Both the position numbers and the translations under genes were made by a program. A DNA stretch of 64,000 nucleotides. Source: an uncultured Pirellulaceae bacterium. GTDB lineage: Bacteria; Planctomycetota; Planctomycetia; Pirellulales; Pirellulaceae. The stretch covers positions 62,001 to 126,000 of the forward strand of contig CALKCK010000001.1 of the NCBI GenBank assembly GCA_938083195.1. Direction: 5' to 3'. The first letter of the stretch is position 1. Each line of letters opens with the position of its first letter. Shown piece by piece: positions 1 through 64,000 of this stretch. The notes under the pieces were generated by a model, which had not been told where the DNA came from, searched no databases, and saw only the letters and a list, made by a program, of their open reading frames with translations.

Positions 1-265
1 ATTTTGAACATGGAATTGCCAGTCCGCAAAACGCAAGGAAACTTTGACAGCCCTGGAAGGCTGCTGAAATCTACCTGCCATTTGCCAGTCATGACGGGAT
101 CGAAGAAGTTTAATTATCGAATGGATTATCTTTGCGGCCAAAAAGGGCGACTGGCTAAACCACGTCAGCATTACCGATTAGTCAGGCAAAAGGAAACGCA
201 ACGAATATTCCGCCAACGCACATCCTTCACTCTCCGCACAAGCACCAACGCGTTCTTTCGATCTT
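1..265. other. Intergenic stretch at window edge
   Basis: This stretch lies downstream of the giant surface-protein gene, which ends at 266 on the minus strand. I see no convincing gene: the one open frame on the plus strand has atypical composition and no recognisable motif. I also see no hairpin followed by a T-run that would serve as terminator for the giant gene. The rest of the intergenic region may lie outside the window. Confidence 0.4.
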
Positions 266-3200
266 CTAGTTAAAGAAGCTATCCACTTCATCCTGCTTCT
301 TCACGCCGTCTTTGGAGGTATAACTCTCTAGAACTGGAAGTGGATCAATCATCTGCCAAGATGGTAACTGCGCGAGGGCAAGCGCCATCAGGGCACTTCC
401 TCTTAATGTCCAAAACACATAGCCAAGGGTACCAAGCGTCGTCAGTGCTCCAACGGTCATTTTAATATCCTCTAGGCTTGAATCGTAACGATCCGACTCC
501 TTCAATTGGTCAATGAGATATCCGGTATTCATCGAAATACCCATAATGCTATTCAGCTCTAAATTTCGAATCTCAGATTCTTCTATCACCATTTCTGAGT
601 CGGAGTTTATCAGCAGCATTCGCAGGACATTAGCCGCGCGATTCCGATCTGAAATTAAGCCAACGTACTCTTCAATTTGCTCAGGCACGAATTTCACAAA
701 CTCATCACGACGTGACGCATCGTCTTCTTCTTGCAATGAACGCCTGTCTTTTCTCGCTGCAATCGCACTGGATGCCCCCAGATATTCGTCGTTAATATCA
801 TCCGATTCATCTACCTTGTTTTCGATATTCGCGACTTGATTGAGAGTCGACGTTCCCGCACCTGCTTCCACCGAAATACTTACCGTCGTAGCGACACCAT
901 CTGCGGCGCCATCACTGGGAAGGTAAGAAAAAGTATCGACTCCAAAAAAACCAGCATTAGGTATATAAACAAAGGATCCATTGGGATTCAACAAGACCGT
1001 CCCATTGGCGGGAGGTTCCACCAAAAGTGCAACAATCGAATCGCCCTCGACATCACTATCATTGGCAAGCACGCTCTGAAATGCACTTAACACCCGACCA
1101 GTGGTCGTGGAATACTCATCCACATCTCCCACCGGTGCATCATTTACAGGAGCAACTTGAATTTCAACGTTTGCAATGGAACTTAATAAACTTCCATCAT
1201 CCAATTGATAAGTGAAACTGTCTTCCAGTGTTTCCGAACCGTCATGCGTGTAGACAAAACTTCCATCCGCGTTCAACGCAACCGTGCCGTTAACCGGAGC
1301 ATTCACTAAACGGGCGACAATCTCCGCACTGTCAGGGTCTGAATCATTCCCAAGAAGCTTTCCACCGTTGGCTGTAAAACTTGCCCCCTCGTCAACGGCA
1401 AAGACATCGTCTTGCGCTACCGGTGCATCGTTAACTGGTATAACCGAGATGACAAAAACACCCCCAGTCGCAAGCCCTGTCCCATCATCAACCAGGAACT
1501 CAAAACTATCTGAAAGTGACTCTGAGCCATCGTGCACATAACTGACTCGGTTTTCATTGAGATCCTGTTGGGTGAACTCATTCGCTGTGACACCAGCAAC
1601 TTGCAAGGTTCCTTTTACTGGAGAGTTCACCACGGAATAGACAAGACGGTCGTCCGCCTGCTCTTCATCGACGGTCCGTAGAAACGACGAATCAATTATG
1701 CCAACGCCGCCCTCAGATACAATCAAAACAGAATTCTCAACTAGAATCTGCTCATCGTTTACGTCATTGAGTTCAATCAAGACTTCAGCGGTATCTGCGA
1801 GACCCTCACCATCAACTACCTCAACCAATAAATTTACCATTGGAGTAGTTTCATAATTGAGCAATGCCTGATCCAAAACGATCACTTCGCCTGTCAACGG
1901 ATCGACATCTAGTATGCCAACTCCATTACCACCGGTGACGTGATAGCTCAGCACGTCATCGGCATCGACATCGACCGCAGATAGTAAACCTACGAATGTT
2001 CCATTAATGGAGTTTTCGTCAATTGAAAAACTTTGATTACTCAATTCTGGTGCCTCATTGATGTCGGTCAACGAAACAAAAATCACCTGATCCACAAACA
2101 ATCCCTGAGCATCGGTACTACGAACAACACATTCGTACTGGGCCTTATTCTCAAAATCCAGCAAGACACCTTGAATCAGAAGTTCGTCGCTATTGCCACC
2201 GCCAATCGAGAAATACCCAGCATCCCCTCCTCCAACAACGGAATAGACAAATTGGTCACCAAGATCCTGATCAATACTAGTTAAGACTCCTAAACTAATT
2301 CCCGCCGCAGTGTCAGTATTTTCCTCAATGGAGACTGCATTGGGAATAATTTCCGTTGGAGCGTCGTTTAAGTTTTGCACCGAAATCGAAAACGATTTAT
2401 CAAAGAATTCTCCCGCTTGATCCGCAACCCTCAAAACAACTTCATAACTTGACTGCCGTTCGTAGTCCAGTATCCCGTCTTCCAATATCAACTGGTCTCC
2501 CAACACGCCACCAATTCGAAACAGGCTCTGGTCCAATCCACCAATGACGGCGTAAAGTGGAGCATCATTTAAATCGGGATCATTATTGGATAACTGGCCA
2601 ACGATGTAAGGACCACCAATTACGCTCGGGTCAGTGTCAGTATTCTCATCCACCTCGGAATTACTCAGGACTAATTCAGAAGGGGCGTCATTGAGAGGCA
2701 CAATCTGAACCTCTTGATAAGCTATCTCGGAAGACAGTTCACCATCATTAATCTGATAACTAATCAACCGGTTCGTCGGCGTGGGCGACTCACTTGTATT
2801 TTGATAGGTCACACTTCGTAGCGCCAACTCGTAATTTTCTATCGTGTCAGTACCAGATAGTTGCAACGTTCCAGTGAGAGAATCCCAAGTTCCAAATATT
2901 GATGACACCCCATCATTGATATAATCAAGCCTATCCTCAACGGCTTGATAACTCGAAGAAATGGCGACCGTCGCCGATTCAATCTGAGTATCATCAACAT
3001 CAGAAAGTACAATCGAATCCAATACAGTCACTAGCCCATCGTTTTCCCGGTAAACCAACGGATCCCCGCTACCAGTGGCTATGCCGGGAGCATCATTCAC
3101 CGGAACAACTCCAAGTTGCATGCACTTTACTTCCTCCTCAAGGTTGGCCTCATCAATTGCCCAGGAGAAAACATTGGCTGTGAGAATATCATTTGGGGTT

Positions 3201-6200
3201 GCGACAGTTCCACCGCCGGTCAGATCCGAATAAAAAATCCCAGTATCACCAGTGAACAGAATTTTCCCATCACCGTGTGATCGCAAAACGATCGTCGGAT
3301 TGCCTGAGTTCTGGTCCACAGCCAGGACTTGATCGCCTTCCATTAAACTGCCGGCATCAAAAGACGCAGTAACGGCGTAAGTAGAAAAGGTATCAATATC
3401 TTGGCCAACTGAGCCAAAGGCACCATTCATGATCGGACTGTTTTCATCACTGATAACCCAAGTATTTCCTGCATCTAATGTCGTCAGCCCATAATATTCA
3501 TTTAGGTCATCTGTAGATACTTTCTCACCCGTCGAAATCAGAACACCTCCACTAAGCACCCATTGATCAATGGCATTGAGTTCTGCCGTCGTTAATCGAC
3601 CATCGTCAATCATTCCTCCAAAATATATCTCACCTTGTGATAGATACTCTGCATCGATCGTTGTACTCGGACCACCAATCACAATGGTGGACGAAACAAC
3701 TCCCCCCGGACCGAAGTTTGTTGCCTCAGTCAGAATTGCCTCTGCGTTTGAAAAGAAACTGCTTCCAAGACTCCGGAAACCGGGTTCACCGGCAAGTACA
3801 TTAACTGACAGAACGCCGTTGTTTACAAAAAACTCAAATGAGCCATATAGACTATTGTTGCCATCGGGTTCAGGAATGAATTGTAACCATCCAGCATCGA
3901 TCTGAGTCTTTGAAACAACGTCTCCGCTCGCAAGCGGGGTGCCGTCAAGCAGCAGGGTACCGACCGCAGGCAACGAAGTGATTGTTATTGATTCGATCGT
4001 ATCCCCTACGAAACCAGTGAAGTCAAAATCGATCGAGGAGAATACATACGGCGTATCTTCAAGCGTTGAAACATAACCCTCATTTTGATCTGTTACAAAA
4101 ACATTAATGGCTCCATAGCCTGTATCGACGCCACCATTAGCAACACCGTCGCTGTCAGTTAATTCGAACTCAACAACTCGAATACCAAATTCGGAACTCG
4201 TTGTTGCAAACGAAGCATTGTGTAGCAACATGGCTACGTTGTCAGTTGTCGCCCCTGCATTCAATTGCACAAATATTGAAGATGAACTAACGCCTGTTAG
4301 CTCACCAATCTCGACTCCTTGCACATTAACCAATGAACCTGACGCTAAACCATTGGACAGAGTTACATCGGAGTCTTCTAAAATCCCAATACCGTCTTCG
4401 GCAGTAAAATCAATTCCTTTGATCAGCAAGCTACCGCCATTAAAGTCAGTCGTTAGATCTGGATCATAAATCGACACAGCGACACTGGCATCGAGGATGC
4501 GCGATTCACCATCGTTAAGTGAGACCAGTGAATCGCCAGAAAAATAGTGCATCGCTGGTGCATCATTGGTCGCAATCACGGCGACGCTTCGCGCCTGTGA
4601 ATTAAATTCTGCCTCACCATCAGAGACAGAAAATTGAATCGCCCGAGTCCCAACCTCCGGGCTTTCACTGGTATTCCGAAACTCAACCGCCCTCAACGCC
4701 GTCTGGTAATTATCAACGGTATCAATGCCGCTCAAAGTCAAGATGCCCGCAACACTATCCCAAGAGCCAGAAATATTGCCAACTCCAGAGAACACTAGAT
4801 CGTCAGCATTCGGTGTGTAGTTACTACCAATCCATACGGTAGCAGAATGAAGCTGCTCATTATCAACGTCAGCAAGTACGATCGTTGAACTAACGGATAA
4901 TCCCAGGCTCCCCTCAACAAACACCAAGGGGGTAGTTTCGATTCCAGAAATAAGTGGCCCATCATTAATTGGCAAAATCGATTGGGAAACCGTTTCACTT
5001 CCGACGCTAAATGGACTTAAACCGCCAGTTTCAGCTACACTTACCCCAAGCGTTCCACTAAGTTTGCCATCGGTTTGATCCCACGCATGAAAGACAAAGT
5101 CTCCAGACTGGCCGAAATAATCGGCCGAGGGCACGAATCGAACCAAAGCATTCGCATCCAGAACCAACGCACTTTCAACAGTCACATTTTCGAGGTTGAC
5201 CCAGCCATTTCCAACATCGAACTGCCATTCACCATTCGTCCGATCTGCAGCAACAATTGCGATTCCCTCGACCGCACCCACATCCACATCAGTAATCCTG
5301 TCGCCACCCGCTGAAGCTACTATTTCTCCGACGGTCACGCCTACCGGATCGAGGCCATCCTCGAGCATATCAGGCAAGAACATATCACCAGTATTGTCCA
5401 AGACTGGAGCATTGTTATTGGGCGTAAAATCAATCTCAAGAGTCGGAGCAAAACCGCTCTCGGAACTGTAAAAGCTCACCGTACCGTTTCCCGGCAACGA
5501 ACTACCAAGCAGAACCCCATAATTTGATTTGGCCTCAGTAATCCAATCATCTAACAATTGAGTAACGTCCCAACTGTAAAACAAGCCTGGATCTGAATAC
5601 GCAATCGCCCCAGCATCATAATCAGCACCGGGTGAATCCCAATTAACTCCATCCTCTCGTTCATTCCAGCTTGCCCCCAAAGCAGCAGCCACTTCACCCC
5701 AAGGGTTAGAAACCGAAAACAACTCAACTCCAAAGTTATCTTGAGACTCAAAACTCTTTAAAAGCAACGAAGCCGAGTTAATGGTTACATCATTCGGAAT
5801 TCCTCCCAAATCAAATTCAATCAATGAACGAATGTTTCCATCGCCTCCCCCTGCCTTGGACACTTGAAGGTTCCCCAACGAACCAAACTGTGCATCAGGA
5901 GATCCTTGAACGATATAAGTGTCCTTACCACTGGTAAGCTGGAGATTTTCCAGCGTGTGATTCCACTCCCCTAAAAGCTGTTCCGTAAAAACTAACTGGC
6001 TGGCAATTTGCCCGGTTGAATATTCAAGAGCCCAATTGCCCCCTAGTTCACCATGCCCAGTGAGATCGTCACTAGCTCCAACGTCTCGATTTGTGATTTC
6101 CCCAAGCCTGTCAACAAAATCTTTACCCTCAAAGCCTCCAGCTAAATCACATCCATAGAGCAGAACATCTCCTCCGAACGCCAATCCGGTGGTCCAGCCA

Positions 6201-6793
6201 GACAACTGGCTTTCGTACTCATCTAAATTGCTTGCGTTAACCGCACTGTTTCCTAATAGGAGCTCACCATCGCTACCGTGTGAAATAATGTGGATCGCGT
6301 CGTAGTGCTCCTGTCCAGCAAGAAACGCAGTGATCTGCTCAATTCCATCGGAATCTGATTCTAAAACCGCAATATCAAATACGATGTTGTCAGACTTTTG
6401 CGATCGGATATCGTCAACTAAGGAATCAACGTCACCAACTTGGCTATCAATAACAACTAACTGCCGAGCGCTTGCAGGGGAAGCATCGACATCGTCTTGA
6501 TGGCTCGAAAAATCTTCGTATGGCTCGATGACAGAAGAAACGACGTCAGATTCAAATGCAGCAATGGGAGCCGAATCAAGAGTTACGGTACCAAAGTCCT
6601 CGTCCGCGATTACCGATTCCATTATCTCCTGGGCACAAGCAACCAGCGGCGATGCATCGTATAAAACCCGGTCCTCGAGCACGATCAACTCGAGATTCGA
6701 AACAACAGAATCTTGCTCTCCCGCAGACCGTATTGGCATTGATGGCATGGCGTCAACCGTTTTAAGAAAATCGTTGTGAGTCTTGGTTGTCAT
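266..6793 (-). CDS. Giant DUF4347/DNRLRE/cadherin-VCBS-like surface protein
   Basis: This 2175-residue protein is a probable giant surface adhesin. It starts at ATG 6793 and has no Sec signal peptide; instead residues 39-49 read LEDRVLYDASP, the motif type found near the N-termini of planctomycete giant proteins. Residues about 111-275 match DUF4347, with SHGSDG (His172) and LLYGC (Cys215). Residues about 286-456 resemble a DNRLRE domain. Many Ig-like modules follow, separated by NDAP linkers, with cadherin-like repeats in the middle and VCBS-like modules (DGSFVY, NDSD) near the end. A glutamine-amidotransferase-like segment is inserted at about 1002-1215. The C-terminus has a hydrophobic stretch (about 2111-2147) followed by a DPLPVL motif, suggesting a membrane anchor. 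It is divergent from a TolC/HlyD/M50 operon that may export it. Adhesion and export are inference; the domain calls are by eye. Confidence 0.85.
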   Translation of the reverse strand: MTTKTHNDFLKTVDAMPSMPIRSAGEQDSVVSNLELIVLEDRVLYDASPLVACAQEIMESVIADEDFGTVTLDSAPIAAFESDVVSSVIEPYEDFSSHQDDVDASPASARQLVVIDSQVGDVDSLVDDIRSQKSDNIVFDIAVLESDSDGIEQITAFLAGQEHYDAIHIISHGSDGELLLGNSAVNASNLDEYESQLSGWTTGLAFGGDVLLYGCDLAGGFEGKDFVDRLGEITNRDVGASDDLTGHGELGGNWALEYSTGQIASQLVFTEQLLGEWNHTLENLQLTSGKDTYIVQGSPDAQFGSLGNLQVSKAGGGDGNIRSLIEFDLGGIPNDVTINSASLLLKSFESQDNFGVELFSVSNPWGEVAAALGASWNEREDGVNWDSPGADYDAGAIAYSDPGLFYSWDVTQLLDDWITEAKSNYGVLLGSSLPGNGTVSFYSSESGFAPTLEIDFTPNNNAPVLDNTGDMFLPDMLEDGLDPVGVTVGEIVASAGGDRITDVDVGAVEGIAIVAADRTNGEWQFDVGNGWVNLENVTVESALVLDANALVRFVPSADYFGQSGDFVFHAWDQTDGKLSGTLGVSVAETGGLSPFSVGSETVSQSILPINDGPLISGIETTPLVFVEGSLGLSVSSTIVLADVDNEQLHSATVWIGSNYTPNADDLVFSGVGNISGSWDSVAGILTLSGIDTVDNYQTALRAVEFRNTSESPEVGTRAIQFSVSDGEAEFNSQARSVAVIATNDAPAMHYFSGDSLVSLNDGESRILDASVAVSIYDPDLTTDFNGGSLLIKGIDFTAEDGIGILEDSDVTLSNGLASGSLVNVQGVEIGELTGVSSSSIFVQLNAGATTDNVAMLLHNASFATTSSEFGIRVVEFELTDSDGVANGGVDTGYGAINVFVTDQNEGYVSTLEDTPYVFSSIDFDFTGFVGDTIESITITSLPAVGTLLLDGTPLASGDVVSKTQIDAGWLQFIPEPDGNNSLYGSFEFFVNNGVLSVNVLAGEPGFRSLGSSFFSNAEAILTEATNFGPGGVVSSTIVIGGPSTTIDAEYLSQGEIYFGGMIDDGRLTTAELNAIDQWVLSGGVLISTGEKVSTDDLNEYYGLTTLDAGNTWVISDENSPIMNGAFGSVGQDIDTFSTYAVTASFDAGSLMEGDQVLAVDQNSGNPTIVLRSHGDGKILFTGDTGIFYSDLTGGGTVATPNDILTANVFSWAIDEANLEEEVKCMQLGVVPVNDAPGIATGSGDPLVYRENDGLVTVLDSIVLSDVDDTQIESATVAISSSYQAVEDRLDYINDGVSSIFGTWDSLTGTLQLSGTDTIENYELALRSVTYQNTSESPTPTNRLISYQINDGELSSEIAYQEVQIVPLNDAPSELVLSNSEVDENTDTDPSVIGGPYIVGQLSNNDPDLNDAPLYAVIGGLDQSLFRIGGVLGDQLILEDGILDYERQSSYEVVLRVADQAGEFFDKSFSISVQNLNDAPTEIIPNAVSIEENTDTAAGISLGVLTSIDQDLGDQFVYSVVGGGDAGYFSIGGGNSDELLIQGVLLDFENKAQYECVVRSTDAQGLFVDQVIFVSLTDINEAPELSNQSFSIDENSINGTFVGLLSAVDVDADDVLSYHVTGGNGVGILDVDPLTGEVIVLDQALLNYETTPMVNLLVEVVDGEGLADTAEVLIELNDVNDEQILVENSVLIVSEGGVGIIDSSFLRTVDEEQADDRLVYSVVNSPVKGTLQVAGVTANEFTQQDLNENRVSYVHDGSESLSDSFEFLVDDGTGLATGGVFVISVIPVNDAPVAQDDVFAVDEGASFTANGGKLLGNDSDPDSAEIVARLVNAPVNGTVALNADGSFVYTHDGSETLEDSFTYQLDDGSLLSSIANVEIQVAPVNDAPVGDVDEYSTTTGRVLSAFQSVLANDSDVEGDSIVALLVEPPANGTVLLNPNGSFVYIPNAGFFGVDTFSYLPSDGAADGVATTVSISVEAGAGTSTLNQVANIENKVDESDDINDEYLGASSAIAARKDRRSLQEEDDASRRDEFVKFVPEQIEEYVGLISDRNRAANVLRMLLINSDSEMVIEESEIRNLELNSIMGISMNTGYLIDQLKESDRYDSSLEDIKMTVGALTTLGTLGYVFWTLRGSALMALALAQLPSWQMIDPLPVLESYTSKDGVKKQDEVDSFFN

Positions 6794-7170
6794 CCCATGA
6801 CAGCTACCAAACCCAATTTGCTCAAACTAGACCGGAGTAAAACTGTAGGAATCCGGCAAACAAGGATACATCTTTCGTTTTGGCAAGAGATCACAATTGG
6901 AGAAACAATTCCAAAAACACGTTACAAGCGTAGGAATAGCCCGATTAGCAGGAAACCAACAGCAGCTTACCGTTGCCACTGCCAAAAGGGCTGAGTGTCA
7001 TAGCTTTACAAAATCTGACTTTCGGTTGGAAAGGTATACCGATTATGCGTCTTAAGACGCCGATAGCCTGAATTTCTGGCCGGACTTCGATAAACAGGTT
7101 GGTTAATAATGACGGTTATCAACGAAACATAATAGTAACTGTCGTATGCAATACAACGTTGGAGACTGTT
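6794..7170. promoter_or_regulatory. Divergent promoter region of giant protein and export operon
   Basis: This 377-bp gap separates the start of the giant protein gene (minus) from the chosen start of the TolC-like gene (plus), so it must hold both promoters unless other start sites are used. It contains a perfect 14-bp palindrome at 7047-7060 and an 8-bp palindrome GGTATACC at 7033-7040. I could not pick confident -35/-10 boxes. Confidence 0.5.
7047..7060. promoter_or_regulatory. Perfect 14-bp palindrome, candidate operator
   Basis: The sequence GCGTCTTAAGACGC is a perfect inverted repeat with no spacer, located 111 bp upstream of the TolC-like start and 254 bp upstream of the giant protein start. 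Its position between two divergent, probably co-working transcription units makes an operator for a dimeric regulator plausible. That role is inference. Confidence 0.35.
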
Positions 7171-9483
7171 GTGACGTTTATTCCGAAATGGATACCCAAC
7201 TCTAAATTCTGGCTCACCATCGCCCTGGTTTCGGCGATTGCTGTTGTGAATTTGCATCGCCCCTCAGTTTTAGCACAAGAGACAATCCCGCAAGTACGTA
7301 ACCAACTCAGAGCTGGAAGCAAAACGAAAGCCTTTTTAAATCTAAACGCCAAGCAGATCCAACTTAAGTCTTTACCTCAACTTGCCCCGCCTCAAGAACC
7401 AAAGATTAGAAAACCTACCAATCTCCGCACGAATTCAAATTCGACTTCCGTATTGAACAATGGAAAACGCAACACGTTGAATAGGTTCAAGAATGACTTT
7501 GCTCAGCAATCCAAGATTTCAAGCACAACCGGCAATCTAGACAACACCAAAACACTGGGAACGCCAACCTCTGCAAGCACCGTTTCTACAAAAATAAAAA
7601 ACGGCGATCCCCTACCCAACCTCGCTCCAATCTTCAAAAAGCTACCGGATACTTCTTTCACCCCACCCGCGCCGAGACGAAGAAGTTTCATTATTGGAAA
7701 AAACCGTCCGGTTACCAAAACTCAAGAACAGGATCCGATTGAGCTGAACGATTTTCTCGGTACAGAGAATTCGCTGGCCCGACAGAGCAACCCAGATTCA
7801 ATCGCCGAGGGCAACACCTGGTGGAAATCAAAAGTGATTTCGCCCCTCGTAACCGACGCTACCGAACAGCGGGTTGATACAAACAGTCTCGTCTATGCCA
7901 CCCTTCAAAACTCACCAAGAATTCGGGCGATTAGTCAAAGGCCATTGATTCTCGAACAGCAAATTCTTGAGGCCGAGGCTGACTTCGACCCAATCACGTT
8001 CGTAAGAAGCCAATTCGAGGATCGCGAAGACCCCGTCGGAGATAGTTTATCGATCACCAAAGACAAATCCAGCTTCCTAAAGGATCATACCTGGACGGGT
8101 GATTTCGGCATCCGAAAGAAATTGAAAACCGGAGCTTCTTATGAATTTAGCGAACGCTTAGGTTTTCAAAACAGCAATTCAGCATTCTTTATGCCACAAG
8201 ATCAGGGTACTGCGACACTTGCACTGAATGTAAACCAACCGCTCATGAAAGGGCGTGGCAAATACTACAATGAAAGCCAAATCCTAATTGCGCAAGCAAC
8301 CAGTGGTGCTGCCTGGGATACGTTTACGGCAGAACTTCAAGATGAAATTCAAAAAACCATTTCCGCTTACTGGGAACTTTACTTTGACCGCAGCGTCTAT
8401 CTCCAGAAAAAAAGGAACGTTGCGCGAGGCGAATACATTTTAGAAATACTTGAAGGTCGCGCGGAACTCGATTCCTTGCCAAGCCAAATTACGCGAGCTC
8501 GATCTGCCGTCAAATCACGACAGACCGACCTCGCCAACGCACGACGAGACATCCGGGACTCTCAAACAGAACTAAGACGCCTTACCGCCGATAAAAACTG
8601 GCAAGCTGAACAGACCACCGAAATGTTGCCAACGGAAACTCCCAACACCAGTGGAATCGATATCGAACTAGAGCAGGTCGTTTTTAAAGCGTTGGAAAAT
8701 CGTCCCGAAATCCGAGAAGCAATGGCGCGTGCAAAAGTAAAATGCATTGATCTCAATATCAGCGAAAATGAACTGCTTCCCGAATTATCCCTCTTACTTG
8801 GCACCTACGTTAGTGCACTCAAAGGCGACTCGGCGATTGGGCAGGCGATTGAGGATCAGTTTGGGCAAGTGACTCCAGGGTACTCCGTCGGACTCGAGTT
8901 CAAGATGCCTTATCGAAACCGAGCAGCAAAGAGCCGGGTGACGCAAAGCAAATTAGAGCTTGCAAAAATCCGCGCGGTCGTTGATGAAAAAGTACTCAAC
9001 GTCGTTGCTGAATCTCAAATTTCACTACGTCGCGTAACTTCTGCAAAAGAAACTCTCGATGCCGCTTTGCAGGCAATTGTCGCGGCGAGGGCAGACTTAG
9101 AGCAAAGCTTTCGGCGATGGGATTCATTCGCACTCATCGAAGGTGATTTCGCTGACGGGCAAACCCCAACAACAGCTCTGGATCAATTGCTAGACTCGCA
9201 AGAACGGCTTACCAATGCCGAATTAGTTTACGCCGAGGCGGAATTGGAACTTAAATCGTCAGAGGTTCAACTCCAACGAACCATGGGCACACTGTTAATA
9301 CATGAAAACATTAACTTCAATCAGACAAATTCAAATGGCACGCCTGAATTGAATATCCAACGGCAGGATGACAGCTCATCACAATCGCAGTCCCCTCCAA
9401 TCAAAACGGGAATCCAACAACCCAGTCTACGGACTAAGTTCCTTCCGGCAAAACTTGGATTACCTAATCGCGACGCGAAGTGA
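7171..9483 (+). CDS. TolC-like outer-membrane efflux/secretion protein
   Basis: This is a TolC-family outer-membrane channel protein of 770 residues. I place the start at GTG 7171 because GGAG at 7161-7164 lies six bases upstream and the resulting N-terminus is a good signal peptide (hydrophobic FWLTIALVSAIAVV, cleavage near VLA-QE at residue 35). An earlier in-frame TTG at 7099 has no such support. Residues about 40-210 are low-complexity and rich in Asn, Pro and Thr, unusual for TolC proteins. The rest shows the two long coiled-coil helical repeats of the OEP family, for example DEIQKTISAYWELYFDRS and the later LDAALQAIVAARADLEQS. It heads an operon with two HlyD-type adaptors and an M50-HlyD fusion, so it likely supplies the outer-membrane exit duct. 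Confidence 0.9.
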   Translation: MTFIPKWIPNSKFWLTIALVSAIAVVNLHRPSVLAQETIPQVRNQLRAGSKTKAFLNLNAKQIQLKSLPQLAPPQEPKIRKPTNLRTNSNSTSVLNNGKRNTLNRFKNDFAQQSKISSTTGNLDNTKTLGTPTSASTVSTKIKNGDPLPNLAPIFKKLPDTSFTPPAPRRRSFIIGKNRPVTKTQEQDPIELNDFLGTENSLARQSNPDSIAEGNTWWKSKVISPLVTDATEQRVDTNSLVYATLQNSPRIRAISQRPLILEQQILEAEADFDPITFVRSQFEDREDPVGDSLSITKDKSSFLKDHTWTGDFGIRKKLKTGASYEFSERLGFQNSNSAFFMPQDQGTATLALNVNQPLMKGRGKYYNESQILIAQATSGAAWDTFTAELQDEIQKTISAYWELYFDRSVYLQKKRNVARGEYILEILEGRAELDSLPSQITRARSAVKSRQTDLANARRDIRDSQTELRRLTADKNWQAEQTTEMLPTETPNTSGIDIELEQVVFKALENRPEIREAMARAKVKCIDLNISENELLPELSLLLGTYVSALKGDSAIGQAIEDQFGQVTPGYSVGLEFKMPYRNRAAKSRVTQSKLELAKIRAVVDEKVLNVVAESQISLRRVTSAKETLDAALQAIVAARADLEQSFRRWDSFALIEGDFADGQTPTTALDQLLDSQERLTNAELVYAEAELELKSSEVQLQRTMGTLLIHENINFNQTNSNGTPELNIQRQDDSSSQSQSPPIKTGIQQPSLRTKFLPAKLGLPNRDAK

Positions 9484-9788
9484 AACTGTCAGCCAACATT
9501 CCCTCCGCTCCTTAAAAGCGTCGAGGGATCGAGCCGTTGAGAGCGCGCCGGTTCAGATTTCCCGCGTCGACCCGTTGACTTGAGTTGCTAAAACTCAACG
9601 CCCTACCCGGCAAAATCGGTCGAACCAGAACTCCTCCGTTCCAGTCGTTACCGTTCCAGCGGTTTTGCGGCCTGACCAATGGCGAAGGATTGATTTTCGC
9701 ATCATCTCGACCTCACTCCCCCTGCGATAAGCTACGTTTCCTCGAAATCTGCACCCTTTGGTCACCATTATTTCGAGTCAAACCAACC
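9484..9788. other. 305-bp gap inside the export operon
   Basis: The reading frame of the next gene is open back to 9585, but that upstream part has no plausible start or ribosome site and looks non-coding. A 7-bp inverted repeat TTGAGTT/AACTCAA with a five-base loop sits at 9580-9598. It is not followed by a T-run, so it is not a typical terminator. The long gap may carry a second promoter. Confidence 0.35.
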
Positions 9789-10640
9789 ATGAAACGCAAT
9801 CCACCCTCAGCCATTCAATCCCAGCCACAGTTCTATCGAATCTTTGCAATGGCCGTCACGACACTCTTTTTGAGTCTCATGTCAACAGTGGTGGCTCAGA
9901 CAGACTCAATGGATGCGATTGACGGATTCATTGCTCCCTATCGCAGCATCGAACTGTCAAGTGATGAAGCAGGAGCAATTGCAGAACTGATTGTAGAAGA
10001 AGGGGACGTAATTAAAGCAGGCGGAACCGTTGCAAGACTCGACGACCGAGTCCAGGAATTGCAAGTAGAAATTGCCGAAGAGCTGGCGCAAACGACTAGC
10101 CAACTCATTGCCGCCAATCAATTACTAGAAAAACGAAAAGAGATCTCACGCCGACTCGATGACCTTAAAAAACGAGGACATGCAAGCCAAAGCGAAATCA
10201 TCCGGGCCGAAATGGAACTCTCCATCGCCCAAGCGAAGGTGCTTGCCGCAAAAGAAGAGAAGGCCGTTCGAGAAATTGAACTTCGACGGGCAGAAGTCCA
10301 ATTAGACAGACGAACGATATCTTCCCCCTTTGACGGAATAGTCGCAAAAATCCATCGTCGCGAAGGAGAGTTTCTATCTCCTCTGCACCCAGAGGTCGCA
10401 ACCATCATTCAGGTCAATAAACTTTTGGCCTCTTTTGCAATCATGAGCGATCAACTTAGCGAATTTGAAATTGATAAAGAGTACACGATTCGTTTAGAGA
10501 ATGGTTCGTTAGTCAAGGGAACCGTTTACCGGATCGGCGTTGAGACTGATTCCCAATCCGGAACCGTCGATATCAAATTACTTATTCAAAACCCTACGTT
10601 GAAATTACGCAGTGGCGAGAGCTGTTCACTCAGCTTTTAA
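9789..10640 (+). CDS. HlyD/RND-type periplasmic adaptor protein
   Basis: This 283-residue protein is a membrane-fusion (adaptor) protein that would bridge an inner-membrane component to the TolC-like channel. ATG 9789 is chosen because it gives a signal peptide (FAMAVTTLFLSLMSTVVA-QT). The mature protein has the first half of a lipoyl/barrel-sandwich domain (IAELIVEEGDVIKAGGTVARLDD), a coiled-coil hairpin (about residues 90-170), the second lipoyl half (ISSPFDGIVAKIHRREGEFL) and a short beta-barrel domain. It is shorter than most RND adaptors, which run to 350-400 residues. It lies between the TolC-like gene and the GAF-HlyD gene in the same orientation. Confidence 0.85.
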   Translation: MKRNPPSAIQSQPQFYRIFAMAVTTLFLSLMSTVVAQTDSMDAIDGFIAPYRSIELSSDEAGAIAELIVEEGDVIKAGGTVARLDDRVQELQVEIAEELAQTTSQLIAANQLLEKRKEISRRLDDLKKRGHASQSEIIRAEMELSIAQAKVLAAKEEKAVREIELRRAEVQLDRRTISSPFDGIVAKIHRREGEFLSPLHPEVATIIQVNKLLASFAIMSDQLSEFEIDKEYTIRLENGSLVKGTVYRIGVETDSQSGTVDIKLLIQNPTLKLRSGESCSLSF

Positions 10641-10692
10641 CTCTCTTTTGAGCCCAAAGAAAATTACAAACTAGGACCCAAAAGTTCGCTCA

Positions 10693-12621
10693 ATGAATTC
10701 TCCAATTCTACATTTTGATTTCGCTACCCCCACCCATACGAGGGCGGGTTCGGAATTCCCACGCACTGGCAGTGACGCCCGCAAACCGGACTACTCATTT
10801 TCTGACCAGCGTTTGATGCAGCACTTTGGAGTTGCGATCGCAAGCAGCGACTCAATCGACCAACTATACTCAAACATCAGCCTGATTCTTAAACGTCAAA
10901 CGGACTGTCTCTGCGTTTGGAATGTCCCCAAAAATGGCCAAGGCGAATTTGAGGATCCGCAGCTTCTATCCGACGCGGACGATGATCCACTTTGGCCAAT
11001 TGTCGAGGAACAAGTAAAAGAAATGCTTGCTCGCGTTGCCCGGACCCATCACATTTGTTCTTCTCCCATTCAAACCTCGCCCAATACTACACTCGTCGCA
11101 TCGCCAATTTCGAAGCAAATTAACAAGAAATCAAACAGCGAAATTGACAGTGTCTTGATTGGCTGCTTCGCCGCGAAAACGGACAGTATTTTACGTCTGC
11201 AGTGGTTAACTGGAATCGCATCGGATGCGATCAACCGCTGGCACCAAAAACAGAACTTAAACAACGAAGTAAATAAAAGTCGTTATTTAGGGGATTCAAT
11301 TGGCCTTATTCATTCACTTGATCAAACCCAGTCGGTCTCTGAAGCCATTGTCATCCTCGCTAATCACTTACGGCGTCTTTGTGACGCTGAGCAAGTTTCG
11401 ATCTGCCTGACGGACGAAAGAAACGTTGTTTCACTTCGAGCAATCTCCGATGTTGAGCAAATTGATTTCAATGCCGATTCCAACAAGACGATTCTACACG
11501 CCTGCCAGCAAACGGCTCGACACAATGGCGAAACCTGTTACCCAGACAACGGAAGAACAGGATCCATTGAACAACTTTCACTGCAGAAATACTGTAAAGC
11601 CAATGGTTCTGACGCCTGTATCTGTATCCCATTAATAACGGGCAACGGCCGAAAACTTGGGGTTGTTCTACTCGCTTGCTCGCGTGAAAAAGTAGCCAAC
11701 AAGCACTACCGAACATATTGCAGCAAATTAATCCAAATGACTTCGAGTCACGTTGACGTTGTGATTCGAGCCAACCGAAGTTCAAAAGATATTTTTTCAG
11801 CCGGGCTGAATAAGCTAAAAAACAGTAACAAGACACATGGTTTGATTCTTGCCACCTCGATTCTAATCGCGGTACTACTCATCCCGTTTACCTATCGGGT
11901 TAATTGCGACTGTGAGCTTCAACCGGTATTTAGAAGATTTATCGCAGCACCCCATGACTCGATTCTAGAAAAAACCCTTGTCAAAAGTGGAGATACGATC
12001 GCCGTCGATCAGCAAATCGCTCTTCTCGACGGCAGGAAATTACGCATCGAGCTATCCGGTATTCGCGCTGATTACGACGGCGCGAAAAAAAGACGTGAAT
12101 CCGCATTAGCACTGGGCAACATCGCTGAATCTCAAATCGCCTTGAGCGAAATGAATCGTTTTCAATCCAAAATCGAAATCCTCGAACAGCAACTGACACA
12201 ACTTGTGGTTCGATCTCCCATCCATGGACTCGTTTTAACAGGCGACCTCGAAAAAGCTGAAGGTGCCCCCCTGGAAATGGGCCAAACATTGTTCGAAATA
12301 GCGCCCTTGAACGAAATGGTCGCTGAAATCAACATTCCAGAATCAGAAATTCAATACGTCACGTCCGGAATGCCAGTCGTCTTTAAACTAAATGCTTTTC
12401 CACTAAAAACTTGGTCTGGCAACATAGAACACATTCACCCATGTACAGAAATCGTTGACACCCAAAGCGTATTCGTCGCAAAGGTTCGCCTCCCTAACAC
12501 CGACAACCAATTCCGCCCAGGGATGCAAGGATCCGCGAAGATCGAAACCAAAAAAGCAACACTTGGCTGGAGCCTTTTTCATCGAGGCTGGGAATCCGTA
12601 AGATACTGGATGGTCTGGTAA
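10693..12621 (+). CDS. GAF-domain/HlyD fusion membrane adaptor
   Basis: This 642-residue protein joins a cytoplasmic sensory-like part to a periplasmic adaptor. Residues about 40-200 are an uncharacterised N-terminal region that may hold a first degenerate GAF-like fold. Residues about 210-358 look like a GAF domain (ILANHLRRLCDAEQVSICLTD, CICIPLITGNGRKLGVVLLA). A single membrane segment follows at about 381-402. After it comes a HlyD-type lipoyl/coiled-coil/barrel part (APHDSILEKTLVKSGDTIAV, VVRSPIHGLVLTGDLEKAEG). The gene begins 52 bp after the simple HlyD gene and ends 2 bp before the M50 fusion, so it is operonic. A GAF module on an adaptor suggests that export responds to a cytoplasmic ligand, but this is inference. 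Confidence 0.85.
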   Translation: MNSPILHFDFATPTHTRAGSEFPRTGSDARKPDYSFSDQRLMQHFGVAIASSDSIDQLYSNISLILKRQTDCLCVWNVPKNGQGEFEDPQLLSDADDDPLWPIVEEQVKEMLARVARTHHICSSPIQTSPNTTLVASPISKQINKKSNSEIDSVLIGCFAAKTDSILRLQWLTGIASDAINRWHQKQNLNNEVNKSRYLGDSIGLIHSLDQTQSVSEAIVILANHLRRLCDAEQVSICLTDERNVVSLRAISDVEQIDFNADSNKTILHACQQTARHNGETCYPDNGRTGSIEQLSLQKYCKANGSDACICIPLITGNGRKLGVVLLACSREKVANKHYRTYCSKLIQMTSSHVDVVIRANRSSKDIFSAGLNKLKNSNKTHGLILATSILIAVLLIPFTYRVNCDCELQPVFRRFIAAPHDSILEKTLVKSGDTIAVDQQIALLDGRKLRIELSGIRADYDGAKKRRESALALGNIAESQIALSEMNRFQSKIEILEQQLTQLVVRSPIHGLVLTGDLEKAEGAPLEMGQTLFEIAPLNEMVAEINIPESEIQYVTSGMPVVFKLNAFPLKTWSGNIEHIHPCTEIVDTQSVFVAKVRLPNTDNQFRPGMQGSAKIETKKATLGWSLFHRGWESVRYWMVW

Positions 12622-12623
12622 CC

Positions 12624-14876
12624 ATGAACAGTCCCAATACAGATCCAGAAACACCAGAAATCCCAACAGTATCAACTACGAGTGGGAATTCCCCGTTGGC
12701 AGCAACTCATAATACGGATTCTTGGTTGGATTCAAAACTAACGCTTCGGTCAGAACTCAAATTTGACTCGCGCTGGGAAGGTGAAAATCCAGTTGTTGTC
12801 ATCGAAGACCCCGTTCGAAGCAAGTATTTTCAAATCGGAGAACGAGAATACCGTTTCATTGCTTTAATTGACGGCCAACGAACAGCCCGGGAAATAATCG
12901 ACCTTCTAAACACCTCCGAAGAATCCCAAAACCCAACATTGACTGCCCAACTCGCAATCGAAGTCAGTCAATGGCTGGTACAAACCAATCTAACTTTCGG
13001 CAAAGAGTTTGATAATAGTCAACGACTAAACCTCCAGGCAGGTAAGATCAAACGCCAGAAAATCATGGCTTGGATCAATCCCATCAGTTGCAAGTTTCGA
13101 ATTTTCAATCCGAACCAACTGCTTTCGAAAGTTCAGCCATATTTTCAATGGGTTTTTTCTGTCTGGTTTTTCCTGATTTGGTGCGGGCTCGGAACTTACG
13201 CCTCCGTTCAACTTTACCAACACTGGGATCAATTATCTGTCGCATCCACTGGAATCCTCTCAGGATTTAGCTGGATTTGGCTACTAGTCATCTGGGTCGC
13301 ACTGAAACTCGTGCACGAAACAGCTCATGGAATCGCTTGCCGAAAATATGGCGGAGAAGTTCCCGAAGCAGGCGTCTTGCTTATCCTTTTTACCCCGATG
13401 GCCTACGTCAATGTGACGTCAATGTGGCGATTTACGAATCGTTGGCATCGCATGGCTGTCTCTTCGGCAGGAATGTATGTCGAACTGTTTATTTCCTTCG
13501 TTGCAGTCATTACTTGGACTAAAACAGACGGTGTCACAGGCGATATTGCATTTAATATTTTCATCATGTCTAGCCTGACGACAATCTTATTCAATGCCAA
13601 TCCACTTATGAGATTCGACGGCTACTTTTTACTTTCCGATTTGCTCAATATACCCAACCTCTATAGCAAGGGGGCCAAGTGGTTTGGAGACCGAACGCTG
13701 AGCCTCTTATTCGGACTTCCTAAAACAGAAAATCTCTGCAAACCAAGTGAACGCAAGTCGGTTGCAATTTACGGTTGCCTCGCATTCTTTTGGAAAATCT
13801 CGATCAGCTTGAGCTTGATTATTGGAGCAGGCGTTCTATTGGATGGCGTCGGACTCTTCTTGAGCATTCTCGGTGTAGCTCTTTGGTTCGGCCTTCCAAT
13901 CTATCGAACTCTAAAACCCCTCGTGTCGCTAAACTCACAGCGACCGATCAACCTATTGAGAACAGCCCTGAGCCTATGCATTTTAGTAGGTCTAGGGACA
14001 CTTTTGTTCACCACTTTAAAAGCACCCGCCATTAAATCGGCACCGGCAATTATTCAGTTTTCCAAAGAGACTCTCGTACGTTCTGACGCCGATGGATTTA
14101 TTCAAGCCATTCTTGTTAATGACGGTGACCAGGTTCGGCAAGGCCAAGAGCTACTATCCCTTAAAAACCCACAAATCACTAACGAAGCGAACGAGCTAAC
14201 TCGCTTGATTGAAGAATCTGAAGTTCAATATCGAATCTATCGCAAGCAAGACCAAAGGTCATTAGCACTCGCCGAGCAAACCAAACAAAAAGAATTAAAA
14301 GCGCAGTTGAAAGAAAAAAAAACCGCCGCAAATGGATTGAAAATACGCGCCCCCTTCGACGGTTTTGTTTTCCAACGTGACCTAGCAAGCCAAATAGGCA
14401 GTTTCGTGAATCGAGGCGACGAAATCCTGACCATCGCTCCGTTTAACACAAAAGAGGTGGTTGTTTCGATTGACCAAAGAGATCTTGATTCAATTCACAA
14501 CAACATTGGCAATCCGATAAAAATTATTATGCCAGGCCTTCCCCTTTTTCAGTCTCCACTTTCTCGCGTTAATCCACGGGCGTCGACAATATCGACCCAC
14601 CCGTCACTTTGCGCCCATGCCAACGGCCCACTTCCAGTTAAGCCAATTGCAAGCGGCAATAACGATGTCGGCGATCAAGAATTTGAATTACTCACCCCGC
14701 GGTTCAACGCCTTTATTGAATTGGGGGCAGACCAAAGTTGCCAATTGCACTCAGGACAAAGAGGTCGAGCAATATTTCCAACGGGAGAACAATCTCTCGG
14801 AAGCTACTTTTACATCGCCGCCTCGGAGTGGCTGGAATGCAAAATCAAATTCGCGACTCAGAACGCCGCATTCTAA
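12624..14876 (+). CDS. PqqD-like/M50 metalloprotease/lipoyl-HlyD fusion
   Basis: This 750-residue polytopic membrane protein belongs to the M50 (site-2-protease-like) peptide zinc metalloprotease group fused to an adaptor. Residues about 40-126 resemble a PqqD/RRE-type winged helix (YFQIGEREYRFIALIDGQRT), the fold that binds leader peptides in RiPP pathways. The membrane part carries HETAH (His231, Glu232, His235) and the distal motif NPLMRFDGYF (Asp332), so the zinc ligands and catalytic Glu are intact. About seven membrane segments are visible. The C-terminal third has split lipoyl halves (GFIQAILVNDGDQVRQGQEL and IRAPFDGFVFQRDL) around a coiled coil. It starts 2 bp after the GAF-HlyD gene, so translation is probably coupled. 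It is the best candidate for the inner-membrane core of the export system. Confidence 0.88.
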   Translation: MNSPNTDPETPEIPTVSTTSGNSPLAATHNTDSWLDSKLTLRSELKFDSRWEGENPVVVIEDPVRSKYFQIGEREYRFIALIDGQRTAREIIDLLNTSEESQNPTLTAQLAIEVSQWLVQTNLTFGKEFDNSQRLNLQAGKIKRQKIMAWINPISCKFRIFNPNQLLSKVQPYFQWVFSVWFFLIWCGLGTYASVQLYQHWDQLSVASTGILSGFSWIWLLVIWVALKLVHETAHGIACRKYGGEVPEAGVLLILFTPMAYVNVTSMWRFTNRWHRMAVSSAGMYVELFISFVAVITWTKTDGVTGDIAFNIFIMSSLTTILFNANPLMRFDGYFLLSDLLNIPNLYSKGAKWFGDRTLSLLFGLPKTENLCKPSERKSVAIYGCLAFFWKISISLSLIIGAGVLLDGVGLFLSILGVALWFGLPIYRTLKPLVSLNSQRPINLLRTALSLCILVGLGTLLFTTLKAPAIKSAPAIIQFSKETLVRSDADGFIQAILVNDGDQVRQGQELLSLKNPQITNEANELTRLIEESEVQYRIYRKQDQRSLALAEQTKQKELKAQLKEKKTAANGLKIRAPFDGFVFQRDLASQIGSFVNRGDEILTIAPFNTKEVVVSIDQRDLDSIHNNIGNPIKIIMPGLPLFQSPLSRVNPRASTISTHPSLCAHANGPLPVKPIASGNNDVGDQEFELLTPRFNAFIELGADQSCQLHSGQRGRAIFPTGEQSLGSYFYIAASEWLECKIKFATQNAAF

Positions 14877-14966
14877 TCCAGAGACCTAACCTGAAATTGC
14901 CTCTCAGCGTGTTCCATTAACCACGAAAATCGCTCGACGGCATCAGAAACGTCGCCCACTCTCGAG

Positions 14967-15932
14967 TTAATTAACCACTACCTCACGCCCGAGACTAACG
15001 ATTTGATTCGCCAATTCAGAAGGTTCAAAATCAGAATCAATGTCAATGATGCGACACTCGGACATGCCTCGAAACCATGTTTCCTGATGACGCGCGAATT
15101 TACGAGTCCTAACCCGTACCCGCTCAATCGTCTCTTCCATGGTCATCTTACCCTCTGAATACTCGATCACCTCACGGTAACCAACGGCCTGAGACGCGGT
15201 TTTCCCAATGTCAGTCCACCGTTCAAGCAAGCTTTTCACTTCGTCGACCAACCCCTCAGAGAACATCGACTCAACTCGCGTTTCGATCCGCTGATGAAGC
15301 ACCGGCCGGGCATGTCTCATCGTGAAGACACGACACTGATCCGACTGCCTGCCTTCATCAAACTGCATCTGCCAATGACTGATGGGTTTCCCCGTTTGTT
15401 TGTAGACCTCGAGTGCCCGGATGATACGACGATGATCATTTTCGTGAAGTTTATGTGCAGACACAGGATCGATCATCGCCAGACGCTGATGCAGAAACTC
15501 CGCACCAGAATTTTCAATTTCCTGCTCAATCTCTTTTCTAAATTCCCAATCCGCCGGAGGTCCTTCGAACAAACCGCGAAGCAATGCTTTCAGATAGAGC
15601 GCAGTGCCTCCGACAAAGAGAACCTGCTTGCCGGTTGCCTGGATTTCCCGAATTTTCTCCAATGCGGCAACGCGATACTCAGAGACGCTGAAAGATTCAG
15701 GGGGTTCTACAATGTCAATAAGATGATGCGGAATCATGGACTGCTGATTTAAATCTGGCTTAGCCGTTCCGATATCCATCCCTCGATAAATAGCCATCGA
15801 ATCCAACGAAATGATCTCGGCGTCCAGAATCTGAGCCAGCTCTAAACTGACTTTGGTTTTCCCACTGGCCGTAGCGCCTGTTAAAAACCAGCATTTCAGC
15901 GCGAGTTGGATGTCGGAAGGTAGTTGGTTCAT
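14967..15932 (-). CDS. miaA: tRNA dimethylallyltransferase MiaA
   Basis: MiaA transfers a dimethylallyl group to N6 of adenosine 37 in tRNAs that read codons beginning with U, in the cytoplasm. The 321-residue protein has the P-loop GATASGKT at residues 19-26, the LDSMAIYRGMDIGTAKP segment with the catalytic Asp/Ser pair, PHHLID, VGGTALYLKALLRGL, and the C-terminal RKFARHQETWFRG tRNA-binding motif, all canonical. Length is normal for the family. The ATG at 15932 is used. It is transcribed on the minus strand, downstream of the receiver-like gene but separated from it by about 100 bp. Confidence 0.97.
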   Translation of the reverse strand: MNQLPSDIQLALKCWFLTGATASGKTKVSLELAQILDAEIISLDSMAIYRGMDIGTAKPDLNQQSMIPHHLIDIVEPPESFSVSEYRVAALEKIREIQATGKQVLFVGGTALYLKALLRGLFEGPPADWEFRKEIEQEIENSGAEFLHQRLAMIDPVSAHKLHENDHRRIIRALEVYKQTGKPISHWQMQFDEGRQSDQCRVFTMRHARPVLHQRIETRVESMFSEGLVDEVKSLLERWTDIGKTASQAVGYREVIEYSEGKMTMEETIERVRVRTRKFARHQETWFRGMSECRIIDIDSDFEPSELANQIVSLGREVVVN

Positions 15933-16031
15933 AACAAATTAACTTCAATTGCAAAGTTCAGGTCACAGAGAATGCTTGCTCTGTTGCAGTAACCGAAAAT
16001 CTTAGACGCAATTCAACACCCTGAGAACCCT

Positions 16032-16844
16032 TTATGCCTTCAGACCCTGAAGTTCTTTTCCAGCTGCCTTCGCAATCGCCACTTTCAGATCCTGAAGCTC
16101 AAACGGCTTGGAAACCACTGACGAAATCCCCGCTGACGCGATCGACTCAGCGTCAGATTGCCTTGGATAGTTGAGCAACAACACGAAGGGGACATCCGGG
16201 ATTTCAGAATTTAGCCACTGAATACGTTTTTCCAATTCTGCCGTCCAGGAATCTGCGATAACACACATGACTGAAACGGTGGCGGACGAGGCGGCATCCC
16301 AAATGGATCTTTCTACCCAGCGGGAACGCCATCCGAAACTAGTGATCGCATCATCCAGCATTTCAAATTCGGATCGCGTCCATGCACTAACTCCAATATA
16401 TCCAGAGCCTAAGGAAAAGTCTTTCTGAATTGTTTGTGCAACGATGTGGTCCGACGATGTTGCCGTCCGTGGAGCATGCCAACTAGTAATCCCGGATTTC
16501 CCCAACTGCTCGACGAACTGGGAATATCTCCCCTCCCACTGGTGCCAATAAACTCGAATGACCCCTGGATAGGGTCTGCCAGATCGTGATTCTCCCTCGC
16601 ACCAACTACCAAGCAAACCAACGACTGGGACGGCTGGAAAGTTCGCTAATAGCTCCTCAACTTCAGACTCTAAAAATTGGTCGCGTCTAGATTGCGCCAA
16701 AACAACGAGATCGTAATTCTGATCCACGACCGTTTCGACTTTGTCGAAAGGTACCAAGGTCACCGGAACATCAAATTTGGAAACGATCGTTTGAAAATCG
16801 GTATGCCAAAAATCGCCCGTCACCAAAATTTTATGCATTGCCAT
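16032..16844 (-). CDS. Protein with two degenerate receiver-like domains
   Basis: This 270-residue protein is not a recognised enzyme. I start it at ATG 16844 because GAGGAGC (16851-16857) lies six bases upstream; the frame is open further upstream only from a TTG. Both halves look like response-regulator receiver folds. The N-terminal half reads KILVTGDFW then YDLVVLAQS, where the phospho-acceptor Asp is replaced. The C-terminal half reads VSVMCVIADSW, FVLLLNYPRQSD, SAGISSVVSKPFELQDL, with the late SKPF Lys retained. It is probably a phosphorylation-independent pseudo-receiver protein. It lies 37 bp after the HTH-EIIA gene in the same orientation, so the two are probably co-transcribed regulators. 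Function is unknown. Confidence 0.75.
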   Translation of the reverse strand: MAMHKILVTGDFWHTDFQTIVSKFDVPVTLVPFDKVETVVDQNYDLVVLAQSRRDQFLESEVEELLANFPAVPVVGLLGSWCEGESRSGRPYPGVIRVYWHQWEGRYSQFVEQLGKSGITSWHAPRTATSSDHIVAQTIQKDFSLGSGYIGVSAWTRSEFEMLDDAITSFGWRSRWVERSIWDAASSATVSVMCVIADSWTAELEKRIQWLNSEIPDVPFVLLLNYPRQSDAESIASAGISSVVSKPFELQDLKVAIAKAAGKELQGLKA

Positions 16845-16881
16845 CCTACTGCTCCTCAATCATTCCGTTATCAAATGGTTA

Positions 16882-17589
16882 TTAATCGAGACGAGTGTCG
16901 CCATCGTTAATAACCTGCCACGCATCCGCCGAAGATGCACTCTCTCGCAATTCATCCAGCCATTCCGACTGCTGAATCATTCGACTCAACCTCGCCAACA
17001 CTCTTAAATGAACAGCTTCACTCGTGGAACCAATCAAAAAAAACACATCTGTCAAACATCCCCTTGGGCCCCCAAAGGGGATTCCCGAACTCGTGATGCC
17101 TAACGCCAGAAATGGTTCACCCATAATTGAAGGTAGCGGACGCCTTGGATGTAACAGCGCCACTCCGTTTCCTAACGCCGTTGGATGTAATTCCTCACGA
17201 CTGGTCAATGCTTCTGCCATTTTCACCGGGTCCCATAGTCTACCTGTTTCCGCGGTCAAATCGCAAATGTTTTTGATCACGGAGCTCTTGGTCCTAGCCA
17301 TCAAAGGAACATAAGTCGATTCCGGAAGCAACAATTCAGATATTCGGGGTTCCCCCGAAGCATCGCTACCCGGGTTTCGATAAAGAACCTTCTCAACCTC
17401 CGTTAATCCCTGCTCATCGGAAGCCCCAATCTTTTGCTCAAACCATTGATGAATCTCAGCCCTCGAAAACCGCCACTTTCCCCCCACTCGCCGACCAGGT
17501 AGGCGGTCTCGGCTCGCCATCTTTCGGACTTGATCGGGCGTCAAATGCAAATAGGCCGCCAGTGACATAACGTCAAAATCTTCGTCCAT
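16882..17589 (-). CDS. Excisionase-type HTH fused to PTS EIIA (type 2) domain
   Basis: This 235-residue regulator couples DNA binding to a phosphotransferase-type sensor domain. Residues about 6-52 are a MerR/excisionase-like helix-turn-helix (LAAYLHLTPDQVRKMASRDR then GGKWRFSRAEIHQWF). Residues about 85-225 match the EIIA mannitol/fructose/Ntr domain: TSREELHPTALGNGVALLHP contains the usual phosphorylatable His context, and DVFFLIGSTSEAVHLRVLARL is the conserved late helix. There is no sugar permease nearby, so a regulatory EIIA-Ntr-like role is more likely than sugar uptake. The following gene (pseudo-receiver) is 37 bp downstream. The ATG at 17589 is used. Confidence 0.88.
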   Translation of the reverse strand: MDEDFDVMSLAAYLHLTPDQVRKMASRDRLPGRRVGGKWRFSRAEIHQWFEQKIGASDEQGLTEVEKVLYRNPGSDASGEPRISELLLPESTYVPLMARTKSSVIKNICDLTAETGRLWDPVKMAEALTSREELHPTALGNGVALLHPRRPLPSIMGEPFLALGITSSGIPFGGPRGCLTDVFFLIGSTSEAVHLRVLARLSRMIQQSEWLDELRESASSADAWQVINDGDTRLD

Positions 17590-18039
17590 GAATTTTCTTC
17601 CGCCAAATCACAAAAGGAATACAAAACCAATCTTTATCCGTCTCTAATCGATAGACGGGAATCTAAACAACATCGTTTGCTAAGCCTACAAGAGATTCTC
17701 CCTGGTGAGAACCGCATGCAGCTAGCACGCTTAATTCGAAGAAAAAAACTTTCACGCTGACGAAGCAAAATTTTTGATCAACAAACGTCATATTCATTCA
17801 ATTTTGAGCCATGTCAATTGCGAATTGCAAGAATCTTTGACAGACGCTTTCACCTGAAACCAACCCTGTAGAGCAACGATCAACCTTGACGAAAGTTTTC
17901 GTTTAATGAAAATCGAATTCGTTGGCAGGATGCTGACATGTACTCGTCCGCTCGACCAGGTGTGATGCTTGGTTCAACGCGAGTTACCGCGAAAGAAATC
18001 GCTTTTTGAATTTTGGCATTCGCCAGGCAAGGAGGCCTT
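17590..18039. other. 450-bp divergent intergenic region
   Basis: This gap lies between the minus-strand HTH-EIIA gene and the plus-strand MurE-like gene. It should carry both promoters. I see a small hairpin CCGTCT/AGACGG (17638-17658) without a T-run, and TTGAC-containing -35-like boxes without well-spaced -10 boxes. I find no gene in it. Confidence 0.4.
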
Positions 18040-19587
18040 GTGAGTACCCAGTTGTACAATACCAATACGGATCGTGGCATCAGGCTTCGGGATATTCTTC
18101 CGGACGCCAAATTAGTTGGGGCTGATGATGTCTTTTTCCAGTCTTGCTGTGGTCTTTGGAAAGACTGTCAGACCGATGACCTTTTCGTAGCCATCATGGA
18201 CTCCGAACAAGATGGACATGATTTCACACAGGAAGCAATCGCTCGTGGAGCGACTGCCGTTGTTACCGAACGATTGCTGACAACCCACCGTCCCCAGTGC
18301 TTGGTTAACGATTCCCGAGAGGCCTACGGAAAGATCTGCCAGGCACTCGCCGGGCACCCAAGCCGGCGTTTAAACTCGATCGGCGTGACAGGGACTGATG
18401 GAAAAACTGTCACTTGCCACCTAGTTTCTGGAATTTTAAAGGCTGCTGGCCGAACCACTGGCCTGATCTCATCCATCGAGGTGAGCCAAGGCAAGAATCA
18501 AACGTCAGTTCCTACCCTGGATTTAAACCCTCCGTGGCTTGCAGAACAGTTGACCTCGATGGCACTTGCCAATTGCGAAAACGCCGTGATCGAAGTGCCA
18601 AGCATTGCCCTCGCTCGACGATGTCTCGCTGGCGTCGAACTCGACATCGCCATTTTAACCAACATCCGGGAAAACCATTTAGATTTCCACGGTTCTGAGG
18701 CAAACTACAAAAGAGCAATGCTCCGCCTTTTGGACAAACTCAAACCAACGGGACTGGCAATCATCAATGCAGATGACCCCAAAACCCACTTTTTACTGAA
18801 TCAAATTGACCGGCCCGTTTTAACGGTTGGCATTAAACAAGAGGCCGACATAACGGCGAAGCCAATTGATTGCTCTGCGGGAGGGCAAACCTTTATGATC
18901 ACCGCAGGTTCCGATTCGATCCCGATCAGAACCACGATCATTGGCGACCAGCATATCTACAACTGTCTTGCAGCGACCGCCGTTGGACTCGCTCAAGGGA
19001 TTGAAATTGAAACCATTGCCAAAGGACTCGAATCGGTCGGCCAGATTCCCGGTCGACTCGAAAAAATCGAATGTGGCCAAGATTTTGGAGTCTGGATCGA
19101 TTCAGCAAGAAGTAGCGGACAACTTGCTAACGCCATTCGTTCAATCCGTCAGAACACCAAAGGCAATATTTGGTGCCTATGCTCAATTGACGAAAATCAC
19201 TCGCAGCGAGAACGTCAGCGACTCGGAGAAATTGCCGAACGAGCGGCAGACCAAGTCATCATTACCAATACAGCGGGCGGACCACTAGTCGACTACGAAC
19301 CAGCTCATCAAATTCTCGATGGCTTCGAGGAACCAGGAAAAGCACAACTGATCCCCAATCGATTCAAAGCGATCGAATGGGCGTTAACCCACGCCGAGCC
19401 TGATGATGCGGTCATCATCGCTGGTTGCGGCGAACGACCATTCGCGCTGATTGGCCAAGAAAACTGGACCATCACGGATCGAGATGTTTGCCAAGCATGG
19501 CTGTACGATAACGCGGTGTTCTCAGAACCCGACCAACCCAACGATGACCAACCAAATATCTTTGACATCGATGACTACCGAACTTAA
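18040..19587 (+). CDS. Divergent MurE-like Mur ligase paralogue
   Basis: The 515-residue protein has the three-domain Mur ligase layout, closest to MurE (UDP-MurNAc-tripeptide synthetase). The start is GTG 18040, four bases after AAGGAGG at 18029-18035. The ATP loop is TGTDGKT (residues 117-123, Asn replaced by Asp) and the middle domain keeps LTNIRENHLDFHG. Several MurE hallmarks are altered. The residue that aligns with the carbamylated lysine is Met227. The DNPR substrate motif is replaced by NTAGGP, the GGDRD region by SIDENHSQ, and the late GKGHE by GCGERPF. Either the protein uses another substrate or it is a non-catalytic paralogue. No other mur gene lies nearby, so the true MurE should be elsewhere in the genome. 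Confidence 0.8.
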   Translation: MSTQLYNTNTDRGIRLRDILPDAKLVGADDVFFQSCCGLWKDCQTDDLFVAIMDSEQDGHDFTQEAIARGATAVVTERLLTTHRPQCLVNDSREAYGKICQALAGHPSRRLNSIGVTGTDGKTVTCHLVSGILKAAGRTTGLISSIEVSQGKNQTSVPTLDLNPPWLAEQLTSMALANCENAVIEVPSIALARRCLAGVELDIAILTNIRENHLDFHGSEANYKRAMLRLLDKLKPTGLAIINADDPKTHFLLNQIDRPVLTVGIKQEADITAKPIDCSAGGQTFMITAGSDSIPIRTTIIGDQHIYNCLAATAVGLAQGIEIETIAKGLESVGQIPGRLEKIECGQDFGVWIDSARSSGQLANAIRSIRQNTKGNIWCLCSIDENHSQRERQRLGEIAERAADQVIITNTAGGPLVDYEPAHQILDGFEEPGKAQLIPNRFKAIEWALTHAEPDDAVIIAGCGERPFALIGQENWTITDRDVCQAWLYDNAVFSEPDQPNDDQPNIFDIDDYRT

Positions 19588-19844
19588 TTCCAACGTAGCC
19601 GCTATTCCCGCAGCAAGATTGACCGGTAAAACACAGCATTTCGACGAACACGACCTAAACATTTGCTAGCAGACCACCCTCCCCTCAAAAGAAACACAAA
19701 TCGGTATTGCGTCGCTCATATTGCTTCAGTAAACGTAATCCATCAAACAACTCATCTGAATTCGAAAGAACTGAATCAGATCCCTTTGACCTAAACAAAC
19801 AACAAAACACCTTAAGATCAGTCGACGGTGCTTGAATCGCGGGA
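19588..19844. other. Gap between MurE-like gene and candidate ncRNA
   Basis: I see no gene here. A TTGACC hexamer lies near 19786 with AT-rich sequence downstream, and could belong to a promoter for the structured RNA that follows, but the -10 spacing is poor. Confidence 0.3.
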
Positions 19845-20023
19845 ATCTTGCACCACCCTCCCTCCTGGGGGTAGAGCATATTTTGCTTATTGTAACTATG
19901 GTTTCTGGGTCAACCGTTACAGTAAGTGCTCACGGCTGAGCTTGAACTGCGCACTGGGACGGATTCCGTCCCAGTGCCAGGGAACACGAAGCGTTGGTCT
20001 CCTTAGAGGCCAACGCTTTTTTT
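19845..20023 (+). ncRNA. Candidate structured non-coding RNA with intrinsic terminator
   Basis: Three successive strong hairpins are visible on the plus strand with no matching coding potential. The first is a 12-bp helix 19885-19896 with 19916-19927 (two G-U pairs), extended inward by GGTT/AACC and outward by GAGC/GCTC (19874-19877 with 19928-19931). The second is a near-perfect palindrome 19951-19977, giving an 11-bp stem with a five-base loop. The third is the terminator at 19990-20023. The layout resembles a small regulatory RNA. I checked for SRP RNA, tmRNA, RNase P and 6S signatures and did not recognise one. The 5' end is a guess. It could instead be a long structured leader of the downstream lipoprotein gene, but the terminator argues against that. 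Confidence 0.55.
19990..20023 (+). terminator. Rho-independent terminator
   Basis: The stem AGCGTTGG/CCAACGCT (8 bp, with extra weaker pairs inside) is followed directly by a run of seven or more T residues on the plus strand. It is the clearest intrinsic terminator in the window. It ends the candidate ncRNA, or less likely the MurE-like transcript about 400 bp upstream. Confidence 0.85.
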
Positions 20024-20227
20024 ATTGTCGCCAGTCAATAATCGCACTGATCCCCTGATGGAATATTCAACCGGGAGCACAAGCGTTTCCTAATAAGCCA
20101 ACAACCGCTCCCTTTTCTCAAAAGAGACTCGGAAAAACCACTTAAATTAGCTAACATGGGAACCAGCGGAAATCAAAGAATCGCTAGCCACACTTACTTT
20201 ATTCGCCCAACAAATAAGTTCTACGAT

Positions 20228-20416
20228 ATGCCAACTCCACCAACTAGAAACGCAAGTTCCACCTGCCTAGCTATCCTAAGCTTAGTTTCAATTGCTATGT
20301 TTTCCGGGTGTGACCTAGGAACCTACAACAAACGGCTCAACGAATTACCCGGAACCCAAAACGCCCCGCAAGAACCAGCTTCCGAGAGCACCAACGAAGC
20401 TAGCGAAACAGAGTAA
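20228..20416 (+). CDS. Small putative lipoprotein
   Basis: This 62-residue protein starts at ATG 20228, after which comes a type II signal peptide (CLAILSLVSIAMFSGC, lipobox FSGC). The mature part is short, hydrophilic and rich in Glu, Asn and Pro. The frame is open upstream to 20156 but that part has no signal-like character. No family is recognised. Small lipoproteins of this design are common in planctomycetes and many have no known function. It stands alone between the candidate ncRNA and a polytopic membrane protein gene 182 bp downstream. Confidence 0.6.
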   Translation: MPTPPTRNASSTCLAILSLVSIAMFSGCDLGTYNKRLNELPGTQNAPQEPASESTNEASETE

Positions 20417-20598
20417 AGCTAGGTTCGCTGTGCAAAGCGCAGCGATACCCGACCACGCTTAAATCCAAACCAGAATCACGACGGGCTTCGATTTGGAATT
20501 AGGTTCACAATCGGCATTCTATCCAAACGATCGCTTCTGGTATCATTCGGCGAGCGACTGACTAGGCTCACACGCATCGACCGTATGTTGAGTACCCA

Positions 20599-22164
20599 AT
20601 GCTTTCTTTTTCTAGACTAATGCCACTGGCAATTACACTCGCCCTTCTCGGCGGTGTACTCGCAGTCGCCTCTAAAAACATGGTTGTCGATCTCGACCTG
20701 TTTCATGAAATGTCACTCTACCGGCAAATGGAATCCGAAGGCTCCATGCCAACGACCGATGCCTTCGCCTACACACCAACTAACGAAACAGTCGTCCATC
20801 ACGAATGGGGCACCGGTGCCGTAATTTATCTGGTAACAGTATCCACGGGCTGGGGTGCTTCCGCTCTGGTAGCGTTAAAATACTTCCTCAGTTTTGCAGT
20901 CTGCTTTGGTTGCTTTTTCTATGCAAAAAAACAAGGCGCTACGCTCGCAGTGTTTTCCATTCTTGCGCCTTTCGCTTTAAATCTTGGCGGCTGGATGGCA
21001 TTCAACAATATCCGGGCACAACTGTTTACCTTGTTATTTTTAGTCATCCTATTTTTTTTACTCGACCTTGATCGGCGAGGAAAACGGTGGTGGGTGCTGA
21101 TTTGGTTTCCACTATTTATTATTTGGTCGAACATGCACGGTGGAGTAGTTTCCGGGATGGGAATACTGGGAGTCTATTGTTTCGCACAATTAGTCGAAGC
21201 AGCATTGGAGACTCGCTCGCCGCTTAAAACACTTCACCAAGTCTGGCACCTGATCGTTATCGGGATCGCCACTCTGCTTCTATTGATTGTAAATCCGTAT
21301 GGTTGGGAATACATTCCCTACCTGTATCGCGCCGTTTCGATGGACCGCCCGCTAATTCTTGAGTGGCGGCCAATATGGGAAATCCGATTACCGCTAATCT
21401 ATGGAATTTCGGTTTTAATTGCCGCTTATGCGATTTGGCGGGAAGGGCGAACATCCCTCTTTCAGAGCATGGCCATTATCTTGACGGCCTATCTCGCAGC
21501 CAAACACTATCGTCACGGTTCACTCTATGCCGTCACCTGGGCCTGCATGGTGCCTCCTATGATTGAGCGTTCAGGTCTGGGTCGCGAAATCAGAAACATG
21601 TTCGATAACTACCGGGCACAAATTACGGTCACGGCGTTTTCAATTGCTTTGATAGCGACAGGCTATTCAATCAATGTCCGATTTTGGGAATTAAAAATCC
21701 CCAACCAAATATCCAGCACACAAAAACCTGAAGTCATCTATCCCGCCGGCGCTGCTGACTACCTCAGCGGTCAAAATCTAGAAGGTGAACTAAATTTATT
21801 TGTTCCCTTTTCCGCAGGAGCGTTCGTACAATGGAAACTCCATCCACAAGTCAAAGTGAGCATCGACAGTCGCTATGAGGTTGCCTATCCCGACCAGGCG
21901 ATCGTTGAAAATAACGATTTCTACAAAGCAAAAGAAGGCTGGCAAGCCACCCTCAACCGTTACGACACACATGCAGTATTAGTTCCCGTCAACTCACCAT
22001 TAGGGGAATTACTAACCCAAAATGAATCTCTAATTGCAAAACAAATTGGTTGGGCATCGGTCTACAAAGACAAGGGGTTTGCTCTTTATGTTCCCAAAAA
22101 AGACCTAGACAAGTTCCCCTCCATTGATCGAACCGACGAGTCAATCCAAGGCGTTTTTCCCTAA
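20599..22164 (+). CDS. Polytopic membrane protein, possibly GT-C-like
   Basis: The 521-residue protein has about ten predicted membrane segments, then a soluble C-terminal part from about residue 370 onward. An acidic loop just after the first membrane helix (DLDLFHEMSLYRQ), a WSNMHGG motif and a NPYGWEY motif recall bacterial GT-C-type glycosyltransferase-like integral membrane proteins. I cannot name the family, and no sugar gene lies nearby. The C-terminal part (VPFSAGAFVQWKLHP, KVSIDSRYEVAYPD) resembles the extracytoplasmic domain of related hypothetical proteins. It converges with the site-2 protease gene, with only 8 bp between the stops. Confidence 0.75.
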   Translation: MLSFSRLMPLAITLALLGGVLAVASKNMVVDLDLFHEMSLYRQMESEGSMPTTDAFAYTPTNETVVHHEWGTGAVIYLVTVSTGWGASALVALKYFLSFAVCFGCFFYAKKQGATLAVFSILAPFALNLGGWMAFNNIRAQLFTLLFLVILFFLLDLDRRGKRWWVLIWFPLFIIWSNMHGGVVSGMGILGVYCFAQLVEAALETRSPLKTLHQVWHLIVIGIATLLLLIVNPYGWEYIPYLYRAVSMDRPLILEWRPIWEIRLPLIYGISVLIAAYAIWREGRTSLFQSMAIILTAYLAAKHYRHGSLYAVTWACMVPPMIERSGLGREIRNMFDNYRAQITVTAFSIALIATGYSINVRFWELKIPNQISSTQKPEVIYPAGAADYLSGQNLEGELNLFVPFSAGAFVQWKLHPQVKVSIDSRYEVAYPDQAIVENNDFYKAKEGWQATLNRYDTHAVLVPVNSPLGELLTQNESLIAKQIGWASVYKDKGFALYVPKKDLDKFPSIDRTDESIQGVFP

Positions 22165-22172
22165 ATAGAAAA

Positions 22173-22895
22173 TCACGCCCCAATGGAATCACCATCCACT
22201 TCATTTACTTGCTTAAGCCGTGCTTGATTCAACTCAAACTGAGCAGAAATAAACACAAAAACCCCGACGAGAATCAATGGATATTGATTCTCCCATAACA
22301 CAAAAATCGAGAACGACAGAGCACTCAATTGCCCCAATCTTGCCGCAATCAGCGTCGCTCTTAAGTACGACATCCGCTTCGCAAGCACACTTCTCAGCAT
22401 CCGCCCCCCATCCATCGGGAAAGCAGGAATCAAGTTGAATAGGAATAGAGCCAGATTGATCCACAGCATGACCACAGGCAACTGACTCATTCCTTCAAAA
22501 CTGAGCGACGGTAATAGAGAACCTCCGGCGAAGCAAACAATCACTCCCAAAAGCACTGCAATCAACAGATTAACTAATGGTCCCGCAAAACTAATTGCGA
22601 ATTCTTGATTTGGTTTTTTCGGCATCCACGCCAACCGAGCTAACCCACCAATCGGCGTGATAATGATATCCTTGGTTGGGACACCAAATCGGCGCGCCAT
22701 CAAAGCGTGCCCCAGCTCATGCAACAACACACAGAAAGAAAGATTCAGCAAAAGAAAAAATAAGACACCGTTCACGAGCCAGGCTTGATCAAAGTCTCGA
22801 GTGCTGTACACGATGTAGAGCGGCGCAAGAAAGTACGTCCAATGCAGGTACACATCAATTCCCGCAAGCCGCATTAGTTTCAAGCGTCTTCCCAC
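22173..22895 (-). CDS. Site-2 protease family M50 membrane metalloprotease
   Basis: This is an intramembrane zinc metalloprotease of about 240 residues. The HELGH zinc motif, the FAGPLVNLLIA segment and the distal NLIPAFPMDGGR motif are all present, so it should be active. Substrates of such proteases are usually anti-sigma factors or signal-peptide remnants. No CBS domain follows, so it is the short form. The start is uncertain: GTG 22895 gives the family-typical GRRLKLMRLAGIDVYLHW beginning, TTG 22907 is the longest option and ATG 22874 the shortest; none has a clear ribosome site. It converges with the polytopic protein gene. Confidence 0.85.
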   Translation of the reverse strand: MGRRLKLMRLAGIDVYLHWTYFLAPLYIVYSTRDFDQAWLVNGVLFFLLLNLSFCVLLHELGHALMARRFGVPTKDIIITPIGGLARLAWMPKKPNQEFAISFAGPLVNLLIAVLLGVIVCFAGGSLLPSLSFEGMSQLPVVMLWINLALFLFNLIPAFPMDGGRMLRSVLAKRMSYLRATLIAARLGQLSALSFSIFVLWENQYPLILVGVFVFISAQFELNQARLKQVNEVDGDSIGA

Positions 22896-22950
22896 AGCAA
22901 AATCCAAATCGAGTCACATGCAATTAAAACCACTGCCTCTCAAATAGCGT

Positions 22951-24882
22951 CTAAGTTTTTGCCTCCGCTCCCAACAATCGCTTGTCACCGTCTCGCTTGG
23001 TAAATCCGGTCTTATCAAAATACTCGCAAAGTGGAATGGCGTACTTGCGACTGGTATCCAAAATTTGACGAATTTCACTCATCGTCAATCCGTTCGCGGC
23101 TTCAATTTCCTCAACCAATTTTCGCTTGGTTTCCGAGACAACTTCATTATGAATGTAGTACTCAGGTGCGATCTTCAGCAAATCACCGTTCTCGCTTGCC
23201 ATCTCCAACAATTCCCGGACCGACTCTTTATTTTTCTTGGCCGACGACTCAAGTTCTGTGACCGTCGGAACCTTCAAACCCGCTTTTCTCACAATCTCAA
23301 TCAATTCCCCCAACAAGGCCCTCTGCCCTTTGGACAACTTCGGACCATAACCAACGATTCCGACAGAATTAACATTGGCGATAATTTTCTTCTCTCGTTT
23401 TAACTCTTCAATCACCAAGTCAAGTAATTCGGGTGTATCGAGATACTTGAACTCGACACTCAGTGCCGATCGAGGGTGCGTGAATCGAAGCGGTTGAAGG
23501 CGATGCAACCGCTCGAGCGTTTTTATGATCCTCTCAGCCAGATGCTCGAATCTACTTCGATGAACCTTAACACTTCGGTTCATTGAAATTGGAATCTCAA
23601 TGAGATCCCCCCTACCTTTTAACTGCGCAAACACCTCCTCAAATTCAACCACCCCCGCACTCCTGGCTAGATCTGAAGGAGTCCACCCAAGATCATCCGA
23701 GAGATACACACTCGCAGATGCGCGAGTCAATGGATCCATACTGGTCAAATCAGAAATCATTTCAAGGTCGAGATCAGTGGCCTTCTTTATCCGCTTTGCA
23801 TTGGGCATCAAAACTCGCCCGCCGCCGATGGTCACCACGGGCGATTGTAACCGAACAACAAATGGCTGATTCCAAACCGCGACAGCAGCATCATTTAGGA
23901 AAACCTGAGCATAGCATTCTTGTCCCGGCTCCAACTCCGAAACACCCAACAGACGTAGATTCCCAAACAGCTCAGCTGTCCCTACGTGGAAACGAACGCG
24001 TGTCCGATCCTTCAAGGGCTTATTCAGCCTATCCAGCAGATGCAACTTCACTGTCATTAAGGTCGAAGGCAACAAATGCCCAGTGGCACACAACTCATGG
24101 CCCCGATCAATTTCGAGATGATGTACGCCCGCAAGGTTAATCGCCGCCCTTTGTCCTCGCGACACCGTCTCCGATGCTGAATCATGGTTCTGGATTCCTC
24201 GCACGCGCACCGATCGATCACCAGGTTGAATCTGAACTTGATCACCCACACTGACGCGACCACTACTGACCGAACCGGTCACCACCGTGCCGTATCCATC
24301 AATGGTAAACGTCCTATCAATCGCCATTCGATAGGGGGCGTCTTTCCGGTTTGCACGATCCGTTAGCGCCACCGTCTCGGCCGCACTGCGGAGAGCGTCC
24401 TTCAACTGATCAATCCCCATTCCCGTCTTAGAACTCGTCCGAATAATGGGAGCGTCTTTCAGGAAAGTACCCGCAACCATTTGGCGGATCTCGTCTTCGA
24501 CTAAATCAAGCCACTCTGGATCCGACAAATCACATTTCGTCAACGCGATGACGCCGGCGGGCAAGTCGAGCATTCGCAAAATATCAAGGTGCTCTTTGGT
24601 CTGCTGCTTAATCGAATCATCACCCGCGACGACCAGTAAGGCCAAGTCCATTCCCGTGGCTCCGGCGAGCATTTGGCGAACAAATTTCTCATGCCCAGGC
24701 ACATCGACAATCCCGAGACGAAACGGAGGTAAATCAAGGTGCGCATACCCCAACTCAATCGTAATCCCACGCTTCTGTTCTTCAGGAAGACGATCCGTGT
24801 TTGTCCCGGTTAAAGCACCGATAAGCGAAGTTTTACCGTGGTCAATATGCCCAGCGGTTCCAAGAATTAAGTCATTTAGCAT
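22951..24882 (-). CDS. selB: Selenocysteine-specific elongation factor SelB
   Basis: SelB delivers Sec-tRNA to UGA codons with a SECIS element. The 643-residue protein begins TAGHIDHGKTSLIGALTG (GTP loop), followed by the switch region KRGITIELGYAHLDLP, DVPGHEKFVRQ and TKCD, all SelB-type. EF-Tu-like domains II and III follow. The C-terminal half consists of winged-helix repeats (RASASVYLSDDLGWTPSDLA, GLTMSEIRQILDTSRKYAIPL) that bind the SECIS RNA. The length is normal. No selA, selD or selC was found in the window, so those are elsewhere. The ATG at 24882 is used. Confidence 0.95.
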   Translation of the reverse strand: MLNDLILGTAGHIDHGKTSLIGALTGTNTDRLPEEQKRGITIELGYAHLDLPPFRLGIVDVPGHEKFVRQMLAGATGMDLALLVVAGDDSIKQQTKEHLDILRMLDLPAGVIALTKCDLSDPEWLDLVEDEIRQMVAGTFLKDAPIIRTSSKTGMGIDQLKDALRSAAETVALTDRANRKDAPYRMAIDRTFTIDGYGTVVTGSVSSGRVSVGDQVQIQPGDRSVRVRGIQNHDSASETVSRGQRAAINLAGVHHLEIDRGHELCATGHLLPSTLMTVKLHLLDRLNKPLKDRTRVRFHVGTAELFGNLRLLGVSELEPGQECYAQVFLNDAAVAVWNQPFVVRLQSPVVTIGGGRVLMPNAKRIKKATDLDLEMISDLTSMDPLTRASASVYLSDDLGWTPSDLARSAGVVEFEEVFAQLKGRGDLIEIPISMNRSVKVHRSRFEHLAERIIKTLERLHRLQPLRFTHPRSALSVEFKYLDTPELLDLVIEELKREKKIIANVNSVGIVGYGPKLSKGQRALLGELIEIVRKAGLKVPTVTELESSAKKNKESVRELLEMASENGDLLKIAPEYYIHNEVVSETKRKLVEEIEAANGLTMSEIRQILDTSRKYAIPLCEYFDKTGFTKRDGDKRLLGAEAKT

Positions 24883-25141
24883 ACCTTTAGTTTAAATGAA
24901 TCTCGGCATTTAGCCCAGCGGTGGAATGGCCGCAGATCGATTGATTCCAAGCCACCCTTTCCCTCGCTTCGTCAAATCCGCTTGAATCATTCGCTATATC
25001 GCCGTGGGCCAATATCGGATTCCCAACGACAGCCACATCAACGATAGTGATTCCAGTCGTTAAACAGTACACTAAGACGATACACTAAAAACTAGAACCC
25101 ACGCTCCCAACGACGAACACGCTTAAATTAAGGATCGAGAT

Positions 25142-25942
25142 TTGAATAACATTGGATTTATTGGTGCCGGTCAAATGGCCAAAGCGCTTGCAGTTGGAAT
25201 CGCACAACCTGCAGATCAAACCATCAATTTCTTCATCTCAGATCCATGCGATGACGCGTGTGCCAGTTTCGCTCAGTTGGTCGGAGAGCCACACAGCATT
25301 ACCCGCGTGGAAGGCAATCAACAACTTGCTGAATCCAGTGAACTTATTTTTCTTGCAGTCAAACCGCAATATCTACACGATGCCATCGAAGACGTTGAGT
25401 TTGAGCATGATCCGCTAATATGCTCAATTGTCGCCGGCGTCAGATCCATTGAACTGCAACGCTTAACTGGTTCCCGGCGTATCATCCGAATGATGCCCAA
25501 TCGCCCTTGCTTGATCGGCATGGGCGCCTGCGGAATGACCGCCGACTCCGAAGTCAGTCCTTCTGATCGACAAACGCTCAAGACTATGCTGGAACCAATG
25601 GCTGTCGTAGTGGAGGTCTCAGAAGCAATATTAGATTCCGTGACCGGTTTATCGGGTTCAGGTCCAGCCTTTGTGTTTACCTTTATTGAATCACTTATCG
25701 ATGGAGCGGTTCTGACAGGCATGCCACGCGCTACTGCCCGTCAACTGGCTATTCAGACTGTACTTGGCTCCGCAAAAATGCTTCTCGAGACAGGTGATCA
25801 TCCTGCCATTCTGCGAGATAGCGTGGCCAGCCCAGGTGGTACTACCATCGAAGGAATCAAAGCACTCGAAGAAAACTCATTTCGAGACGCAGTCATTTCG
25901 GCCGTTCAAGCCGCTACCGAGCGATCTCGAGAGCTTGGCTAA
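25142..25942 (+). CDS. proC: Pyrroline-5-carboxylate reductase ProC
   Basis: ProC catalyses the last step of proline synthesis, NAD(P)H-dependent reduction of pyrroline-5-carboxylate. The 266-residue protein has the Rossmann start NIGFIGAGQMAKALAVGI, FLAVKPQ, RIIRMMPNRP, and the signature segment VTGLSGSGPAFVFTFIESL followed by SPGGTTIEGIKALEE. The start is TTG 25142, with AAGGA at about 25129 eight bases upstream. The gene stands alone, read on the plus strand away from selB. Confidence 0.96.
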   Translation: MNNIGFIGAGQMAKALAVGIAQPADQTINFFISDPCDDACASFAQLVGEPHSITRVEGNQQLAESSELIFLAVKPQYLHDAIEDVEFEHDPLICSIVAGVRSIELQRLTGSRRIIRMMPNRPCLIGMGACGMTADSEVSPSDRQTLKTMLEPMAVVVEVSEAILDSVTGLSGSGPAFVFTFIESLIDGAVLTGMPRATARQLAIQTVLGSAKMLLETGDHPAILRDSVASPGGTTIEGIKALEENSFRDAVISAVQAATERSRELG

Positions 25943-26097
25943 TCAACTTTGGATAACAACTGCAAGAGTTTCCTTGTTTTCTTTTGCCATTTTCGACGCT
26001 GCCTCTTAGGCTACTACCTAGCGCTTCGCCGACCGCTAGAATAGCAGAACCCGGCTCAACGGGTATTTTTTTGGTTTTGATAGTTCGGGAGTACCGC

Positions 26098-26574
26098 GTG
26101 TCTCTATTTGAAAACGACAGTTACGTCTATCGCGATACATTTTTCATTCTCTTTGAAAATCACAATCGCCCTTGCGGAACCATAGTGAAAACAGCGATTG
26201 AGCAAATCGCTGAAAATTACGAACTTAACAATCTCCGAGAAGTTGATGGGGAATTTGAATCCGTAACGATCATTTGCCCGCACGACAGTTCTGCGATGGA
26301 AATTAGTTACGTCGGCGGCGAAGAAGTGGTCGAACAAGTTGACAATCTTCGTGAGGAATTCTTAAGCATGACTCTCACTACCGAAGAACACGAAAAGTTA
26401 CGATCGTTATCAAAATGCAACGCTCGATTCGACATCTACCATTTCGAATGTCAACAAGGATCGGAAGAGGATGGTGAGATGCTTGACCCCGGTGGCCTCT
26501 TGTTAATCATGGAGCGAATTGCCAACGTGTGCGAGGGTGTCGGACTCGATCCTCAATCTAACTCGCTACTCTAA
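26098..26574 (+). CDS. Conserved hypothetical protein
   Basis: This 158-residue acidic protein has no motif I recognise. GTG 26098 is the best start because GGGAG (26088-26092) lies five bases upstream. Upstream sequence in the same frame reads as non-coding. The protein is soluble, rich in Glu and Asp, with a predicted alpha/beta pattern and a single Cys pair (KCNARFDIYHFECQQG). It lies 68 bp upstream of the EF-P-like gene in the same direction, so it may be co-transcribed. I can assign no function. Confidence 0.7.
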   Translation: MSLFENDSYVYRDTFFILFENHNRPCGTIVKTAIEQIAENYELNNLREVDGEFESVTIICPHDSSAMEISYVGGEEVVEQVDNLREEFLSMTLTTEEHEKLRSLSKCNARFDIYHFECQQGSEEDGEMLDPGGLLLIMERIANVCEGVGLDPQSNSLL

Positions 26575-26642
26575 TACCGAATCTGAATCACTCCACAACT
26601 TATCCAATTAGTTTTTCCCCAGCCAAATTCACTTAAAACAAC

Positions 26643-27206
26643 ATGCAAGCAAAAGAAATAAAAAACGGATCCATTGTCGAATATGATGGATCCCCTGTGA
26701 TCATCGAATCAATTAAAGTCAACTCGCCATCCGCGCGAGGCGCCTCAACCGTTTACAAGTTTCGCGCGCGAAATATTGTGACGCGGCAAAAAGTTGATAT
26801 CGCACTAAAAGGAACGGAGGCGTTGACCGATGCAGATTTCGAGAAACGCGATGTGAAGCTAATGTATTCCGATGCAACTCACTACCACTTTCTCGACCAA
26901 ACTGATTTCCAGCAATATCCCGTTGCGATAGAGGATATTGAAAACGAAAAACCATACATCACCGACGCTCTCGAGGGAGTCTTGGCGCTAATCTATAATG
27001 GAGATTGCGTTGGAATCCAAATCCCTCACACGATTGAATTACTCGTCACTCAATGTGATCCAGGCGTGAAAGGTAATTCAGCCACGAGTCGAACCAAACC
27101 CGCCAAACTGGAAACGGGCCTTGAAGTGCAAGTTCCCGAATATCTCAAAGAGGGTGAACGCGTCAAAGTCGATACTCGCACCGGACAATACCTCTCAAGA
27201 GCATGA
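26643..27206 (+). CDS. efpL: Elongation factor P-like protein EfpL (YeiP)
   Basis: EF-P-type proteins bind between the P and E sites and relieve stalls at proline-rich stretches. This 187-residue protein belongs to the YeiP/EfpL branch: the loop reads SPSARGASTVYKFR, where ordinary EF-P has a Lys-containing GKG loop, and the C-terminal domain reads PGVKGNSATSRTKPAKLETG and VQVPEYLKEGERVKVDTRTG. The Arg in the SARGA loop is the unmodified tip residue of EfpL. The ATG is at 26643. A standard EF-P is presumably elsewhere in the genome. Confidence 0.92.
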   Translation: MQAKEIKNGSIVEYDGSPVIIESIKVNSPSARGASTVYKFRARNIVTRQKVDIALKGTEALTDADFEKRDVKLMYSDATHYHFLDQTDFQQYPVAIEDIENEKPYITDALEGVLALIYNGDCVGIQIPHTIELLVTQCDPGVKGNSATSRTKPAKLETGLEVQVPEYLKEGERVKVDTRTGQYLSRA

Positions 27207-27245
27207 GCAATGGATGCGATTCGCACCCAAGGCTGCTGAGATAGA

Positions 27246-27989
27246 TTATTGTCTTGTTTTAGATTTACCTGTGATCATCAATTTACGCTCCTCGATCTCG
27301 ACGGCTTGAACCGCCAAGACCTTCGTTCCTAACTGAAACGTATCCTCCGGAAAAAGCACGAGAGCAACGGGATCGCCGTCTATTTCAGCCCACTCAACGT
27401 CCGCGCCATAAGAGAGCATACCCTCGGTAAATTGATCGGCAAACGCGTCTACAGGCAAGGGAACCCAGCCAGATCGAACTTGATAAATTCGGCAGGCAAT
27501 CTGCCCGGGAACTTCCGTGCAAAAGACATCCAATTCGCCCTGCAAAATCGCATTGAACCCCAAGATTTCGTAACCAAAAATGACGGACATTCTTGCGTCG
27601 GCTAAAACAACCCGCGGCTGGCTGACCCCCGCCGGTAGAGCCTTGGAAAACTCGCGATTGGCGGCGAGCCAACCATTTATTTCTGGCTGCGTTATCGTTG
27701 TTTTCCATTCGTTCTTTTCACGGACGACATTGCCCAATTCAATTATCTTGGCCTCTAAGTCGATTCGATAGTCTTCCGCATCCGCTTGAGACATTGCTAA
27801 CGCGGTTCGATAAGATTCAGGCTCGACAAGCGAACCACGACAAACAAAAATCGCCAAGACTAAGATAATGGCAATCCCACCAAGAAAGCGGATTAGGAAT
27901 TTTTGAATTCGGCCTCTACGAATCTTGCCAACGATAGCGTCTTTGCCATCGGAATTATTACGATCGCCAGTAACTTCATTTCCAGACAT
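27246..27989 (-). CDS. Membrane-anchored conserved hypothetical protein
   Basis: The 247-residue protein has a basic cytoplasmic N-terminus, one membrane helix (FLGGIAIILVLAIFVCRG) and an extracytoplasmic domain of about 180 residues. The pattern ITQPEINGWLAANREFSKAL is similar to planctomycete hypothetical proteins with a single anchor; I cannot name a function. ATG 27989 is preferred to an upstream GTG 28049 because the residues between look non-native (CFFVFSSGRS) and lack a ribosome site. It converges with efpL across 39 bp. Confidence 0.65.
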   Translation of the reverse strand: MSGNEVTGDRNNSDGKDAIVGKIRRGRIQKFLIRFLGGIAIILVLAIFVCRGSLVEPESYRTALAMSQADAEDYRIDLEAKIIELGNVVREKNEWKTTITQPEINGWLAANREFSKALPAGVSQPRVVLADARMSVIFGYEILGFNAILQGELDVFCTEVPGQIACRIYQVRSGWVPLPVDAFADQFTEGMLSYGADVEWAEIDGDPVALVLFPEDTFQLGTKVLAVQAVEIEERKLMITGKSKTRQ

Positions 27990-28142
27990 ATCACCGACGC
28001 TACGACCAGAGGAAAAAACAAAAAAACAGGCCCTAAGCAACGGCACCACTCACTGATTGAAAGAGCCAACTCCGTGAGTGTTACGCGTTATTTGGATTTT
28101 GGATCGGTGTAAAATCGAATTCTTGAAAAAAACACGCCCGCA

Positions 28143-28859
28143 TTATGCCGATGGATGATTCTCTGGCAAGTACATCCAGCACCCACACCCCTTGCAGAAA
28201 ACTGGTTGCTTCATCATCAAATCATTGACCGTTTGCGGGGTAAGGGTTTGATTACAGTTCCCACAGGTCTCCGTGTTGGTCGCACCTAAGGCATCTTCTC
28301 CCTTCCCAGTCACAAGCCGACGGTACTGGATAAGCAGATCACTCGGGATTTCCTTTTCCTTTCCCGCTAACTCTCCAGTTATCCGCTCTTTTTCTGCCAC
28401 AAGAGCCTTCAAATCCAGTGCGACCTCATCGCTGACTCGCTTAGACTCAGCTTGCGATTTCTCATGATTCTTTTTCGACGCATCCACACCATCGGTAAGC
28501 ACGTCAAGCTTCTCGAGTTGCTCAAGAATTTCATCCTGCAATACGCTATTGGCCTGAAGATCAGCGGCAATACGATCTTTAAGCAATTGAAATTCTTTAT
28601 TCGAGTCACAGACATTTAACTTTGTTTTCATGTCCTCAATTTTTGCTTCACGTTCACCTAACTGAAGCTGCTTGGCATTCGACGCCTTCCGCATCTCAAG
28701 TAATGCAGCTTTAGCTTCATCGAGTGCCTTAGAAAAGTTAGCCTCGTTCGCGGCCACGATTCGAACCTTTCGAGGGCCTTTGTCCATACGCTCACCAATG
28801 TCCGTCAATTGACGCAACATTCGATGCAAAGTTCGAAGTAACCCGTAGTCAAGACTCAC
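28143..28859 (-). CDS. Coiled-coil protein with C4 zinc ribbon
   Basis: This 238-residue protein consists of a long coiled coil (about residues 10-175) followed by a C4 zinc ribbon (CGNC then CKGCGCWMYLP), the layout of the CT398-like/YbgI-neighbour zinc-ribbon family. Such proteins are thought to link nucleic acid or motor partners, but the role is not settled. The start is GTG 28859 with a strong GGAGGTG site seven bases upstream. It is on the minus strand, downstream of rpoD but separated from it by the rpoD terminator, so it has its own transcript. Confidence 0.85.
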   Translation of the reverse strand: MSLDYGLLRTLHRMLRQLTDIGERMDKGPRKVRIVAANEANFSKALDEAKAALLEMRKASNAKQLQLGEREAKIEDMKTKLNVCDSNKEFQLLKDRIAADLQANSVLQDEILEQLEKLDVLTDGVDASKKNHEKSQAESKRVSDEVALDLKALVAEKERITGELAGKEKEIPSDLLIQYRRLVTGKGEDALGATNTETCGNCNQTLTPQTVNDLMMKQPVFCKGCGCWMYLPENHPSA

Positions 28860-28946
28860 TAGCTTTCACCTCCACTTGTTTAGGAACGACGAGGTTCTGC
28901 AATGGACTCCAGCACAGATCCCCGCTCAAGGGTTGCATCGTACCAA

Positions 28947-28982
28947 TAAAAAAAACCGCTGACTATCACTGGTCAACGGTTC
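28947..28982 (-). terminator. Rho-independent terminator of rpoD
   Basis: Read on the minus strand, AACCGTTGAC pairs with GTCAGCGGTT (10 bp, one G-U pair) around an eight-base loop, and a run of eight T residues follows. It lies 43-79 bp past the rpoD stop, which makes it that gene's terminator. Confidence 0.85.
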
Positions 28983-29025
28983 CTTGATCTCTAAGCTGAT
29001 TTTGCCGTAATTCAGCAAGTCAATG

Positions 29026-30846
29026 TTAGTACTGACTATTCGGCGTAACCCCTAATTCGAATAATTCAGGGGAGTTGGCGGCGGCTGTTCCCAGACCGTT
29101 TACCAAATCTGTTTCACTGGAAGCATCCAAAGATTCCTTTTCCGAGGCAGAGCCAAGGTCAAGATTCCCCAATGCCGGAACAAACCCTTCAAGTTGCTGG
29201 CTGCGAACTGGATTCTGTAGCTTTCGAACTGCCTTCGCCTCAATCTGACGAACGCGTTCACGAGTCACCTTGAAAATCCGTCCGACTTCTTCAAGCGTAT
29301 ACGTATAACCGTCTCCCAAACCATAACGCAAGCGAATGATCTCTCGTTCCCGGTAAGTTAGCGTTTTCAGTAGGCCATCAATTTTATCGCGCAAAATACA
29401 GTTGGTGGCCGCTCGGACGGGATTATCTGTTTGTGAATCTTCGATAAACTCACCAAAGCTACAATCGTCGCCTTCGCCAACGGGACGATCCAAACTCACA
29501 GGATGACGCCCAATATCAAGAACACGACGAACCTCATCAACATCCATCTGAGCCCGGACAGCAATCTCTTCCATCGTTGGCGGTCGCCGAGTCTCCTGAT
29601 GGAGCGATTTCTGAATATTTCTTAATCGCGAGAGGACATCGATCATATGAACTGGAATACGAATCGTCCTTGCTTGATCTGCGATTGCTCGCGTGATTGC
29701 CTGGCGAATCCACCAAGTTGCATAAGTTGAGAACTTAAACCCACGGCGGTACTCGTACTTGTCAACCGCTCGCATTAACCCGGTATTCCCCTCTTGAATC
29801 AAATCAAGAAAGCTCATGCCACGGTTGCGATATTTTTTCGCAATCGAAACGACCAACCGAAGGTTGCAACTGGAAAGCTGACGCTTCGCATTTTCAAATT
29901 CAGAGAAAAACTTCTCGCAGTCACTCACTCTTTTTTCAAGACTTGCTGGACTCTCTTGGCAAAGGGTTACCAACCGAGCCAATTCTGACCTAAGATGCTT
30001 TCTCTCAACTTCTGTTGGACCATCTGGCCCGGCGTCCCTTAATTGGCTTCGAATCAGATTCATACGATCTGAGTAATTTCTCAATTGCTTGATCATCGGA
30101 CTGATTCGTCGAGACCGGAGACTTAACTCCTCAACTAAAACGACCAGTTTTGCCCGACGACTTAGAAACCTCTTCCGCGCTGATTTTTTCTCAATGTCGG
30201 TGGTCTGTTTGCTGATCAAAAGTCTAAAGTCTTTTGCGTTCTCTTTTATCAAGTGCTCCATCGTTTTAAAGTTATGGGGCATTCTTGCCTGAATCTGTTC
30301 TTTCGTCAGGTTTTCGGTCAAGGAAACTTTGATCGTTCGATCAAATGGCAACTCGCCAGCATAGACCCTTTTGAGCGTCTCAAATGTAGCCATCAAAGCG
30401 TAATTACTCGTGAGCACACCACGTCGGTAACGCTTTCTCGCAATCTCAATTCGCTTGGCCAACGAGATTTCTTCGTCACGACCTAACAGCGGAATCACCG
30501 CCATTTGACTCAAATACATTCGAATCGGGTCATCACTGGGACGGGGTAATTTACCAAGCGGTTGGGGGATCGAACTCTCGCTCTCGGAGTCTGCTTTGGG
30601 AACGTCCTCGGCAGAAGCATCGCCAGGAAGTGACGCTGCGTCACACAGTTCAATTCCGGACTTCTCAATCGCGGCAATCAAACCGTTAAGTTTCTCAGCG
30701 CCAACGACTTCATCAGGAAGATAATCAGTGACATCTTCGTAGGTTAGAAAACCCTGAGACTTTCCCTTTTTGATGATTTTCGCAAGCTCATTCTCATCAA
30801 TTTCAAAATTCTGCTGGTTTGCGGCATTGCTACCGTTCGCTGTCAT
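29026..30846 (-). CDS. rpoD: Primary sigma factor RpoD (SigA)
   Basis: This is the housekeeping sigma-70 factor of 606 residues. ATG 30846 is used; an upstream TTG at 30915 has no support. Region 1.1 is present ([22 protein letters not shown]). Region 1.2 ([22 protein letters not shown]) and the non-conserved insertion follow. Region 2 is [27 protein letters not shown] and [20 protein letters not shown], region 3 [11 protein letters not shown], and region 4.2 [23 protein letters not shown]. All are canonical. It follows dnaG on the same strand, as in the classical macromolecular-synthesis operon, although 354 bp separate them, so a separate promoter is likely. A clear terminator follows at 28947-28982. 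Confidence 0.96.
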
Positions 30847-31200
30847 TTCCACGTCGTACTCCTGCGAAATCCATTTCGCGCTGGACGCCAATCGATCTAC
30901 GTTAAAACACCTCAAAGAGGCCTGAGTTAAATGTTTCCAAACGAAATTGCCCTAGGAATGTCCCTCTCTCACGGAACCAGACTAATCGCAACCCATTAGG
31001 AACTCACGGATGGCTCAGCCACACCGCACATTCGTCTCACTCTCAACTGTCGATCAACACTTAAGCTGCCTCCCATCCATGGGCCTGCAAAAGACTTAAG
31101 TGCTTCTTTTTATCTCATCTTGCGGAAAATTTAAATTCCTCGGCGTCACTTGCGTCCAACCGCAAAGACTCAGCCTTAGACAATCAAATTTTCCAAAATC
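30847..31200. other. Gap between dnaG and rpoD
   Basis: This 354-bp stretch lies between two genes on the same strand. It holds no gene that I can support. It is long enough for a separate rpoD promoter, possibly a heat-shock-type one as in other bacteria, but I see no convincing consensus boxes. Confidence 0.35.
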
Positions 31201-33084
31201 TCATACTGAATTGTTAGGTTTCTGAAGCTGCTGTCTAAATAATTCTTCTAATGCACGCTTCTCTTCGTCTTCATCTAATCCACCGGAATGTAATTTTGAG
31301 ATCTTAGCCTGAGTACCAGATTCCACTTCTCGCTCATTAAATCGCAATATAATTGACTGCAACTGAGACTCAAAATCCATCGCATAGGCAGATGTCTGAC
31401 CTTCGTTAATCTGCTTTTTTGCTATCGCTTCGTCATAAAGATAATCTACTAATTTCCTCAAACGGGGGTCCTCAACTTCGACGGCTAACTGTTGGTACCC
31501 GACCCCTCTGCCCTCATGAAAGAACTCTCCCATCATCTCATACAGATCACGAAGGACTCCAACGCGAAATTGCTCTGGTGAAACATTCTCCACCGCACGA
31601 TCCAGCAGGGAAGGATCCTGAATCAGTAACTGCACAAGCTCCGATTCCTTTTTGTCAAATTTTGAGTAGTCGACCAAATCCTGCTCACCAACTGACTCTC
31701 GAACGTCAATTCGAGCACGCGTTTTACTCCGAAGATCTGTAAGACGCCGCCGAACCATTTCTGGTGTCAGCTGAAATTGCCGCCCCAATCGCATTAACAT
31801 TTGATCTTCGCGAATGCTCTTGGCGGTCGAACTTTCGATAACCGTCGCCGGAATGCTAGCCAGAGTTTTTAGTATATTCTCAAGGGCTTGATTAGAACGG
31901 TGAGAGTCATTGACTAAATCAACGCCACGAGTCTCGACCAAAATCTTATGAGCAATCGCATCGGGCGCCTTATCGACCAACGCCTGAAAGGCCTCGCCTC
32001 CCTCTGCCATTAAATAGTCAAAGGGATCCAATCCATCGGGAAGACTTAGAATTCTCAAGTCGATGTCGTGAGCGACAAACAAGTCAAGCACGGTGTTCAT
32101 GGTCCGCTGACCGGCTTCGTCACCATCAAGAACCAACGTAATTCCATCGGCAAATCGCTTGATCAGCCGTATGTGCTGCTCATTCAAAGCAACACCCAAC
32201 GCAGCGACCACATTGGTCAAACCTGCCTGCCATGCGGCGACGACGTCGGTGTAACCCTCTACAATCACTAGACGCTTGTCTTTTACGTTTGTCTTTTGAA
32301 CATGACCTCTAGCAAGATTCAACGCATACAAGTTCTTGCTCTTTGAAAACAATCGCGTCTCGGGTGAATTAACATACTTTGCGGGTGGGGCGTCTCCTTC
32401 GGGATAGAGACTTGGAACCACTCGGCCCCCCAAGGCAATCGTTCGCTCCTGGGTGTCTCGAATAGGAAACAAAACCCGCCCACGAAACCTCTCATACCAA
32501 CCGCCCCGCTCATTAGCTGAAACCAGACCACACGCTTGTAAGATCTCAGGCGAGAAACTGGTTCCACTGGAACGATCAACTAACCAAGACCACGACAAAG
32601 GAGCAAAGCCGACCCGAAAACGCTCGATACTCTCCTGGGTAATTCCTCGCTCAGCAAGGTAATCCCTGATCGGAACGGCGGCGTCCGAGTCTAGCAAACA
32701 TTCGTGGTACTCCTGCTCGGCCCAAGCCATCGCACGATACAGGGTCGCCTTATCATCCGCCGACCCCTTTACCACTTTTTTCTGGAAGGAACGAACCTCA
32801 ATCCCAGCTCGCTCCGCCAAGATCTCTAGCGCCTCGCGAAAATCAACTCCCTCACGCTTCATGATAAAGTCAAACACGTCCCCGCGAACGTCACACGGAT
32901 AACAAACCCAGTTTTGCTTATTCGGATTGACCTGAAAACTTGGCTTTTGGTCATCATGCCACGGGCAATGCCCAACATAAATGGAGCCCTGACGACGTAG
33001 ATTCATCTCACTGCCAATCAAGTCAACCACATCGGTTGCTTGCTTGACTTGATCTTTCACGTCGAAATTTGGACCTTGAGACAC
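31201..33084 (-). CDS. dnaG: DNA primase DnaG
   Basis: DnaG makes RNA primers for replication. The 627-residue protein starts at GTG 33084 with GGAG seven bases upstream. The N-terminal CHC2 zinc-binding domain is intact (Cys40, His43, Cys61, Cys64). The catalytic core shows LGGRVV, KYVNSPET, FSKSKNLYALN, the TOPRIM Glu motif VIVEGYTDVVAAWQAG and the DGDEAG metal-binding motif. A helical C-terminal helicase-binding part follows. Length and order are normal. It precedes rpoD on the same strand. Confidence 0.97.
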   Translation of the reverse strand: MSQGPNFDVKDQVKQATDVVDLIGSEMNLRRQGSIYVGHCPWHDDQKPSFQVNPNKQNWVCYPCDVRGDVFDFIMKREGVDFREALEILAERAGIEVRSFQKKVVKGSADDKATLYRAMAWAEQEYHECLLDSDAAVPIRDYLAERGITQESIERFRVGFAPLSWSWLVDRSSGTSFSPEILQACGLVSANERGGWYERFRGRVLFPIRDTQERTIALGGRVVPSLYPEGDAPPAKYVNSPETRLFSKSKNLYALNLARGHVQKTNVKDKRLVIVEGYTDVVAAWQAGLTNVVAALGVALNEQHIRLIKRFADGITLVLDGDEAGQRTMNTVLDLFVAHDIDLRILSLPDGLDPFDYLMAEGGEAFQALVDKAPDAIAHKILVETRGVDLVNDSHRSNQALENILKTLASIPATVIESSTAKSIREDQMLMRLGRQFQLTPEMVRRRLTDLRSKTRARIDVRESVGEQDLVDYSKFDKKESELVQLLIQDPSLLDRAVENVSPEQFRVGVLRDLYEMMGEFFHEGRGVGYQQLAVEVEDPRLRKLVDYLYDEAIAKKQINEGQTSAYAMDFESQLQSIILRFNEREVESGTQAKISKLHSGGLDEDEEKRALEELFRQQLQKPNNSV

Positions 33085-33525
33085 CAGAGAACTCCATACT
33101 GTGACACAGTCACGAACCCTTGTTCGTTTGGAGGTCGCGAAGCGAAATTCTCGCCAGCGATCAATAGAAACTGCGGAGTAACAACCTTCGTTACGCCGCC
33201 AAACATCCTATTGTGGTGATAGCCGGTACCAAGCAACTATTTTAAAATCCACTTCCATGTGGTTTTTCGTTTTTTTTTGCTGGTTTGCTGCTATGAAGTT
33301 AGTGCCCTCCATGACACAGCACTCTAACCTAAAACATCGCCCAAAATTGAGTCAACACCAATCTCACAAACTAATCAAGAAACTACCGTAATCCTATCAT
33401 TGAAGTGAAAGCACGAGCAAGCACGAGAATTTTCAGGAATTTAACATCCATCTCGCGGGGAAACCTGTTCATAAACTCAAATTTCAAACCCCACGCGGGA
33501 TTCACACTCTCTCCCCACCTCAATC
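33085..33525. other. 441-bp gap between M14-S9B gene and dnaG
   Basis: Both flanking genes are on the minus strand, so the region should hold the dnaG promoter and the terminator of the peptidase gene. A bulged CCAC/GTGG hairpin with flanking A and T runs is found at 33245-33278. An imperfect direct repeat GCACGAGCAAGCACGAG occurs near 33410. I see no coding sequence. Confidence 0.4.
33245..33278. terminator. Weak bidirectional terminator-like hairpin
   Basis: AAAATCCAC pairs with GTGGTTTT with one bulged base around a six-base loop, and a T-rich run follows on the plus strand. On the minus strand it would end the peptidase transcript about 250 bp past its stop. The stem is short, so this is a weak call. 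Confidence 0.3.
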
Positions 33526-36500
33526 CTACAAATGATCCCGGATAAACTCCGTCATCAATTTACGAAGATGGGCTGATTGTTTCTCATCACGAACCGAATG
33601 GCGATTGCCTGGATACAACATCAGGTCAAATTGCTTGCCAGCGTCCTGCAACTCTTTTACGAATTGCACCGTATTGTTGAGATGGACATTGTCGTCGATC
33701 GTACCGTGAATCAACAAGAGATCTCCCTTTAATGCACTGGCTTTGTCGTGCAAAACCGAAGCACTAAAATAACCATCCGGATTGTCATCCGGCAAACCCA
33801 TATAACGCTCTGTGTAAATCGAATCATAATTCTTCCAATCGGTAACAGGAGCACCTGAAATTCCCATTGTAAACGTATCCGAATGTGTCATTGCATAGGC
33901 GGTCATGTACCCACCATAACTCCAACCCCAGATGCCGATTCGATCAGCGTCAACCCAGGAGTGCTTTTTCAACCAAGCAACTCCTCGCTCAATATCAGCA
34001 AGCTCATTCACAGCAAAATTCCGATGGATGGGCCAAGCCTGTTTTACGCTGCGATAACTAGCCGATTGGTTATCGCAAATCCAAACGACGTACCCTTGCT
34101 GGGCAAGCATCTGATGCCAGAGCGACTGCGCCCCTCCAAATCGGTTACGCACACGAGGCGCTTGGGGCCCTGCGTAGACATGAACGAGGACGGGATATTT
34201 CTTACTTGGATCAAAATTTGGTGGCTTGATCAACATGGCATCCATCGGTTGTTCATTGCCAGATGGAACTTCTAGGAATTCGGTACTCGTTCCACCGACG
34301 TACTCAATACGATCATCAGATGAGCCATTAAATTCCCTTAAAATGGCTCCTTCGCTATTACGCAATAGAAACCGGGGAGTCGTATTCACGTCACTCCAAG
34401 CGTCAATAAAAAACGACATATCCTTACTGAAATCAACGGAGTGTTCCCCGTTTTCGGGTGTCAAGTCAACCAAATCTCCCGTGTCTAAATCTTGACGAAA
34501 TGCGTGAATTTCAGTCGCCAACTCCTTCGCGGCAGTGAAGAAACAATACCGTTTATCTTTCGAAACTCCCAACAGAGAACGAACCTCCCACTGCCCCTCA
34601 GTCACTGCAGATTTGAGTTGACCATCGGCAGAATAACGATAAATGTGGCTGTAACCAGTCCGCGGGCTTCGCCAAAGGAAATCTCCATTATTCAATAAAA
34701 CTGGATCACCTGGCGACTCAATCCAAGCGGGAGTCTTATCACGAAAAAGAAGCCTCGGCTCCTGCCCCTTCTCGTTTACCGCAACAAGATCAAGCCAAGT
34801 CTGCTCGCGATTTTGCACCTGAATCAACAACTGCTTCCCGTCACTTGACCAGGAAACTCCTGAAATCAGTATTTCACTTTCTTCATAGGCGGAAAGATCG
34901 ACCCAGTTAACTTCCCAAGGAGATCCGCCAACCACCCCCACCTTCACCGCAGGATTCGGGTCTCCGGCTTTGGGATAATTCGTCATTTCCGATTTACCGC
35001 GAACCGGCATGTGATCCATGACGGTAAACGGAATCAACGGCGTTTCATCTAACTTAAGAAACGCAACCTGTTTACCATTCGTCTGCCACCAGTAACCCTT
35101 GAAATTCCCACGACCATAGAGTTCCTCTTGGTACACCCAATCCAATTTACCAACGAGTTGTTTTTCATCTTCGGCCGGGACCGTTTCTATTTCACGTGAG
35201 GCTAAATTTAAAACATGAAGCCCTTTTTTCGTGCAGAACGCAAGCTGATCTTCTTGATCATTGAAATGAAACAACTCTGCTAGATCGCCAGGATCGCCAA
35301 TTAACATTGCCTTCGGTCGCACCGCATCGGCATCCTCAATGAAGTAAATTACCGAATAACCATCTCCACTAAAGACCGCCACTCGATTATTGGTTGGCAA
35401 CACAGGATCACACTGAGCGAGCAATTCAGCGGCATCTTTTTCAAGACCAATTTTGATCAACGCCGTTTTCACGTCCTCCATTTGATAGGGTCGACCAGGT
35501 TGACTGACGATGGAAGCACTCTCAGCATCTATCAACGCAGAGTCATTATACAGCCCCGTAGTTAACCAATTGGATTGCCCAAACCAGCGAGGCTTTTTTG
35601 CCAAACCGGACATCAGGCTATTGGGACCATCAATTAACTCTAACGAGAGACGACCGCCGCGCGGGACTTCGTCTACCGACTCCGTTTCTAGTTCCAACGG
35701 CCGTGGTAGACGCAGAACGGGAAAGAGTTGCTTTGCCTCCAAAACGCTATCGAAAAAATTCCAAAACGCGTAGCCATCGTCAGAATTCGCTTCCAGCATG
35801 TAACTGATCCAACGGCCTAACGGTTGTCCCGTTCTGACTAAATAACTTCCAGCGGGGACAACTAACTCCAGACTTTCTCGATCTGCGTCCAAGCGAACCA
35901 TTTTATGTTTTTGAAAAGGGCGCTCTGCACGGTCTAAAGAAACAATTCGGTCGACCTCGACCTCTGTTTTTAAATCTTTTGACAAACGCTCAACGTTCAC
36001 TCCATGCATAAGCAAGCGATCGACTACGCGCTCGAAACCCTCAGGAATTATGTAGGCAAATGCGAATTGAGTTGTTTTCGTAGGTTCATATTTTGAAATA
36101 AACTCACACTCGTAATCATGAGGCTCGCCGTCCTTGAACCCCTTTAAGATAAACTTCTCCTTGAATGGCCCATTCTTGGCAGCTAAAGATAGACTTAAAC
36201 GAGCCGGTTCAACTGAAGCGGCATCAACTAATTCACGATCCACAGATTCCAATAACTGATGAACCGCTTGTGAGTTCTCTGTGACATAATCCAGCAAACC
36301 AGAAACAAAATCTTTCGTTGCAAAGATCCTCCCGCGGTAATCCAGATAACTGTAGGCCTCTGAGAGAATCGCCAAGCGGCCGCGGAGACCGACGTACTCG
36401 GTGCTGTAACGCGGTTCATGCCCGTAAGTTGTCCACCGGGTGTGCTCGCGATTGAAGTTCCCATAATAAAATGTCTTCGTACCTTGAGCTGCCAACCGCT

Positions 36501-37242
36501 GAGTCACAACCGGCATCATCTTCTCACGCAGGAATTGGCGAATGGGCTCAGCAGTCGCAGGGTTATGGGGAATATCATAAGTAAGGCTGTACTGATGTTT
36601 TGAGCCATTTGTGGTGTGGCAATCGACAAAAAGATGTGGATTGCAGGTATCAATCAATTGAACTAACGCACGCGCTTCGGGGGATTCAATTTTTGAGAAG
36701 TCACGATTTAGATCTAATTGCTGAGCATTTTCACGTCGCCCCATTCCGTTGATTGGCCCCACCTGCCCAGGGCGATTGTCTTTCCCCATTCGGTCATTGC
36801 CATCAGCATTATAATTAGGCGCAAAAAGAATTACATTTTCTTTCAACCACGGATGGTCAGGGCGGTCAGTCAGTTCTCGCAAGAGAATCAACAAGGCCTC
36901 TTTACCCGCGCACTCACCACTGTGAATATTGCCCAGCAGCAAAACTACATTCCGGTCGTCCTGGTCTCCCAGCTTGTAATCCCTGCTGGCAACAATTGCA
37001 CCGACGAGCGTTTTACCTTCAACGGTTTCCCCCCAATTAAATCGAGAAACATGGTTGCCTTTCTTAACACAGGCATCAATAAATTCAACAACTTCGGATG
37101 ACTTTGATGTCGATTTATATTCACTCGACTCAGCAACCGTTAATGGCAGCGGATCGGATCTGTCACTCGTTTGTGAAACACCTGTGGTTATAGACATATT
37201 CATAATTGCGAGGACGCCAACTAGGTAGAAGAACAATTTCAT
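33526..37242 (-). CDS. Secreted double peptidase: M14 carboxypeptidase fused to S9B dipeptidyl peptidase IV
   Basis: This 1238-residue exported protein fuses two peptidases. A signal peptide (KLFFYLVGVLAIMNMSITTGVS) precedes an M14 zinc carboxypeptidase domain (about 40-340) with ligands His107 and Glu110 in NIHSGE, His209 in VDCHTT, and substrate-binding LDLNRD. After a linker of about 200 residues comes a DPP IV beta-propeller (about 560-1000) and an alpha/beta-hydrolase domain with nucleophile Ser1108 (GWSYGG), Asp1183 (GTIDDN) and His1215 (GNRHS). All catalytic residues are visible, so both activities are probably intact. It likely degrades proline-containing peptides in the periplasm. 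The fusion is unusual: these families normally occur as separate proteins. Confidence 0.92.
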   Translation of the reverse strand: MKLFFYLVGVLAIMNMSITTGVSQTSDRSDPLPLTVAESSEYKSTSKSSEVVEFIDACVKKGNHVSRFNWGETVEGKTLVGAIVASRDYKLGDQDDRNVVLLLGNIHSGECAGKEALLILLRELTDRPDHPWLKENVILFAPNYNADGNDRMGKDNRPGQVGPINGMGRRENAQQLDLNRDFSKIESPEARALVQLIDTCNPHLFVDCHTTNGSKHQYSLTYDIPHNPATAEPIRQFLREKMMPVVTQRLAAQGTKTFYYGNFNREHTRWTTYGHEPRYSTEYVGLRGRLAILSEAYSYLDYRGRIFATKDFVSGLLDYVTENSQAVHQLLESVDRELVDAASVEPARLSLSLAAKNGPFKEKFILKGFKDGEPHDYECEFISKYEPTKTTQFAFAYIIPEGFERVVDRLLMHGVNVERLSKDLKTEVEVDRIVSLDRAERPFQKHKMVRLDADRESLELVVPAGSYLVRTGQPLGRWISYMLEANSDDGYAFWNFFDSVLEAKQLFPVLRLPRPLELETESVDEVPRGGRLSLELIDGPNSLMSGLAKKPRWFGQSNWLTTGLYNDSALIDAESASIVSQPGRPYQMEDVKTALIKIGLEKDAAELLAQCDPVLPTNNRVAVFSGDGYSVIYFIEDADAVRPKAMLIGDPGDLAELFHFNDQEDQLAFCTKKGLHVLNLASREIETVPAEDEKQLVGKLDWVYQEELYGRGNFKGYWWQTNGKQVAFLKLDETPLIPFTVMDHMPVRGKSEMTNYPKAGDPNPAVKVGVVGGSPWEVNWVDLSAYEESEILISGVSWSSDGKQLLIQVQNREQTWLDLVAVNEKGQEPRLLFRDKTPAWIESPGDPVLLNNGDFLWRSPRTGYSHIYRYSADGQLKSAVTEGQWEVRSLLGVSKDKRYCFFTAAKELATEIHAFRQDLDTGDLVDLTPENGEHSVDFSKDMSFFIDAWSDVNTTPRFLLRNSEGAILREFNGSSDDRIEYVGGTSTEFLEVPSGNEQPMDAMLIKPPNFDPSKKYPVLVHVYAGPQAPRVRNRFGGAQSLWHQMLAQQGYVVWICDNQSASYRSVKQAWPIHRNFAVNELADIERGVAWLKKHSWVDADRIGIWGWSYGGYMTAYAMTHSDTFTMGISGAPVTDWKNYDSIYTERYMGLPDDNPDGYFSASVLHDKASALKGDLLLIHGTIDDNVHLNNTVQFVKELQDAGKQFDLMLYPGNRHSVRDEKQSAHLRKLMTEFIRDHL

Positions 37243-37442
37243 GTTTACTTCAGCTCATATCAAATTAGTAAGAAAAACGAACGCATTATCGATGACTGAA
37301 ATACATTCATTGCCAACATCGGAATTCCTTTTCCGGCTATAATATTTGAAAACACACTCACAAAAACCGCAACCATCGACTGGGCAATTCGATTGTTTTC
37401 TTTTAACATCCGTCCCTGCTCCCAACCCTTACGAGAAGACAA

Positions 37443-37871
37443 ATGAATCGCCATTGGATGTTTTTAGGTTGCTTACTTGCAGGGCTCGCTGTCGGACTCG
37501 GTGCTTTTGGAGCTCATGGGCTTGACGAACGCCTGACAGTAATCCACGGTGAAAACTCAGTATTGGTAAACCAGCGAATTGACAACTGGAAAACGGCTGC
37601 GGCCTATCAAATGTATCATTCTCTTGGAATCATCTTAGTTGGCATCATTACGCTGATTCGCCCCTCAAAGTTTGCTAGGATCGCAGGGTTTCTATTTTTA
37701 GCAGGAATCTGCTTGTTTTCGGGCCTGCTTTACGCATTGGTTCTGCTCGAAAAACCATTCCTCGGCGCGATCGTGCCACTAGGGGGGCTGTCCTACATCG
37801 GGGGTTGGGTTTGTTTAGCGTTGGCAACTTGTTGCATCACACGTCCAGGAACGATTCAGCTTGGGGAATAA
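37443..37871 (+). CDS. DUF423 family membrane protein
   Basis: This 142-residue integral membrane protein belongs to DUF423 (YgdD-like). It begins MFLGCLLAGLAVGLGAFGAHGL, a family hallmark, and carries WKTAAAYQMYHSLGI. Four membrane segments are predicted. The function is unknown for the family. ATG 37443 is used, with GAGAAG just upstream. It lies divergent from the M14-S9B gene and 138 bp upstream of the EboE-like gene. Confidence 0.9.
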   Translation: MNRHWMFLGCLLAGLAVGLGAFGAHGLDERLTVIHGENSVLVNQRIDNWKTAAAYQMYHSLGIILVGIITLIRPSKFARIAGFLFLAGICLFSGLLYALVLLEKPFLGAIVPLGGLSYIGGWVCLALATCCITRPGTIQLGE

Positions 37872-38008
37872 CTAAAGAAAACGGCCCCCCCTTCCTCTAT
37901 CCAATCTCTATCTGTTCCGTCGCTCTAATTCCTTGGACTCAAGTTCTAGCGACTGATAAAATTAAACCAAAATCCAGAAACATTACTTTAAAGACAGACT
38001 GAAACTCC

Positions 38009-39184
38009 ATGAAGATTGGCTATTGCGGGAACGTTCACCCGGGAAGGACGCTTGAAGAAGTAAAACAGAATCTGGTTAAATACAGCCTCGATGTAAAATC
38101 AAAATTTTCTCCATCCGAACCATTGGGCATCGGCCTGTGGCTCAGCGCAACCACAGCAAACGAATTAGACAACCCAGAAACATGTTTGCGGTTTCGAGAC
38201 TGGCTGCAAGAACACGAACTACTCCCCTACACGCTTAACGGATTTCCTTATGGAGACTTTCACCAAGAGGTGGTGAAACACGACGTATACCTCCCAACCT
38301 GGGCTGAAACCGAACGTCTCCAGTACACTAATCAATTAGCCAACATCCTCGACGTCCTTCTGCCCGCTGGACACAATGGAACCATTTCAACTCTCCCACT
38401 GGGGTGGCCACTTCCCCCTGAGACACCATCTCCACTGCTCGCTGATTTTTTCAAAGATTGCGCCTTTAATATTAAAAAATGTGCAGAGCACTTAGACAGA
38501 ATTGCACAAGTCGCCGGGCGGAATCTATTTATTTGCATTGAACCCGAACCTGGATGCGTGCTCGACACTTGCGAGGACGTTATCCAATTTTTCGAAGATT
38601 TCTTATTCAACGAGAACCAGGCTAAGTCGGAAATCATCAGATCACACTTCGGCGTTTGCCACGACATCTGTCATTCCGCCGTCATGTTTGAAACGCAGAC
38701 CAAAGCCATCGAACAATATTGCAACGCAAATATTAGAGTTGGAAAAGTACAGGTCTCATCGGCAGTTGAAGTCAATTTCGACGAGTCGACAGCAACTCAA
38801 AAACAGGAAATGATCGAACAATTAACTCGTTTTGCGGAGCCAAAATATCTTCATCAAACCGTAATCCGGACGGACACGGAAACTACTTTTTTCGAAGACC
38901 TTGCAGATGCCCTTCATGCGGCGGGAACCGACCCTCAAGGGTGCTGGCGAGTTCATTTTCACGTTCCCATTTTTACGGAAACGGTTGACCAAATCGGAAC
39001 GACTCAATTTGACATCGCGAACTGCCTAGACTCCATTCAATCTTTTTGTCCAGAAGAGCCTCATTTTGAGGTCGAAACTTACGCTTGGAACGTGCTCCCT
39101 GCAGAAATGCAATCGCCAACTCTCGCCGAAGGCATCGCACAAGAATTAACGTGGCTCGACGATCTAATTCACAGTCGGAGTTGA
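38009..39184 (+). CDS. eboE: EboE-like TIM-barrel protein
   Basis: The 391-residue protein matches the EboE family of xylose-isomerase-like TIM barrels, encoded in ebo operons that help export or traffic metabolites in cyanobacteria, algae plastids and several bacterial phyla. Diagnostic segments are YCGNVHPGRTLEEVKQNL, GIGLWLSATTANEL and YTLNGFPYGDFH, followed by FICIEPEPGCVLDTCED and HFGVCHDICHSAV, which carry likely metal ligands (Glu, His, Asp). None of the partner genes eboA, B, C, D or F is present nearby, so its substrate is unknown. ATG 38009 is used. Confidence 0.88.
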   Translation: MKIGYCGNVHPGRTLEEVKQNLVKYSLDVKSKFSPSEPLGIGLWLSATTANELDNPETCLRFRDWLQEHELLPYTLNGFPYGDFHQEVVKHDVYLPTWAETERLQYTNQLANILDVLLPAGHNGTISTLPLGWPLPPETPSPLLADFFKDCAFNIKKCAEHLDRIAQVAGRNLFICIEPEPGCVLDTCEDVIQFFEDFLFNENQAKSEIIRSHFGVCHDICHSAVMFETQTKAIEQYCNANIRVGKVQVSSAVEVNFDESTATQKQEMIEQLTRFAEPKYLHQTVIRTDTETTFFEDLADALHAAGTDPQGCWRVHFHVPIFTETVDQIGTTQFDIANCLDSIQSFCPEEPHFEVETYAWNVLPAEMQSPTLAEGIAQELTWLDDLIHSRS

Positions 39185-39236
39185 GGAATTAGCTCCAACC
39201 AAAATTAATGGATTCAAGCCCGCTTAAGAATTCTAA

Positions 39237-40193
39237 CTAATTGACCACGTGGATAGGATTACCGTCCTTAAACGCCCGAATATTTAAGGCCACCGTCTCC
39301 ATCAATCGGCGTCTCGCTTCGATAGGCGACCAAGCAATATGAGGCGTAAGAACACAATTTTTTGCTGACAACAGTGGATTCGAGTCATCGATCGGCTCCG
39401 TTGAAACAACATCCAAAAGTGCTCCTCCTATTTTTCCAGCATTCAAAGCATCGGCTAGGTCTTGCTCATCCACCAATCCACCCCGTGCGGTATTGATTAA
39501 AATTGCACTGGATTTCATTTGATCAATCAACGCCTGATTGACAAAGCCGGTGGTCTCGGGCGTTTGTGGGCAGTGAAGGCTGATGTAATCTGATTGTGAA
39601 AACAATTCTCCAATCGATAACCACTCAAACCCGTCGTACGGCAGTGGGTCAACATTCCGTCGCGTGTTAGCAACGACGCGTAGGCCAAAGGCGTTCGCGA
39701 TCTTTGCGGTCGCTCGACCAATCCGGCCGAGCCCAACTAAGCCCATTGTTTTTCCTTTTAGCTCAGCCAGCGGCGACAACCAAAACGAAAAATTCTCTTG
39801 TGATTGCCAATCCCCACGCTGAATCGCCAGGTGATGCTCATAAGGCCTATGAATAAAACCTAACAAACCGGCAAAAACATGCTGAGCTACAGCGTCGGTG
39901 CTGTAAACGGGCACATTCGTCACTGGAATTCCTCGCTCACGTGCCGCTTCAATATCAACAACGTTGTAACCGGTCGCAGTCACGGCAATCATTTTGAGAT
40001 TGGGAAGCTTAGCGATTAAATCGCCGCTCAATTCGACTTTATTCGTAAGAATAACATCGGCTTTGTTCGCCCGCTGAATGACATCAGCAGGATCTGTTCG
40101 ATCATAAATCGAGAGCTCACCAAGTTCTTCAATGGGGCTCCACGGATTGTCACCTGGGTTAAGTGTATAACCATCGAGCACGACAATGTTCAT
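39237..40193 (-). CDS. D-2-hydroxyacid dehydrogenase (glycerate dehydrogenase type)
   Basis: This 318-residue NAD-dependent dehydrogenase belongs to the GhrB/HprA branch (DGYTLNPGDNPWSPIEELG at the start is typical of hydroxypyruvate/glycerate dehydrogenases). It has the NAD fold motif GLVGLGRIGRATAKIA, the catalytic Arg in NTARGGLVDE, Glu in STEPIDDSNPLL and His in LTPHIAWSP. It starts at ATG 40193 and overlaps the stop of the upstream small membrane-protein gene by 4 bp (ATGA), so translation is coupled. A role in glycerate/hydroxypyruvate interconversion is likely. Confidence 0.93.
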   Translation of the reverse strand: MNIVVLDGYTLNPGDNPWSPIEELGELSIYDRTDPADVIQRANKADVILTNKVELSGDLIAKLPNLKMIAVTATGYNVVDIEAARERGIPVTNVPVYSTDAVAQHVFAGLLGFIHRPYEHHLAIQRGDWQSQENFSFWLSPLAELKGKTMGLVGLGRIGRATAKIANAFGLRVVANTRRNVDPLPYDGFEWLSIGELFSQSDYISLHCPQTPETTGFVNQALIDQMKSSAILINTARGGLVDEQDLADALNAGKIGGALLDVVSTEPIDDSNPLLSAKNCVLTPHIAWSPIEARRRLMETVALNIRAFKDGNPIHVVN

Positions 40194-40399
40194 TGAAAAT
40201 TCACCAAGTAGGCAATGACCCCAAGGAAGCACAACCAACCTAAGAAAAGAATCGAGGATACGTAAAACAATCCTCGTCGCGGGGCGGTCAACCACGGCAA
40301 AACCTGCTTCGGTAGAGCAAGATCGACCTCACTATCATGGGAAACCGACGCATCACTGGCGACACTTTTTCCAACCGATTTTTTTTTCAAAGATGTCAT
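40190..40399 (-). CDS. Small single-pass membrane protein
   Basis: This 69-residue protein has a hydrophilic N-terminus (about 40 residues, Ser- and Lys-rich start) and one membrane helix near the C-terminus (FYVSSILFLGWLCFLGVIAYLVNF). The ATGA overlap with the hydroxyacid dehydrogenase supports that it is translated. No strong ribosome site precedes ATG 40399. No family or function is recognised. Confidence 0.65.
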   Translation of the reverse strand: MTSLKKKSVGKSVASDASVSHDSEVDLALPKQVLPWLTAPRRGLFYVSSILFLGWLCFLGVIAYLVNFQ

Positions 40400-40508
40400 T
40401 GTTGAATTGGCTTTTTACAAAAATCGAATGGTTAAATTACCGGAAAGAGGATAATCAAAACTAAGAGAAACTCGCAACAAAACAAACGCCCGAGGTTTCG
40501 ACCGAAGA

Positions 40509-40958
40509 CTAAGATCTTCTCGGACTTACGGCCCCACCCATTTCAAATTCGACTTGAAACACATCCTCAAAATCATACACGTCATTAAAATGTGCTTGCT
40601 CATCACGGCTTGATTTTTTAAACATTCCTACCGAAATCATGTTGTAGACCATGTCACCAAAGCAGCGAGTGCTATCTACTCCCCATGACTTCAACACCAC
40701 TTTAGCCATGTAACCATACTGATTAAGTGCATAAAGACGAAGCGCCTCACAAAACTGTTGCCCAGTGAGGTGCCGTTCCTTCGTCCAGCCAAATAGTTCA
40801 GATTCGATATCAGCACTTGATTCGTCCTGAGAACACTCATTGAGTTCCATTGAGTCTGCCGCAAACGCTAACGCGTCTCGGATAAAATAATAAGCCGTGC
40901 TTGGGTACCGGTCATCATTTTCTAGAATCTCACAAATGTATAAATCTTCATCATTCAT
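40509..40958 (-). CDS. Minf_1886 family conserved protein
   Basis: This 149-residue protein shows the pattern of the Minf_1886 family: YYFIRDALAFAADS at the start, RHLTGQQFCEALRLYALNQYG, VLKSWGVDSTRCFGDMVYNM and VYDFEDVFQ at the end. The function of the family is unknown; it is common in Planctomycetes and Verrucomicrobia. It lies between the membrane protein and the RicT-like gene on the same strand, but gaps of over 100 bp make co-transcription uncertain. Confidence 0.85.
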   Translation of the reverse strand: MNDEDLYICEILENDDRYPSTAYYFIRDALAFAADSMELNECSQDESSADIESELFGWTKERHLTGQQFCEALRLYALNQYGYMAKVVLKSWGVDSTRCFGDMVYNMISVGMFKKSSRDEQAHFNDVYDFEDVFQVEFEMGGAVSPRRS

Positions 40959-41089
40959 GATGAGCCTAAATTAAAAGGAAAAGCATCGTCCGCTGCAAAC
41001 TGATCAATTAAGCAAGGAAGAAATCGTTTATTTACGACCTTACTCCCCAACATCTTATCGTGATTCATCTAGAAACCAACTCGAATCTC

Positions 41090-42145
41090 TCATTTCTCTT
41101 CCCCGCCACCGCCTTCTTGCGGCTTTTTATTTCTGCCACCACGTTTTCGCTGACGTCTCTTTCCACGAGGGGGCTTTCCACCTTTCGGGTCGGCTACGCC
41201 TTCCCCATTTGCGTTTCGCTTCGAATTTTTGTTCTTTTCAGTGCTCTCGGCCTTGGTTTTCTGGCCAGCTTTCCCGCTCTCACGAGCTGGAACTTCCTTC
41301 ACTTCAGGCTTCGGTTTACCCTGGGAACTACTGGATGATTTTTTAACCACGGTAAGCACGTCACTTGCGTCGATAACCACCCGTCGGTGATCTTCCATTT
41401 CCACCAACAGTTGCTCAGAAATGATCTGTTGATTAAGAACCTTCCCCTTACCGTCTCGCGTTACAATGTGCGCTCCCACCCGAGGAAGCTGTTTTTGAAT
41501 ACTCTCATATGTGTCAAACTCGTAACGCAGACAACATTTCAATCGCCCACAACGCCCGGATATCTTCGTTGGATCCAATGTGGCCTTTTGTAATTTCGCC
41601 ATCTTCATCGAAACGGGTGGCATCTGTATCAAATGGCTATTACAGCAAACCGGTTTACCGCAATCTCCGTAATCAGCAAGCAATTTTGCTTCGTCACGGA
41701 CACCAATCTGTCTCATTTCGATACGGGTTTGAAATTCACTCGCCAGAAGTTTTACAAGTTCCCTAAAATCGACACGATCTTCGGACAAGTAAAACACAAT
41801 TAGGCGTTCACCGCCGAACAATTGCTCCACGTCGATAAGTTTCATATCGAGCTTGAGTGCTTCAATATGTTTCTGGCAGATAGCAAGCTTTTTCTTCCGA
41901 TCACCGTCAATCCCATCTATCGACGATACATCGTCATTGGAAACTTCACGAATCACATGCCCCGTCGCGGGTTGATCCAAATGAGACAACGCATCATCTG
42001 TTGCTTCACACAGAACTTGGCCTACTTCAATTCCTCGATCCGTTCGAACAATCACTTCCATGCTACGGCGGTACACTATGTCATTACGCGATGCCATGAC
42101 ACCTATGCTTCGCATGATCCCGTATCTGACAATGTATTTTGGCAC
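41090..42145 (-). CDS. PSP1 domain protein, RicT-like
   Basis: The 351-residue protein belongs to the PSP1/RicT family. In Bacillus, RicT (YaaT) binds Fe-S clusters with RicA/RicF and affects RNase Y activity. The core has RQIGVRDEAKLLADYGDCGK and the Cys motifs CGKPVCC and CGRLKCCLRYE. After residue about 270 there is a basic, Lys/Arg/Gly-rich tail that is low-complexity and may bind RNA. The start is GTG 42145, with GGAGAA about eight bases upstream. No ricA or ricF partner lies nearby. Confidence 0.9.
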   Translation of the reverse strand: MPKYIVRYGIMRSIGVMASRNDIVYRRSMEVIVRTDRGIEVGQVLCEATDDALSHLDQPATGHVIREVSNDDVSSIDGIDGDRKKKLAICQKHIEALKLDMKLIDVEQLFGGERLIVFYLSEDRVDFRELVKLLASEFQTRIEMRQIGVRDEAKLLADYGDCGKPVCCNSHLIQMPPVSMKMAKLQKATLDPTKISGRCGRLKCCLRYEFDTYESIQKQLPRVGAHIVTRDGKGKVLNQQIISEQLLVEMEDHRRVVIDASDVLTVVKKSSSSSQGKPKPEVKEVPARESGKAGQKTKAESTEKNKNSKRNANGEGVADPKGGKPPRGKRRQRKRGGRNKKPQEGGGGEEK

Positions 42146-42327
42146 TTCAATTTTCTCCGTCGATAAAATCTAATTCTTCGCCAACTTGCACTTCACCCCA
42201 ACCCACAGCGCCGAGATACAAGTCGTTTCTCAACAATTGAAGTTACCACTAAAAAGCACTCCTCCGTCCCACTGAACGATCAATAAATCACCGAACCAAC
42301 TGGGACGACCCAAGCTCCGTCAATGCA

Positions 42328-44475
42328 TTACTCGGGGATCCACAATCCTGATGATTCTTCGTTCGCACCGTCGCTACCTGATTCTGCAGCAGGTTCCGGT
42401 TGTGGTCCACCTTGATCGGGAGTCCAGATACCGCCTTGCCCTGGATCCGCTGGAGCAGTTTCCGGAGCACCGCGAATTGGACCGCGATCAGGCCCAATTC
42501 CGAAACGGTCGAGGACTCGCACCAGCTGATACTCCACCTCTGGCTCATTGAGATGATTCATTTGAATTGTTTGAAGAAGCTCAGTAATTTGGTCAGTCAT
42601 CCCACGCATCAATTTGAACTCAAATTCTTGCACGAAGTAGATCCCAACCGATCTTCCCGATTTACGGGCCTCTTCCTTGGCTTTCTCTAAAAACTCCAAA
42701 GCTTCGTTATCGTCCTCAGCGAAATGTGCCATCATTGAATAGCTGACATCACGAGGCATCGATTCCATGTCGGGCCGCGATAAAACTTCGCTAACAAGCT
42801 GTTTTAGCACCCGTACATTGCCAACTCCCATTGCCGAATTCTGGACTGACATCAACTGCGCTTCGGTCAATCCACTGAAATCTAGATACTGTTGCAGAAT
42901 AGGCGAACCGGTTAACAAATCACCTTCCGGTACAATCCGTTCGTATTCCGACAACCCTAGTTTTTCACGCATTTTTTGGCCTAGCCCCTCCGTGAAGCCC
43001 TGCCCCTGAGATGCGTTCTCGAGCATCAAGACTAATGCCCGAAGCGGCAATTCTACTTCGGGATCGCCAGCTGCATCCTCTGCCGATCGATCCCCCAAAA
43101 TCTTGAACTCAAGTTTTGGCCATTCATCAACCATCAAATGCTCTCGATGAGCTTCCACCATTTCCGAATGTTGTTTTCGAGTAACCCCCTCCGGCAAATG
43201 CCAACGCCATTCAAGCAATTCACTCATGGCAGTAGATTCGCCAATCGAACGCTTTACCACATCACCCGAAATCGACTCACCAAACAACTCCGTAATAAAC
43301 GAAGTCACTTGCTCTAGACGAGAATCTTCCGCCGTGATGACTTCCAGACGGGCGTCTCGATCGGTTTGCTTCCCAAAGACGAGAAATTCACCAATAACAG
43401 TTGGAACGTTTTCTAATGTCAATTCGGCAGCGTCAGTCACCGCATCACGATCCAAAATCAAAAAATTCATTCGGGGTGCTGGCCCCTCATCAAATGGATC
43501 CGCCGGCATTGGTTCTGAGTTGGCCAGACGCGAATTTGAAAGGGCAAGTTCGCTAACCAAATCCACGCCATCAATCTCGTAAGTATTCCGTACGATCGAA
43601 ACGGTTGCTGCCAACGCCTTCGTGTCAAACAATTGGGCAATCGCTTCTGCCTCTGCTCCCTCGAGGACCGACACGCCTTCGAGCTGGCTGTAACGACGCC
43701 ATGCTTCGACCTGATCTTCGATTCGACCAAGGTAAGAATTCACGATTGCGATACTGCGAACAACGATCGGCAAATTTGGAAATTCAGAATCTATTTTATT
43801 TAGGAACTTAAGCCCTTTTCGGAATTGCCCACGATCCAATGCTCGGAACGTGTTGACATACCGCTTCTCCCATTCAACATCTTCGGGAACCGGCGCGAGG
43901 GGAAACTCTTGTTTTAAAACAAGAGGCGTCGAAGGTGCGGCCAACGACTCCTGTAACATTCGACCAATCTCTGGATCGGACTCGTTTTTAAGCACCATTG
44001 CATATTTCAAATGCGCCCGGCCCGCCATCGTTTTCCCTTCGCCGAAAAGGGCGACACCGACCATCCGAAAAGCATTGGCAAGAGAGATTGGAATTTCATT
44101 TCCTGTGATCGCGTCCATTGCATCCTGAAGGGATTCAACTGCATCGTCCGTTTTCCCTTCTGCAAGGAAAATAAGTGAACGGTGATGCAAACCCGTTGAA
44201 TGCTTCGGGTTAGTCTTTAGAAACAGCTCGTTAGATTCTCGCGCCTTCTCAATTTCACCATTGGTGATAAGGATGTGTGTCTGAATCGTCAACAAACAAT
44301 CTTTGGGCCCCGACTTTTTCATAGCCCGATCAATTTGATCCAGCGCCGCGGTCGACTGCCCAGACTTGTTCTTGGCAAGCACCTCATTCAAGTCGCCAAT
44401 CACATCCTTCCCGCAACAAAATTTAATCTTCTTTTCGGCGTGGCAGGGGCACTGCTGATAAATGTCAATATCCAT
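42328..44475 (-). CDS. SEC-C motif/TPR-like repeat protein
   Basis: The protein of about 715 residues starts with a SEC-C type zinc motif (CPCHAEKKIKFCC), followed by helical repeats of TPR character (residues about 20-260, for example LFLKTNPKHSTGLHHRSLIFLAEGKTDDAVESLQDAM). The middle part is unassigned, and the C-terminus is Gly/Pro/Glu-rich and disordered (GGIWTP, PEPAAES, SGLWIPE). ATG 44475 is favoured since the SEC-C motif then sits at the very N-terminus, as usual; GTG 44526 is the alternative. The function is unknown. It is divergent from the OleC-like gene. Confidence 0.75.
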   Translation of the reverse strand: MDIDIYQQCPCHAEKKIKFCCGKDVIGDLNEVLAKNKSGQSTAALDQIDRAMKKSGPKDCLLTIQTHILITNGEIEKARESNELFLKTNPKHSTGLHHRSLIFLAEGKTDDAVESLQDAMDAITGNEIPISLANAFRMVGVALFGEGKTMAGRAHLKYAMVLKNESDPEIGRMLQESLAAPSTPLVLKQEFPLAPVPEDVEWEKRYVNTFRALDRGQFRKGLKFLNKIDSEFPNLPIVVRSIAIVNSYLGRIEDQVEAWRRYSQLEGVSVLEGAEAEAIAQLFDTKALAATVSIVRNTYEIDGVDLVSELALSNSRLANSEPMPADPFDEGPAPRMNFLILDRDAVTDAAELTLENVPTVIGEFLVFGKQTDRDARLEVITAEDSRLEQVTSFITELFGESISGDVVKRSIGESTAMSELLEWRWHLPEGVTRKQHSEMVEAHREHLMVDEWPKLEFKILGDRSAEDAAGDPEVELPLRALVLMLENASQGQGFTEGLGQKMREKLGLSEYERIVPEGDLLTGSPILQQYLDFSGLTEAQLMSVQNSAMGVGNVRVLKQLVSEVLSRPDMESMPRDVSYSMMAHFAEDDNEALEFLEKAKEEARKSGRSVGIYFVQEFEFKLMRGMTDQITELLQTIQMNHLNEPEVEYQLVRVLDRFGIGPDRGPIRGAPETAPADPGQGGIWTPDQGGPQPEPAAESGSDGANEESSGLWIPE

Positions 44476-44738
44476 ATAATGTTCCAACGCAGGCTCGGCA
44501 TACCGATGGTTCGATTTGTCAAACACAAGTGAGTTATTTTTTTGCCAATTGTTCCGACCACACGAGTCCCGCCCAGGAGGCGATAATTGGCTTTTTAAAC
44601 GTTTTTCTATCCCTTTAATTTACGGGAATTTAGGGACTGCCGAAAGCCTATGAACCCTAGTTTTGACATACAATTAAGGTGCGAAGAACTGCAATCGGAT
44701 TAACGCACATAAACTCTCAAGAACATACTGCGGAAGTA

Positions 44739-46457
44739 ATGACAACCCATACCCCTGCGGCTGAGTTTCATCCCCTGTCCTTGGATAGCCTCCAGAACAT
44801 TGGGTATTCATTGACAGAAATGGCCGAACGAATGCCCAATTCGATTGCCGTCGCCTGTCCGCGTAAAGGGCAACCTCAACGCGTTGCTGTGGGGAAATCA
44901 CTCGATTACGAAACCATTACTTTCGCCGAACTTGAACGAAAAAGTAACCAAATCGCCAACGGTCTGATCGAAATGGGCGTACAACCAGGAATGCGAATTG
45001 CCTTGATGGTTCCCCCAGGAATCGATTTCGTTGCCTCAGTTTTTGGATTGTTCAAATCGGGGGTTGTGACGATTTTAATTGATCCAGGCATGGGCCGGAA
45101 AAACATGCTTCAATGCTTGTCGGACGCCAAACCCGAAGGAATTCTAGGAATTCCTTTAGCGCATCTGGCCCGGTCAATATTTTTCTCCAAATTCCCAAAT
45201 TGCAAACTCAATGTCGCGATTAAAGGATTCTTCCCCGGTTGCAAAAATGCCAACAGTTTTTTTAAACAAGTCGACAATACGAATCCACCTTGGGTCAAAC
45301 TAAAACGCAATGATCCTGCCGCCATCATTTTCACGACCGGCAGCACCGGGCCTCCCAAGGGTGTTCTCTATCGTCATCGAATTTTCATCGAACAATGTGA
45401 GCAAATCGCAAATTACTTTCGATTGGAGCCCGGCAAAACTGACGTCTCGGGATTCCCGCTCTTTGCTTTGTTCAACGTCGCCATGGGAACAACCACGGTT
45501 TTCCCCCAAATGGATCCCACACGGCCAGCCAACGTTTATCCACCCAATATCATCGACGCCGTGGAACAATTTAAAGCAAACCAATCGTTTGGCTCTCCAG
45601 CTCTTTGGAATACTGTCGCCAATTATTGCGTCAAACATTCCAAACGCCTGCCGACAATCGAACGAATTTTAAGCGCAGGTGCTCCGGTACCTCCGCCCAC
45701 CCTCAGAAAAATTAAAGAAATCATCTCGGCAGATGGGGACACGTTCACACCCTATGGTGCGACTGAATCCCTTCCAATCGCCTGCAACTCCGGAACAGTT
45801 GTCTTAGGAGAAACAGCTGATCGAACTGAACGGGGGGAGGGAACCTGTGTCGGCAAACGGTTTCCAAAAATCGACTGGAAAGTAATCGCTATCGACGACA
45901 AACCAATTCTCGAAATCTGCGATACCGTCCCACTGGAAAAGGGAGTGGTGGGCGAACTCATCGTGCGTGGGCCAGTCGTTTCCGATCAATACGTAACGCG
46001 TACCGATGCCAACGCCAATCATAAAATAACTGACGGCGATACCTTTTGGCACCGCATGGGTGATGTTGGGTACCTCGACGAACAAGATCGATTTTGGTTC
46101 TGCGGTAGAAAAACACATCGAGTTCAAACTTCACAGCACACAATGTTTACCATTCCATGTGAAGCTATTATTAATACTCACCCGGAAATTTATCGCAGTG
46201 CCTTAGTCGGTATTGGCCTAGCCGGAGAGCAACGAGCCATTATGATTTGCGAGCCAAATCCAGAACACTGGCCCTCCTCAAAATCAAACGAAGATCGTTT
46301 ACTTTCGGAAATTAAATCGCTGGCTGGAAAGTTTTGGCAAACAAATTCGATTGATGACTTTCTTCTTCATCGATCATTGCCTGTCGACATACGTCACAAT
46401 TCAAAAATATTTAGAGAACAATTACGAGGCTGGGCAAAACGAGAAGTTGGTTTGTGA
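44739..46457 (+). CDS. OleC-like AMP-dependent acyl-activating enzyme
   Basis: This 572-residue adenylate-forming enzyme resembles OleC, the beta-lactone synthetase of long-chain olefin synthesis, and is often annotated as fatty acid CoA ligase. The ATP loop is FTTGSTGPPKGVLYRH, the adenine motif is PYGATESLPIA, and YLDEQDRFWFCGRKTHRV is the hinge. The C-terminal Lys region is RHNSKIFREQL. ATG 44739 is used. No oleA, oleB or oleD is nearby, so the substrate is unclear; it may serve another acyl pathway. Confidence 0.8.
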   Translation: MTTHTPAAEFHPLSLDSLQNIGYSLTEMAERMPNSIAVACPRKGQPQRVAVGKSLDYETITFAELERKSNQIANGLIEMGVQPGMRIALMVPPGIDFVASVFGLFKSGVVTILIDPGMGRKNMLQCLSDAKPEGILGIPLAHLARSIFFSKFPNCKLNVAIKGFFPGCKNANSFFKQVDNTNPPWVKLKRNDPAAIIFTTGSTGPPKGVLYRHRIFIEQCEQIANYFRLEPGKTDVSGFPLFALFNVAMGTTTVFPQMDPTRPANVYPPNIIDAVEQFKANQSFGSPALWNTVANYCVKHSKRLPTIERILSAGAPVPPPTLRKIKEIISADGDTFTPYGATESLPIACNSGTVVLGETADRTERGEGTCVGKRFPKIDWKVIAIDDKPILEICDTVPLEKGVVGELIVRGPVVSDQYVTRTDANANHKITDGDTFWHRMGDVGYLDEQDRFWFCGRKTHRVQTSQHTMFTIPCEAIINTHPEIYRSALVGIGLAGEQRAIMICEPNPEHWPSSKSNEDRLLSEIKSLAGKFWQTNSIDDFLLHRSLPVDIRHNSKIFREQLRGWAKREVGL

Positions 46458-46495
46458 ATCAATAACCCGTCTGTCCTATCCCGCTCGCCCCATTT

Positions 46496-47362
46496 TTACC
46501 GCGTGCTGCATTTCCGTAAGTACTCAATCTCAGAAATCAACTCGCCGGCAATATCAACACCGGTGACCCGTGCAATCGCCTTCCATCCAGGCACTGCGTT
46601 AACCTCTAAAATAAACTGGTCACCAGTCCTCGAATCCGTTATTAGGTCAACACCTGCAAAATGGGCTCCCACGGCGTTCGCCGCCCGCAATGCCAACTCC
46701 TTCTCTTCGGACCCAACCTGGTAAACTTCCCCAACTCCTCCCTGGCTGATATTCGTAATCCAGTGCAAGGGATTCTTACGTTTCATCCCCCACACACGAT
46801 CGCCTAAAACGAGCAAGCGGACGTCGTAACCGGGGTGCGCTATGAATTTCTGTTGGTAAATCACTCGTTGGTCATCGATCAAACCACGAAAATATTCCAC
46901 CGCCTGATCTTTCGTCTGCAAGCGGGAAAGGCCGCGACCAAGGCTACCAAAAATTGGTTTCACTACGACATCCTCGCCCAGTTCGTGAAACCCCTCCATA
47001 GCCGCTGACAAATTTTGACAAACAAAAGTTGCTGGAACCGGCAAACCGGATTGTTTCAGCAGCGCAAGAGAAAGGTATTTATCAACGGCCGCCTCAATCG
47101 CACGGGGGGAATTGACTAACAAAACACCCCTCGCCTGAAGCTGGCCTAAGCAATCCATTCGAAACACGATCTGTTCCAACGAACCTGCCGGCATGGTTCT
47201 CGCAACAATACAGTCGGCTTCGAGATTAAATTTCACACCAAGACTTACAGAAGCTGCCAGCGCCTCAAATGACATCGGGACAATATCGTGCCGCGAACCG
47301 CACGCGCGCGCTAAATCCAAAAAATACCAACTGTCCGGATTACATAAAACAACGATCCGCAT
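46496..47362 (-). CDS. RimK-like ATP-grasp ligase (probable glutamate ligase)
   Basis: The 288-residue protein has the RimK-type ATP-grasp fold: VDKYLSLALLKQSGLPVPAT, VVKPIFGSLGRGLSRL (ATP-binding), YQQKFIAHPGYDVRLLVLGD, and the metal-binding FILEVNAVPGWKAI. Its gene begins three bases after the mch gene stops, so it is in an operon with mch. This suggests it adds glutamate to a tetrahydromethanopterin-type cofactor, as MptN does, but other alpha-glutamate ligase roles are possible. It converges with the OleC-like gene. Confidence 0.85.
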   Translation of the reverse strand: MRIVVLCNPDSWYFLDLARACGSRHDIVPMSFEALAASVSLGVKFNLEADCIVARTMPAGSLEQIVFRMDCLGQLQARGVLLVNSPRAIEAAVDKYLSLALLKQSGLPVPATFVCQNLSAAMEGFHELGEDVVVKPIFGSLGRGLSRLQTKDQAVEYFRGLIDDQRVIYQQKFIAHPGYDVRLLVLGDRVWGMKRKNPLHWITNISQGGVGEVYQVGSEEKELALRAANAVGAHFAGVDLITDSRTGDQFILEVNAVPGWKAIARVTGVDIAGELISEIEYLRKCSTR

Positions 47363-47365
47363 CGC

Positions 47366-48313
47366 CTACTCGATTCCAAAGGAACGCCGTAAAACGTCGT
47401 GTCTAATCTCACCGACATCCCAAACGGTGCCCGTTGCCTGATTATCAATCCTCACGCTTGCAGGACTGAATAGCATTTTGTCGATTTTGTAAAAATCTTT
47501 GTTATACCGCTCAAAAATATCTAGGAAGGGAGCCCCGAATTCCGAGGAACTAGAACTCGGCAGCAGATCGATAACAGCGTTGACGGCATCGTCGGTAGTA
47601 TCGACGACGATCTCAACTCTTCCGCCATAGAGAATCGCATCGTTGGTCCAGCCCAAAGCGGTCATGTCGTCTCCCGCCAACGGTGGCAGCGGTGCCGTTC
47701 CCTTTGCAGAACAGATTGTTCTTAAGTCAAATTGAAGTTCGTTCAACTTGTGCATCGCAACTTCAATGGATCTCGCAACCACTTGAACCGCACCGGGCCA
47801 ACTGGCCGTCCTGGCAACGCAGACGTTTAAGAGATTAGGTTCAATGCCCGACTCTGCAGCCATTTGCTCAAGGATCGCATCGGGTGGCATTTGATTTGAT
47901 TCCAGTACCCCTACCGCTGGCTGCTGCAACGCCGAAAGCTTATAAGCCGTCAATATCTCTTCTTCACCACGCAACATCCGCACCGGGCCACTTCCCATGG
48001 CAAAATAGTCTCCGCACGAAATGGGCCAGCCAGCATACTGGGAACCAATACAAGCAAGCAAAGGCTCATCGGTGCTGACTTCGACCGAGCGAAGCCCCAA
48101 CGGGCCCTCATCATTGCACACAACAATCCGGCCCAAACCTCCCATGCAAATCTGGCCCAAGAGAACTCCCGCATCCAAACTTCCTGCTCGCCCTACCGCA
48201 AAATCTAAAACCCGCGAACAGCTCTCAGAGTCTAACCTAATTCCCAACGCGTCTCGATTTGAGACTGCCATTTCAAATAACTGGTGAGCCAATTGGTTGG
48301 GCTGCTGATCCAT
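47366..48313 (-). CDS. mch: Methenyltetrahydromethanopterin cyclohydrolase Mch
   Basis: Mch converts methenyl- to formyl-tetrahydromethanopterin in the C1 transfer pathway found in methanogens, methylotrophs and planctomycetes. The 315-residue protein has the family segments LLGQICMGGLGRIVV, PLLACIGSQYAGWPIS, YFAMGSGPVRML, TNDAILYGGRVEIVVD, and DFYKIDKMLFSPASV. Length is normal. It is co-transcribed with the RimK-like gene downstream, which supports a cofactor-related role. Other H4MPT genes (fae, mtd, fhc) are not in the window. Confidence 0.96.
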   Translation of the reverse strand: MDQQPNQLAHQLFEMAVSNRDALGIRLDSESCSRVLDFAVGRAGSLDAGVLLGQICMGGLGRIVVCNDEGPLGLRSVEVSTDEPLLACIGSQYAGWPISCGDYFAMGSGPVRMLRGEEEILTAYKLSALQQPAVGVLESNQMPPDAILEQMAAESGIEPNLLNVCVARTASWPGAVQVVARSIEVAMHKLNELQFDLRTICSAKGTAPLPPLAGDDMTALGWTNDAILYGGRVEIVVDTTDDAVNAVIDLLPSSSSSEFGAPFLDIFERYNKDFYKIDKMLFSPASVRIDNQATGTVWDVGEIRHDVLRRSFGIE

Positions 48314-48429
48314 CTAAAATCTCTATAAATACTCAATGAGAACGCGGAGCCTCCAACGTCAAGACTCGCTTCGACAACGCCAATTTAAATTCTAAACAGG
48401 TGCTTAACCAAGTTGTGAAAACTTACGAA

Positions 48430-49485
48430 TTAAGCGTCCTCTTTATCTACCGGAAAATATTCTTCAACCACCGCATAGAATTCTTCAGCCGTACTTACTT
48501 TCGCAACATGTGTACGGAAATGACGAGCGCCGAACCGCCCCTGTGCGTAACAACACGCATATCTACGCATTAGCTGCGCTCCCTTGCTTTCGCCAAATCT
48601 TTGCACGATCAAATCAAAATGATGCAGCAAACATGTTTTTTGTTCGGCCAAAGAGGGGTCAGCAGGAACCGGTTCACCTAATAGTGCAGCCTTGCATTGA
48701 GCGAAAAGCCAAGGCCTGCCAAGACAGGCTCTCGCAATCATCACGCCGTCAACATCGTAATTTTGAAACGCATGCAATACCTTTTGATGGCTATCGAGGT
48801 CGCCATTTCCAATCAAAGGAATCTTTTTCAAATACGGCCGGATTTCTGAAATTCGATCCCAATCGGAATGCCCTCTGAACATATCTTGTGCAGTTCTTCC
48901 ATGGACCGTCAACGCCGCCGCACCGGACCCCTCCACCACTTGAGCTACATCGATCGCATTAATGTTATCCCGCGTACAACCCAAACGAATCTTGGCTGTT
49001 ACGGGCGTTGGAGCGCAAGCTTTTACGACCTCAGAGATAATCTCACCCATTTTGTCGGGCGTCCGCAAGAGATAGCTCCCGCTTTTCGCCTTTTCGGTCA
49101 CTTGCTTGACTGGACATCCAAAGTTGATGTCAACAATGCTGACTTTATAATCCTCAACCAGACGCCGACCAACTTTGGCCATTGTCTCTGGCTGATTATC
49201 CCAAATTTGAACCGCTAACGGACGCGGTTCGTCACGAACTCCCCAAAGCCGTTCAGGATGCTCAGGAGTATTCTCGTCCAACCAGACAAATCCTCTCGCA
49301 TTGACCATTTCAGTCGCGATCAACCCTGAACCGCCGTATTCGCGAACAATCTGCCGGAAAGCGTAATTGGTAAATCCAGCCATGGGCGCTTGTAAAATTG
49401 GTGGATCAACCGTAACGTTGCCAATGGAGATTGGCTTGACGTTCGGGAGAACAAATTTCGGTACTTGGGAATTCGTAGCGTCCAT
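48430..49485 (-). CDS. dusB: tRNA-dihydrouridine synthase (DusB-type)
   Basis: This FMN enzyme reduces uridines in the D-loop of tRNA. The 351-residue protein has PPILQAPMAGFTNYAFR, VDINFGCPVKQVT with the catalytic Cys, VTAKIRLGC, LTVHGRTAQDMFRG, GNGDLDSHQKVL and DGVMIARACLGRPWLF, followed by the helical tRNA-binding domain. It is a monocistronic-looking gene, starting at ATG 49485. DusB is the closest branch by these motifs. Confidence 0.93.
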   Translation of the reverse strand: MDATNSQVPKFVLPNVKPISIGNVTVDPPILQAPMAGFTNYAFRQIVREYGGSGLIATEMVNARGFVWLDENTPEHPERLWGVRDEPRPLAVQIWDNQPETMAKVGRRLVEDYKVSIVDINFGCPVKQVTEKAKSGSYLLRTPDKMGEIISEVVKACAPTPVTAKIRLGCTRDNINAIDVAQVVEGSGAAALTVHGRTAQDMFRGHSDWDRISEIRPYLKKIPLIGNGDLDSHQKVLHAFQNYDVDGVMIARACLGRPWLFAQCKAALLGEPVPADPSLAEQKTCLLHHFDLIVQRFGESKGAQLMRRYACCYAQGRFGARHFRTHVAKVSTAEEFYAVVEEYFPVDKEDA

Positions 49486-49576
49486 AAATCAATCTTGAAA
49501 GACATCGGTCTCTGCGCCAATAGCTAACTCATGCTAACGTGCTGGAAAACAGACAACTTCCCATTTAACGATCGAT

Positions 49577-49963
49577 ATGAAAACCCCTCCCATCCCCCCG
49601 AACGAGCCTGACGACGAAAATTCTCGTTGTGTCGTTTTATTTCATCAGGGCGGGGCCGTGGATCACTGGGATCTGATGCTGGAGGTCGACAACACACTCT
49701 GGACATGGCATTTAGAGGAATTGCCTGCCCCCGACAAACCAGTCTTGGGCGAAAGAATCCCTGATCATCGAACGCATTACCTTGACTACGAAGGCCTCGT
49801 TTCCAATAACCGCGGAACCGTCAACCGAGTCCGATCAGGCCAGTATCGATGGATTCGGTCGTCCGCAAATCAAGTTGCAGTTCTCAATTTCGAAAACGAA
49901 TCATGGAACCTGTTATTGGAAGATGACAAACCAATAGCCAAAATCAGTATTACGAGTCAATAA
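49577..49963 (+). CDS. Stand-alone LigD-type 3'-phosphoesterase domain
   Basis: This 128-residue protein corresponds to the phosphoesterase domain that in LigD trims 3' ends during non-homologous end joining. It keeps HWDLMLEVDNTLWTWHL, DHRTHYLDYEG and the Arg-rich NRGTVNRVRSGQY segment. There is no adjacent ligase, primase-polymerase or ku gene, so this is a stand-alone form, a common planctomycete arrangement. ATG 49577 is used. It runs convergent with the TrkA-C gene. Confidence 0.85.
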   Translation: MKTPPIPPNEPDDENSRCVVLFHQGGAVDHWDLMLEVDNTLWTWHLEELPAPDKPVLGERIPDHRTHYLDYEGLVSNNRGTVNRVRSGQYRWIRSSANQVAVLNFENESWNLLLEDDKPIAKISITSQ

Positions 49964-50034
49964 ACGGTACTGAAATCCGAGACGCTTTGAATTATTTTTG
50001 CGAACGTCATCGCTCGCCAGGAAAAATACAGTCT

Positions 50035-50802
50035 CTAGCCATCCAGGTCATTCTCGACATCAGCCGTCGACTTCTGTTGATCCTCGATTGCAGTTCGATG
50101 TGCCTTATCGCCTTGATATCCCCGTTGACGCAGGTCGAGTTCTTCGAGACGAAACTGTGGGCCATAAACAGTCAGCACATCCCCCACATGAACGTCAGTT
50201 TTTCCGTTAGGACTTCCAATGTATTTACCGTTGGCGCGGTGAATGCCTAAAATCAAAACTCCTTCAGCCGAAAGCATGGCATCTGCCAACGTTTTCTCGC
50301 AGACCCAATCTCCCTCGTTTACACAGATTTCAAATACCACAAATCCGTCAGCTAGATGCAAGAGTGAGACGTAATCATGAATGTCCAAATGGGTCCAGCG
50401 GCGTAAAGCGTACGCAATCAATCTCTCAATCCCTTGATCGAACCAACGTCGTGTGCCAATGCCCCACAAGGTCGCCAAGACACCAGACAAAAGTGCTACC
50501 CGATAGAATAGATCTTTATCGTTCGTGGAAACCGTTGCAAAGGTTCCCATCATGGACGCGATCACAACGGCAATACCTACGTTGCCCAAGGTCATCAGAG
50601 TCGAAAGAATACGCCGCCGCACAGGATGGTTAACGACCTGTTCAGATTCACTCGTCGTGAAACCGACCCCCGTATATGCGGACTTCGCCTGAAAACGAGC
50701 CGAATCCTGCGCCATTCCAGTCAGTGACAATGCCACCGAACCGATTCGTGTCACCAGAAACGAAACGATTAGCGTGCAAACCAAAGCAAAAAAAGCTGCC
50801 AC
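50035..50802 (-). CDS. Membrane protein with C-terminal TrkA-C domain
   Basis: The protein has about 255 residues. GTG 50802 is chosen since AGGAGG (50809-50814) is six bases upstream; an earlier GTG at 50826 would include that site within the coding frame. The N-terminal part has about three membrane helices with SAYTGVGFTTSES between the first two, a segment reminiscent of the pore region of ion transporters. The C-terminal half (about residues 155-245) is a TrkA-C type ligand domain (VVFEICVNEGDWVCEKTLADAML, GVLILGIHRANGKYIGSPNG). It may gate ion flux on nucleotide binding. It converges with the LigD-like gene. Confidence 0.8.
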   Translation of the reverse strand: MAAFFALVCTLIVSFLVTRIGSVALSLTGMAQDSARFQAKSAYTGVGFTTSESEQVVNHPVRRRILSTLMTLGNVGIAVVIASMMGTFATVSTNDKDLFYRVALLSGVLATLWGIGTRRWFDQGIERLIAYALRRWTHLDIHDYVSLLHLADGFVVFEICVNEGDWVCEKTLADAMLSAEGVLILGIHRANGKYIGSPNGKTDVHVGDVLTVYGPQFRLEELDLRQRGYQGDKAHRTAIEDQQKSTADVENDLDG

Positions 50803-50974
50803 TGACTTCCTCCTGACAACAATCACTCGAACGGAACGTTGCTACTTCCATCTTCAGAAATAGATGACCATGAAATCTGTTAGATCAGATGGAAATCACA
50901 ACGAAATACAAAACCTGCAGCGATGCAAGTAAAGGTTACCTGCACGGCCACTGATGATGCAAATATTCTACAAT

Positions 50975-50998
50975 GATCTGATCATTAATGATCAGATC
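50975..50998. repeat. Perfect 24-bp palindrome just past the helicase stop
   Basis: A perfect inverted repeat with left arm GATCTGATCATT lies two bases beyond the stop of the DEAD-box helicase gene. In mRNA it would form a 10-bp stem with a four-base loop. No U-tract follows on either strand, so it is not a standard terminator. It may protect the 3' end or bind a protein. Confidence 0.6.
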
Positions 50999-51000
50999 CA

Positions 51001-53745
51001 TTAGCGGATTTTGACGTACTTTTTCATTGGACTCGATGGCTTAGCGCCTGCTTTCCGTTTAGCCTGAACTCGAGTTGCAGCTTTGGATTTCTTGGCAGGC
51101 TTGCTTCGCCCTTTGTCAAAACTTGATTTTTGACCAGAGTATTTACTTCCCTCGTCCCGAGAAAAACGATCCTTTTTCTCGCCTCGTTCAGTCCGCTGAA
51201 CCGTCGCATTACTCTTTTTCTTTGTCGGTTTCTTATCCGAGAACTTCTTTCGAACCGATCCTTCACTGAACGGTTTACGATTTTCGCTTACCGTCGTTTT
51301 ACGTGCTGAAGCAGTTCGATCTGGAGCCGTTCGTGCTGAAGCAGTTCGATCGGGAGCCGTTCGTTCGGGACTTTTGCGATCATAATCCCGACCTCGGCCT
51401 TCACTGGCACCCTCATGATGCGCCTTTGGCCGACCGGGACCGCGTTCAAAACGTTTCCCGTTTCCACGTTTATCCCCAAATCGTTTATCCCCAAATCGTT
51501 TATCTCCAGATCGCTTATCTCCAAATCGCTTGTCCCCAAATCGCTTATCCGAGCGGTTTCCACGGGCTTGTGAACCACCCGCACCTCTTCCGCCGGCAGG
51601 TCGAGAATATTTCTGATCAGACTTGCTAATGCCTAACGCTTGACCGGATACATAAACATGTTTGAGGTGATTAATCACATCAGCATTCAATTCACTTGGA
51701 AGCAAAATGGTACTGAATTTATCAAAGATATTGATTCGGCCAATTTGATCGTTATTTAAATCTGCTTCGTTGGTAATTGCACCCACAATATTCCCAGGCC
51801 CCACTCCGTGTTCGCGCCCCACTTCAATTCGATAAAGTGTCATTGGCCCACGTTCCCGGCCTGCATCTTTTTTCCTGTTCGTCTTGCGATCTTTCAATTC
51901 CTTGAGCAACAATGGAATCTGCCCCTGCGCCATCACCCCAAGAGAGGCAGCAATTTGCTCAATTGACAATTCAGAATCATCTTTCAGTTCGTTGACAAGC
52001 TGAGTGAAAAACTTGACATCTCCGTGACTGCTGGCTTTAACCACTTGCTCTTTAAAATTTCCAATACGAATCTGGTTAATTTCATCAATTGACTTTGGCT
52101 TAAACGTTTCGATTCGCTGATTGGTCGCTCGCTGCAACCGGCTCAATTTTCCTTTTTCCTTTGGCTCTACAAAGAGAATCGCATTTCCGTTTCGTCCGGC
52201 TCGCCCGGTTCGACCAATTCGATGCACGTAGGCTTCGGTATCGTGTGGGAAGTCGTAATTAATGACGTGGCTAATTCGTTGAACGTCTAAGCCTCTCGCC
52301 GCGACATCCGTTGCCACAACCACATTAATGCGACCCGACTTTAATTGGTTTACAGTTCGCTCGCGCTGGGCTTGCGGTATGTCACCATTAAGCGGGGATG
52401 CGATAATGCCTCGCTGGACTAATCCTTCAGAAACCACAATTGTCGAATTTCGTGTTTTCACAAAAATGATCACGCCATCGCTCTCTTCGGTCTCAAGAAT
52501 TCGAACCAACCGTTCCAATTTCTCTCGGGCTGAAACGAAAACACACGTCTGAGCAATCGATTCAGCTGTTGCCGTTTTACTTTTGATGGCAATGTGTGCT
52601 GGATTTTGCAAATAATTCTTTGCAATCCGTTGAATTGGTGGTGGCAAAGTCGCAGAGAAAGAAAGAATCTGCCGCTCCCGAGGGAGCTGCTCCAAAATCC
52701 ACTCGACGTCATCGATGAAGCCCATTCTTAGCATTTCGTCCGCCTCATCAAGGACGAGGGTTTTCAAATTCCGCAAATCCAATGTTTTCCGACGCAAGTG
52801 ATCCATGACTCGACCCGGAGTTCCCACCACGACCTGAACGCCGCGGTTGAGTGCTCGTAACTGTGTTTCATAACTCTGACCACCATAAATGGTCACCGCT
52901 CGGAAATTTTCAATTCCAGTCGCATATTTTTCAAAGGCGGCAGTCACTTGGATAGCCAATTCACGCGTGGGTGCAAGCACCAAGACTTGCGGGCGATTCT
53001 GCGACATATCAATTCTGGAAAGTAATGGCCAAGCGAATGCCGCCGTTTTACCAGAACCTGTCTCGGCTTGACCCATTAGATCTCGTCCCGAGAGAATTAC
53101 GGGAACTGCCTGGGCTTGAATGGGCGACGGAGTTTCGTAACCCACTTTTTTGATCGCTTTAAGAACTGCCGGACCAAGTCCCATTTCCTCGAATAAATTA
53201 CGAGACTCTTTCGGTTCGACTACCGGTTCAGGTGCGGCCACCGCTTCAGGTGCGGCGACAGTTTCAGGTGCGGCCACTGCTTCAGGTGCGACCACAGTTT
53301 CAGTTTCTTGCTCCACTGATTCTGGAACCACAACGGTTTCCTTGGGCGATTCCAAATCTTCAGTCGCCAAAAACGGGTCCTCGACAGCACTCGTGCTCGA
53401 CGCAACCGGAACTTCGGTTGGCTCGACAGGCGTCTCTGCCTCGACTTCAACGGTGGGTTTTTGCTTCGGTTTTTCACCAAGTAAAATGGCAACTTCCTCA
53501 GCTGGATCGATCGACAGCGAATCGACAAACAGGCCCGCTTGTACCTTGGGAGTCTCTTCCACAGAGTCCGCCACAACGTTTTCAGGCTCGACTTGCCCTT
53601 CCACGACGACTTCGACCGGTACGGGAACCTGATTGGCGTTACTTTCTTCCTGAGAAACGACTTGAACTACCGTCGTTTTGGGAGGAACTGAACTGCTATC
53701 AGAAGGATTTGAAGACGTAGAACCACCAGAAACATCATTAGACAT
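51001..53745 (-). CDS. DEAD-box RNA helicase with long N- and C-terminal extensions
   Basis: This 914-residue RNA helicase is of the DeaD/CsdA type. Residues about 1-180 form an acidic Pro/Val/Glu extension with the repeat APEAVAAPETV. The helicase core (about 185-560) shows the Q motif FEEMGLGPAVLKAIKKVGYE, AETGSGKTAA, PTRELA, GTPGR, DEADEML, SAT, and HRIGRTGRAGR. A DbpA-like RNA-binding domain follows (TLYRIEVGREHGVGPGNIVG, about 640-720). A basic RG/KR-rich tail contains five- and ten-residue repeats (RFGDK, APDRTASAR). ATG 53745 is used. Such proteins assist ribosome assembly and cold adaptation. The repeats suggest recent expansion by slippage. Confidence 0.94.
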   Translation of the reverse strand: MSNDVSGGSTSSNPSDSSSVPPKTTVVQVVSQEESNANQVPVPVEVVVEGQVEPENVVADSVEETPKVQAGLFVDSLSIDPAEEVAILLGEKPKQKPTVEVEAETPVEPTEVPVASSTSAVEDPFLATEDLESPKETVVVPESVEQETETVVAPEAVAAPETVAAPEAVAAPEPVVEPKESRNLFEEMGLGPAVLKAIKKVGYETPSPIQAQAVPVILSGRDLMGQAETGSGKTAAFAWPLLSRIDMSQNRPQVLVLAPTRELAIQVTAAFEKYATGIENFRAVTIYGGQSYETQLRALNRGVQVVVGTPGRVMDHLRRKTLDLRNLKTLVLDEADEMLRMGFIDDVEWILEQLPRERQILSFSATLPPPIQRIAKNYLQNPAHIAIKSKTATAESIAQTCVFVSAREKLERLVRILETEESDGVIIFVKTRNSTIVVSEGLVQRGIIASPLNGDIPQAQRERTVNQLKSGRINVVVATDVAARGLDVQRISHVINYDFPHDTEAYVHRIGRTGRAGRNGNAILFVEPKEKGKLSRLQRATNQRIETFKPKSIDEINQIRIGNFKEQVVKASSHGDVKFFTQLVNELKDDSELSIEQIAASLGVMAQGQIPLLLKELKDRKTNRKKDAGRERGPMTLYRIEVGREHGVGPGNIVGAITNEADLNNDQIGRINIFDKFSTILLPSELNADVINHLKHVYVSGQALGISKSDQKYSRPAGGRGAGGSQARGNRSDKRFGDKRFGDKRSGDKRFGDKRFGDKRGNGKRFERGPGRPKAHHEGASEGRGRDYDRKSPERTAPDRTASARTAPDRTASARKTTVSENRKPFSEGSVRKKFSDKKPTKKKSNATVQRTERGEKKDRFSRDEGSKYSGQKSSFDKGRSKPAKKSKAATRVQAKRKAGAKPSSPMKKYVKIR
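51302..51361. repeat. Two 30-bp tandem repeats in helicase tail
   Basis: Two nearly identical 30-bp units (51302-51331 and 51332-51361) differ at one or two bases and encode a ten-residue unit built on RTASARTAPD in the basic C-terminal tail of the helicase. Confidence 0.75.
51466..51555. repeat. Six 15-bp tandem repeats in helicase tail
   Basis: Six consecutive 15-bp units (51466-51555), each close to TCGTTTATCCCCAAA, encode about five copies of FGDKR in the C-terminal tail of the helicase. The high DNA identity points to recent replication slippage. Confidence 0.8.
53225..53296. repeat. Four 18-bp tandem repeats in helicase N-terminus
   Basis: Four 18-bp units (53225-53242, 53243-53260, 53261-53278, 53279-53296) of the type GCTTCAGGTGCGGCCACC encode the repeated six-residue unit VAAPEA/TVAAPE in the acidic N-terminal extension of the helicase. 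Confidence 0.75.
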
Positions 53746-54254
53746 TTGCTAAACCACTTAATTAAATTGTTAAAAATACACATCCCAATCGTTTCGAAAA
53801 CGAATGGGCGAGAAGCGGATGCTTCTCTGATACCTAGCGGTCAAAAGTGATTATCAACGCTACCACTTTTTGTTCCGCAGAGTCTCGTGCAATTCCAACT
53901 ACCTAACCAAGGTTTTTGCGTGAGACGCGTTCGGTTCAATTTTCGCCGGGGCTTCGTAACTCTCGATGGTAACCAAGGCACCATTTTCCAAGCATGTCGG
54001 TTAACCATGGGCTTCACAAAAAATTGGTGAAACCCGTTCTAGAAAAATGACAGCAACGAAGTCGCTTTCGGCGAGCTAAAAGAATACGCAAGCGTCTAGA
54101 AAAAGAGAAGGGCTTTCTCACGGATTTAACGAAATAGTCTCGCACCAGCTCGGCGGTTCCCTTCGAAGACGCCGGAATTATCGTTCTAACCACCACGAAA
54201 ATAACCAAACGCCGATCAACCGTCGCCCACAGGAACCAATTCAGAGTCTCGGAA
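53746..54254. other. 509-bp gap upstream of the helicase gene
   Basis: This gap lies between the solute-binding lipoprotein gene and the helicase gene, both on the minus strand. A small open frame (54014-54208, minus) has only a TTG start and a very basic composition, and I do not accept it. A hairpin TTCAC/GTGAA occurs at about 54013-54032. The gap could hold a long 5' leader for the helicase mRNA, as in cold-shock-controlled genes. Confidence 0.35.
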
Positions 54255-55787
54255 TCAAATACCAGTTACCTTCCGCAAACGCTTTCGCTGGCTTTCTCGC
54301 CCAATTTCATCAGTAATTTCATCCCATCGCCAAGCCACAGCATCGAGAGCCACTTGGGCCTCTGCTTCACCAGCAATAACCCGGCGAACTGCGATATCAA
54401 GTACCTCGAGATACCGCGACGCCTGCGGAATGCGGGGAAACATCAAAACAACCGCTCTTTGATGATTCTGTTCAATTACATCGGCATACTCAAAAGCGGC
54501 TGACTCTGGAACCCAATCCCCCGTCCAACGCAACATCTCTCCAAGATGGCTTGCACGAAAGGGACCGCTAATTGCACACTCCGCCATAGTAACTTTACTG
54601 ATTGCTTTATCGGGAAGCCACTTCAGAAACCCCCACGCTGTTTGCTCGTTCAGACTTTCCTTGGCCACCGATGCAACCAAACCCGAAAAACCAATCAGCC
54701 CAACACGTTTCTCATCGGACTTTTTACGGATAATCCAGCGTTCCGATTTCTGATCGTACCAACGCAAAGCCCCGGGAAGGGGATGGACTGAAAAATCAGT
54801 AATGGTCTGTTCAGGAATCAATTTCTCAGTCGTCAATTTTTCACTGCCTTCTTCCTCTACGAGTTGATTCAAACTAGGGTCGAAAGCTATCGAAGGCCAT
54901 GACATTGCAATGGCCGATTTCCCACCCTGCATTAACCGAAACACGCCCGCGGGATCCAATTCGTAAGAACGCTCACTCGCAATCGACTTCAACTGTTCGA
55001 GCGCCTCAACGAAGGGAGGTAAATTAATTAACGGCTGAATATTTTCTCGATCGAACACAGTCGACAATTTCCCGCGATTGCACACCGACGGCGCGGCCCT
55101 AGCTAAAAAGGTCCAAGCTGCCCAACTCTCTGCCAGTGGCATGTCGACTTTTGCGAGATACTGAAACCCATCCGGATTCCCCTCATCATACGACGAAATC
55201 TGCGAAAGGGCTCGCCCCATCCTCGACCAGTTGGTGGGAATAGACTTTTCACTCACCACCTTGGAATTAACCAGCAAAGAAAAATTAGGGGCTCCCAACG
55301 GAACAGCCCACGTTTCACCCTCATGCCGAATTACCGAAATACGAAAATGCTTCAGCAACCCAATCTTGTTAAAATCTGATGATTGAATCAAGTCAGTTGG
55401 CACTTTTCGAATGCGAGCTCGATTCACCAGCTCTGCAATCATCTCTGGAGGATAGACCAAAACATCAACGGCCAAGTCTTCCGGGGCATCAAAATCATTG
55501 GCGATGAAATCCTCAACGGACATTCCAACTAGCTCTAATTCACCATCTTCAAGCGCCCTCCACTGCCTCGCAATCCGATCACCAACTCCCTCATCTCCAA
55601 CAACCAACATTACCAGTGGATCTGGTTTAACAACGATGGTTTCTGGCATTGCTAGTTTTGGTTCCACCGTTTCATTACAGCCGACCAACGTTGAAAGCAC
55701 ACAGAACCCGATGAGTAAAATCGCCACGGGAACGGACGTACTTCGGTAGAACATTTTTCGGATATTTGTCTTCAAGTGAATTTCCAT
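54255..55787 (-). CDS. Extracellular solute-binding-like lipoprotein
   Basis: The protein of about 510 residues has a lipoprotein signal (VAILLIGFCVLSTLVGC, lipobox LVGC) and a fold similar to family-1 solute-binding proteins (VDVLVYPPEMIAELV, WAVPLGAPNFSLLVNSKVV, AWGFLKWLPDKA). No ABC permease or ATPase is encoded nearby, so a transport role would need partners elsewhere. ATG 55787 lies 10 bp after the stop of the propeller-like gene, suggesting an operon. ATG 55754 is an alternative start that still gives a full signal. Confidence 0.8.
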   Translation of the reverse strand: MEIHLKTNIRKMFYRSTSVPVAILLIGFCVLSTLVGCNETVEPKLAMPETIVVKPDPLVMLVVGDEGVGDRIARQWRALEDGELELVGMSVEDFIANDFDAPEDLAVDVLVYPPEMIAELVNRARIRKVPTDLIQSSDFNKIGLLKHFRISVIRHEGETWAVPLGAPNFSLLVNSKVVSEKSIPTNWSRMGRALSQISSYDEGNPDGFQYLAKVDMPLAESWAAWTFLARAAPSVCNRGKLSTVFDRENIQPLINLPPFVEALEQLKSIASERSYELDPAGVFRLMQGGKSAIAMSWPSIAFDPSLNQLVEEEGSEKLTTEKLIPEQTITDFSVHPLPGALRWYDQKSERWIIRKKSDEKRVGLIGFSGLVASVAKESLNEQTAWGFLKWLPDKAISKVTMAECAISGPFRASHLGEMLRWTGDWVPESAAFEYADVIEQNHQRAVVLMFPRIPQASRYLEVLDIAVRRVIAGEAEAQVALDAVAWRWDEITDEIGRESQRKRLRKVTGI

Positions 55788-55797
55788 AACTAATAAA

Positions 55798-57105
55798 TTA
55801 TCGCCGTTGAAAGGGAACCTTTGCAATCACGGTGTCACCTTTGCCCCCACCATCGGTCACGCTTTGTATCGTCCAAAGATCCAGCCCGTTGTCACCGTCG
55901 ACCACGCTGCCGCTGTAATCCCCCCAAGCCACGCCGTTTGTGGCGGCCTGTCCTTCACCGATTGAAACGGTAGGCTGCAATGTCCCCAATGGATCGTTGC
56001 TTCGGCGAAATGCAAACCTCGGACTGATAAACATATCTGAACCAGTTTCCTGAAACCCGACCAAAACGTCTAGCTGTCCATTAACTGCGATCGTTGTCTG
56101 AATGAAACTGCGTTTGGGATCGCTGATCAATCCAGTCTGCACGAAAGTTCCATTTGGACGCATTTGATGCCACTGAACCGCGGAACGCCCGTCCACCGTC
56201 ACCGCTTGAGAAAACCAAATAAAACCGCCCTGTAAAACCAAGTTCTTGGGGTTTCGATCCCCTGACGACGTCAATTGATCGGTCCCTTTTTGGGGCGACT
56301 GTTTTGGATATCTCATGTATTTGAGACCGTGCTTCTTTGAAATCGTTTCCGTTGCAGGCGTTCCGTTCGCTGTTTCGTAAATACGAGTAATGAACACTTC
56401 ACGTTCATTTACCTTCACAAAAAAAAGATCATCCACAGCGTCCTGAGTCAAAACAGGATGCCCCAAATTCCCTTTGAAGTGAAAGACTGTAGCCGGTTTA
56501 CCCGCCTTTGCCTCGGCCAATTTCATCACAAAGGTCTGGGTCGGACCGCCAGGAAAACTATAACCAATCCACTTCCGACTGTAACCAATTCCACCACCAT
56601 CTCTTCCCGCTGGTGCCGGCACTGGATAAGTGTTCCATGCGCCCCGCGGATCACTCGTCTCTGAAATGGAGATATTGACAGGCTTTTTCTTTTCTTGATC
56701 CCATGGATTCCACAGATCAAATCCAAAAACTCCATTGTGGGCGTCATAGAAAAGCTTGGGGTCAATTCCTTTATTAAAACAGTTTTGGCTTACCCCATTT
56801 ACGAAATTCCCCTGCTTGTCATAAATAATCAGCCCGCTATTCGTACCATGCAGAATGAAGCCACCCCCCACCGCAATCTGCGGATCAACTTGACGATTGC
56901 CATCTTGGGATCCATCAAAAACAAGGTAACCAGCAACCTCGCGCGGATTCCCACCTTGCCGGCGCGTTCGACACTTACCATTTTGATCAAACGTCGCCTT
57001 TCGAATCGGAGCAACCACCTCACTTCGTAGAGGAGTATCAGCGTTCACGACGCCTGACGCAAGAAACAGTCCTAAAACAAAACCTAAGCTAATCAAATAT
57101 TTCAT
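55798..57105 (-). CDS. Secreted propeller-like protein of unknown function
   Basis: This 435-residue protein has a signal peptide (KYLISLGFVLGLFLASGVVNA). The repeated pattern of beta-rich segments (VDPQIAVGGGFILHGTNSGL, YDAHNGVFGFDLW, GRSAVQWHQMRPNG) and the end motif VAWGDYSGSVVDGDNGLDLW are typical of secreted beta-propeller-like proteins of environmental bacteria. I recognise no catalytic site. It is 20 bp downstream of the GH36-like gene and 10 bp upstream of the solute-binding gene, so the three form a likely operon. Confidence 0.75.
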   Translation of the reverse strand: MKYLISLGFVLGLFLASGVVNADTPLRSEVVAPIRKATFDQNGKCRTRRQGGNPREVAGYLVFDGSQDGNRQVDPQIAVGGGFILHGTNSGLIIYDKQGNFVNGVSQNCFNKGIDPKLFYDAHNGVFGFDLWNPWDQEKKKPVNISISETSDPRGAWNTYPVPAPAGRDGGGIGYSRKWIGYSFPGGPTQTFVMKLAEAKAGKPATVFHFKGNLGHPVLTQDAVDDLFFVKVNEREVFITRIYETANGTPATETISKKHGLKYMRYPKQSPQKGTDQLTSSGDRNPKNLVLQGGFIWFSQAVTVDGRSAVQWHQMRPNGTFVQTGLISDPKRSFIQTTIAVNGQLDVLVGFQETGSDMFISPRFAFRRSNDPLGTLQPTVSIGEGQAATNGVAWGDYSGSVVDGDNGLDLWTIQSVTDGGGKGDTVIAKVPFQRR

Positions 57106-57125
57106 ACATGCCTTCTACTGATTAT

Positions 57126-59303
57126 TCACTTCAACAAATACCAACTCATGCCATTGGGAGGCACGTCTACTTTTAGTTCAATCGTATTGTCTCGTTGAAC
57201 GTCGACCCGAATCGGACCTCCCATTGAACCTGTCACATTCGCGACATCTCGCAAACCGGTGTAGTAAACGTCGACCTTCAATCGTTCGCTAACAGGCTTC
57301 CCAGTTGGATTATAAACTACCAACATACCACAATCATCGAGACTCGGATTGACGTGCAGCATCCAATCCAAATTTCGACCGTCCGGTCGCCGACCGTGAA
57401 CAACATCGCTTTCAAGAATATCTCGATACTTTTTAAACCACGCAACTTTCTGTTTCACCAAGTCCCGAGTCTCGGGCGAATCAAAAAGCCTCGGTCCTCG
57501 GTAACATGCCTGAACCCCGAGCCCAAGATTCGAATCAATCATCTGAGCATAATGTTCTAAGTGATCATTGAGAGGTTCGATCGTAGCAGCAGCGCCCCCT
57601 CCATGGTACTCTGACAACGGAACGAACATCCAACCCATGGATGGAGTCTTGTACCAGGTTCCGTCATAGATATTTTGTCGGGCGTGCAGCAACTGCAACT
57701 CGCGAGGTAAAGACCAATTCACTTCTCGATACCCCATACCGCATTTACTGGTTCCGTTAAGGAAGTAGTAATCCGGAGCGTTAATATAAATCCCGCGCGC
57801 GCGACACCACCTGTAAAACTCATTCGAGATCTGCCCTTGAACCCACCGCGAATCCGCCTCCCCCTTTTGGAACGGTAATCGCTCGGTAATGTCGACATCA
57901 CCGGGATAAGGACCATCGTGTTCAAGGCATGAAAATCCAGTTTGATCAAAGAATTTCCGTAATCGACGAAAGTAATCCTGCCCCCATTGGCTTGTAAGCG
58001 ATGGGCAATTCCCATGGGTTAAATTTTGCCCCGCGGGAGGGACAATGTCGTTTCCGCCGCCAATTCGCCGACTCGACAGCAAAGAGTAGCCCCCCAATTC
58101 AATCTGCTTACTCGCGGCGTGGTCAGCCAAATCTTGCCACTGCTTCAGGTAGGCCGGTGTTTCATTTTCAATATCAAATCCACTTCCAAAACTCAAAATC
58201 ACCATCTCAAAACCTACCTCCGACGCATCATCGATCGCGCGCTTCACTTCCACAGGATTCGCATCTCTCATATGGTGCATCAACGGATTTTCAGTAACCC
58301 AAGGAGCGATCACGCGATACATTTTCCGCAGTGAAAGACTTCGTCTCTCTCGATCGTTACTGTCATACACCAATTCAAAAGTCCTAAAACTTTGAAACCT
58401 CTGCCCCGGCTTTACCGTCTGCATTGGCCCAAACGACGGCGAGACATCCAGCAGACAAGGTGCACTTTTTAAATAATTTACCTGAGTACTGTATTCCGGA
58501 TCGGTTCGCCAATGGACAACGTGACGATTCGCATTTTCAAAATGGAACCCGCCGAATGCAAAGTCAGTCTCTACATGTATCGAATCCGGCCGCGGATAGC
58601 TGACGCCTTCTCTTAGCTCGACACGACTGTCGTACTCTACCACAGCCAACATCTCGGACGAAAATCGGTCGACCACAATCGCATGGGATCCAAGATTCTC
58701 AATCGTTATCCATTTACAAAACACGGGAACGCCGTCGTAAAGCTCGTAATTTACAAACACACGAAATTGGGATGACCCTTGTTTCGCTGAGGCTGCTTCA
58801 GGCAGTTGATATTCGAACGAAACCTTCACTCCCTCGGGAGGCCAAACAGATTGCTTAGAGGCATTTCGAATTCGTTTCCACTTTAACCGTTCCTCGGGAA
58901 CGCCAACCTTCCATCCGATCAACCGTAACGCCCCTGCTGCGGGTGACATTCCCGCAAGCCATTCATCTTTTAAGAAAGCATGATCCGGCTGTCCCTCCAA
59001 ACCTCCAACCTGATGCGACACGCCATCGACAACTACAACGGCTTCGGGTTTGACCGCCCTTACAATAGATTTGCGTTTATTCAAACTCTCGAGGCCGACC
59101 GTCGCGCCAATATCGTCACGCAGATAAAAAAAACGACTGACTAGCCCGTTGGTCAATTCAAATCGATGGGGAACAGTTGCCGATGTTTTGAATTCAGCCG
59201 CGAAATTAGATTGATCGATTAACCAATCCCTATTCACCTGTGCCCAGCAAGCGATAGGCGTTAGGAGGGCTAGAAAGCAAGCCAGAAAAATACGTATGAA
59301 CAT
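57126..59303 (-). CDS. Secreted alpha-galactosidase-like (GH36/GH27-type) protein
   Basis: The 725-residue protein has a signal peptide (FIRIFLACFLALLTPIACWA-Q). ATG 59303 is preferred because AAGGTG lies six bases upstream; a GTG at 59312 precedes it. An N-terminal beta-sandwich (about 30-330) is followed by a TIM-barrel-like region (VGFEMVILSFGSGFD, GFSCLEHDGPYPGD with a potential nucleophile/acid Asp, RARGIYINAPDYYF, GYREVNWSLPRE) and a C-terminal beta domain. This order matches clan GH-D glycosidases. The substrate is unknown. It probably acts on algal or other polysaccharide outside the cell and heads a three-gene secreted operon. Confidence 0.75.
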   Translation of the reverse strand: MFIRIFLACFLALLTPIACWAQVNRDWLIDQSNFAAEFKTSATVPHRFELTNGLVSRFFYLRDDIGATVGLESLNKRKSIVRAVKPEAVVVVDGVSHQVGGLEGQPDHAFLKDEWLAGMSPAAGALRLIGWKVGVPEERLKWKRIRNASKQSVWPPEGVKVSFEYQLPEAASAKQGSSQFRVFVNYELYDGVPVFCKWITIENLGSHAIVVDRFSSEMLAVVEYDSRVELREGVSYPRPDSIHVETDFAFGGFHFENANRHVVHWRTDPEYSTQVNYLKSAPCLLDVSPSFGPMQTVKPGQRFQSFRTFELVYDSNDRERRSLSLRKMYRVIAPWVTENPLMHHMRDANPVEVKRAIDDASEVGFEMVILSFGSGFDIENETPAYLKQWQDLADHAASKQIELGGYSLLSSRRIGGGNDIVPPAGQNLTHGNCPSLTSQWGQDYFRRLRKFFDQTGFSCLEHDGPYPGDVDITERLPFQKGEADSRWVQGQISNEFYRWCRARGIYINAPDYYFLNGTSKCGMGYREVNWSLPRELQLLHARQNIYDGTWYKTPSMGWMFVPLSEYHGGGAAATIEPLNDHLEHYAQMIDSNLGLGVQACYRGPRLFDSPETRDLVKQKVAWFKKYRDILESDVVHGRRPDGRNLDWMLHVNPSLDDCGMLVVYNPTGKPVSERLKVDVYYTGLRDVANVTGSMGGPIRVDVQRDNTIELKVDVPPNGMSWYLLK

Positions 59304-59426
59304 AGCGTGCACCTTATTAATCTGACATTAACAACCGCCGCAGATGCGAACAAGAATGTTGCTCTCAGACATTAAAAAGTAGAAATTCACAAATGAAGAA
59401 TCAACCTCAGTCAATTCAAACACCGA

Positions 59427-59867
59427 TCAATCCGCGTCCAATGCCATCATCTTTTCAACGCGGCGAAGATGACGCCCACCTTCAAAATCAGTAGACAGCC
59501 AAGCTGTCACAATGGCTCGAAACTGAATCTCATCAAATTGGTTTCCGGCCAAACAAAGAACATTAGCGTCATTGTGTTGCCGACTCAACTTTGCGGTCGT
59601 AATGTCGCAGCAAAGAGCAGCTCGTATTCCGCTGACTTTGTTTGCGGCAATTGACATTCCAATGCCCGTGCCACAAACAAGAATCCCGCAAGTCGAAGCT
59701 CCTGAACGGATCTGCTCACAAACCGCCAACGCAACATCGGGATAATCGCAAGCTTCTTCCGTGAAGGAACCCTGATCGTCAACTTGGTAGCCAAGTGATT
59801 CAATCGTTTCGGCAATAACCCTTCGCTGGGGCAACCCTCGATGATCGCTGCCTATCGTAATTATCAT
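59427..59867 (-). CDS. rpiB: Ribose-5-phosphate isomerase B RpiB
   Basis: RpiB interconverts ribose-5-phosphate and ribulose-5-phosphate. The 146-residue protein has the family marks IGSDHRGLPQRR, DYPDVALAVCE, GILVCGTGIGMSIAANK with the catalytic Cys, RAALCCDITTAKLSRQHNDANVL, and the C-terminal GGRHLRRVEKM. Length is normal. It lies downstream of the TsaC fusion gene on the same strand, 67 bp apart, as in Bacillus where the tsaC (ywlC), ywlE and rpiB (ywlF) genes are neighbours. Confidence 0.96.
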   Translation of the reverse strand: MIITIGSDHRGLPQRRVIAETIESLGYQVDDQGSFTEEACDYPDVALAVCEQIRSGASTCGILVCGTGIGMSIAANKVSGIRAALCCDITTAKLSRQHNDANVLCLAGNQFDEIQFRAIVTAWLSTDFEGGRHLRRVEKMMALDAD

Positions 59868-59933
59868 AACGATGTGTCTTTTGCTGAGTGAACGAATATT
59901 GAAACGGTAATCTAAACGTCGTATAAAAAGCGA

Positions 59934-61067
59934 TTATTCAAAACGAGACAGGTCAAATTCTGGAACCCACTCCGCTAATTGTTGATCAATTTGCTCAGCC
60001 GTTGATCGATAAATGGCAATCGGGCGACCAATGGGATCCCCAATGTCGCCGCCATCACGCCGAATTGTCTTGGTTCTCGTCTCGAGCATCGGCCAATGGG
60101 AGATCAATGCCTGGCGATGCCCGTTCGTCATGGTCAAAATCACATCCGCAAATTTGGCCAGACGCCCCGTGATGGGCTGGCTCTGATGATGTGATATATC
60201 GATTCCAACTTGCCTCATCACATCAATCGCCTGATCCGCAGCGGGGGCGCCCGGCATCGCTGCAATTCCAGCCGACATTACCGTAACGCCTTTTGCCTCT
60301 AAAGACGCGAGCGAAACCCCCAAACGGTCCGCAATTCGTTGTGCCAACAGCCCCTCTCCCATCGGGCTACGACAAGTGTTTCCAGTGCAAACCACCAACG
60401 CAATAAAGTGGGTTAATTTTTCAATCGTTGCTTCATCAACCAAACCTGTTCGAAGAACGTTTATCTCATTCTCCTTAATTCTCACAACGGACGACGCTTG
60501 ACCAAATTTCGCTGGACCATCGTCAAGAATCAAATCAATGTGCTCGCCAACCTTTTCTTGAACTTCCGTTCCAGTAATCGCGGGAGCATCTCCTGAGAGG
60601 TTTGCGCTAGTTAATACAATCGGCCCCGCGCAAAGCCGCATGATCTGTAAAGTCAATTCGTGGTCGGGAACTCTCAACCCAACGGTACCTTGAGGAATCG
60701 TTGCCTCGCGCACTGATTGATCAAGCCGGTGAATCACGCTGTCGGGATGATCCGTATCAAGCACTAGGGTAATCGGGCCAGGCCAACTGCGACGCGCGAC
60801 CCGCCGCGCGACACAAGACATATTTGGAACGTAATCGAGAGCATCATCGGCACTCTTGATGGCAAAGGCCAGTGGTTTGTCAGCGGATCGCCCCTTAATT
60901 TCAACCAAACGCTTGACCGCATCGGGATGCAAGGCGCTCGCCGCGAGTCCATAAACCGTTTCAGTCGGGATGGCGATTATTTTCCCCGCCGAGAGCGCTT
61001 CAACCGCTCGGTGGACAACGTCACGGGGGTCTTCGGAACTTTTTAAGTCGAGAATAACGGCTGTCAT
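59934..61067 (-). CDS. tsaC: TsaC/Sua5 threonylcarbamoyl-AMP synthase fused to LMW phosphatase (YwlE-like)
   Basis: This 377-residue protein fuses two enzymes. Residues about 15-205 are a YrdC/TsaC domain (IIAIPTETVYGLAASALHPDA, KGRSADKPLAF, SANLSGDAPA), which makes threonylcarbamoyl-AMP for tRNA t6A37. Residues about 222-370 are a low-molecular-weight phosphatase domain with the CX5R loop CTGNTCRSP (Cys227, Arg233), ILTMTNGHR and the late Asp-Pro motif GDPIGRP. Thr231 in the loop is the residue that distinguishes the protein-arginine phosphatase YwlE from tyrosine phosphatases, which usually have Ile. rpiB follows 67 bp downstream. ATG 61067 is used. Confidence 0.94.
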   Translation of the reverse strand: MTAVILDLKSSEDPRDVVHRAVEALSAGKIIAIPTETVYGLAASALHPDAVKRLVEIKGRSADKPLAFAIKSADDALDYVPNMSCVARRVARRSWPGPITLVLDTDHPDSVIHRLDQSVREATIPQGTVGLRVPDHELTLQIMRLCAGPIVLTSANLSGDAPAITGTEVQEKVGEHIDLILDDGPAKFGQASSVVRIKENEINVLRTGLVDEATIEKLTHFIALVVCTGNTCRSPMGEGLLAQRIADRLGVSLASLEAKGVTVMSAGIAAMPGAPAADQAIDVMRQVGIDISHHQSQPITGRLAKFADVILTMTNGHRQALISHWPMLETRTKTIRRDGGDIGDPIGRPIAIYRSTAEQIDQQLAEWVPEFDLSRFE

Positions 61068-61260
61068 ACGGTTCTGTTTGTGAAGATGAACTTAATGGAT
61101 ACCAACAACGTCATATAAACAGCAAACGAACGCGACCGCCGTGCAAAAAAGCGGTGAGGACGCTAGAATAATATATCGCCGGACGTGTGAGACGGTCAAG
61201 TAGCAGCCCACTGACCAGTTCACGAATTGGCCAATCCAACGCATTCTGCCAACCCCAAAA

Positions 61261-62280
61261 ATGCATAAATTGAATTCAAATCGAGGGACAATCCGTTTGC
61301 GCACCGCCCTAGTTGGCCTGTTTTGTCTAGCCACCATTGGTGGCTGCCTGGACGGGCCGATCACACCCAACCAAGACATCTTCGTTTGGGGACGTCGCGG
61401 ACTCGAAGATGGCCGGTTCATGAAGCCAAGGGCGATCACGATTGATGATCAAGACCGGCTTTACATCGTCGATAAAACCGCCAGAGTTCAAGTATTTGAT
61501 CGGAATGGTACATTCCTCCGTGGTTGGCGAATGCCTGAACTCATTCAGGGGAAACCTTGTGGACTTTCGATCAGCCAAGATGGACACTTGATGGTTTGCG
61601 ATACTCATTATTTTCGCCTGCTATTCTATACCTTTGAAGGTGAGTTAATTGAGGAGCGGACGATCGGCGGAGTCAATGGCCGGGGGCCGGGCGAATTTGG
61701 GTTCCTCACCGACGCCGTACAAGACTCCAAAGGAAATATTTATATCTCCGAATACGGAGATTATGACCGAATCCAAAAATTCACTCCCACCGGTGAATAC
61801 GTTTATGAATGGGGAGAACACGGTGAGGAGCCCGGCCAATTCCAACGCCCCCAAGGCCTCGCCATGGACGAGAACGACCATCTTTGGGTCGCAGACGCCA
61901 GCAACGGCAGAATCCAGATATTCGATGTATCCGGAAACGCGCCAAAACTGCTTCGTACTTGGGGGAAACTGGGAGCCAAACCGGGTGAACTGAGCTACCC
62001 TTACGAGATCATCCTTGACGGAGAGGGACATGTTTTTGTCTGTGAATTCGGCAACCACCGAATCCAAAAATTTGACCTCAACGGTAATTCGTTAGGGGTC
62101 TGGGGATCGGCAGGAAAAGAACCTGGTCAATTGCACCAACCGTGGGCAATGTGCTGGGATTCTGAAAACGCCATTCACGTGGTGGATTCTTACAATAACC
62201 GAATCCAAAGATTCCCGTCTTCCCAACTTGATAACTCCCAACTTGATAAATCGACGCAGGCCATTGCCGACGATAATTAA
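61261..62280 (+). CDS. NHL-repeat lipoprotein
   Basis: The 339-residue protein is a probable lipoprotein (FCLATIGGC lipobox) followed by about six NHL repeats that should form a beta-propeller, for example PRAITIDDQDRLYIVDKTAR and YPYEIILDGEGHVFVCEFGN. Each repeat ends with a strand of the type RIQKFD. NHL propellers bind proteins or ligands and some have lyase activity, but I see no catalytic motif. The last residues include a short direct repeat (SQLDNSQLDK). It is followed 74 bp later by the ROK kinase gene on the same strand. Confidence 0.9.
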   Translation: MHKLNSNRGTIRLRTALVGLFCLATIGGCLDGPITPNQDIFVWGRRGLEDGRFMKPRAITIDDQDRLYIVDKTARVQVFDRNGTFLRGWRMPELIQGKPCGLSISQDGHLMVCDTHYFRLLFYTFEGELIEERTIGGVNGRGPGEFGFLTDAVQDSKGNIYISEYGDYDRIQKFTPTGEYVYEWGEHGEEPGQFQRPQGLAMDENDHLWVADASNGRIQIFDVSGNAPKLLRTWGKLGAKPGELSYPYEIILDGEGHVFVCEFGNHRIQKFDLNGNSLGVWGSAGKEPGQLHQPWAMCWDSENAIHVVDSYNNRIQRFPSSQLDNSQLDKSTQAIADDN

Positions 62281-62354
62281 AACGTCAACGCACATTTTAA
62301 GAGTCCGCCGAAATCGGAACCTAAAACCAAAACGATTCTTAGGAAACCCACTGA

Positions 62355-63359
62355 ATGTCTCAGCCCCCGACCACTGAAACCGATGACCGCTATTGGATTG
62401 GATTTGATCTAGGCGGGACCAAAATGCTGGCAACTGTTTTCGATAACCAATTCAAAAAGGTTGGTCGCGCCCGCAAAAAAACAAAAGGCCGGGATGGCAT
62501 GAAAGCCGGACTGTTGCGAATCAATACCGTCATCCAAGACGCAATGGATAATGCCGACATTTCCGCAGACCAAGTCGGCGGACTCGGCATTGGATGTCCG
62601 GGACCGCTCGATTTAAAAAAACGACAAATCCGTACTGCTCCCAACCTCGGTTGGGATGATGTCCCCGTGGCGGATTCTATTGAAAAAGAATTCAAATTCC
62701 CAGTCACCATCGCCAATGATGTCGATGCTGGTGTATTTGGTGAATACAAATTTGGCGCTGGACAAGATGCCCGTTGTGTTTTTGGCATATTCCCCGGCAC
62801 CGGAATCGGGGGCGGCTGTGTCTACGAAGGTCGGCTCTTCCGGGGCGCTAACTGCACCTGCATGGAAATAGGCCACATTCCAGTCATGGCTGCCGGGCCG
62901 CTTGATGGAGCAGGAAACGCAGGCACTTTAGAATCCCTAGCCTCTCGGCTTTCAATCGCAAGTGATGCCGCCCAAGCTGCCTATCGTGGACAGGCACCTC
63001 ACCTCTTGTCAAACGCCGGTACAGATCTTTCGGAAATCCGCAGCGGCGCCTTGGCAGACTCCGTCAAAAACGGCGACCGCGCCGTCTTGGACATTATCGA
63101 ACATGCCTGTCACCACTTGGCACTTTCCGTTGTAACCGTCGTGCACCTCCTCGCTCCCGACGTCATCGTGTTCGGAGGCGGGCTCATAGAAGCGATGCCC
63201 GAATACATGCTGCCCATCATCGAAAAGAAAGCTCGCAAGCGGGTTCTGCCTTCCCTGCAAAATGTTTACGAGATAAAAGAAGCCAAACTGGGAGACGACG
63301 CCGGCGTTATGGGCGCCGCCGCTTTAGCAAAACAAATGGTCGATAGCTCCGACTGCTAA
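62355..63359 (+). CDS. ROK-family sugar kinase lacking zinc cysteines
   Basis: This 334-residue kinase has the ATP-binding start GFDLGGTKMLATVFD, the GLGIGCPGPLD segment, the catalytic Asp in IANDVDAGVFGEYKFGAG, GIFPGTGIGGG, EIGHIPV and the late VIVFGGGLIEAM. It phosphorylates a sugar or sugar derivative, possibly glucose. In the usual zinc site (CxCGxxGCxE after the GH motif) all three Cys are replaced: the segment reads LDGAGNAGTLESLAS. It is therefore a zinc-free ROK branch. ATG 62355 is used. Confidence 0.9.
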   Translation: MSQPPTTETDDRYWIGFDLGGTKMLATVFDNQFKKVGRARKKTKGRDGMKAGLLRINTVIQDAMDNADISADQVGGLGIGCPGPLDLKKRQIRTAPNLGWDDVPVADSIEKEFKFPVTIANDVDAGVFGEYKFGAGQDARCVFGIFPGTGIGGGCVYEGRLFRGANCTCMEIGHIPVMAAGPLDGAGNAGTLESLASRLSIASDAAQAAYRGQAPHLLSNAGTDLSEIRSGALADSVKNGDRAVLDIIEHACHHLALSVVTVVHLLAPDVIVFGGGLIEAMPEYMLPIIEKKARKRVLPSLQNVYEIKEAKLGDDAGVMGAAALAKQMVDSSDC

Positions 63360-63371
63360 AAAGACAGTAGC

Positions 63372-64000
63372 ATGAATCCCGAGAACAACTCACCACTCAA
63401 CGAATCCCGTTTGAACGCGGCCCCCGAATTGGTCGCCGTGATCGATATCGGTGCGTCTTCGCTGCGAATGCAAATCTCTGAGATTAATCGAGCCAACAAC
63501 CAAATTCGCAATCTCGAATCTTTTTCTCAGGCGGTCAGTGTTGGCAAGGACTCCTTCACAAAACACCACATCACCAAAAAGACAACCGAATACTGCGTCC
63601 GTGTACTCAAGATTTACCGGAACAAATTGATTGAATATGGAATCACCAATCATGACAACGTCCGAGTCATTGCGACCAGCGGCGTTCGAGAAGCCACCAA
63701 TGGAATTGCTTTCACTGATCGAATTTTCATTGCCACTGGATTCGCAATTGAGCCATTTGATGAAGCGGAACTGCACAGGGTGACCTACCTTGGCGTGTTG
63801 CCCTACATGACCAGGGAAGAAAAGGCTTTCTCGCAGCAGTCTGTTTTGTTTGAAGCAGGTGGAGGCACGGCAGAAATTTTATTGCTGAACAAGACCGATG
63901 TTGTTTTTTCAAAAACGTATCGCTTGGGGAGCCTTCGACTCAGACAAAAGCTTGAGCTGTTCGACGCACCGTTCATCAAGTCGCGTTCCTTAATGGAATC
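63372..64000 (+). CDS. Ppx/GppA-type exopolyphosphatase, 3'-truncated by window end
   Basis: This is the N-terminal 209 residues of a Ppx/GppA phosphatase, cut by the window edge. It starts at ATG 63372, 12 bp after the ROK gene stop, so the two are probably co-transcribed. The ASKHA-type start AVIDIGASSLRMQISEI, RVIATSGVREATNG and the second phosphate loop LFEAGGGTAEILLL are all present. It would hydrolyse polyphosphate or pppGpp. The usual EEA segment is altered to FDEAELHRVTYLG. Confidence 0.9.
   Translation, partial: MNPENNSPLNESRLNAAPELVAVIDIGASSLRMQISEINRANNQIRNLESFSQAVSVGKDSFTKHHITKKTTEYCVRVLKIYRNKLIEYGITNHDNVRVIATSGVREATNGIAFTDRIFIATGFAIEPFDEAELHRVTYLGVLPYMTREEKAFSQQSVLFEAGGGTAEILLLNKTDVVFSKTYRLGSLRLRQKLELFDAPFIKSRSLME

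Follow-up and report, generated by a model that had tools for sequence, protein, structure and literature searches.

A giant LEPR protein as candidate cargo of a probable ABC-free M50-HlyD export locus in a Pirellulaceae bacterium

Gene content of the locus

The stretch of DNA analyzed here (the window, 64,000 nt) carries in its ORF list five genes, encoding a giant protein, a TolC-like channel, an HlyD-like adaptor, a GAF-HlyD protein and an M50-HlyD protein (Table 1). Coordinates and Pfam matches agree with the initial annotation, which had described a 2175-residue DUF4347/cadherin-like giant running divergently from the other four genes. The latter all lie on the + strand, with gaps of 101, 52 and 2 bp. 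Directly downstream of the giant is a sensor gene that had been overlooked; its first ATG is at window position 92 (a later start at 11 is possible), and it runs on beyond the window (L008:13601-16093, i.e., C1:59600-62092).

Table 1. Features of the locus, in window coordinates
Feature	Position	Strand	Basis
Sensor-signaling gene, 5' end: two hydrophobic segments, PAS, GGDEF, HD	1..92	-	
Giant protein of 2175 aa with LEPR, DUF4347, CBM96 and cadherin parts; candidate cargo	266-6793	-	ORF, Pfam/NCBIfam
C-terminus of giant, conserved; includes a moderately hydrophobic segment, GYVxWxLRG...LPxWxxxDPLPVL	275..568	-	sequence comparison
DUF4347 domain of giant; HxxSHG and YGC(D) motifs	5951..6460	-	Pfam, alignment, predicted fold
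LEDRVLYDASP motif, residues 39-49 of giant, LEPR-XLL type; proposed export signal	6647..6679	-	NF012209
Intergenic region of 305 bp separating the divergent giant and TolC genes	6794..7098	.	
TolC-like outer membrane channel (OEP)	7099..9483	+	Pfam/NCBIfam
HlyD/RND-type periplasmic adaptor (RND_mfp 126 bits)	9585..10640	+	Pfam/NCBIfam
GAF-HlyD: GAF part N-terminal, hydrophobic segment ~residues 379-403, then HlyD part	10693..12621	+	
M50-HlyD: small N-terminal domain, then an intramembrane metalloprotease part (HExxH) and an adaptor part resembling MacA/MexA	12624..14876	+	

The TolC-like protein matches the OEP family (Pfam, 5.4e-18), and its real start may be further in than 7099; the HlyD-like gene probably starts near 9789, where it would have a signal-peptide-like N-terminus. 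HlyD_D23/HlyD_3 families are matched in all three adaptors (HlyD-like, GAF-HlyD and M50-HlyD; Pfam), the GAF match of GAF-HlyD is marginal (22.5 bits, cut-off 22.4), and the window HlyD and TolC fall below the NCBIfam cut-offs for the type I HlyD and TolC subfamilies. The ensemble resembles type I secretion (HlyB-HlyD-TolC) in its TolC, its HlyD-type adaptors and a large repetitive candidate cargo, but differs in that the window has no ABC ATPase, in its three different adaptors, one fused to M50 and one to GAF, and in a giant with no RTX family among its nine Pfam families at E<=0.01.

The window M50-HlyD protein scores below the Peptidase_M50 cut-off (19.2 vs 27.2). Its HExxH motif and a later Asp, which we take to be the catalytic residues, are invariant in all 12 aligned M50-HlyD sequences, and these features, together with multiple long helices, point to a site-2 (M50) protease (mean pLDDT of the predicted structure, 90.9). 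The protein had been annotated as PqqD-M50-HlyD. While its M50 and HlyD parts hold up, the N-terminal domain of the window protein matches no family at E<=1, and an RRE/PqqD identity is suggested only by relatives, in that at least five lower-scoring M50-HlyD paralogues (G083, G076, G010, G030, G081) pass the PF05402 cut-off, and by predicted secondary structure; the same profile also gives matches in 12 of 14 controls, most of them under the cut-off. The daptide/epipeptide M50 proteases (NF041824, NF058609) have a homologous N-terminal domain and M50 part, whereas the window protein lies below these curated cut-offs (160.5 bits against 300 for NF041824) and is fused to a MacA/MexA-like adaptor.

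Planctomycetota are reported to have a strong tendency to encode huge proteins (PMC11573180). The giant of the window has a DUF4347 domain (Pfam, 6.6e-52), CBM96/DNRLRE and cadherin/Big repeats. Hydropathy bears out the earlier statement that it has no Sec signal peptide, as no Sec-like hydrophobic stretch is seen at its N-terminus; more broadly, none of 30 distinct LEPR N-termini reaches 2.0 in a 12-residue window, compared with 35 of 46 TolC and 46 of 53 HlyD controls, whose stretches were somewhat longer. Against the LEPR-XLL model NF012209 the giant scores 16.0 bits, just under the 17-bit cut-off, while its paralogue on contig C3 passes with 20.6 bits. LEPR-XLL is also present on a Vibrio giant described as having RTX and serralysin parts, and is therefore no proof of a SecA/M50/HlyD route (PMC10868602). 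In an alignment of 30 DUF4347 domains one His is invariant and a Cys nearly so. The predicted model (pLDDT 92.4) shares features with caspase/legumain-type proteins: Foldseek returns T6SS Tce1 (9.6e-06, TM 0.53), an SDR (4.2e-04), CED-3 (9.5e-04) and legumain (from 1.1e-03), with flavodoxin- and SDR-like folds interspersed and TM mostly 0.3-0.4.

Linkage to giant proteins across genomes

The M50-HlyD gene set recurs in many genomes of several bacterial phyla, more than chance would give. Across 80 named loci, all of which passed with an M50 frame of at least 500 bits, GAF-HlyD is found in 74, HlyD in 59, TolC in 34 and a giant in 38, many of the contigs being short; any frame of 1300 codons or more counted as a giant, as did a match to LEPR, DUF4347 or the giant C-terminus. 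Where the locus spans at least 18 kb, a giant is present in 26 of 39 cases and absent from 13. Co-occurrence of the four-gene set with giants, which the initial annotation had proposed looking for, is found. Single runs come from a proteobacterial MAG (L269: GAF-HlyD, M50, SecA, HlyD and a LEPR/DUF4347 giant) and a verrucomicrobial MAG (L271: TolC pieces, HlyD, GAF-HlyD, M50 in two frames, SecA and a LEPR giant); three gammaproteobacterial loci have M50-HlyD without adaptors or TolC alongside. A LEPR match occurs in 19 of 24 genomes picked for M50-HlyD, again from several phyla, and in 1 of 14 control genomes; LEPR frames of at least 900 aa occur in 18 of the 24.

The giant C-terminus is present in 33 of 99 relatives. 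Giant-type M50-HlyD, a class whose border of 250 bits was chosen after the scores were seen, is found in 31 of these 33 versus 9 of the 66 without the C-terminus and, outside the window's genus, in 12 of 14 versus 4 of 57, the genomes compared across these counts being related to one another. The four-gene set is ABC-free, of tripartite type and physically tied to giants, and the giant is therefore a credible cargo.

It is quite unlikely, in our judgment, that the M50/HlyD genes export some other substrate, for example a peptide as in daptide/epipeptide RiPP pathways, with the giant being co-regulated or a mere neighbor. The resemblance of the M50 part to RiPP maturation proteases (the NF041824 score above) speaks for such a substrate, as do the 13 long loci that have no giant and the spread of M50-HlyD itself: among the matches listed, at least 97 of 99 relatives have one of some kind, and only 4 of 80 lower-scoring ones have a giant C-terminus no more than 30 kb away. 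Yet genomes that have the giant tend also to have giant-type M50-HlyD, often next to it and in distant phyla as well, and LEPR giants with no Sec-like signal need a route out.

Accessory SecA and the source of energy

The claim that the locus has neither an ABC transporter nor an RND pump stands for ABC, since none of the 47 PF00005 matches genome-wide falls in the window (C1:62001 to C1:126000); for RND, inspection of the window ORF lists, as opposed to a profile search, revealed no long TM-rich frame. Nor is an ABC ATPase consistently conserved with these adaptors elsewhere: a model derived from 16 ABC sequences in this genome finds one in 2 of the 80 named loci, with ~11 expected at the genome's own density (41 strong matches). 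The description "ATPase-less" fits the window locus and is not supported as a general rule. A short SecA lies inside 20 of the 80 loci; the nearest one known to the window is on another contig (G000:C25:74605), where it adjoins a second GAF-HlyD/M50-HlyD pair. With a short SecA often present in homologous loci, and one on C25 in this genome, the locus is ATPase-less only locally.

The export machine itself is not new. Kamneva, Poudel and Ward described in 2015 loci with M50, HlyD and GAF-HlyD (some also with OEP), without ABC, around a secondary SecA; this SecA was proposed as the ATPase and M50 as the inner-membrane pore, and some secondary SecAs are unlinked from their partner genes (PMC4452313). 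The window is alike in its M50-HlyD protein, the adjoining GAF-HlyD and the lack of ABC, and differs in having no secondary SecA_DEAD protein in the neighborhood. The assertion that no system of this composition had been described thus falls, and the suggestion that M50-HlyD stands in for the ABC component had already been made in that paper. Its main text gives no cargo, and the words "cadherin," "DUF4347" and "giant" are absent from it; our search of open-licence texts found no publication linking giants with the SecA/M50/HlyD locus or dealing with export of LEPR-XLL giants. Beyond PMC4452313, the present analysis adds a likely cargo (LEPR giants), a sensor encoded downstream of the giant, leader and tail motifs, and MAGs with near-complete single runs.

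Short SecA, defined as a frame <840 aa, recurs within homologous loci of Planctomycetota, Verrucomicrobiota and a proteobacterial MAG. Among 20 loci retrieved from relatives, most of them selected because M50 lies close to a giant C-terminus, 6 contain it, as five distinct genes. A LEPR frame of at least 900 aa is found no further than 6 kb from 6 of 29 short SecAs (expected ~0.24), as opposed to 0 of 23 canonical SecAs (expected 0.12), a figure that says little on function; this count omitted two below-cut-off SecA matches and 12 of 86 LEPR matches, their frames being <900 aa. All four short SecAs that were aligned retain the Walker-A type TGEGKT, and the three scanned are 603-674 aa and below all SecA2 cut-offs. 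In Gram-positive bacteria, the accessory SecA2 is a second SecA serving special surface proteins. A similar role is proposed here, though for a short SecA that misses the SecA2 cut-offs and has TolC/HlyD partners. Among the matches listed, at least 96 of 99 relatives have a short SecA, 64 of these without the giant C-terminus; it therefore has other work too.

Conversely, short SecA gave no match in 9 of the 24 genomes picked for M50-HlyD (8 of 10 non-PVC; genome completeness not stated), namely Venteria, Beggiatoa, Thiotrichales, L157, Desulfocapsa, Desulfobulbus, a Desulfobacterales MAG, Saprospiraceae and a Spartobacteria MAG. L157, Desulfocapsa and Desulfobulbus are three Desulfobulbia-type records, and the Desulfobacterales MAG has no SecA match of any kind. 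Six of the nine (Venteria, Thiotrichales, L157 Desulfobulbaceae, Desulfobulbus, Desulfobacterales, Spartobacteria) have LEPR frames of at least 900 aa, which leaves room for a SecA-independent mode. SecA is absent from the locus at 43 of 67 loci having enough upstream DNA, and on the M50 tree the SecA-in-locus character changes 7 times, at least 6 of them forced, in a tree that left out L008, L010, L073, L080, L123, L127, L134, L143, L146, L147 and L194 as well as M50 matches <370 bits or <600 residues.

These six genomes, the 43 loci and the window locus, itself with no ATPase gene, are what would favor truly ATPase-less export, with M50-HlyD, the other adaptors and TolC as the whole conduit, no SecA, and proton motive force, folding outside or binding as the drive. 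We hold this to be unlikely: short SecA recurs in homologous loci and beside LEPR giants, its listed matches in nearly all relatives mean that unlinked is not the same as absent, and canonical SecA could serve where a second SecA is missing. Canonical SecA is indeed the sole SecA in several M50-HlyD genomes, which would also suit an ordinary route, through SecYEG and canonical SecA with an unusual leader, or through a remote ABC exporter borrowing the adaptors, with M50 merely trimming. The 41 strong ABC matches elsewhere in the genome and the RTX parts of the Vibrio LEPR giant (PMC10868602) fit such a route. However, ABC near M50-HlyD loci is not beyond chance, a strongly hydrophobic core is absent from all 30 LEPR N-termini, and none of 23 canonical SecAs has a LEPR giant within 6 kb (weak on function, as noted), making it very unlikely to our minds.

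A proposed export route and its sensor partner

On balance, we lean toward viewing the window locus as one copy, unlinked to SecA, of an ABC-free exporter that is widespread (short accessory SecA, M50-HlyD, GAF-HlyD, HlyD and TolC) and carries giant LEPR-XLL surface proteins out of the cell, in this case the divergently encoded cadherin/DUF4347 giant. What is observed directly is the gene content, the linkage, the conservation of motifs and the presence of a short SecA; from the sequences we infer the giant as cargo, SecA as motor, the LEPR leader, C-terminal parking and signaling. Recognition of the non-Sec-like LEPR leader would take place at the inner membrane, where the small N-terminal domain of M50-HlyD may read it, and the short SecA from contig C25 would thread the giant at the expense of ATP. 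M50-HlyD and GAF-HlyD would form or gate the inner-membrane part, although SecYEG, rather than M50, could be the pore for a SecA-driven chain; the HlyD parts and TolC would make up the outward conduit. M50 may cut the leader or tail of the giant, whose moderately hydrophobic C-terminus would be the last part to exit and would remain at the inner membrane next to the partner sensor, the output of which would be c-di-GMP made or degraded or, in the C3 pair, phosphorylation. If this is true, a SecA-type ATPase joined to TolC-type conduits would be intermediate in mechanism between Sec and type I secretion; a SecA/M50/HlyD locus of unknown function gains a candidate cargo, and LEPR-XLL giants gain a candidate exporter.

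The pairing of giant and sensor suggests that the giant is coupled to c-di-GMP signaling. If so, it would be a receptor, not passive glue, and surface contact would be linked to c-di-GMP. The fuller proposal of a dedicated secretion-and-signaling machine, in which the M50-HlyD N-terminus reads the LEPR leader, short SecA is the motor, M50 replaces the ABC membrane part, and the giant's inner-membrane C-terminus, set against its cognate sensor, converts outside binding or export completeness into c-di-GMP or phosphorelay output, is a more doubtful one, to be held only tentatively. In the LapA/LapD/LapG system, too, a giant adhesin takes a TolC route and has a c-di-GMP-type partner at the inner membrane. 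The window system would share these three elements, but its sensor is of GGDEF-HD type and far below the NCBIfam LapD cut-off (52.8 bits, cut-off 1020), and the end proposed to be parked is the C-terminus. Of 62 giant C-termini, 51 are followed on the same strand by a sensor gene that begins no more than 1 kb downstream; the other 11 have no neighboring sensor, and 28 of 80 sensor matches have no C-terminus upstream. Nine of 12 sensors scanned are of GGDEF type, the output domains of the window giant's partner being of the kind that make or degrade c-di-GMP and those of the C3 pair of the phosphorylating kind.

The export locus and its relatives

The window derives from a 4.8 Mb planctomycete genome, and its nearest M50 relatives among named records come from a Planctomycetaceae MAG and from Mariniblastus MAGs. 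All five genes listed in the initial annotation (giant, TolC, HlyD, GAF-HlyD and M50-HlyD) are present in the sequence, and its observation that the locus has no ABC transporter holds: of the 47 matches to PF00005 in the genome, none falls inside the window. A separate small gene resembling an HExxH membrane protease (by eye) lies at window 22173-22907 (-), with no visible tie to the locus.

Features of the giant-protein locus in the window
Feature	Position	Strand	Description
Sensor gene	starts at 92 (first ATG of frame), continues beyond window	-	two hydrophobic segments, PAS, GGDEF, HD
Giant	266-6793	-	N-terminal LEDRVLYDASP, then DUF4347, CBM96/DNRLRE, cadherin/Big repeats
DUF4347	5951-6460	-	high-confidence predicted structure
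TolC, HlyD, GAF-HlyD, M50-HlyD	7099-14876	+	tight spacing between genes

The 80 top-scoring M50 loci among the named genomes scanned span Planctomycetota, Verrucomicrobiota, Gammaproteobacteria, Desulfobacterota-type MAGs and one Saprospiraceae MAG, and feature GAF-HlyD in 74, HlyD in 59, TolC in 34, SecA in 20 and a giant in 38. An ABC component, whose co-conservation would speak against ABC-free export, is seen in only two of the 80, in one case ~7 kb away from M50 (L135) and in the other (L172) adjoining it in opposite orientation, with a permease alongside, by eye. When the set is restricted to the 39 loci that extend over 18 kb or more, the counts are GAF-HlyD 36, HlyD 30, TolC 21, SecA 14 and ABC 2; the proposed co-occurrence of giant and exporter set is borne out in 26 of these, and no giant was found in the other 13. 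The three gammaproteobacterial loci have neither adaptors nor TolC beside M50-HlyD. A small DUF3467-matching gene, absent from the window locus and possibly a component of the system, just precedes GAF-HlyD at L157:7771-8109, L172:7527-7895, L176:8443-8832 and L079:19153-19509 (the last below cut-off, the other three over it). Directly behind M50-HlyD, a Desulfobulbaceae MAG has a YdbH-like gene (L157:12142-14625), and L170 a frame of similar size.

The HExxH motif and a later Asp of M50-HlyD are kept in a 12-row alignment; across 89 rows, H231, E232 and D332 are invariant and H235 nearly so. The structure model (mean pLDDT 90.9) places a small domain at the N-terminus, with four strands and then helices alternating with strands, the remainder being a long-helix bundle and an adaptor resembling MacA and MexA. 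PF05402 has no match in the window protein; at least five of the paralogues among the M50-HlyD matches listed score above the cut-off for this family.

SecA as candidate ATPase

A role for SecA as the ATPase, with M50 as a possible pore, was proposed by Kamneva, Poudel and Ward (2015; PMC4452313). The central inference of the initial annotation, export without an ABC component through an M50-HlyD channel, was therefore already in print, and of its interpretation it is the giant as likely cargo that finds support, not the claim of an undescribed system. The window locus is like the 2015 SecA/M50/HlyD loci in everything except SecA linkage. The words "cadherin", "DUF4347" and "giant" are absent from the main text of that paper; what is new here is the giant, with its leader, as the likely cargo, and the pairing of a sensor with the giant's tail. 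Throughout, the export mechanism is inferred.

Among 20 loci retrieved from relatives, most of them selected for closeness of M50 to a giant C-terminus, six have a match to a short SecA within the gene set or at its border. The six represent five distinct genes, one being common to L072 and L073, and L074 and L078 are truncated by contig ends. Three short SecAs scanned against Pfam (603-674 aa) match SecA_DEAD, SecA_PP_bind and P-loop_SecA and score below all SecA and SecA2 cut-offs. Two SecA genes lie on contig C25 of the window's genome, one canonical (1233-aa frame) and one short (683-aa frame), the latter directly preceding a second GAF-HlyD and M50-HlyD; a third SecA match in the genome is weak. 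This row (L011:4483-11073) has no giant or TolC; the next gene looks, by eye, like a protein kinase.

Some SecA match is present in 99/99 relatives and, among the matches listed, one of at least 600 bits in 96, all in frames of at most ~900 aa; the exceptions are G049, G069 and G070, of which G069 nevertheless holds the L074 copy, cut by the contig end. A LEPR frame of at least 900 aa is found no more than 6 kb away from 6/29 short SecAs (frames below 840 aa; expected ~0.24) and from 0/23 canonical ones (expected ~0.12). Of 24 genomes chosen because they carry M50-HlyD, nine yielded no short SecA, and these nine include eight of the ten non-PVC genomes sampled. Seven non-PVC records, two of which also give a below-cut-off match, and one Spartobacteria MAG have canonical SecA only; the ninth, a Desulfobacterales MAG, gives no SecA match of any kind, and some records are therefore incomplete. 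On an 88-protein M50 tree, SecA in the locus is scattered (24 with, 43 without, 21 not covered; seven changes).

The giant as likely cargo

Giant-type M50-HlyD (at least 250 bits against the window protein) is found in 31/33 genomes with the giant C-terminus versus 9/66 without (Fisher 2e-15) and, outside the genus, in 12/14 versus 4/57 (1e-8), p-values that are optimistic because the genomes are related and the 250-bit border was chosen afterwards. Among the matches listed, on contigs that are often short, a C-terminus is at most 30 kb away for 17 of 70 giant-type M50s and for 4 of 80 lower-scoring ones, and a SecA match at most 8 kb away for 19 and 22, respectively. The lower-scoring copies, very common in the order, may serve other cargo.

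The LEPR motif (NF012209, E<=0.1) occurs in 19 of 24 genomes picked from M50 loci (18 in frames of at least 900 aa) and in one of 14 control genomes; 52 of 86 matches fall within frames of at least 2000 aa. Two MAGs unite exporter genes and giant in a single run. In L269, from a proteobacterial MAG, it consists of GAF-HlyD, M50, SecA, HlyD and a giant with LEPR and DUF4347; in L271, from a verrucomicrobial one, it consists of TolC pieces adjoining a stretch of N, then HlyD, GAF-HlyD, an M50 split over two frames, SecA and a LEPR giant. At the N-terminus, a 12-residue hydropathy of 2.0 is reached by 0/30 distinct LEPR proteins, compared with 35/46 TolC and 46/53 HlyD proteins of the same loci, for which the stretches tested were somewhat longer. 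Counting against a reading of LEPR as the mark of this route, a Vibrio giant with LEPR is described (PMC10868602) as bearing RTX and serralysin parts. Two more large LEPR-type proteins of the genome (G000:C9:295606 and G000:C4:238065; L275, L276), possibly extra cargo, show neither an exporter nor a sensor match in the 20-kb stretch retrieved around each.

The DUF4347 model has the T6SS effector Tce1 as its top fold match, followed by caspase/legumain-type and flavodoxin/SDR-type folds; the HxxSHG and YGC motifs suggest that the domain may be a self-processing cysteine peptidase.

A sensor paired with the giant's tail

The sensor gene, which the initial annotation lacks, starts 173 bp behind the giant on the same strand. 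On contig C3, the gene after a second DUF4347/LEPR giant (2061 aa; L010:5117-14174) encodes a hybrid histidine kinase, the first part of which is homologous to the window sensor (31% identity, 309 columns, E 4e-42), and the two giants have a C-terminal segment in common (E 4e-10). Between the pairs, the sensor part appears to have been retained and the output, hybrid histidine kinase versus GGDEF-HD, exchanged.

The tail has the consensus GYVxWxxRGG...LPAWxxxDPLPIL (18 rows); because its hydrophobicity is no more than moderate (1.28 to 1.94 as best 19-residue mean), its anchoring in the membrane is speculative. In some records of Desulfobacterota type, Saprospiraceae and Thiotrichales, the giants have other ends, with a W...Y(E/Q)F pattern by eye; giants of this type (L157, L170, L172, L191, L272) stand in loci without the planctomycete tail or its sensor.

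Over 99 relatives, the C-terminal profile finds 62 places in 33 genomes, and the sensor profile 80 match rows, a few of them halves of a single gene, in 41. For 51 of the 62 C-termini, a sensor encoded on the same strand starts no more than 1 kb downstream (11 are without one), and a C-terminus lies upstream of 52 of the 80 sensor rows. Ten further sensors comprise eight with GGDEF, seven of which also have HD, and two hybrid kinases, so that GGDEF is present in 9/12 when the window and C3 sensors are counted. The window's GGDEF-HD sensor is adjoined by a gene that looks, by eye, like a receiver/HD-domain gene (L008:11978-13291).
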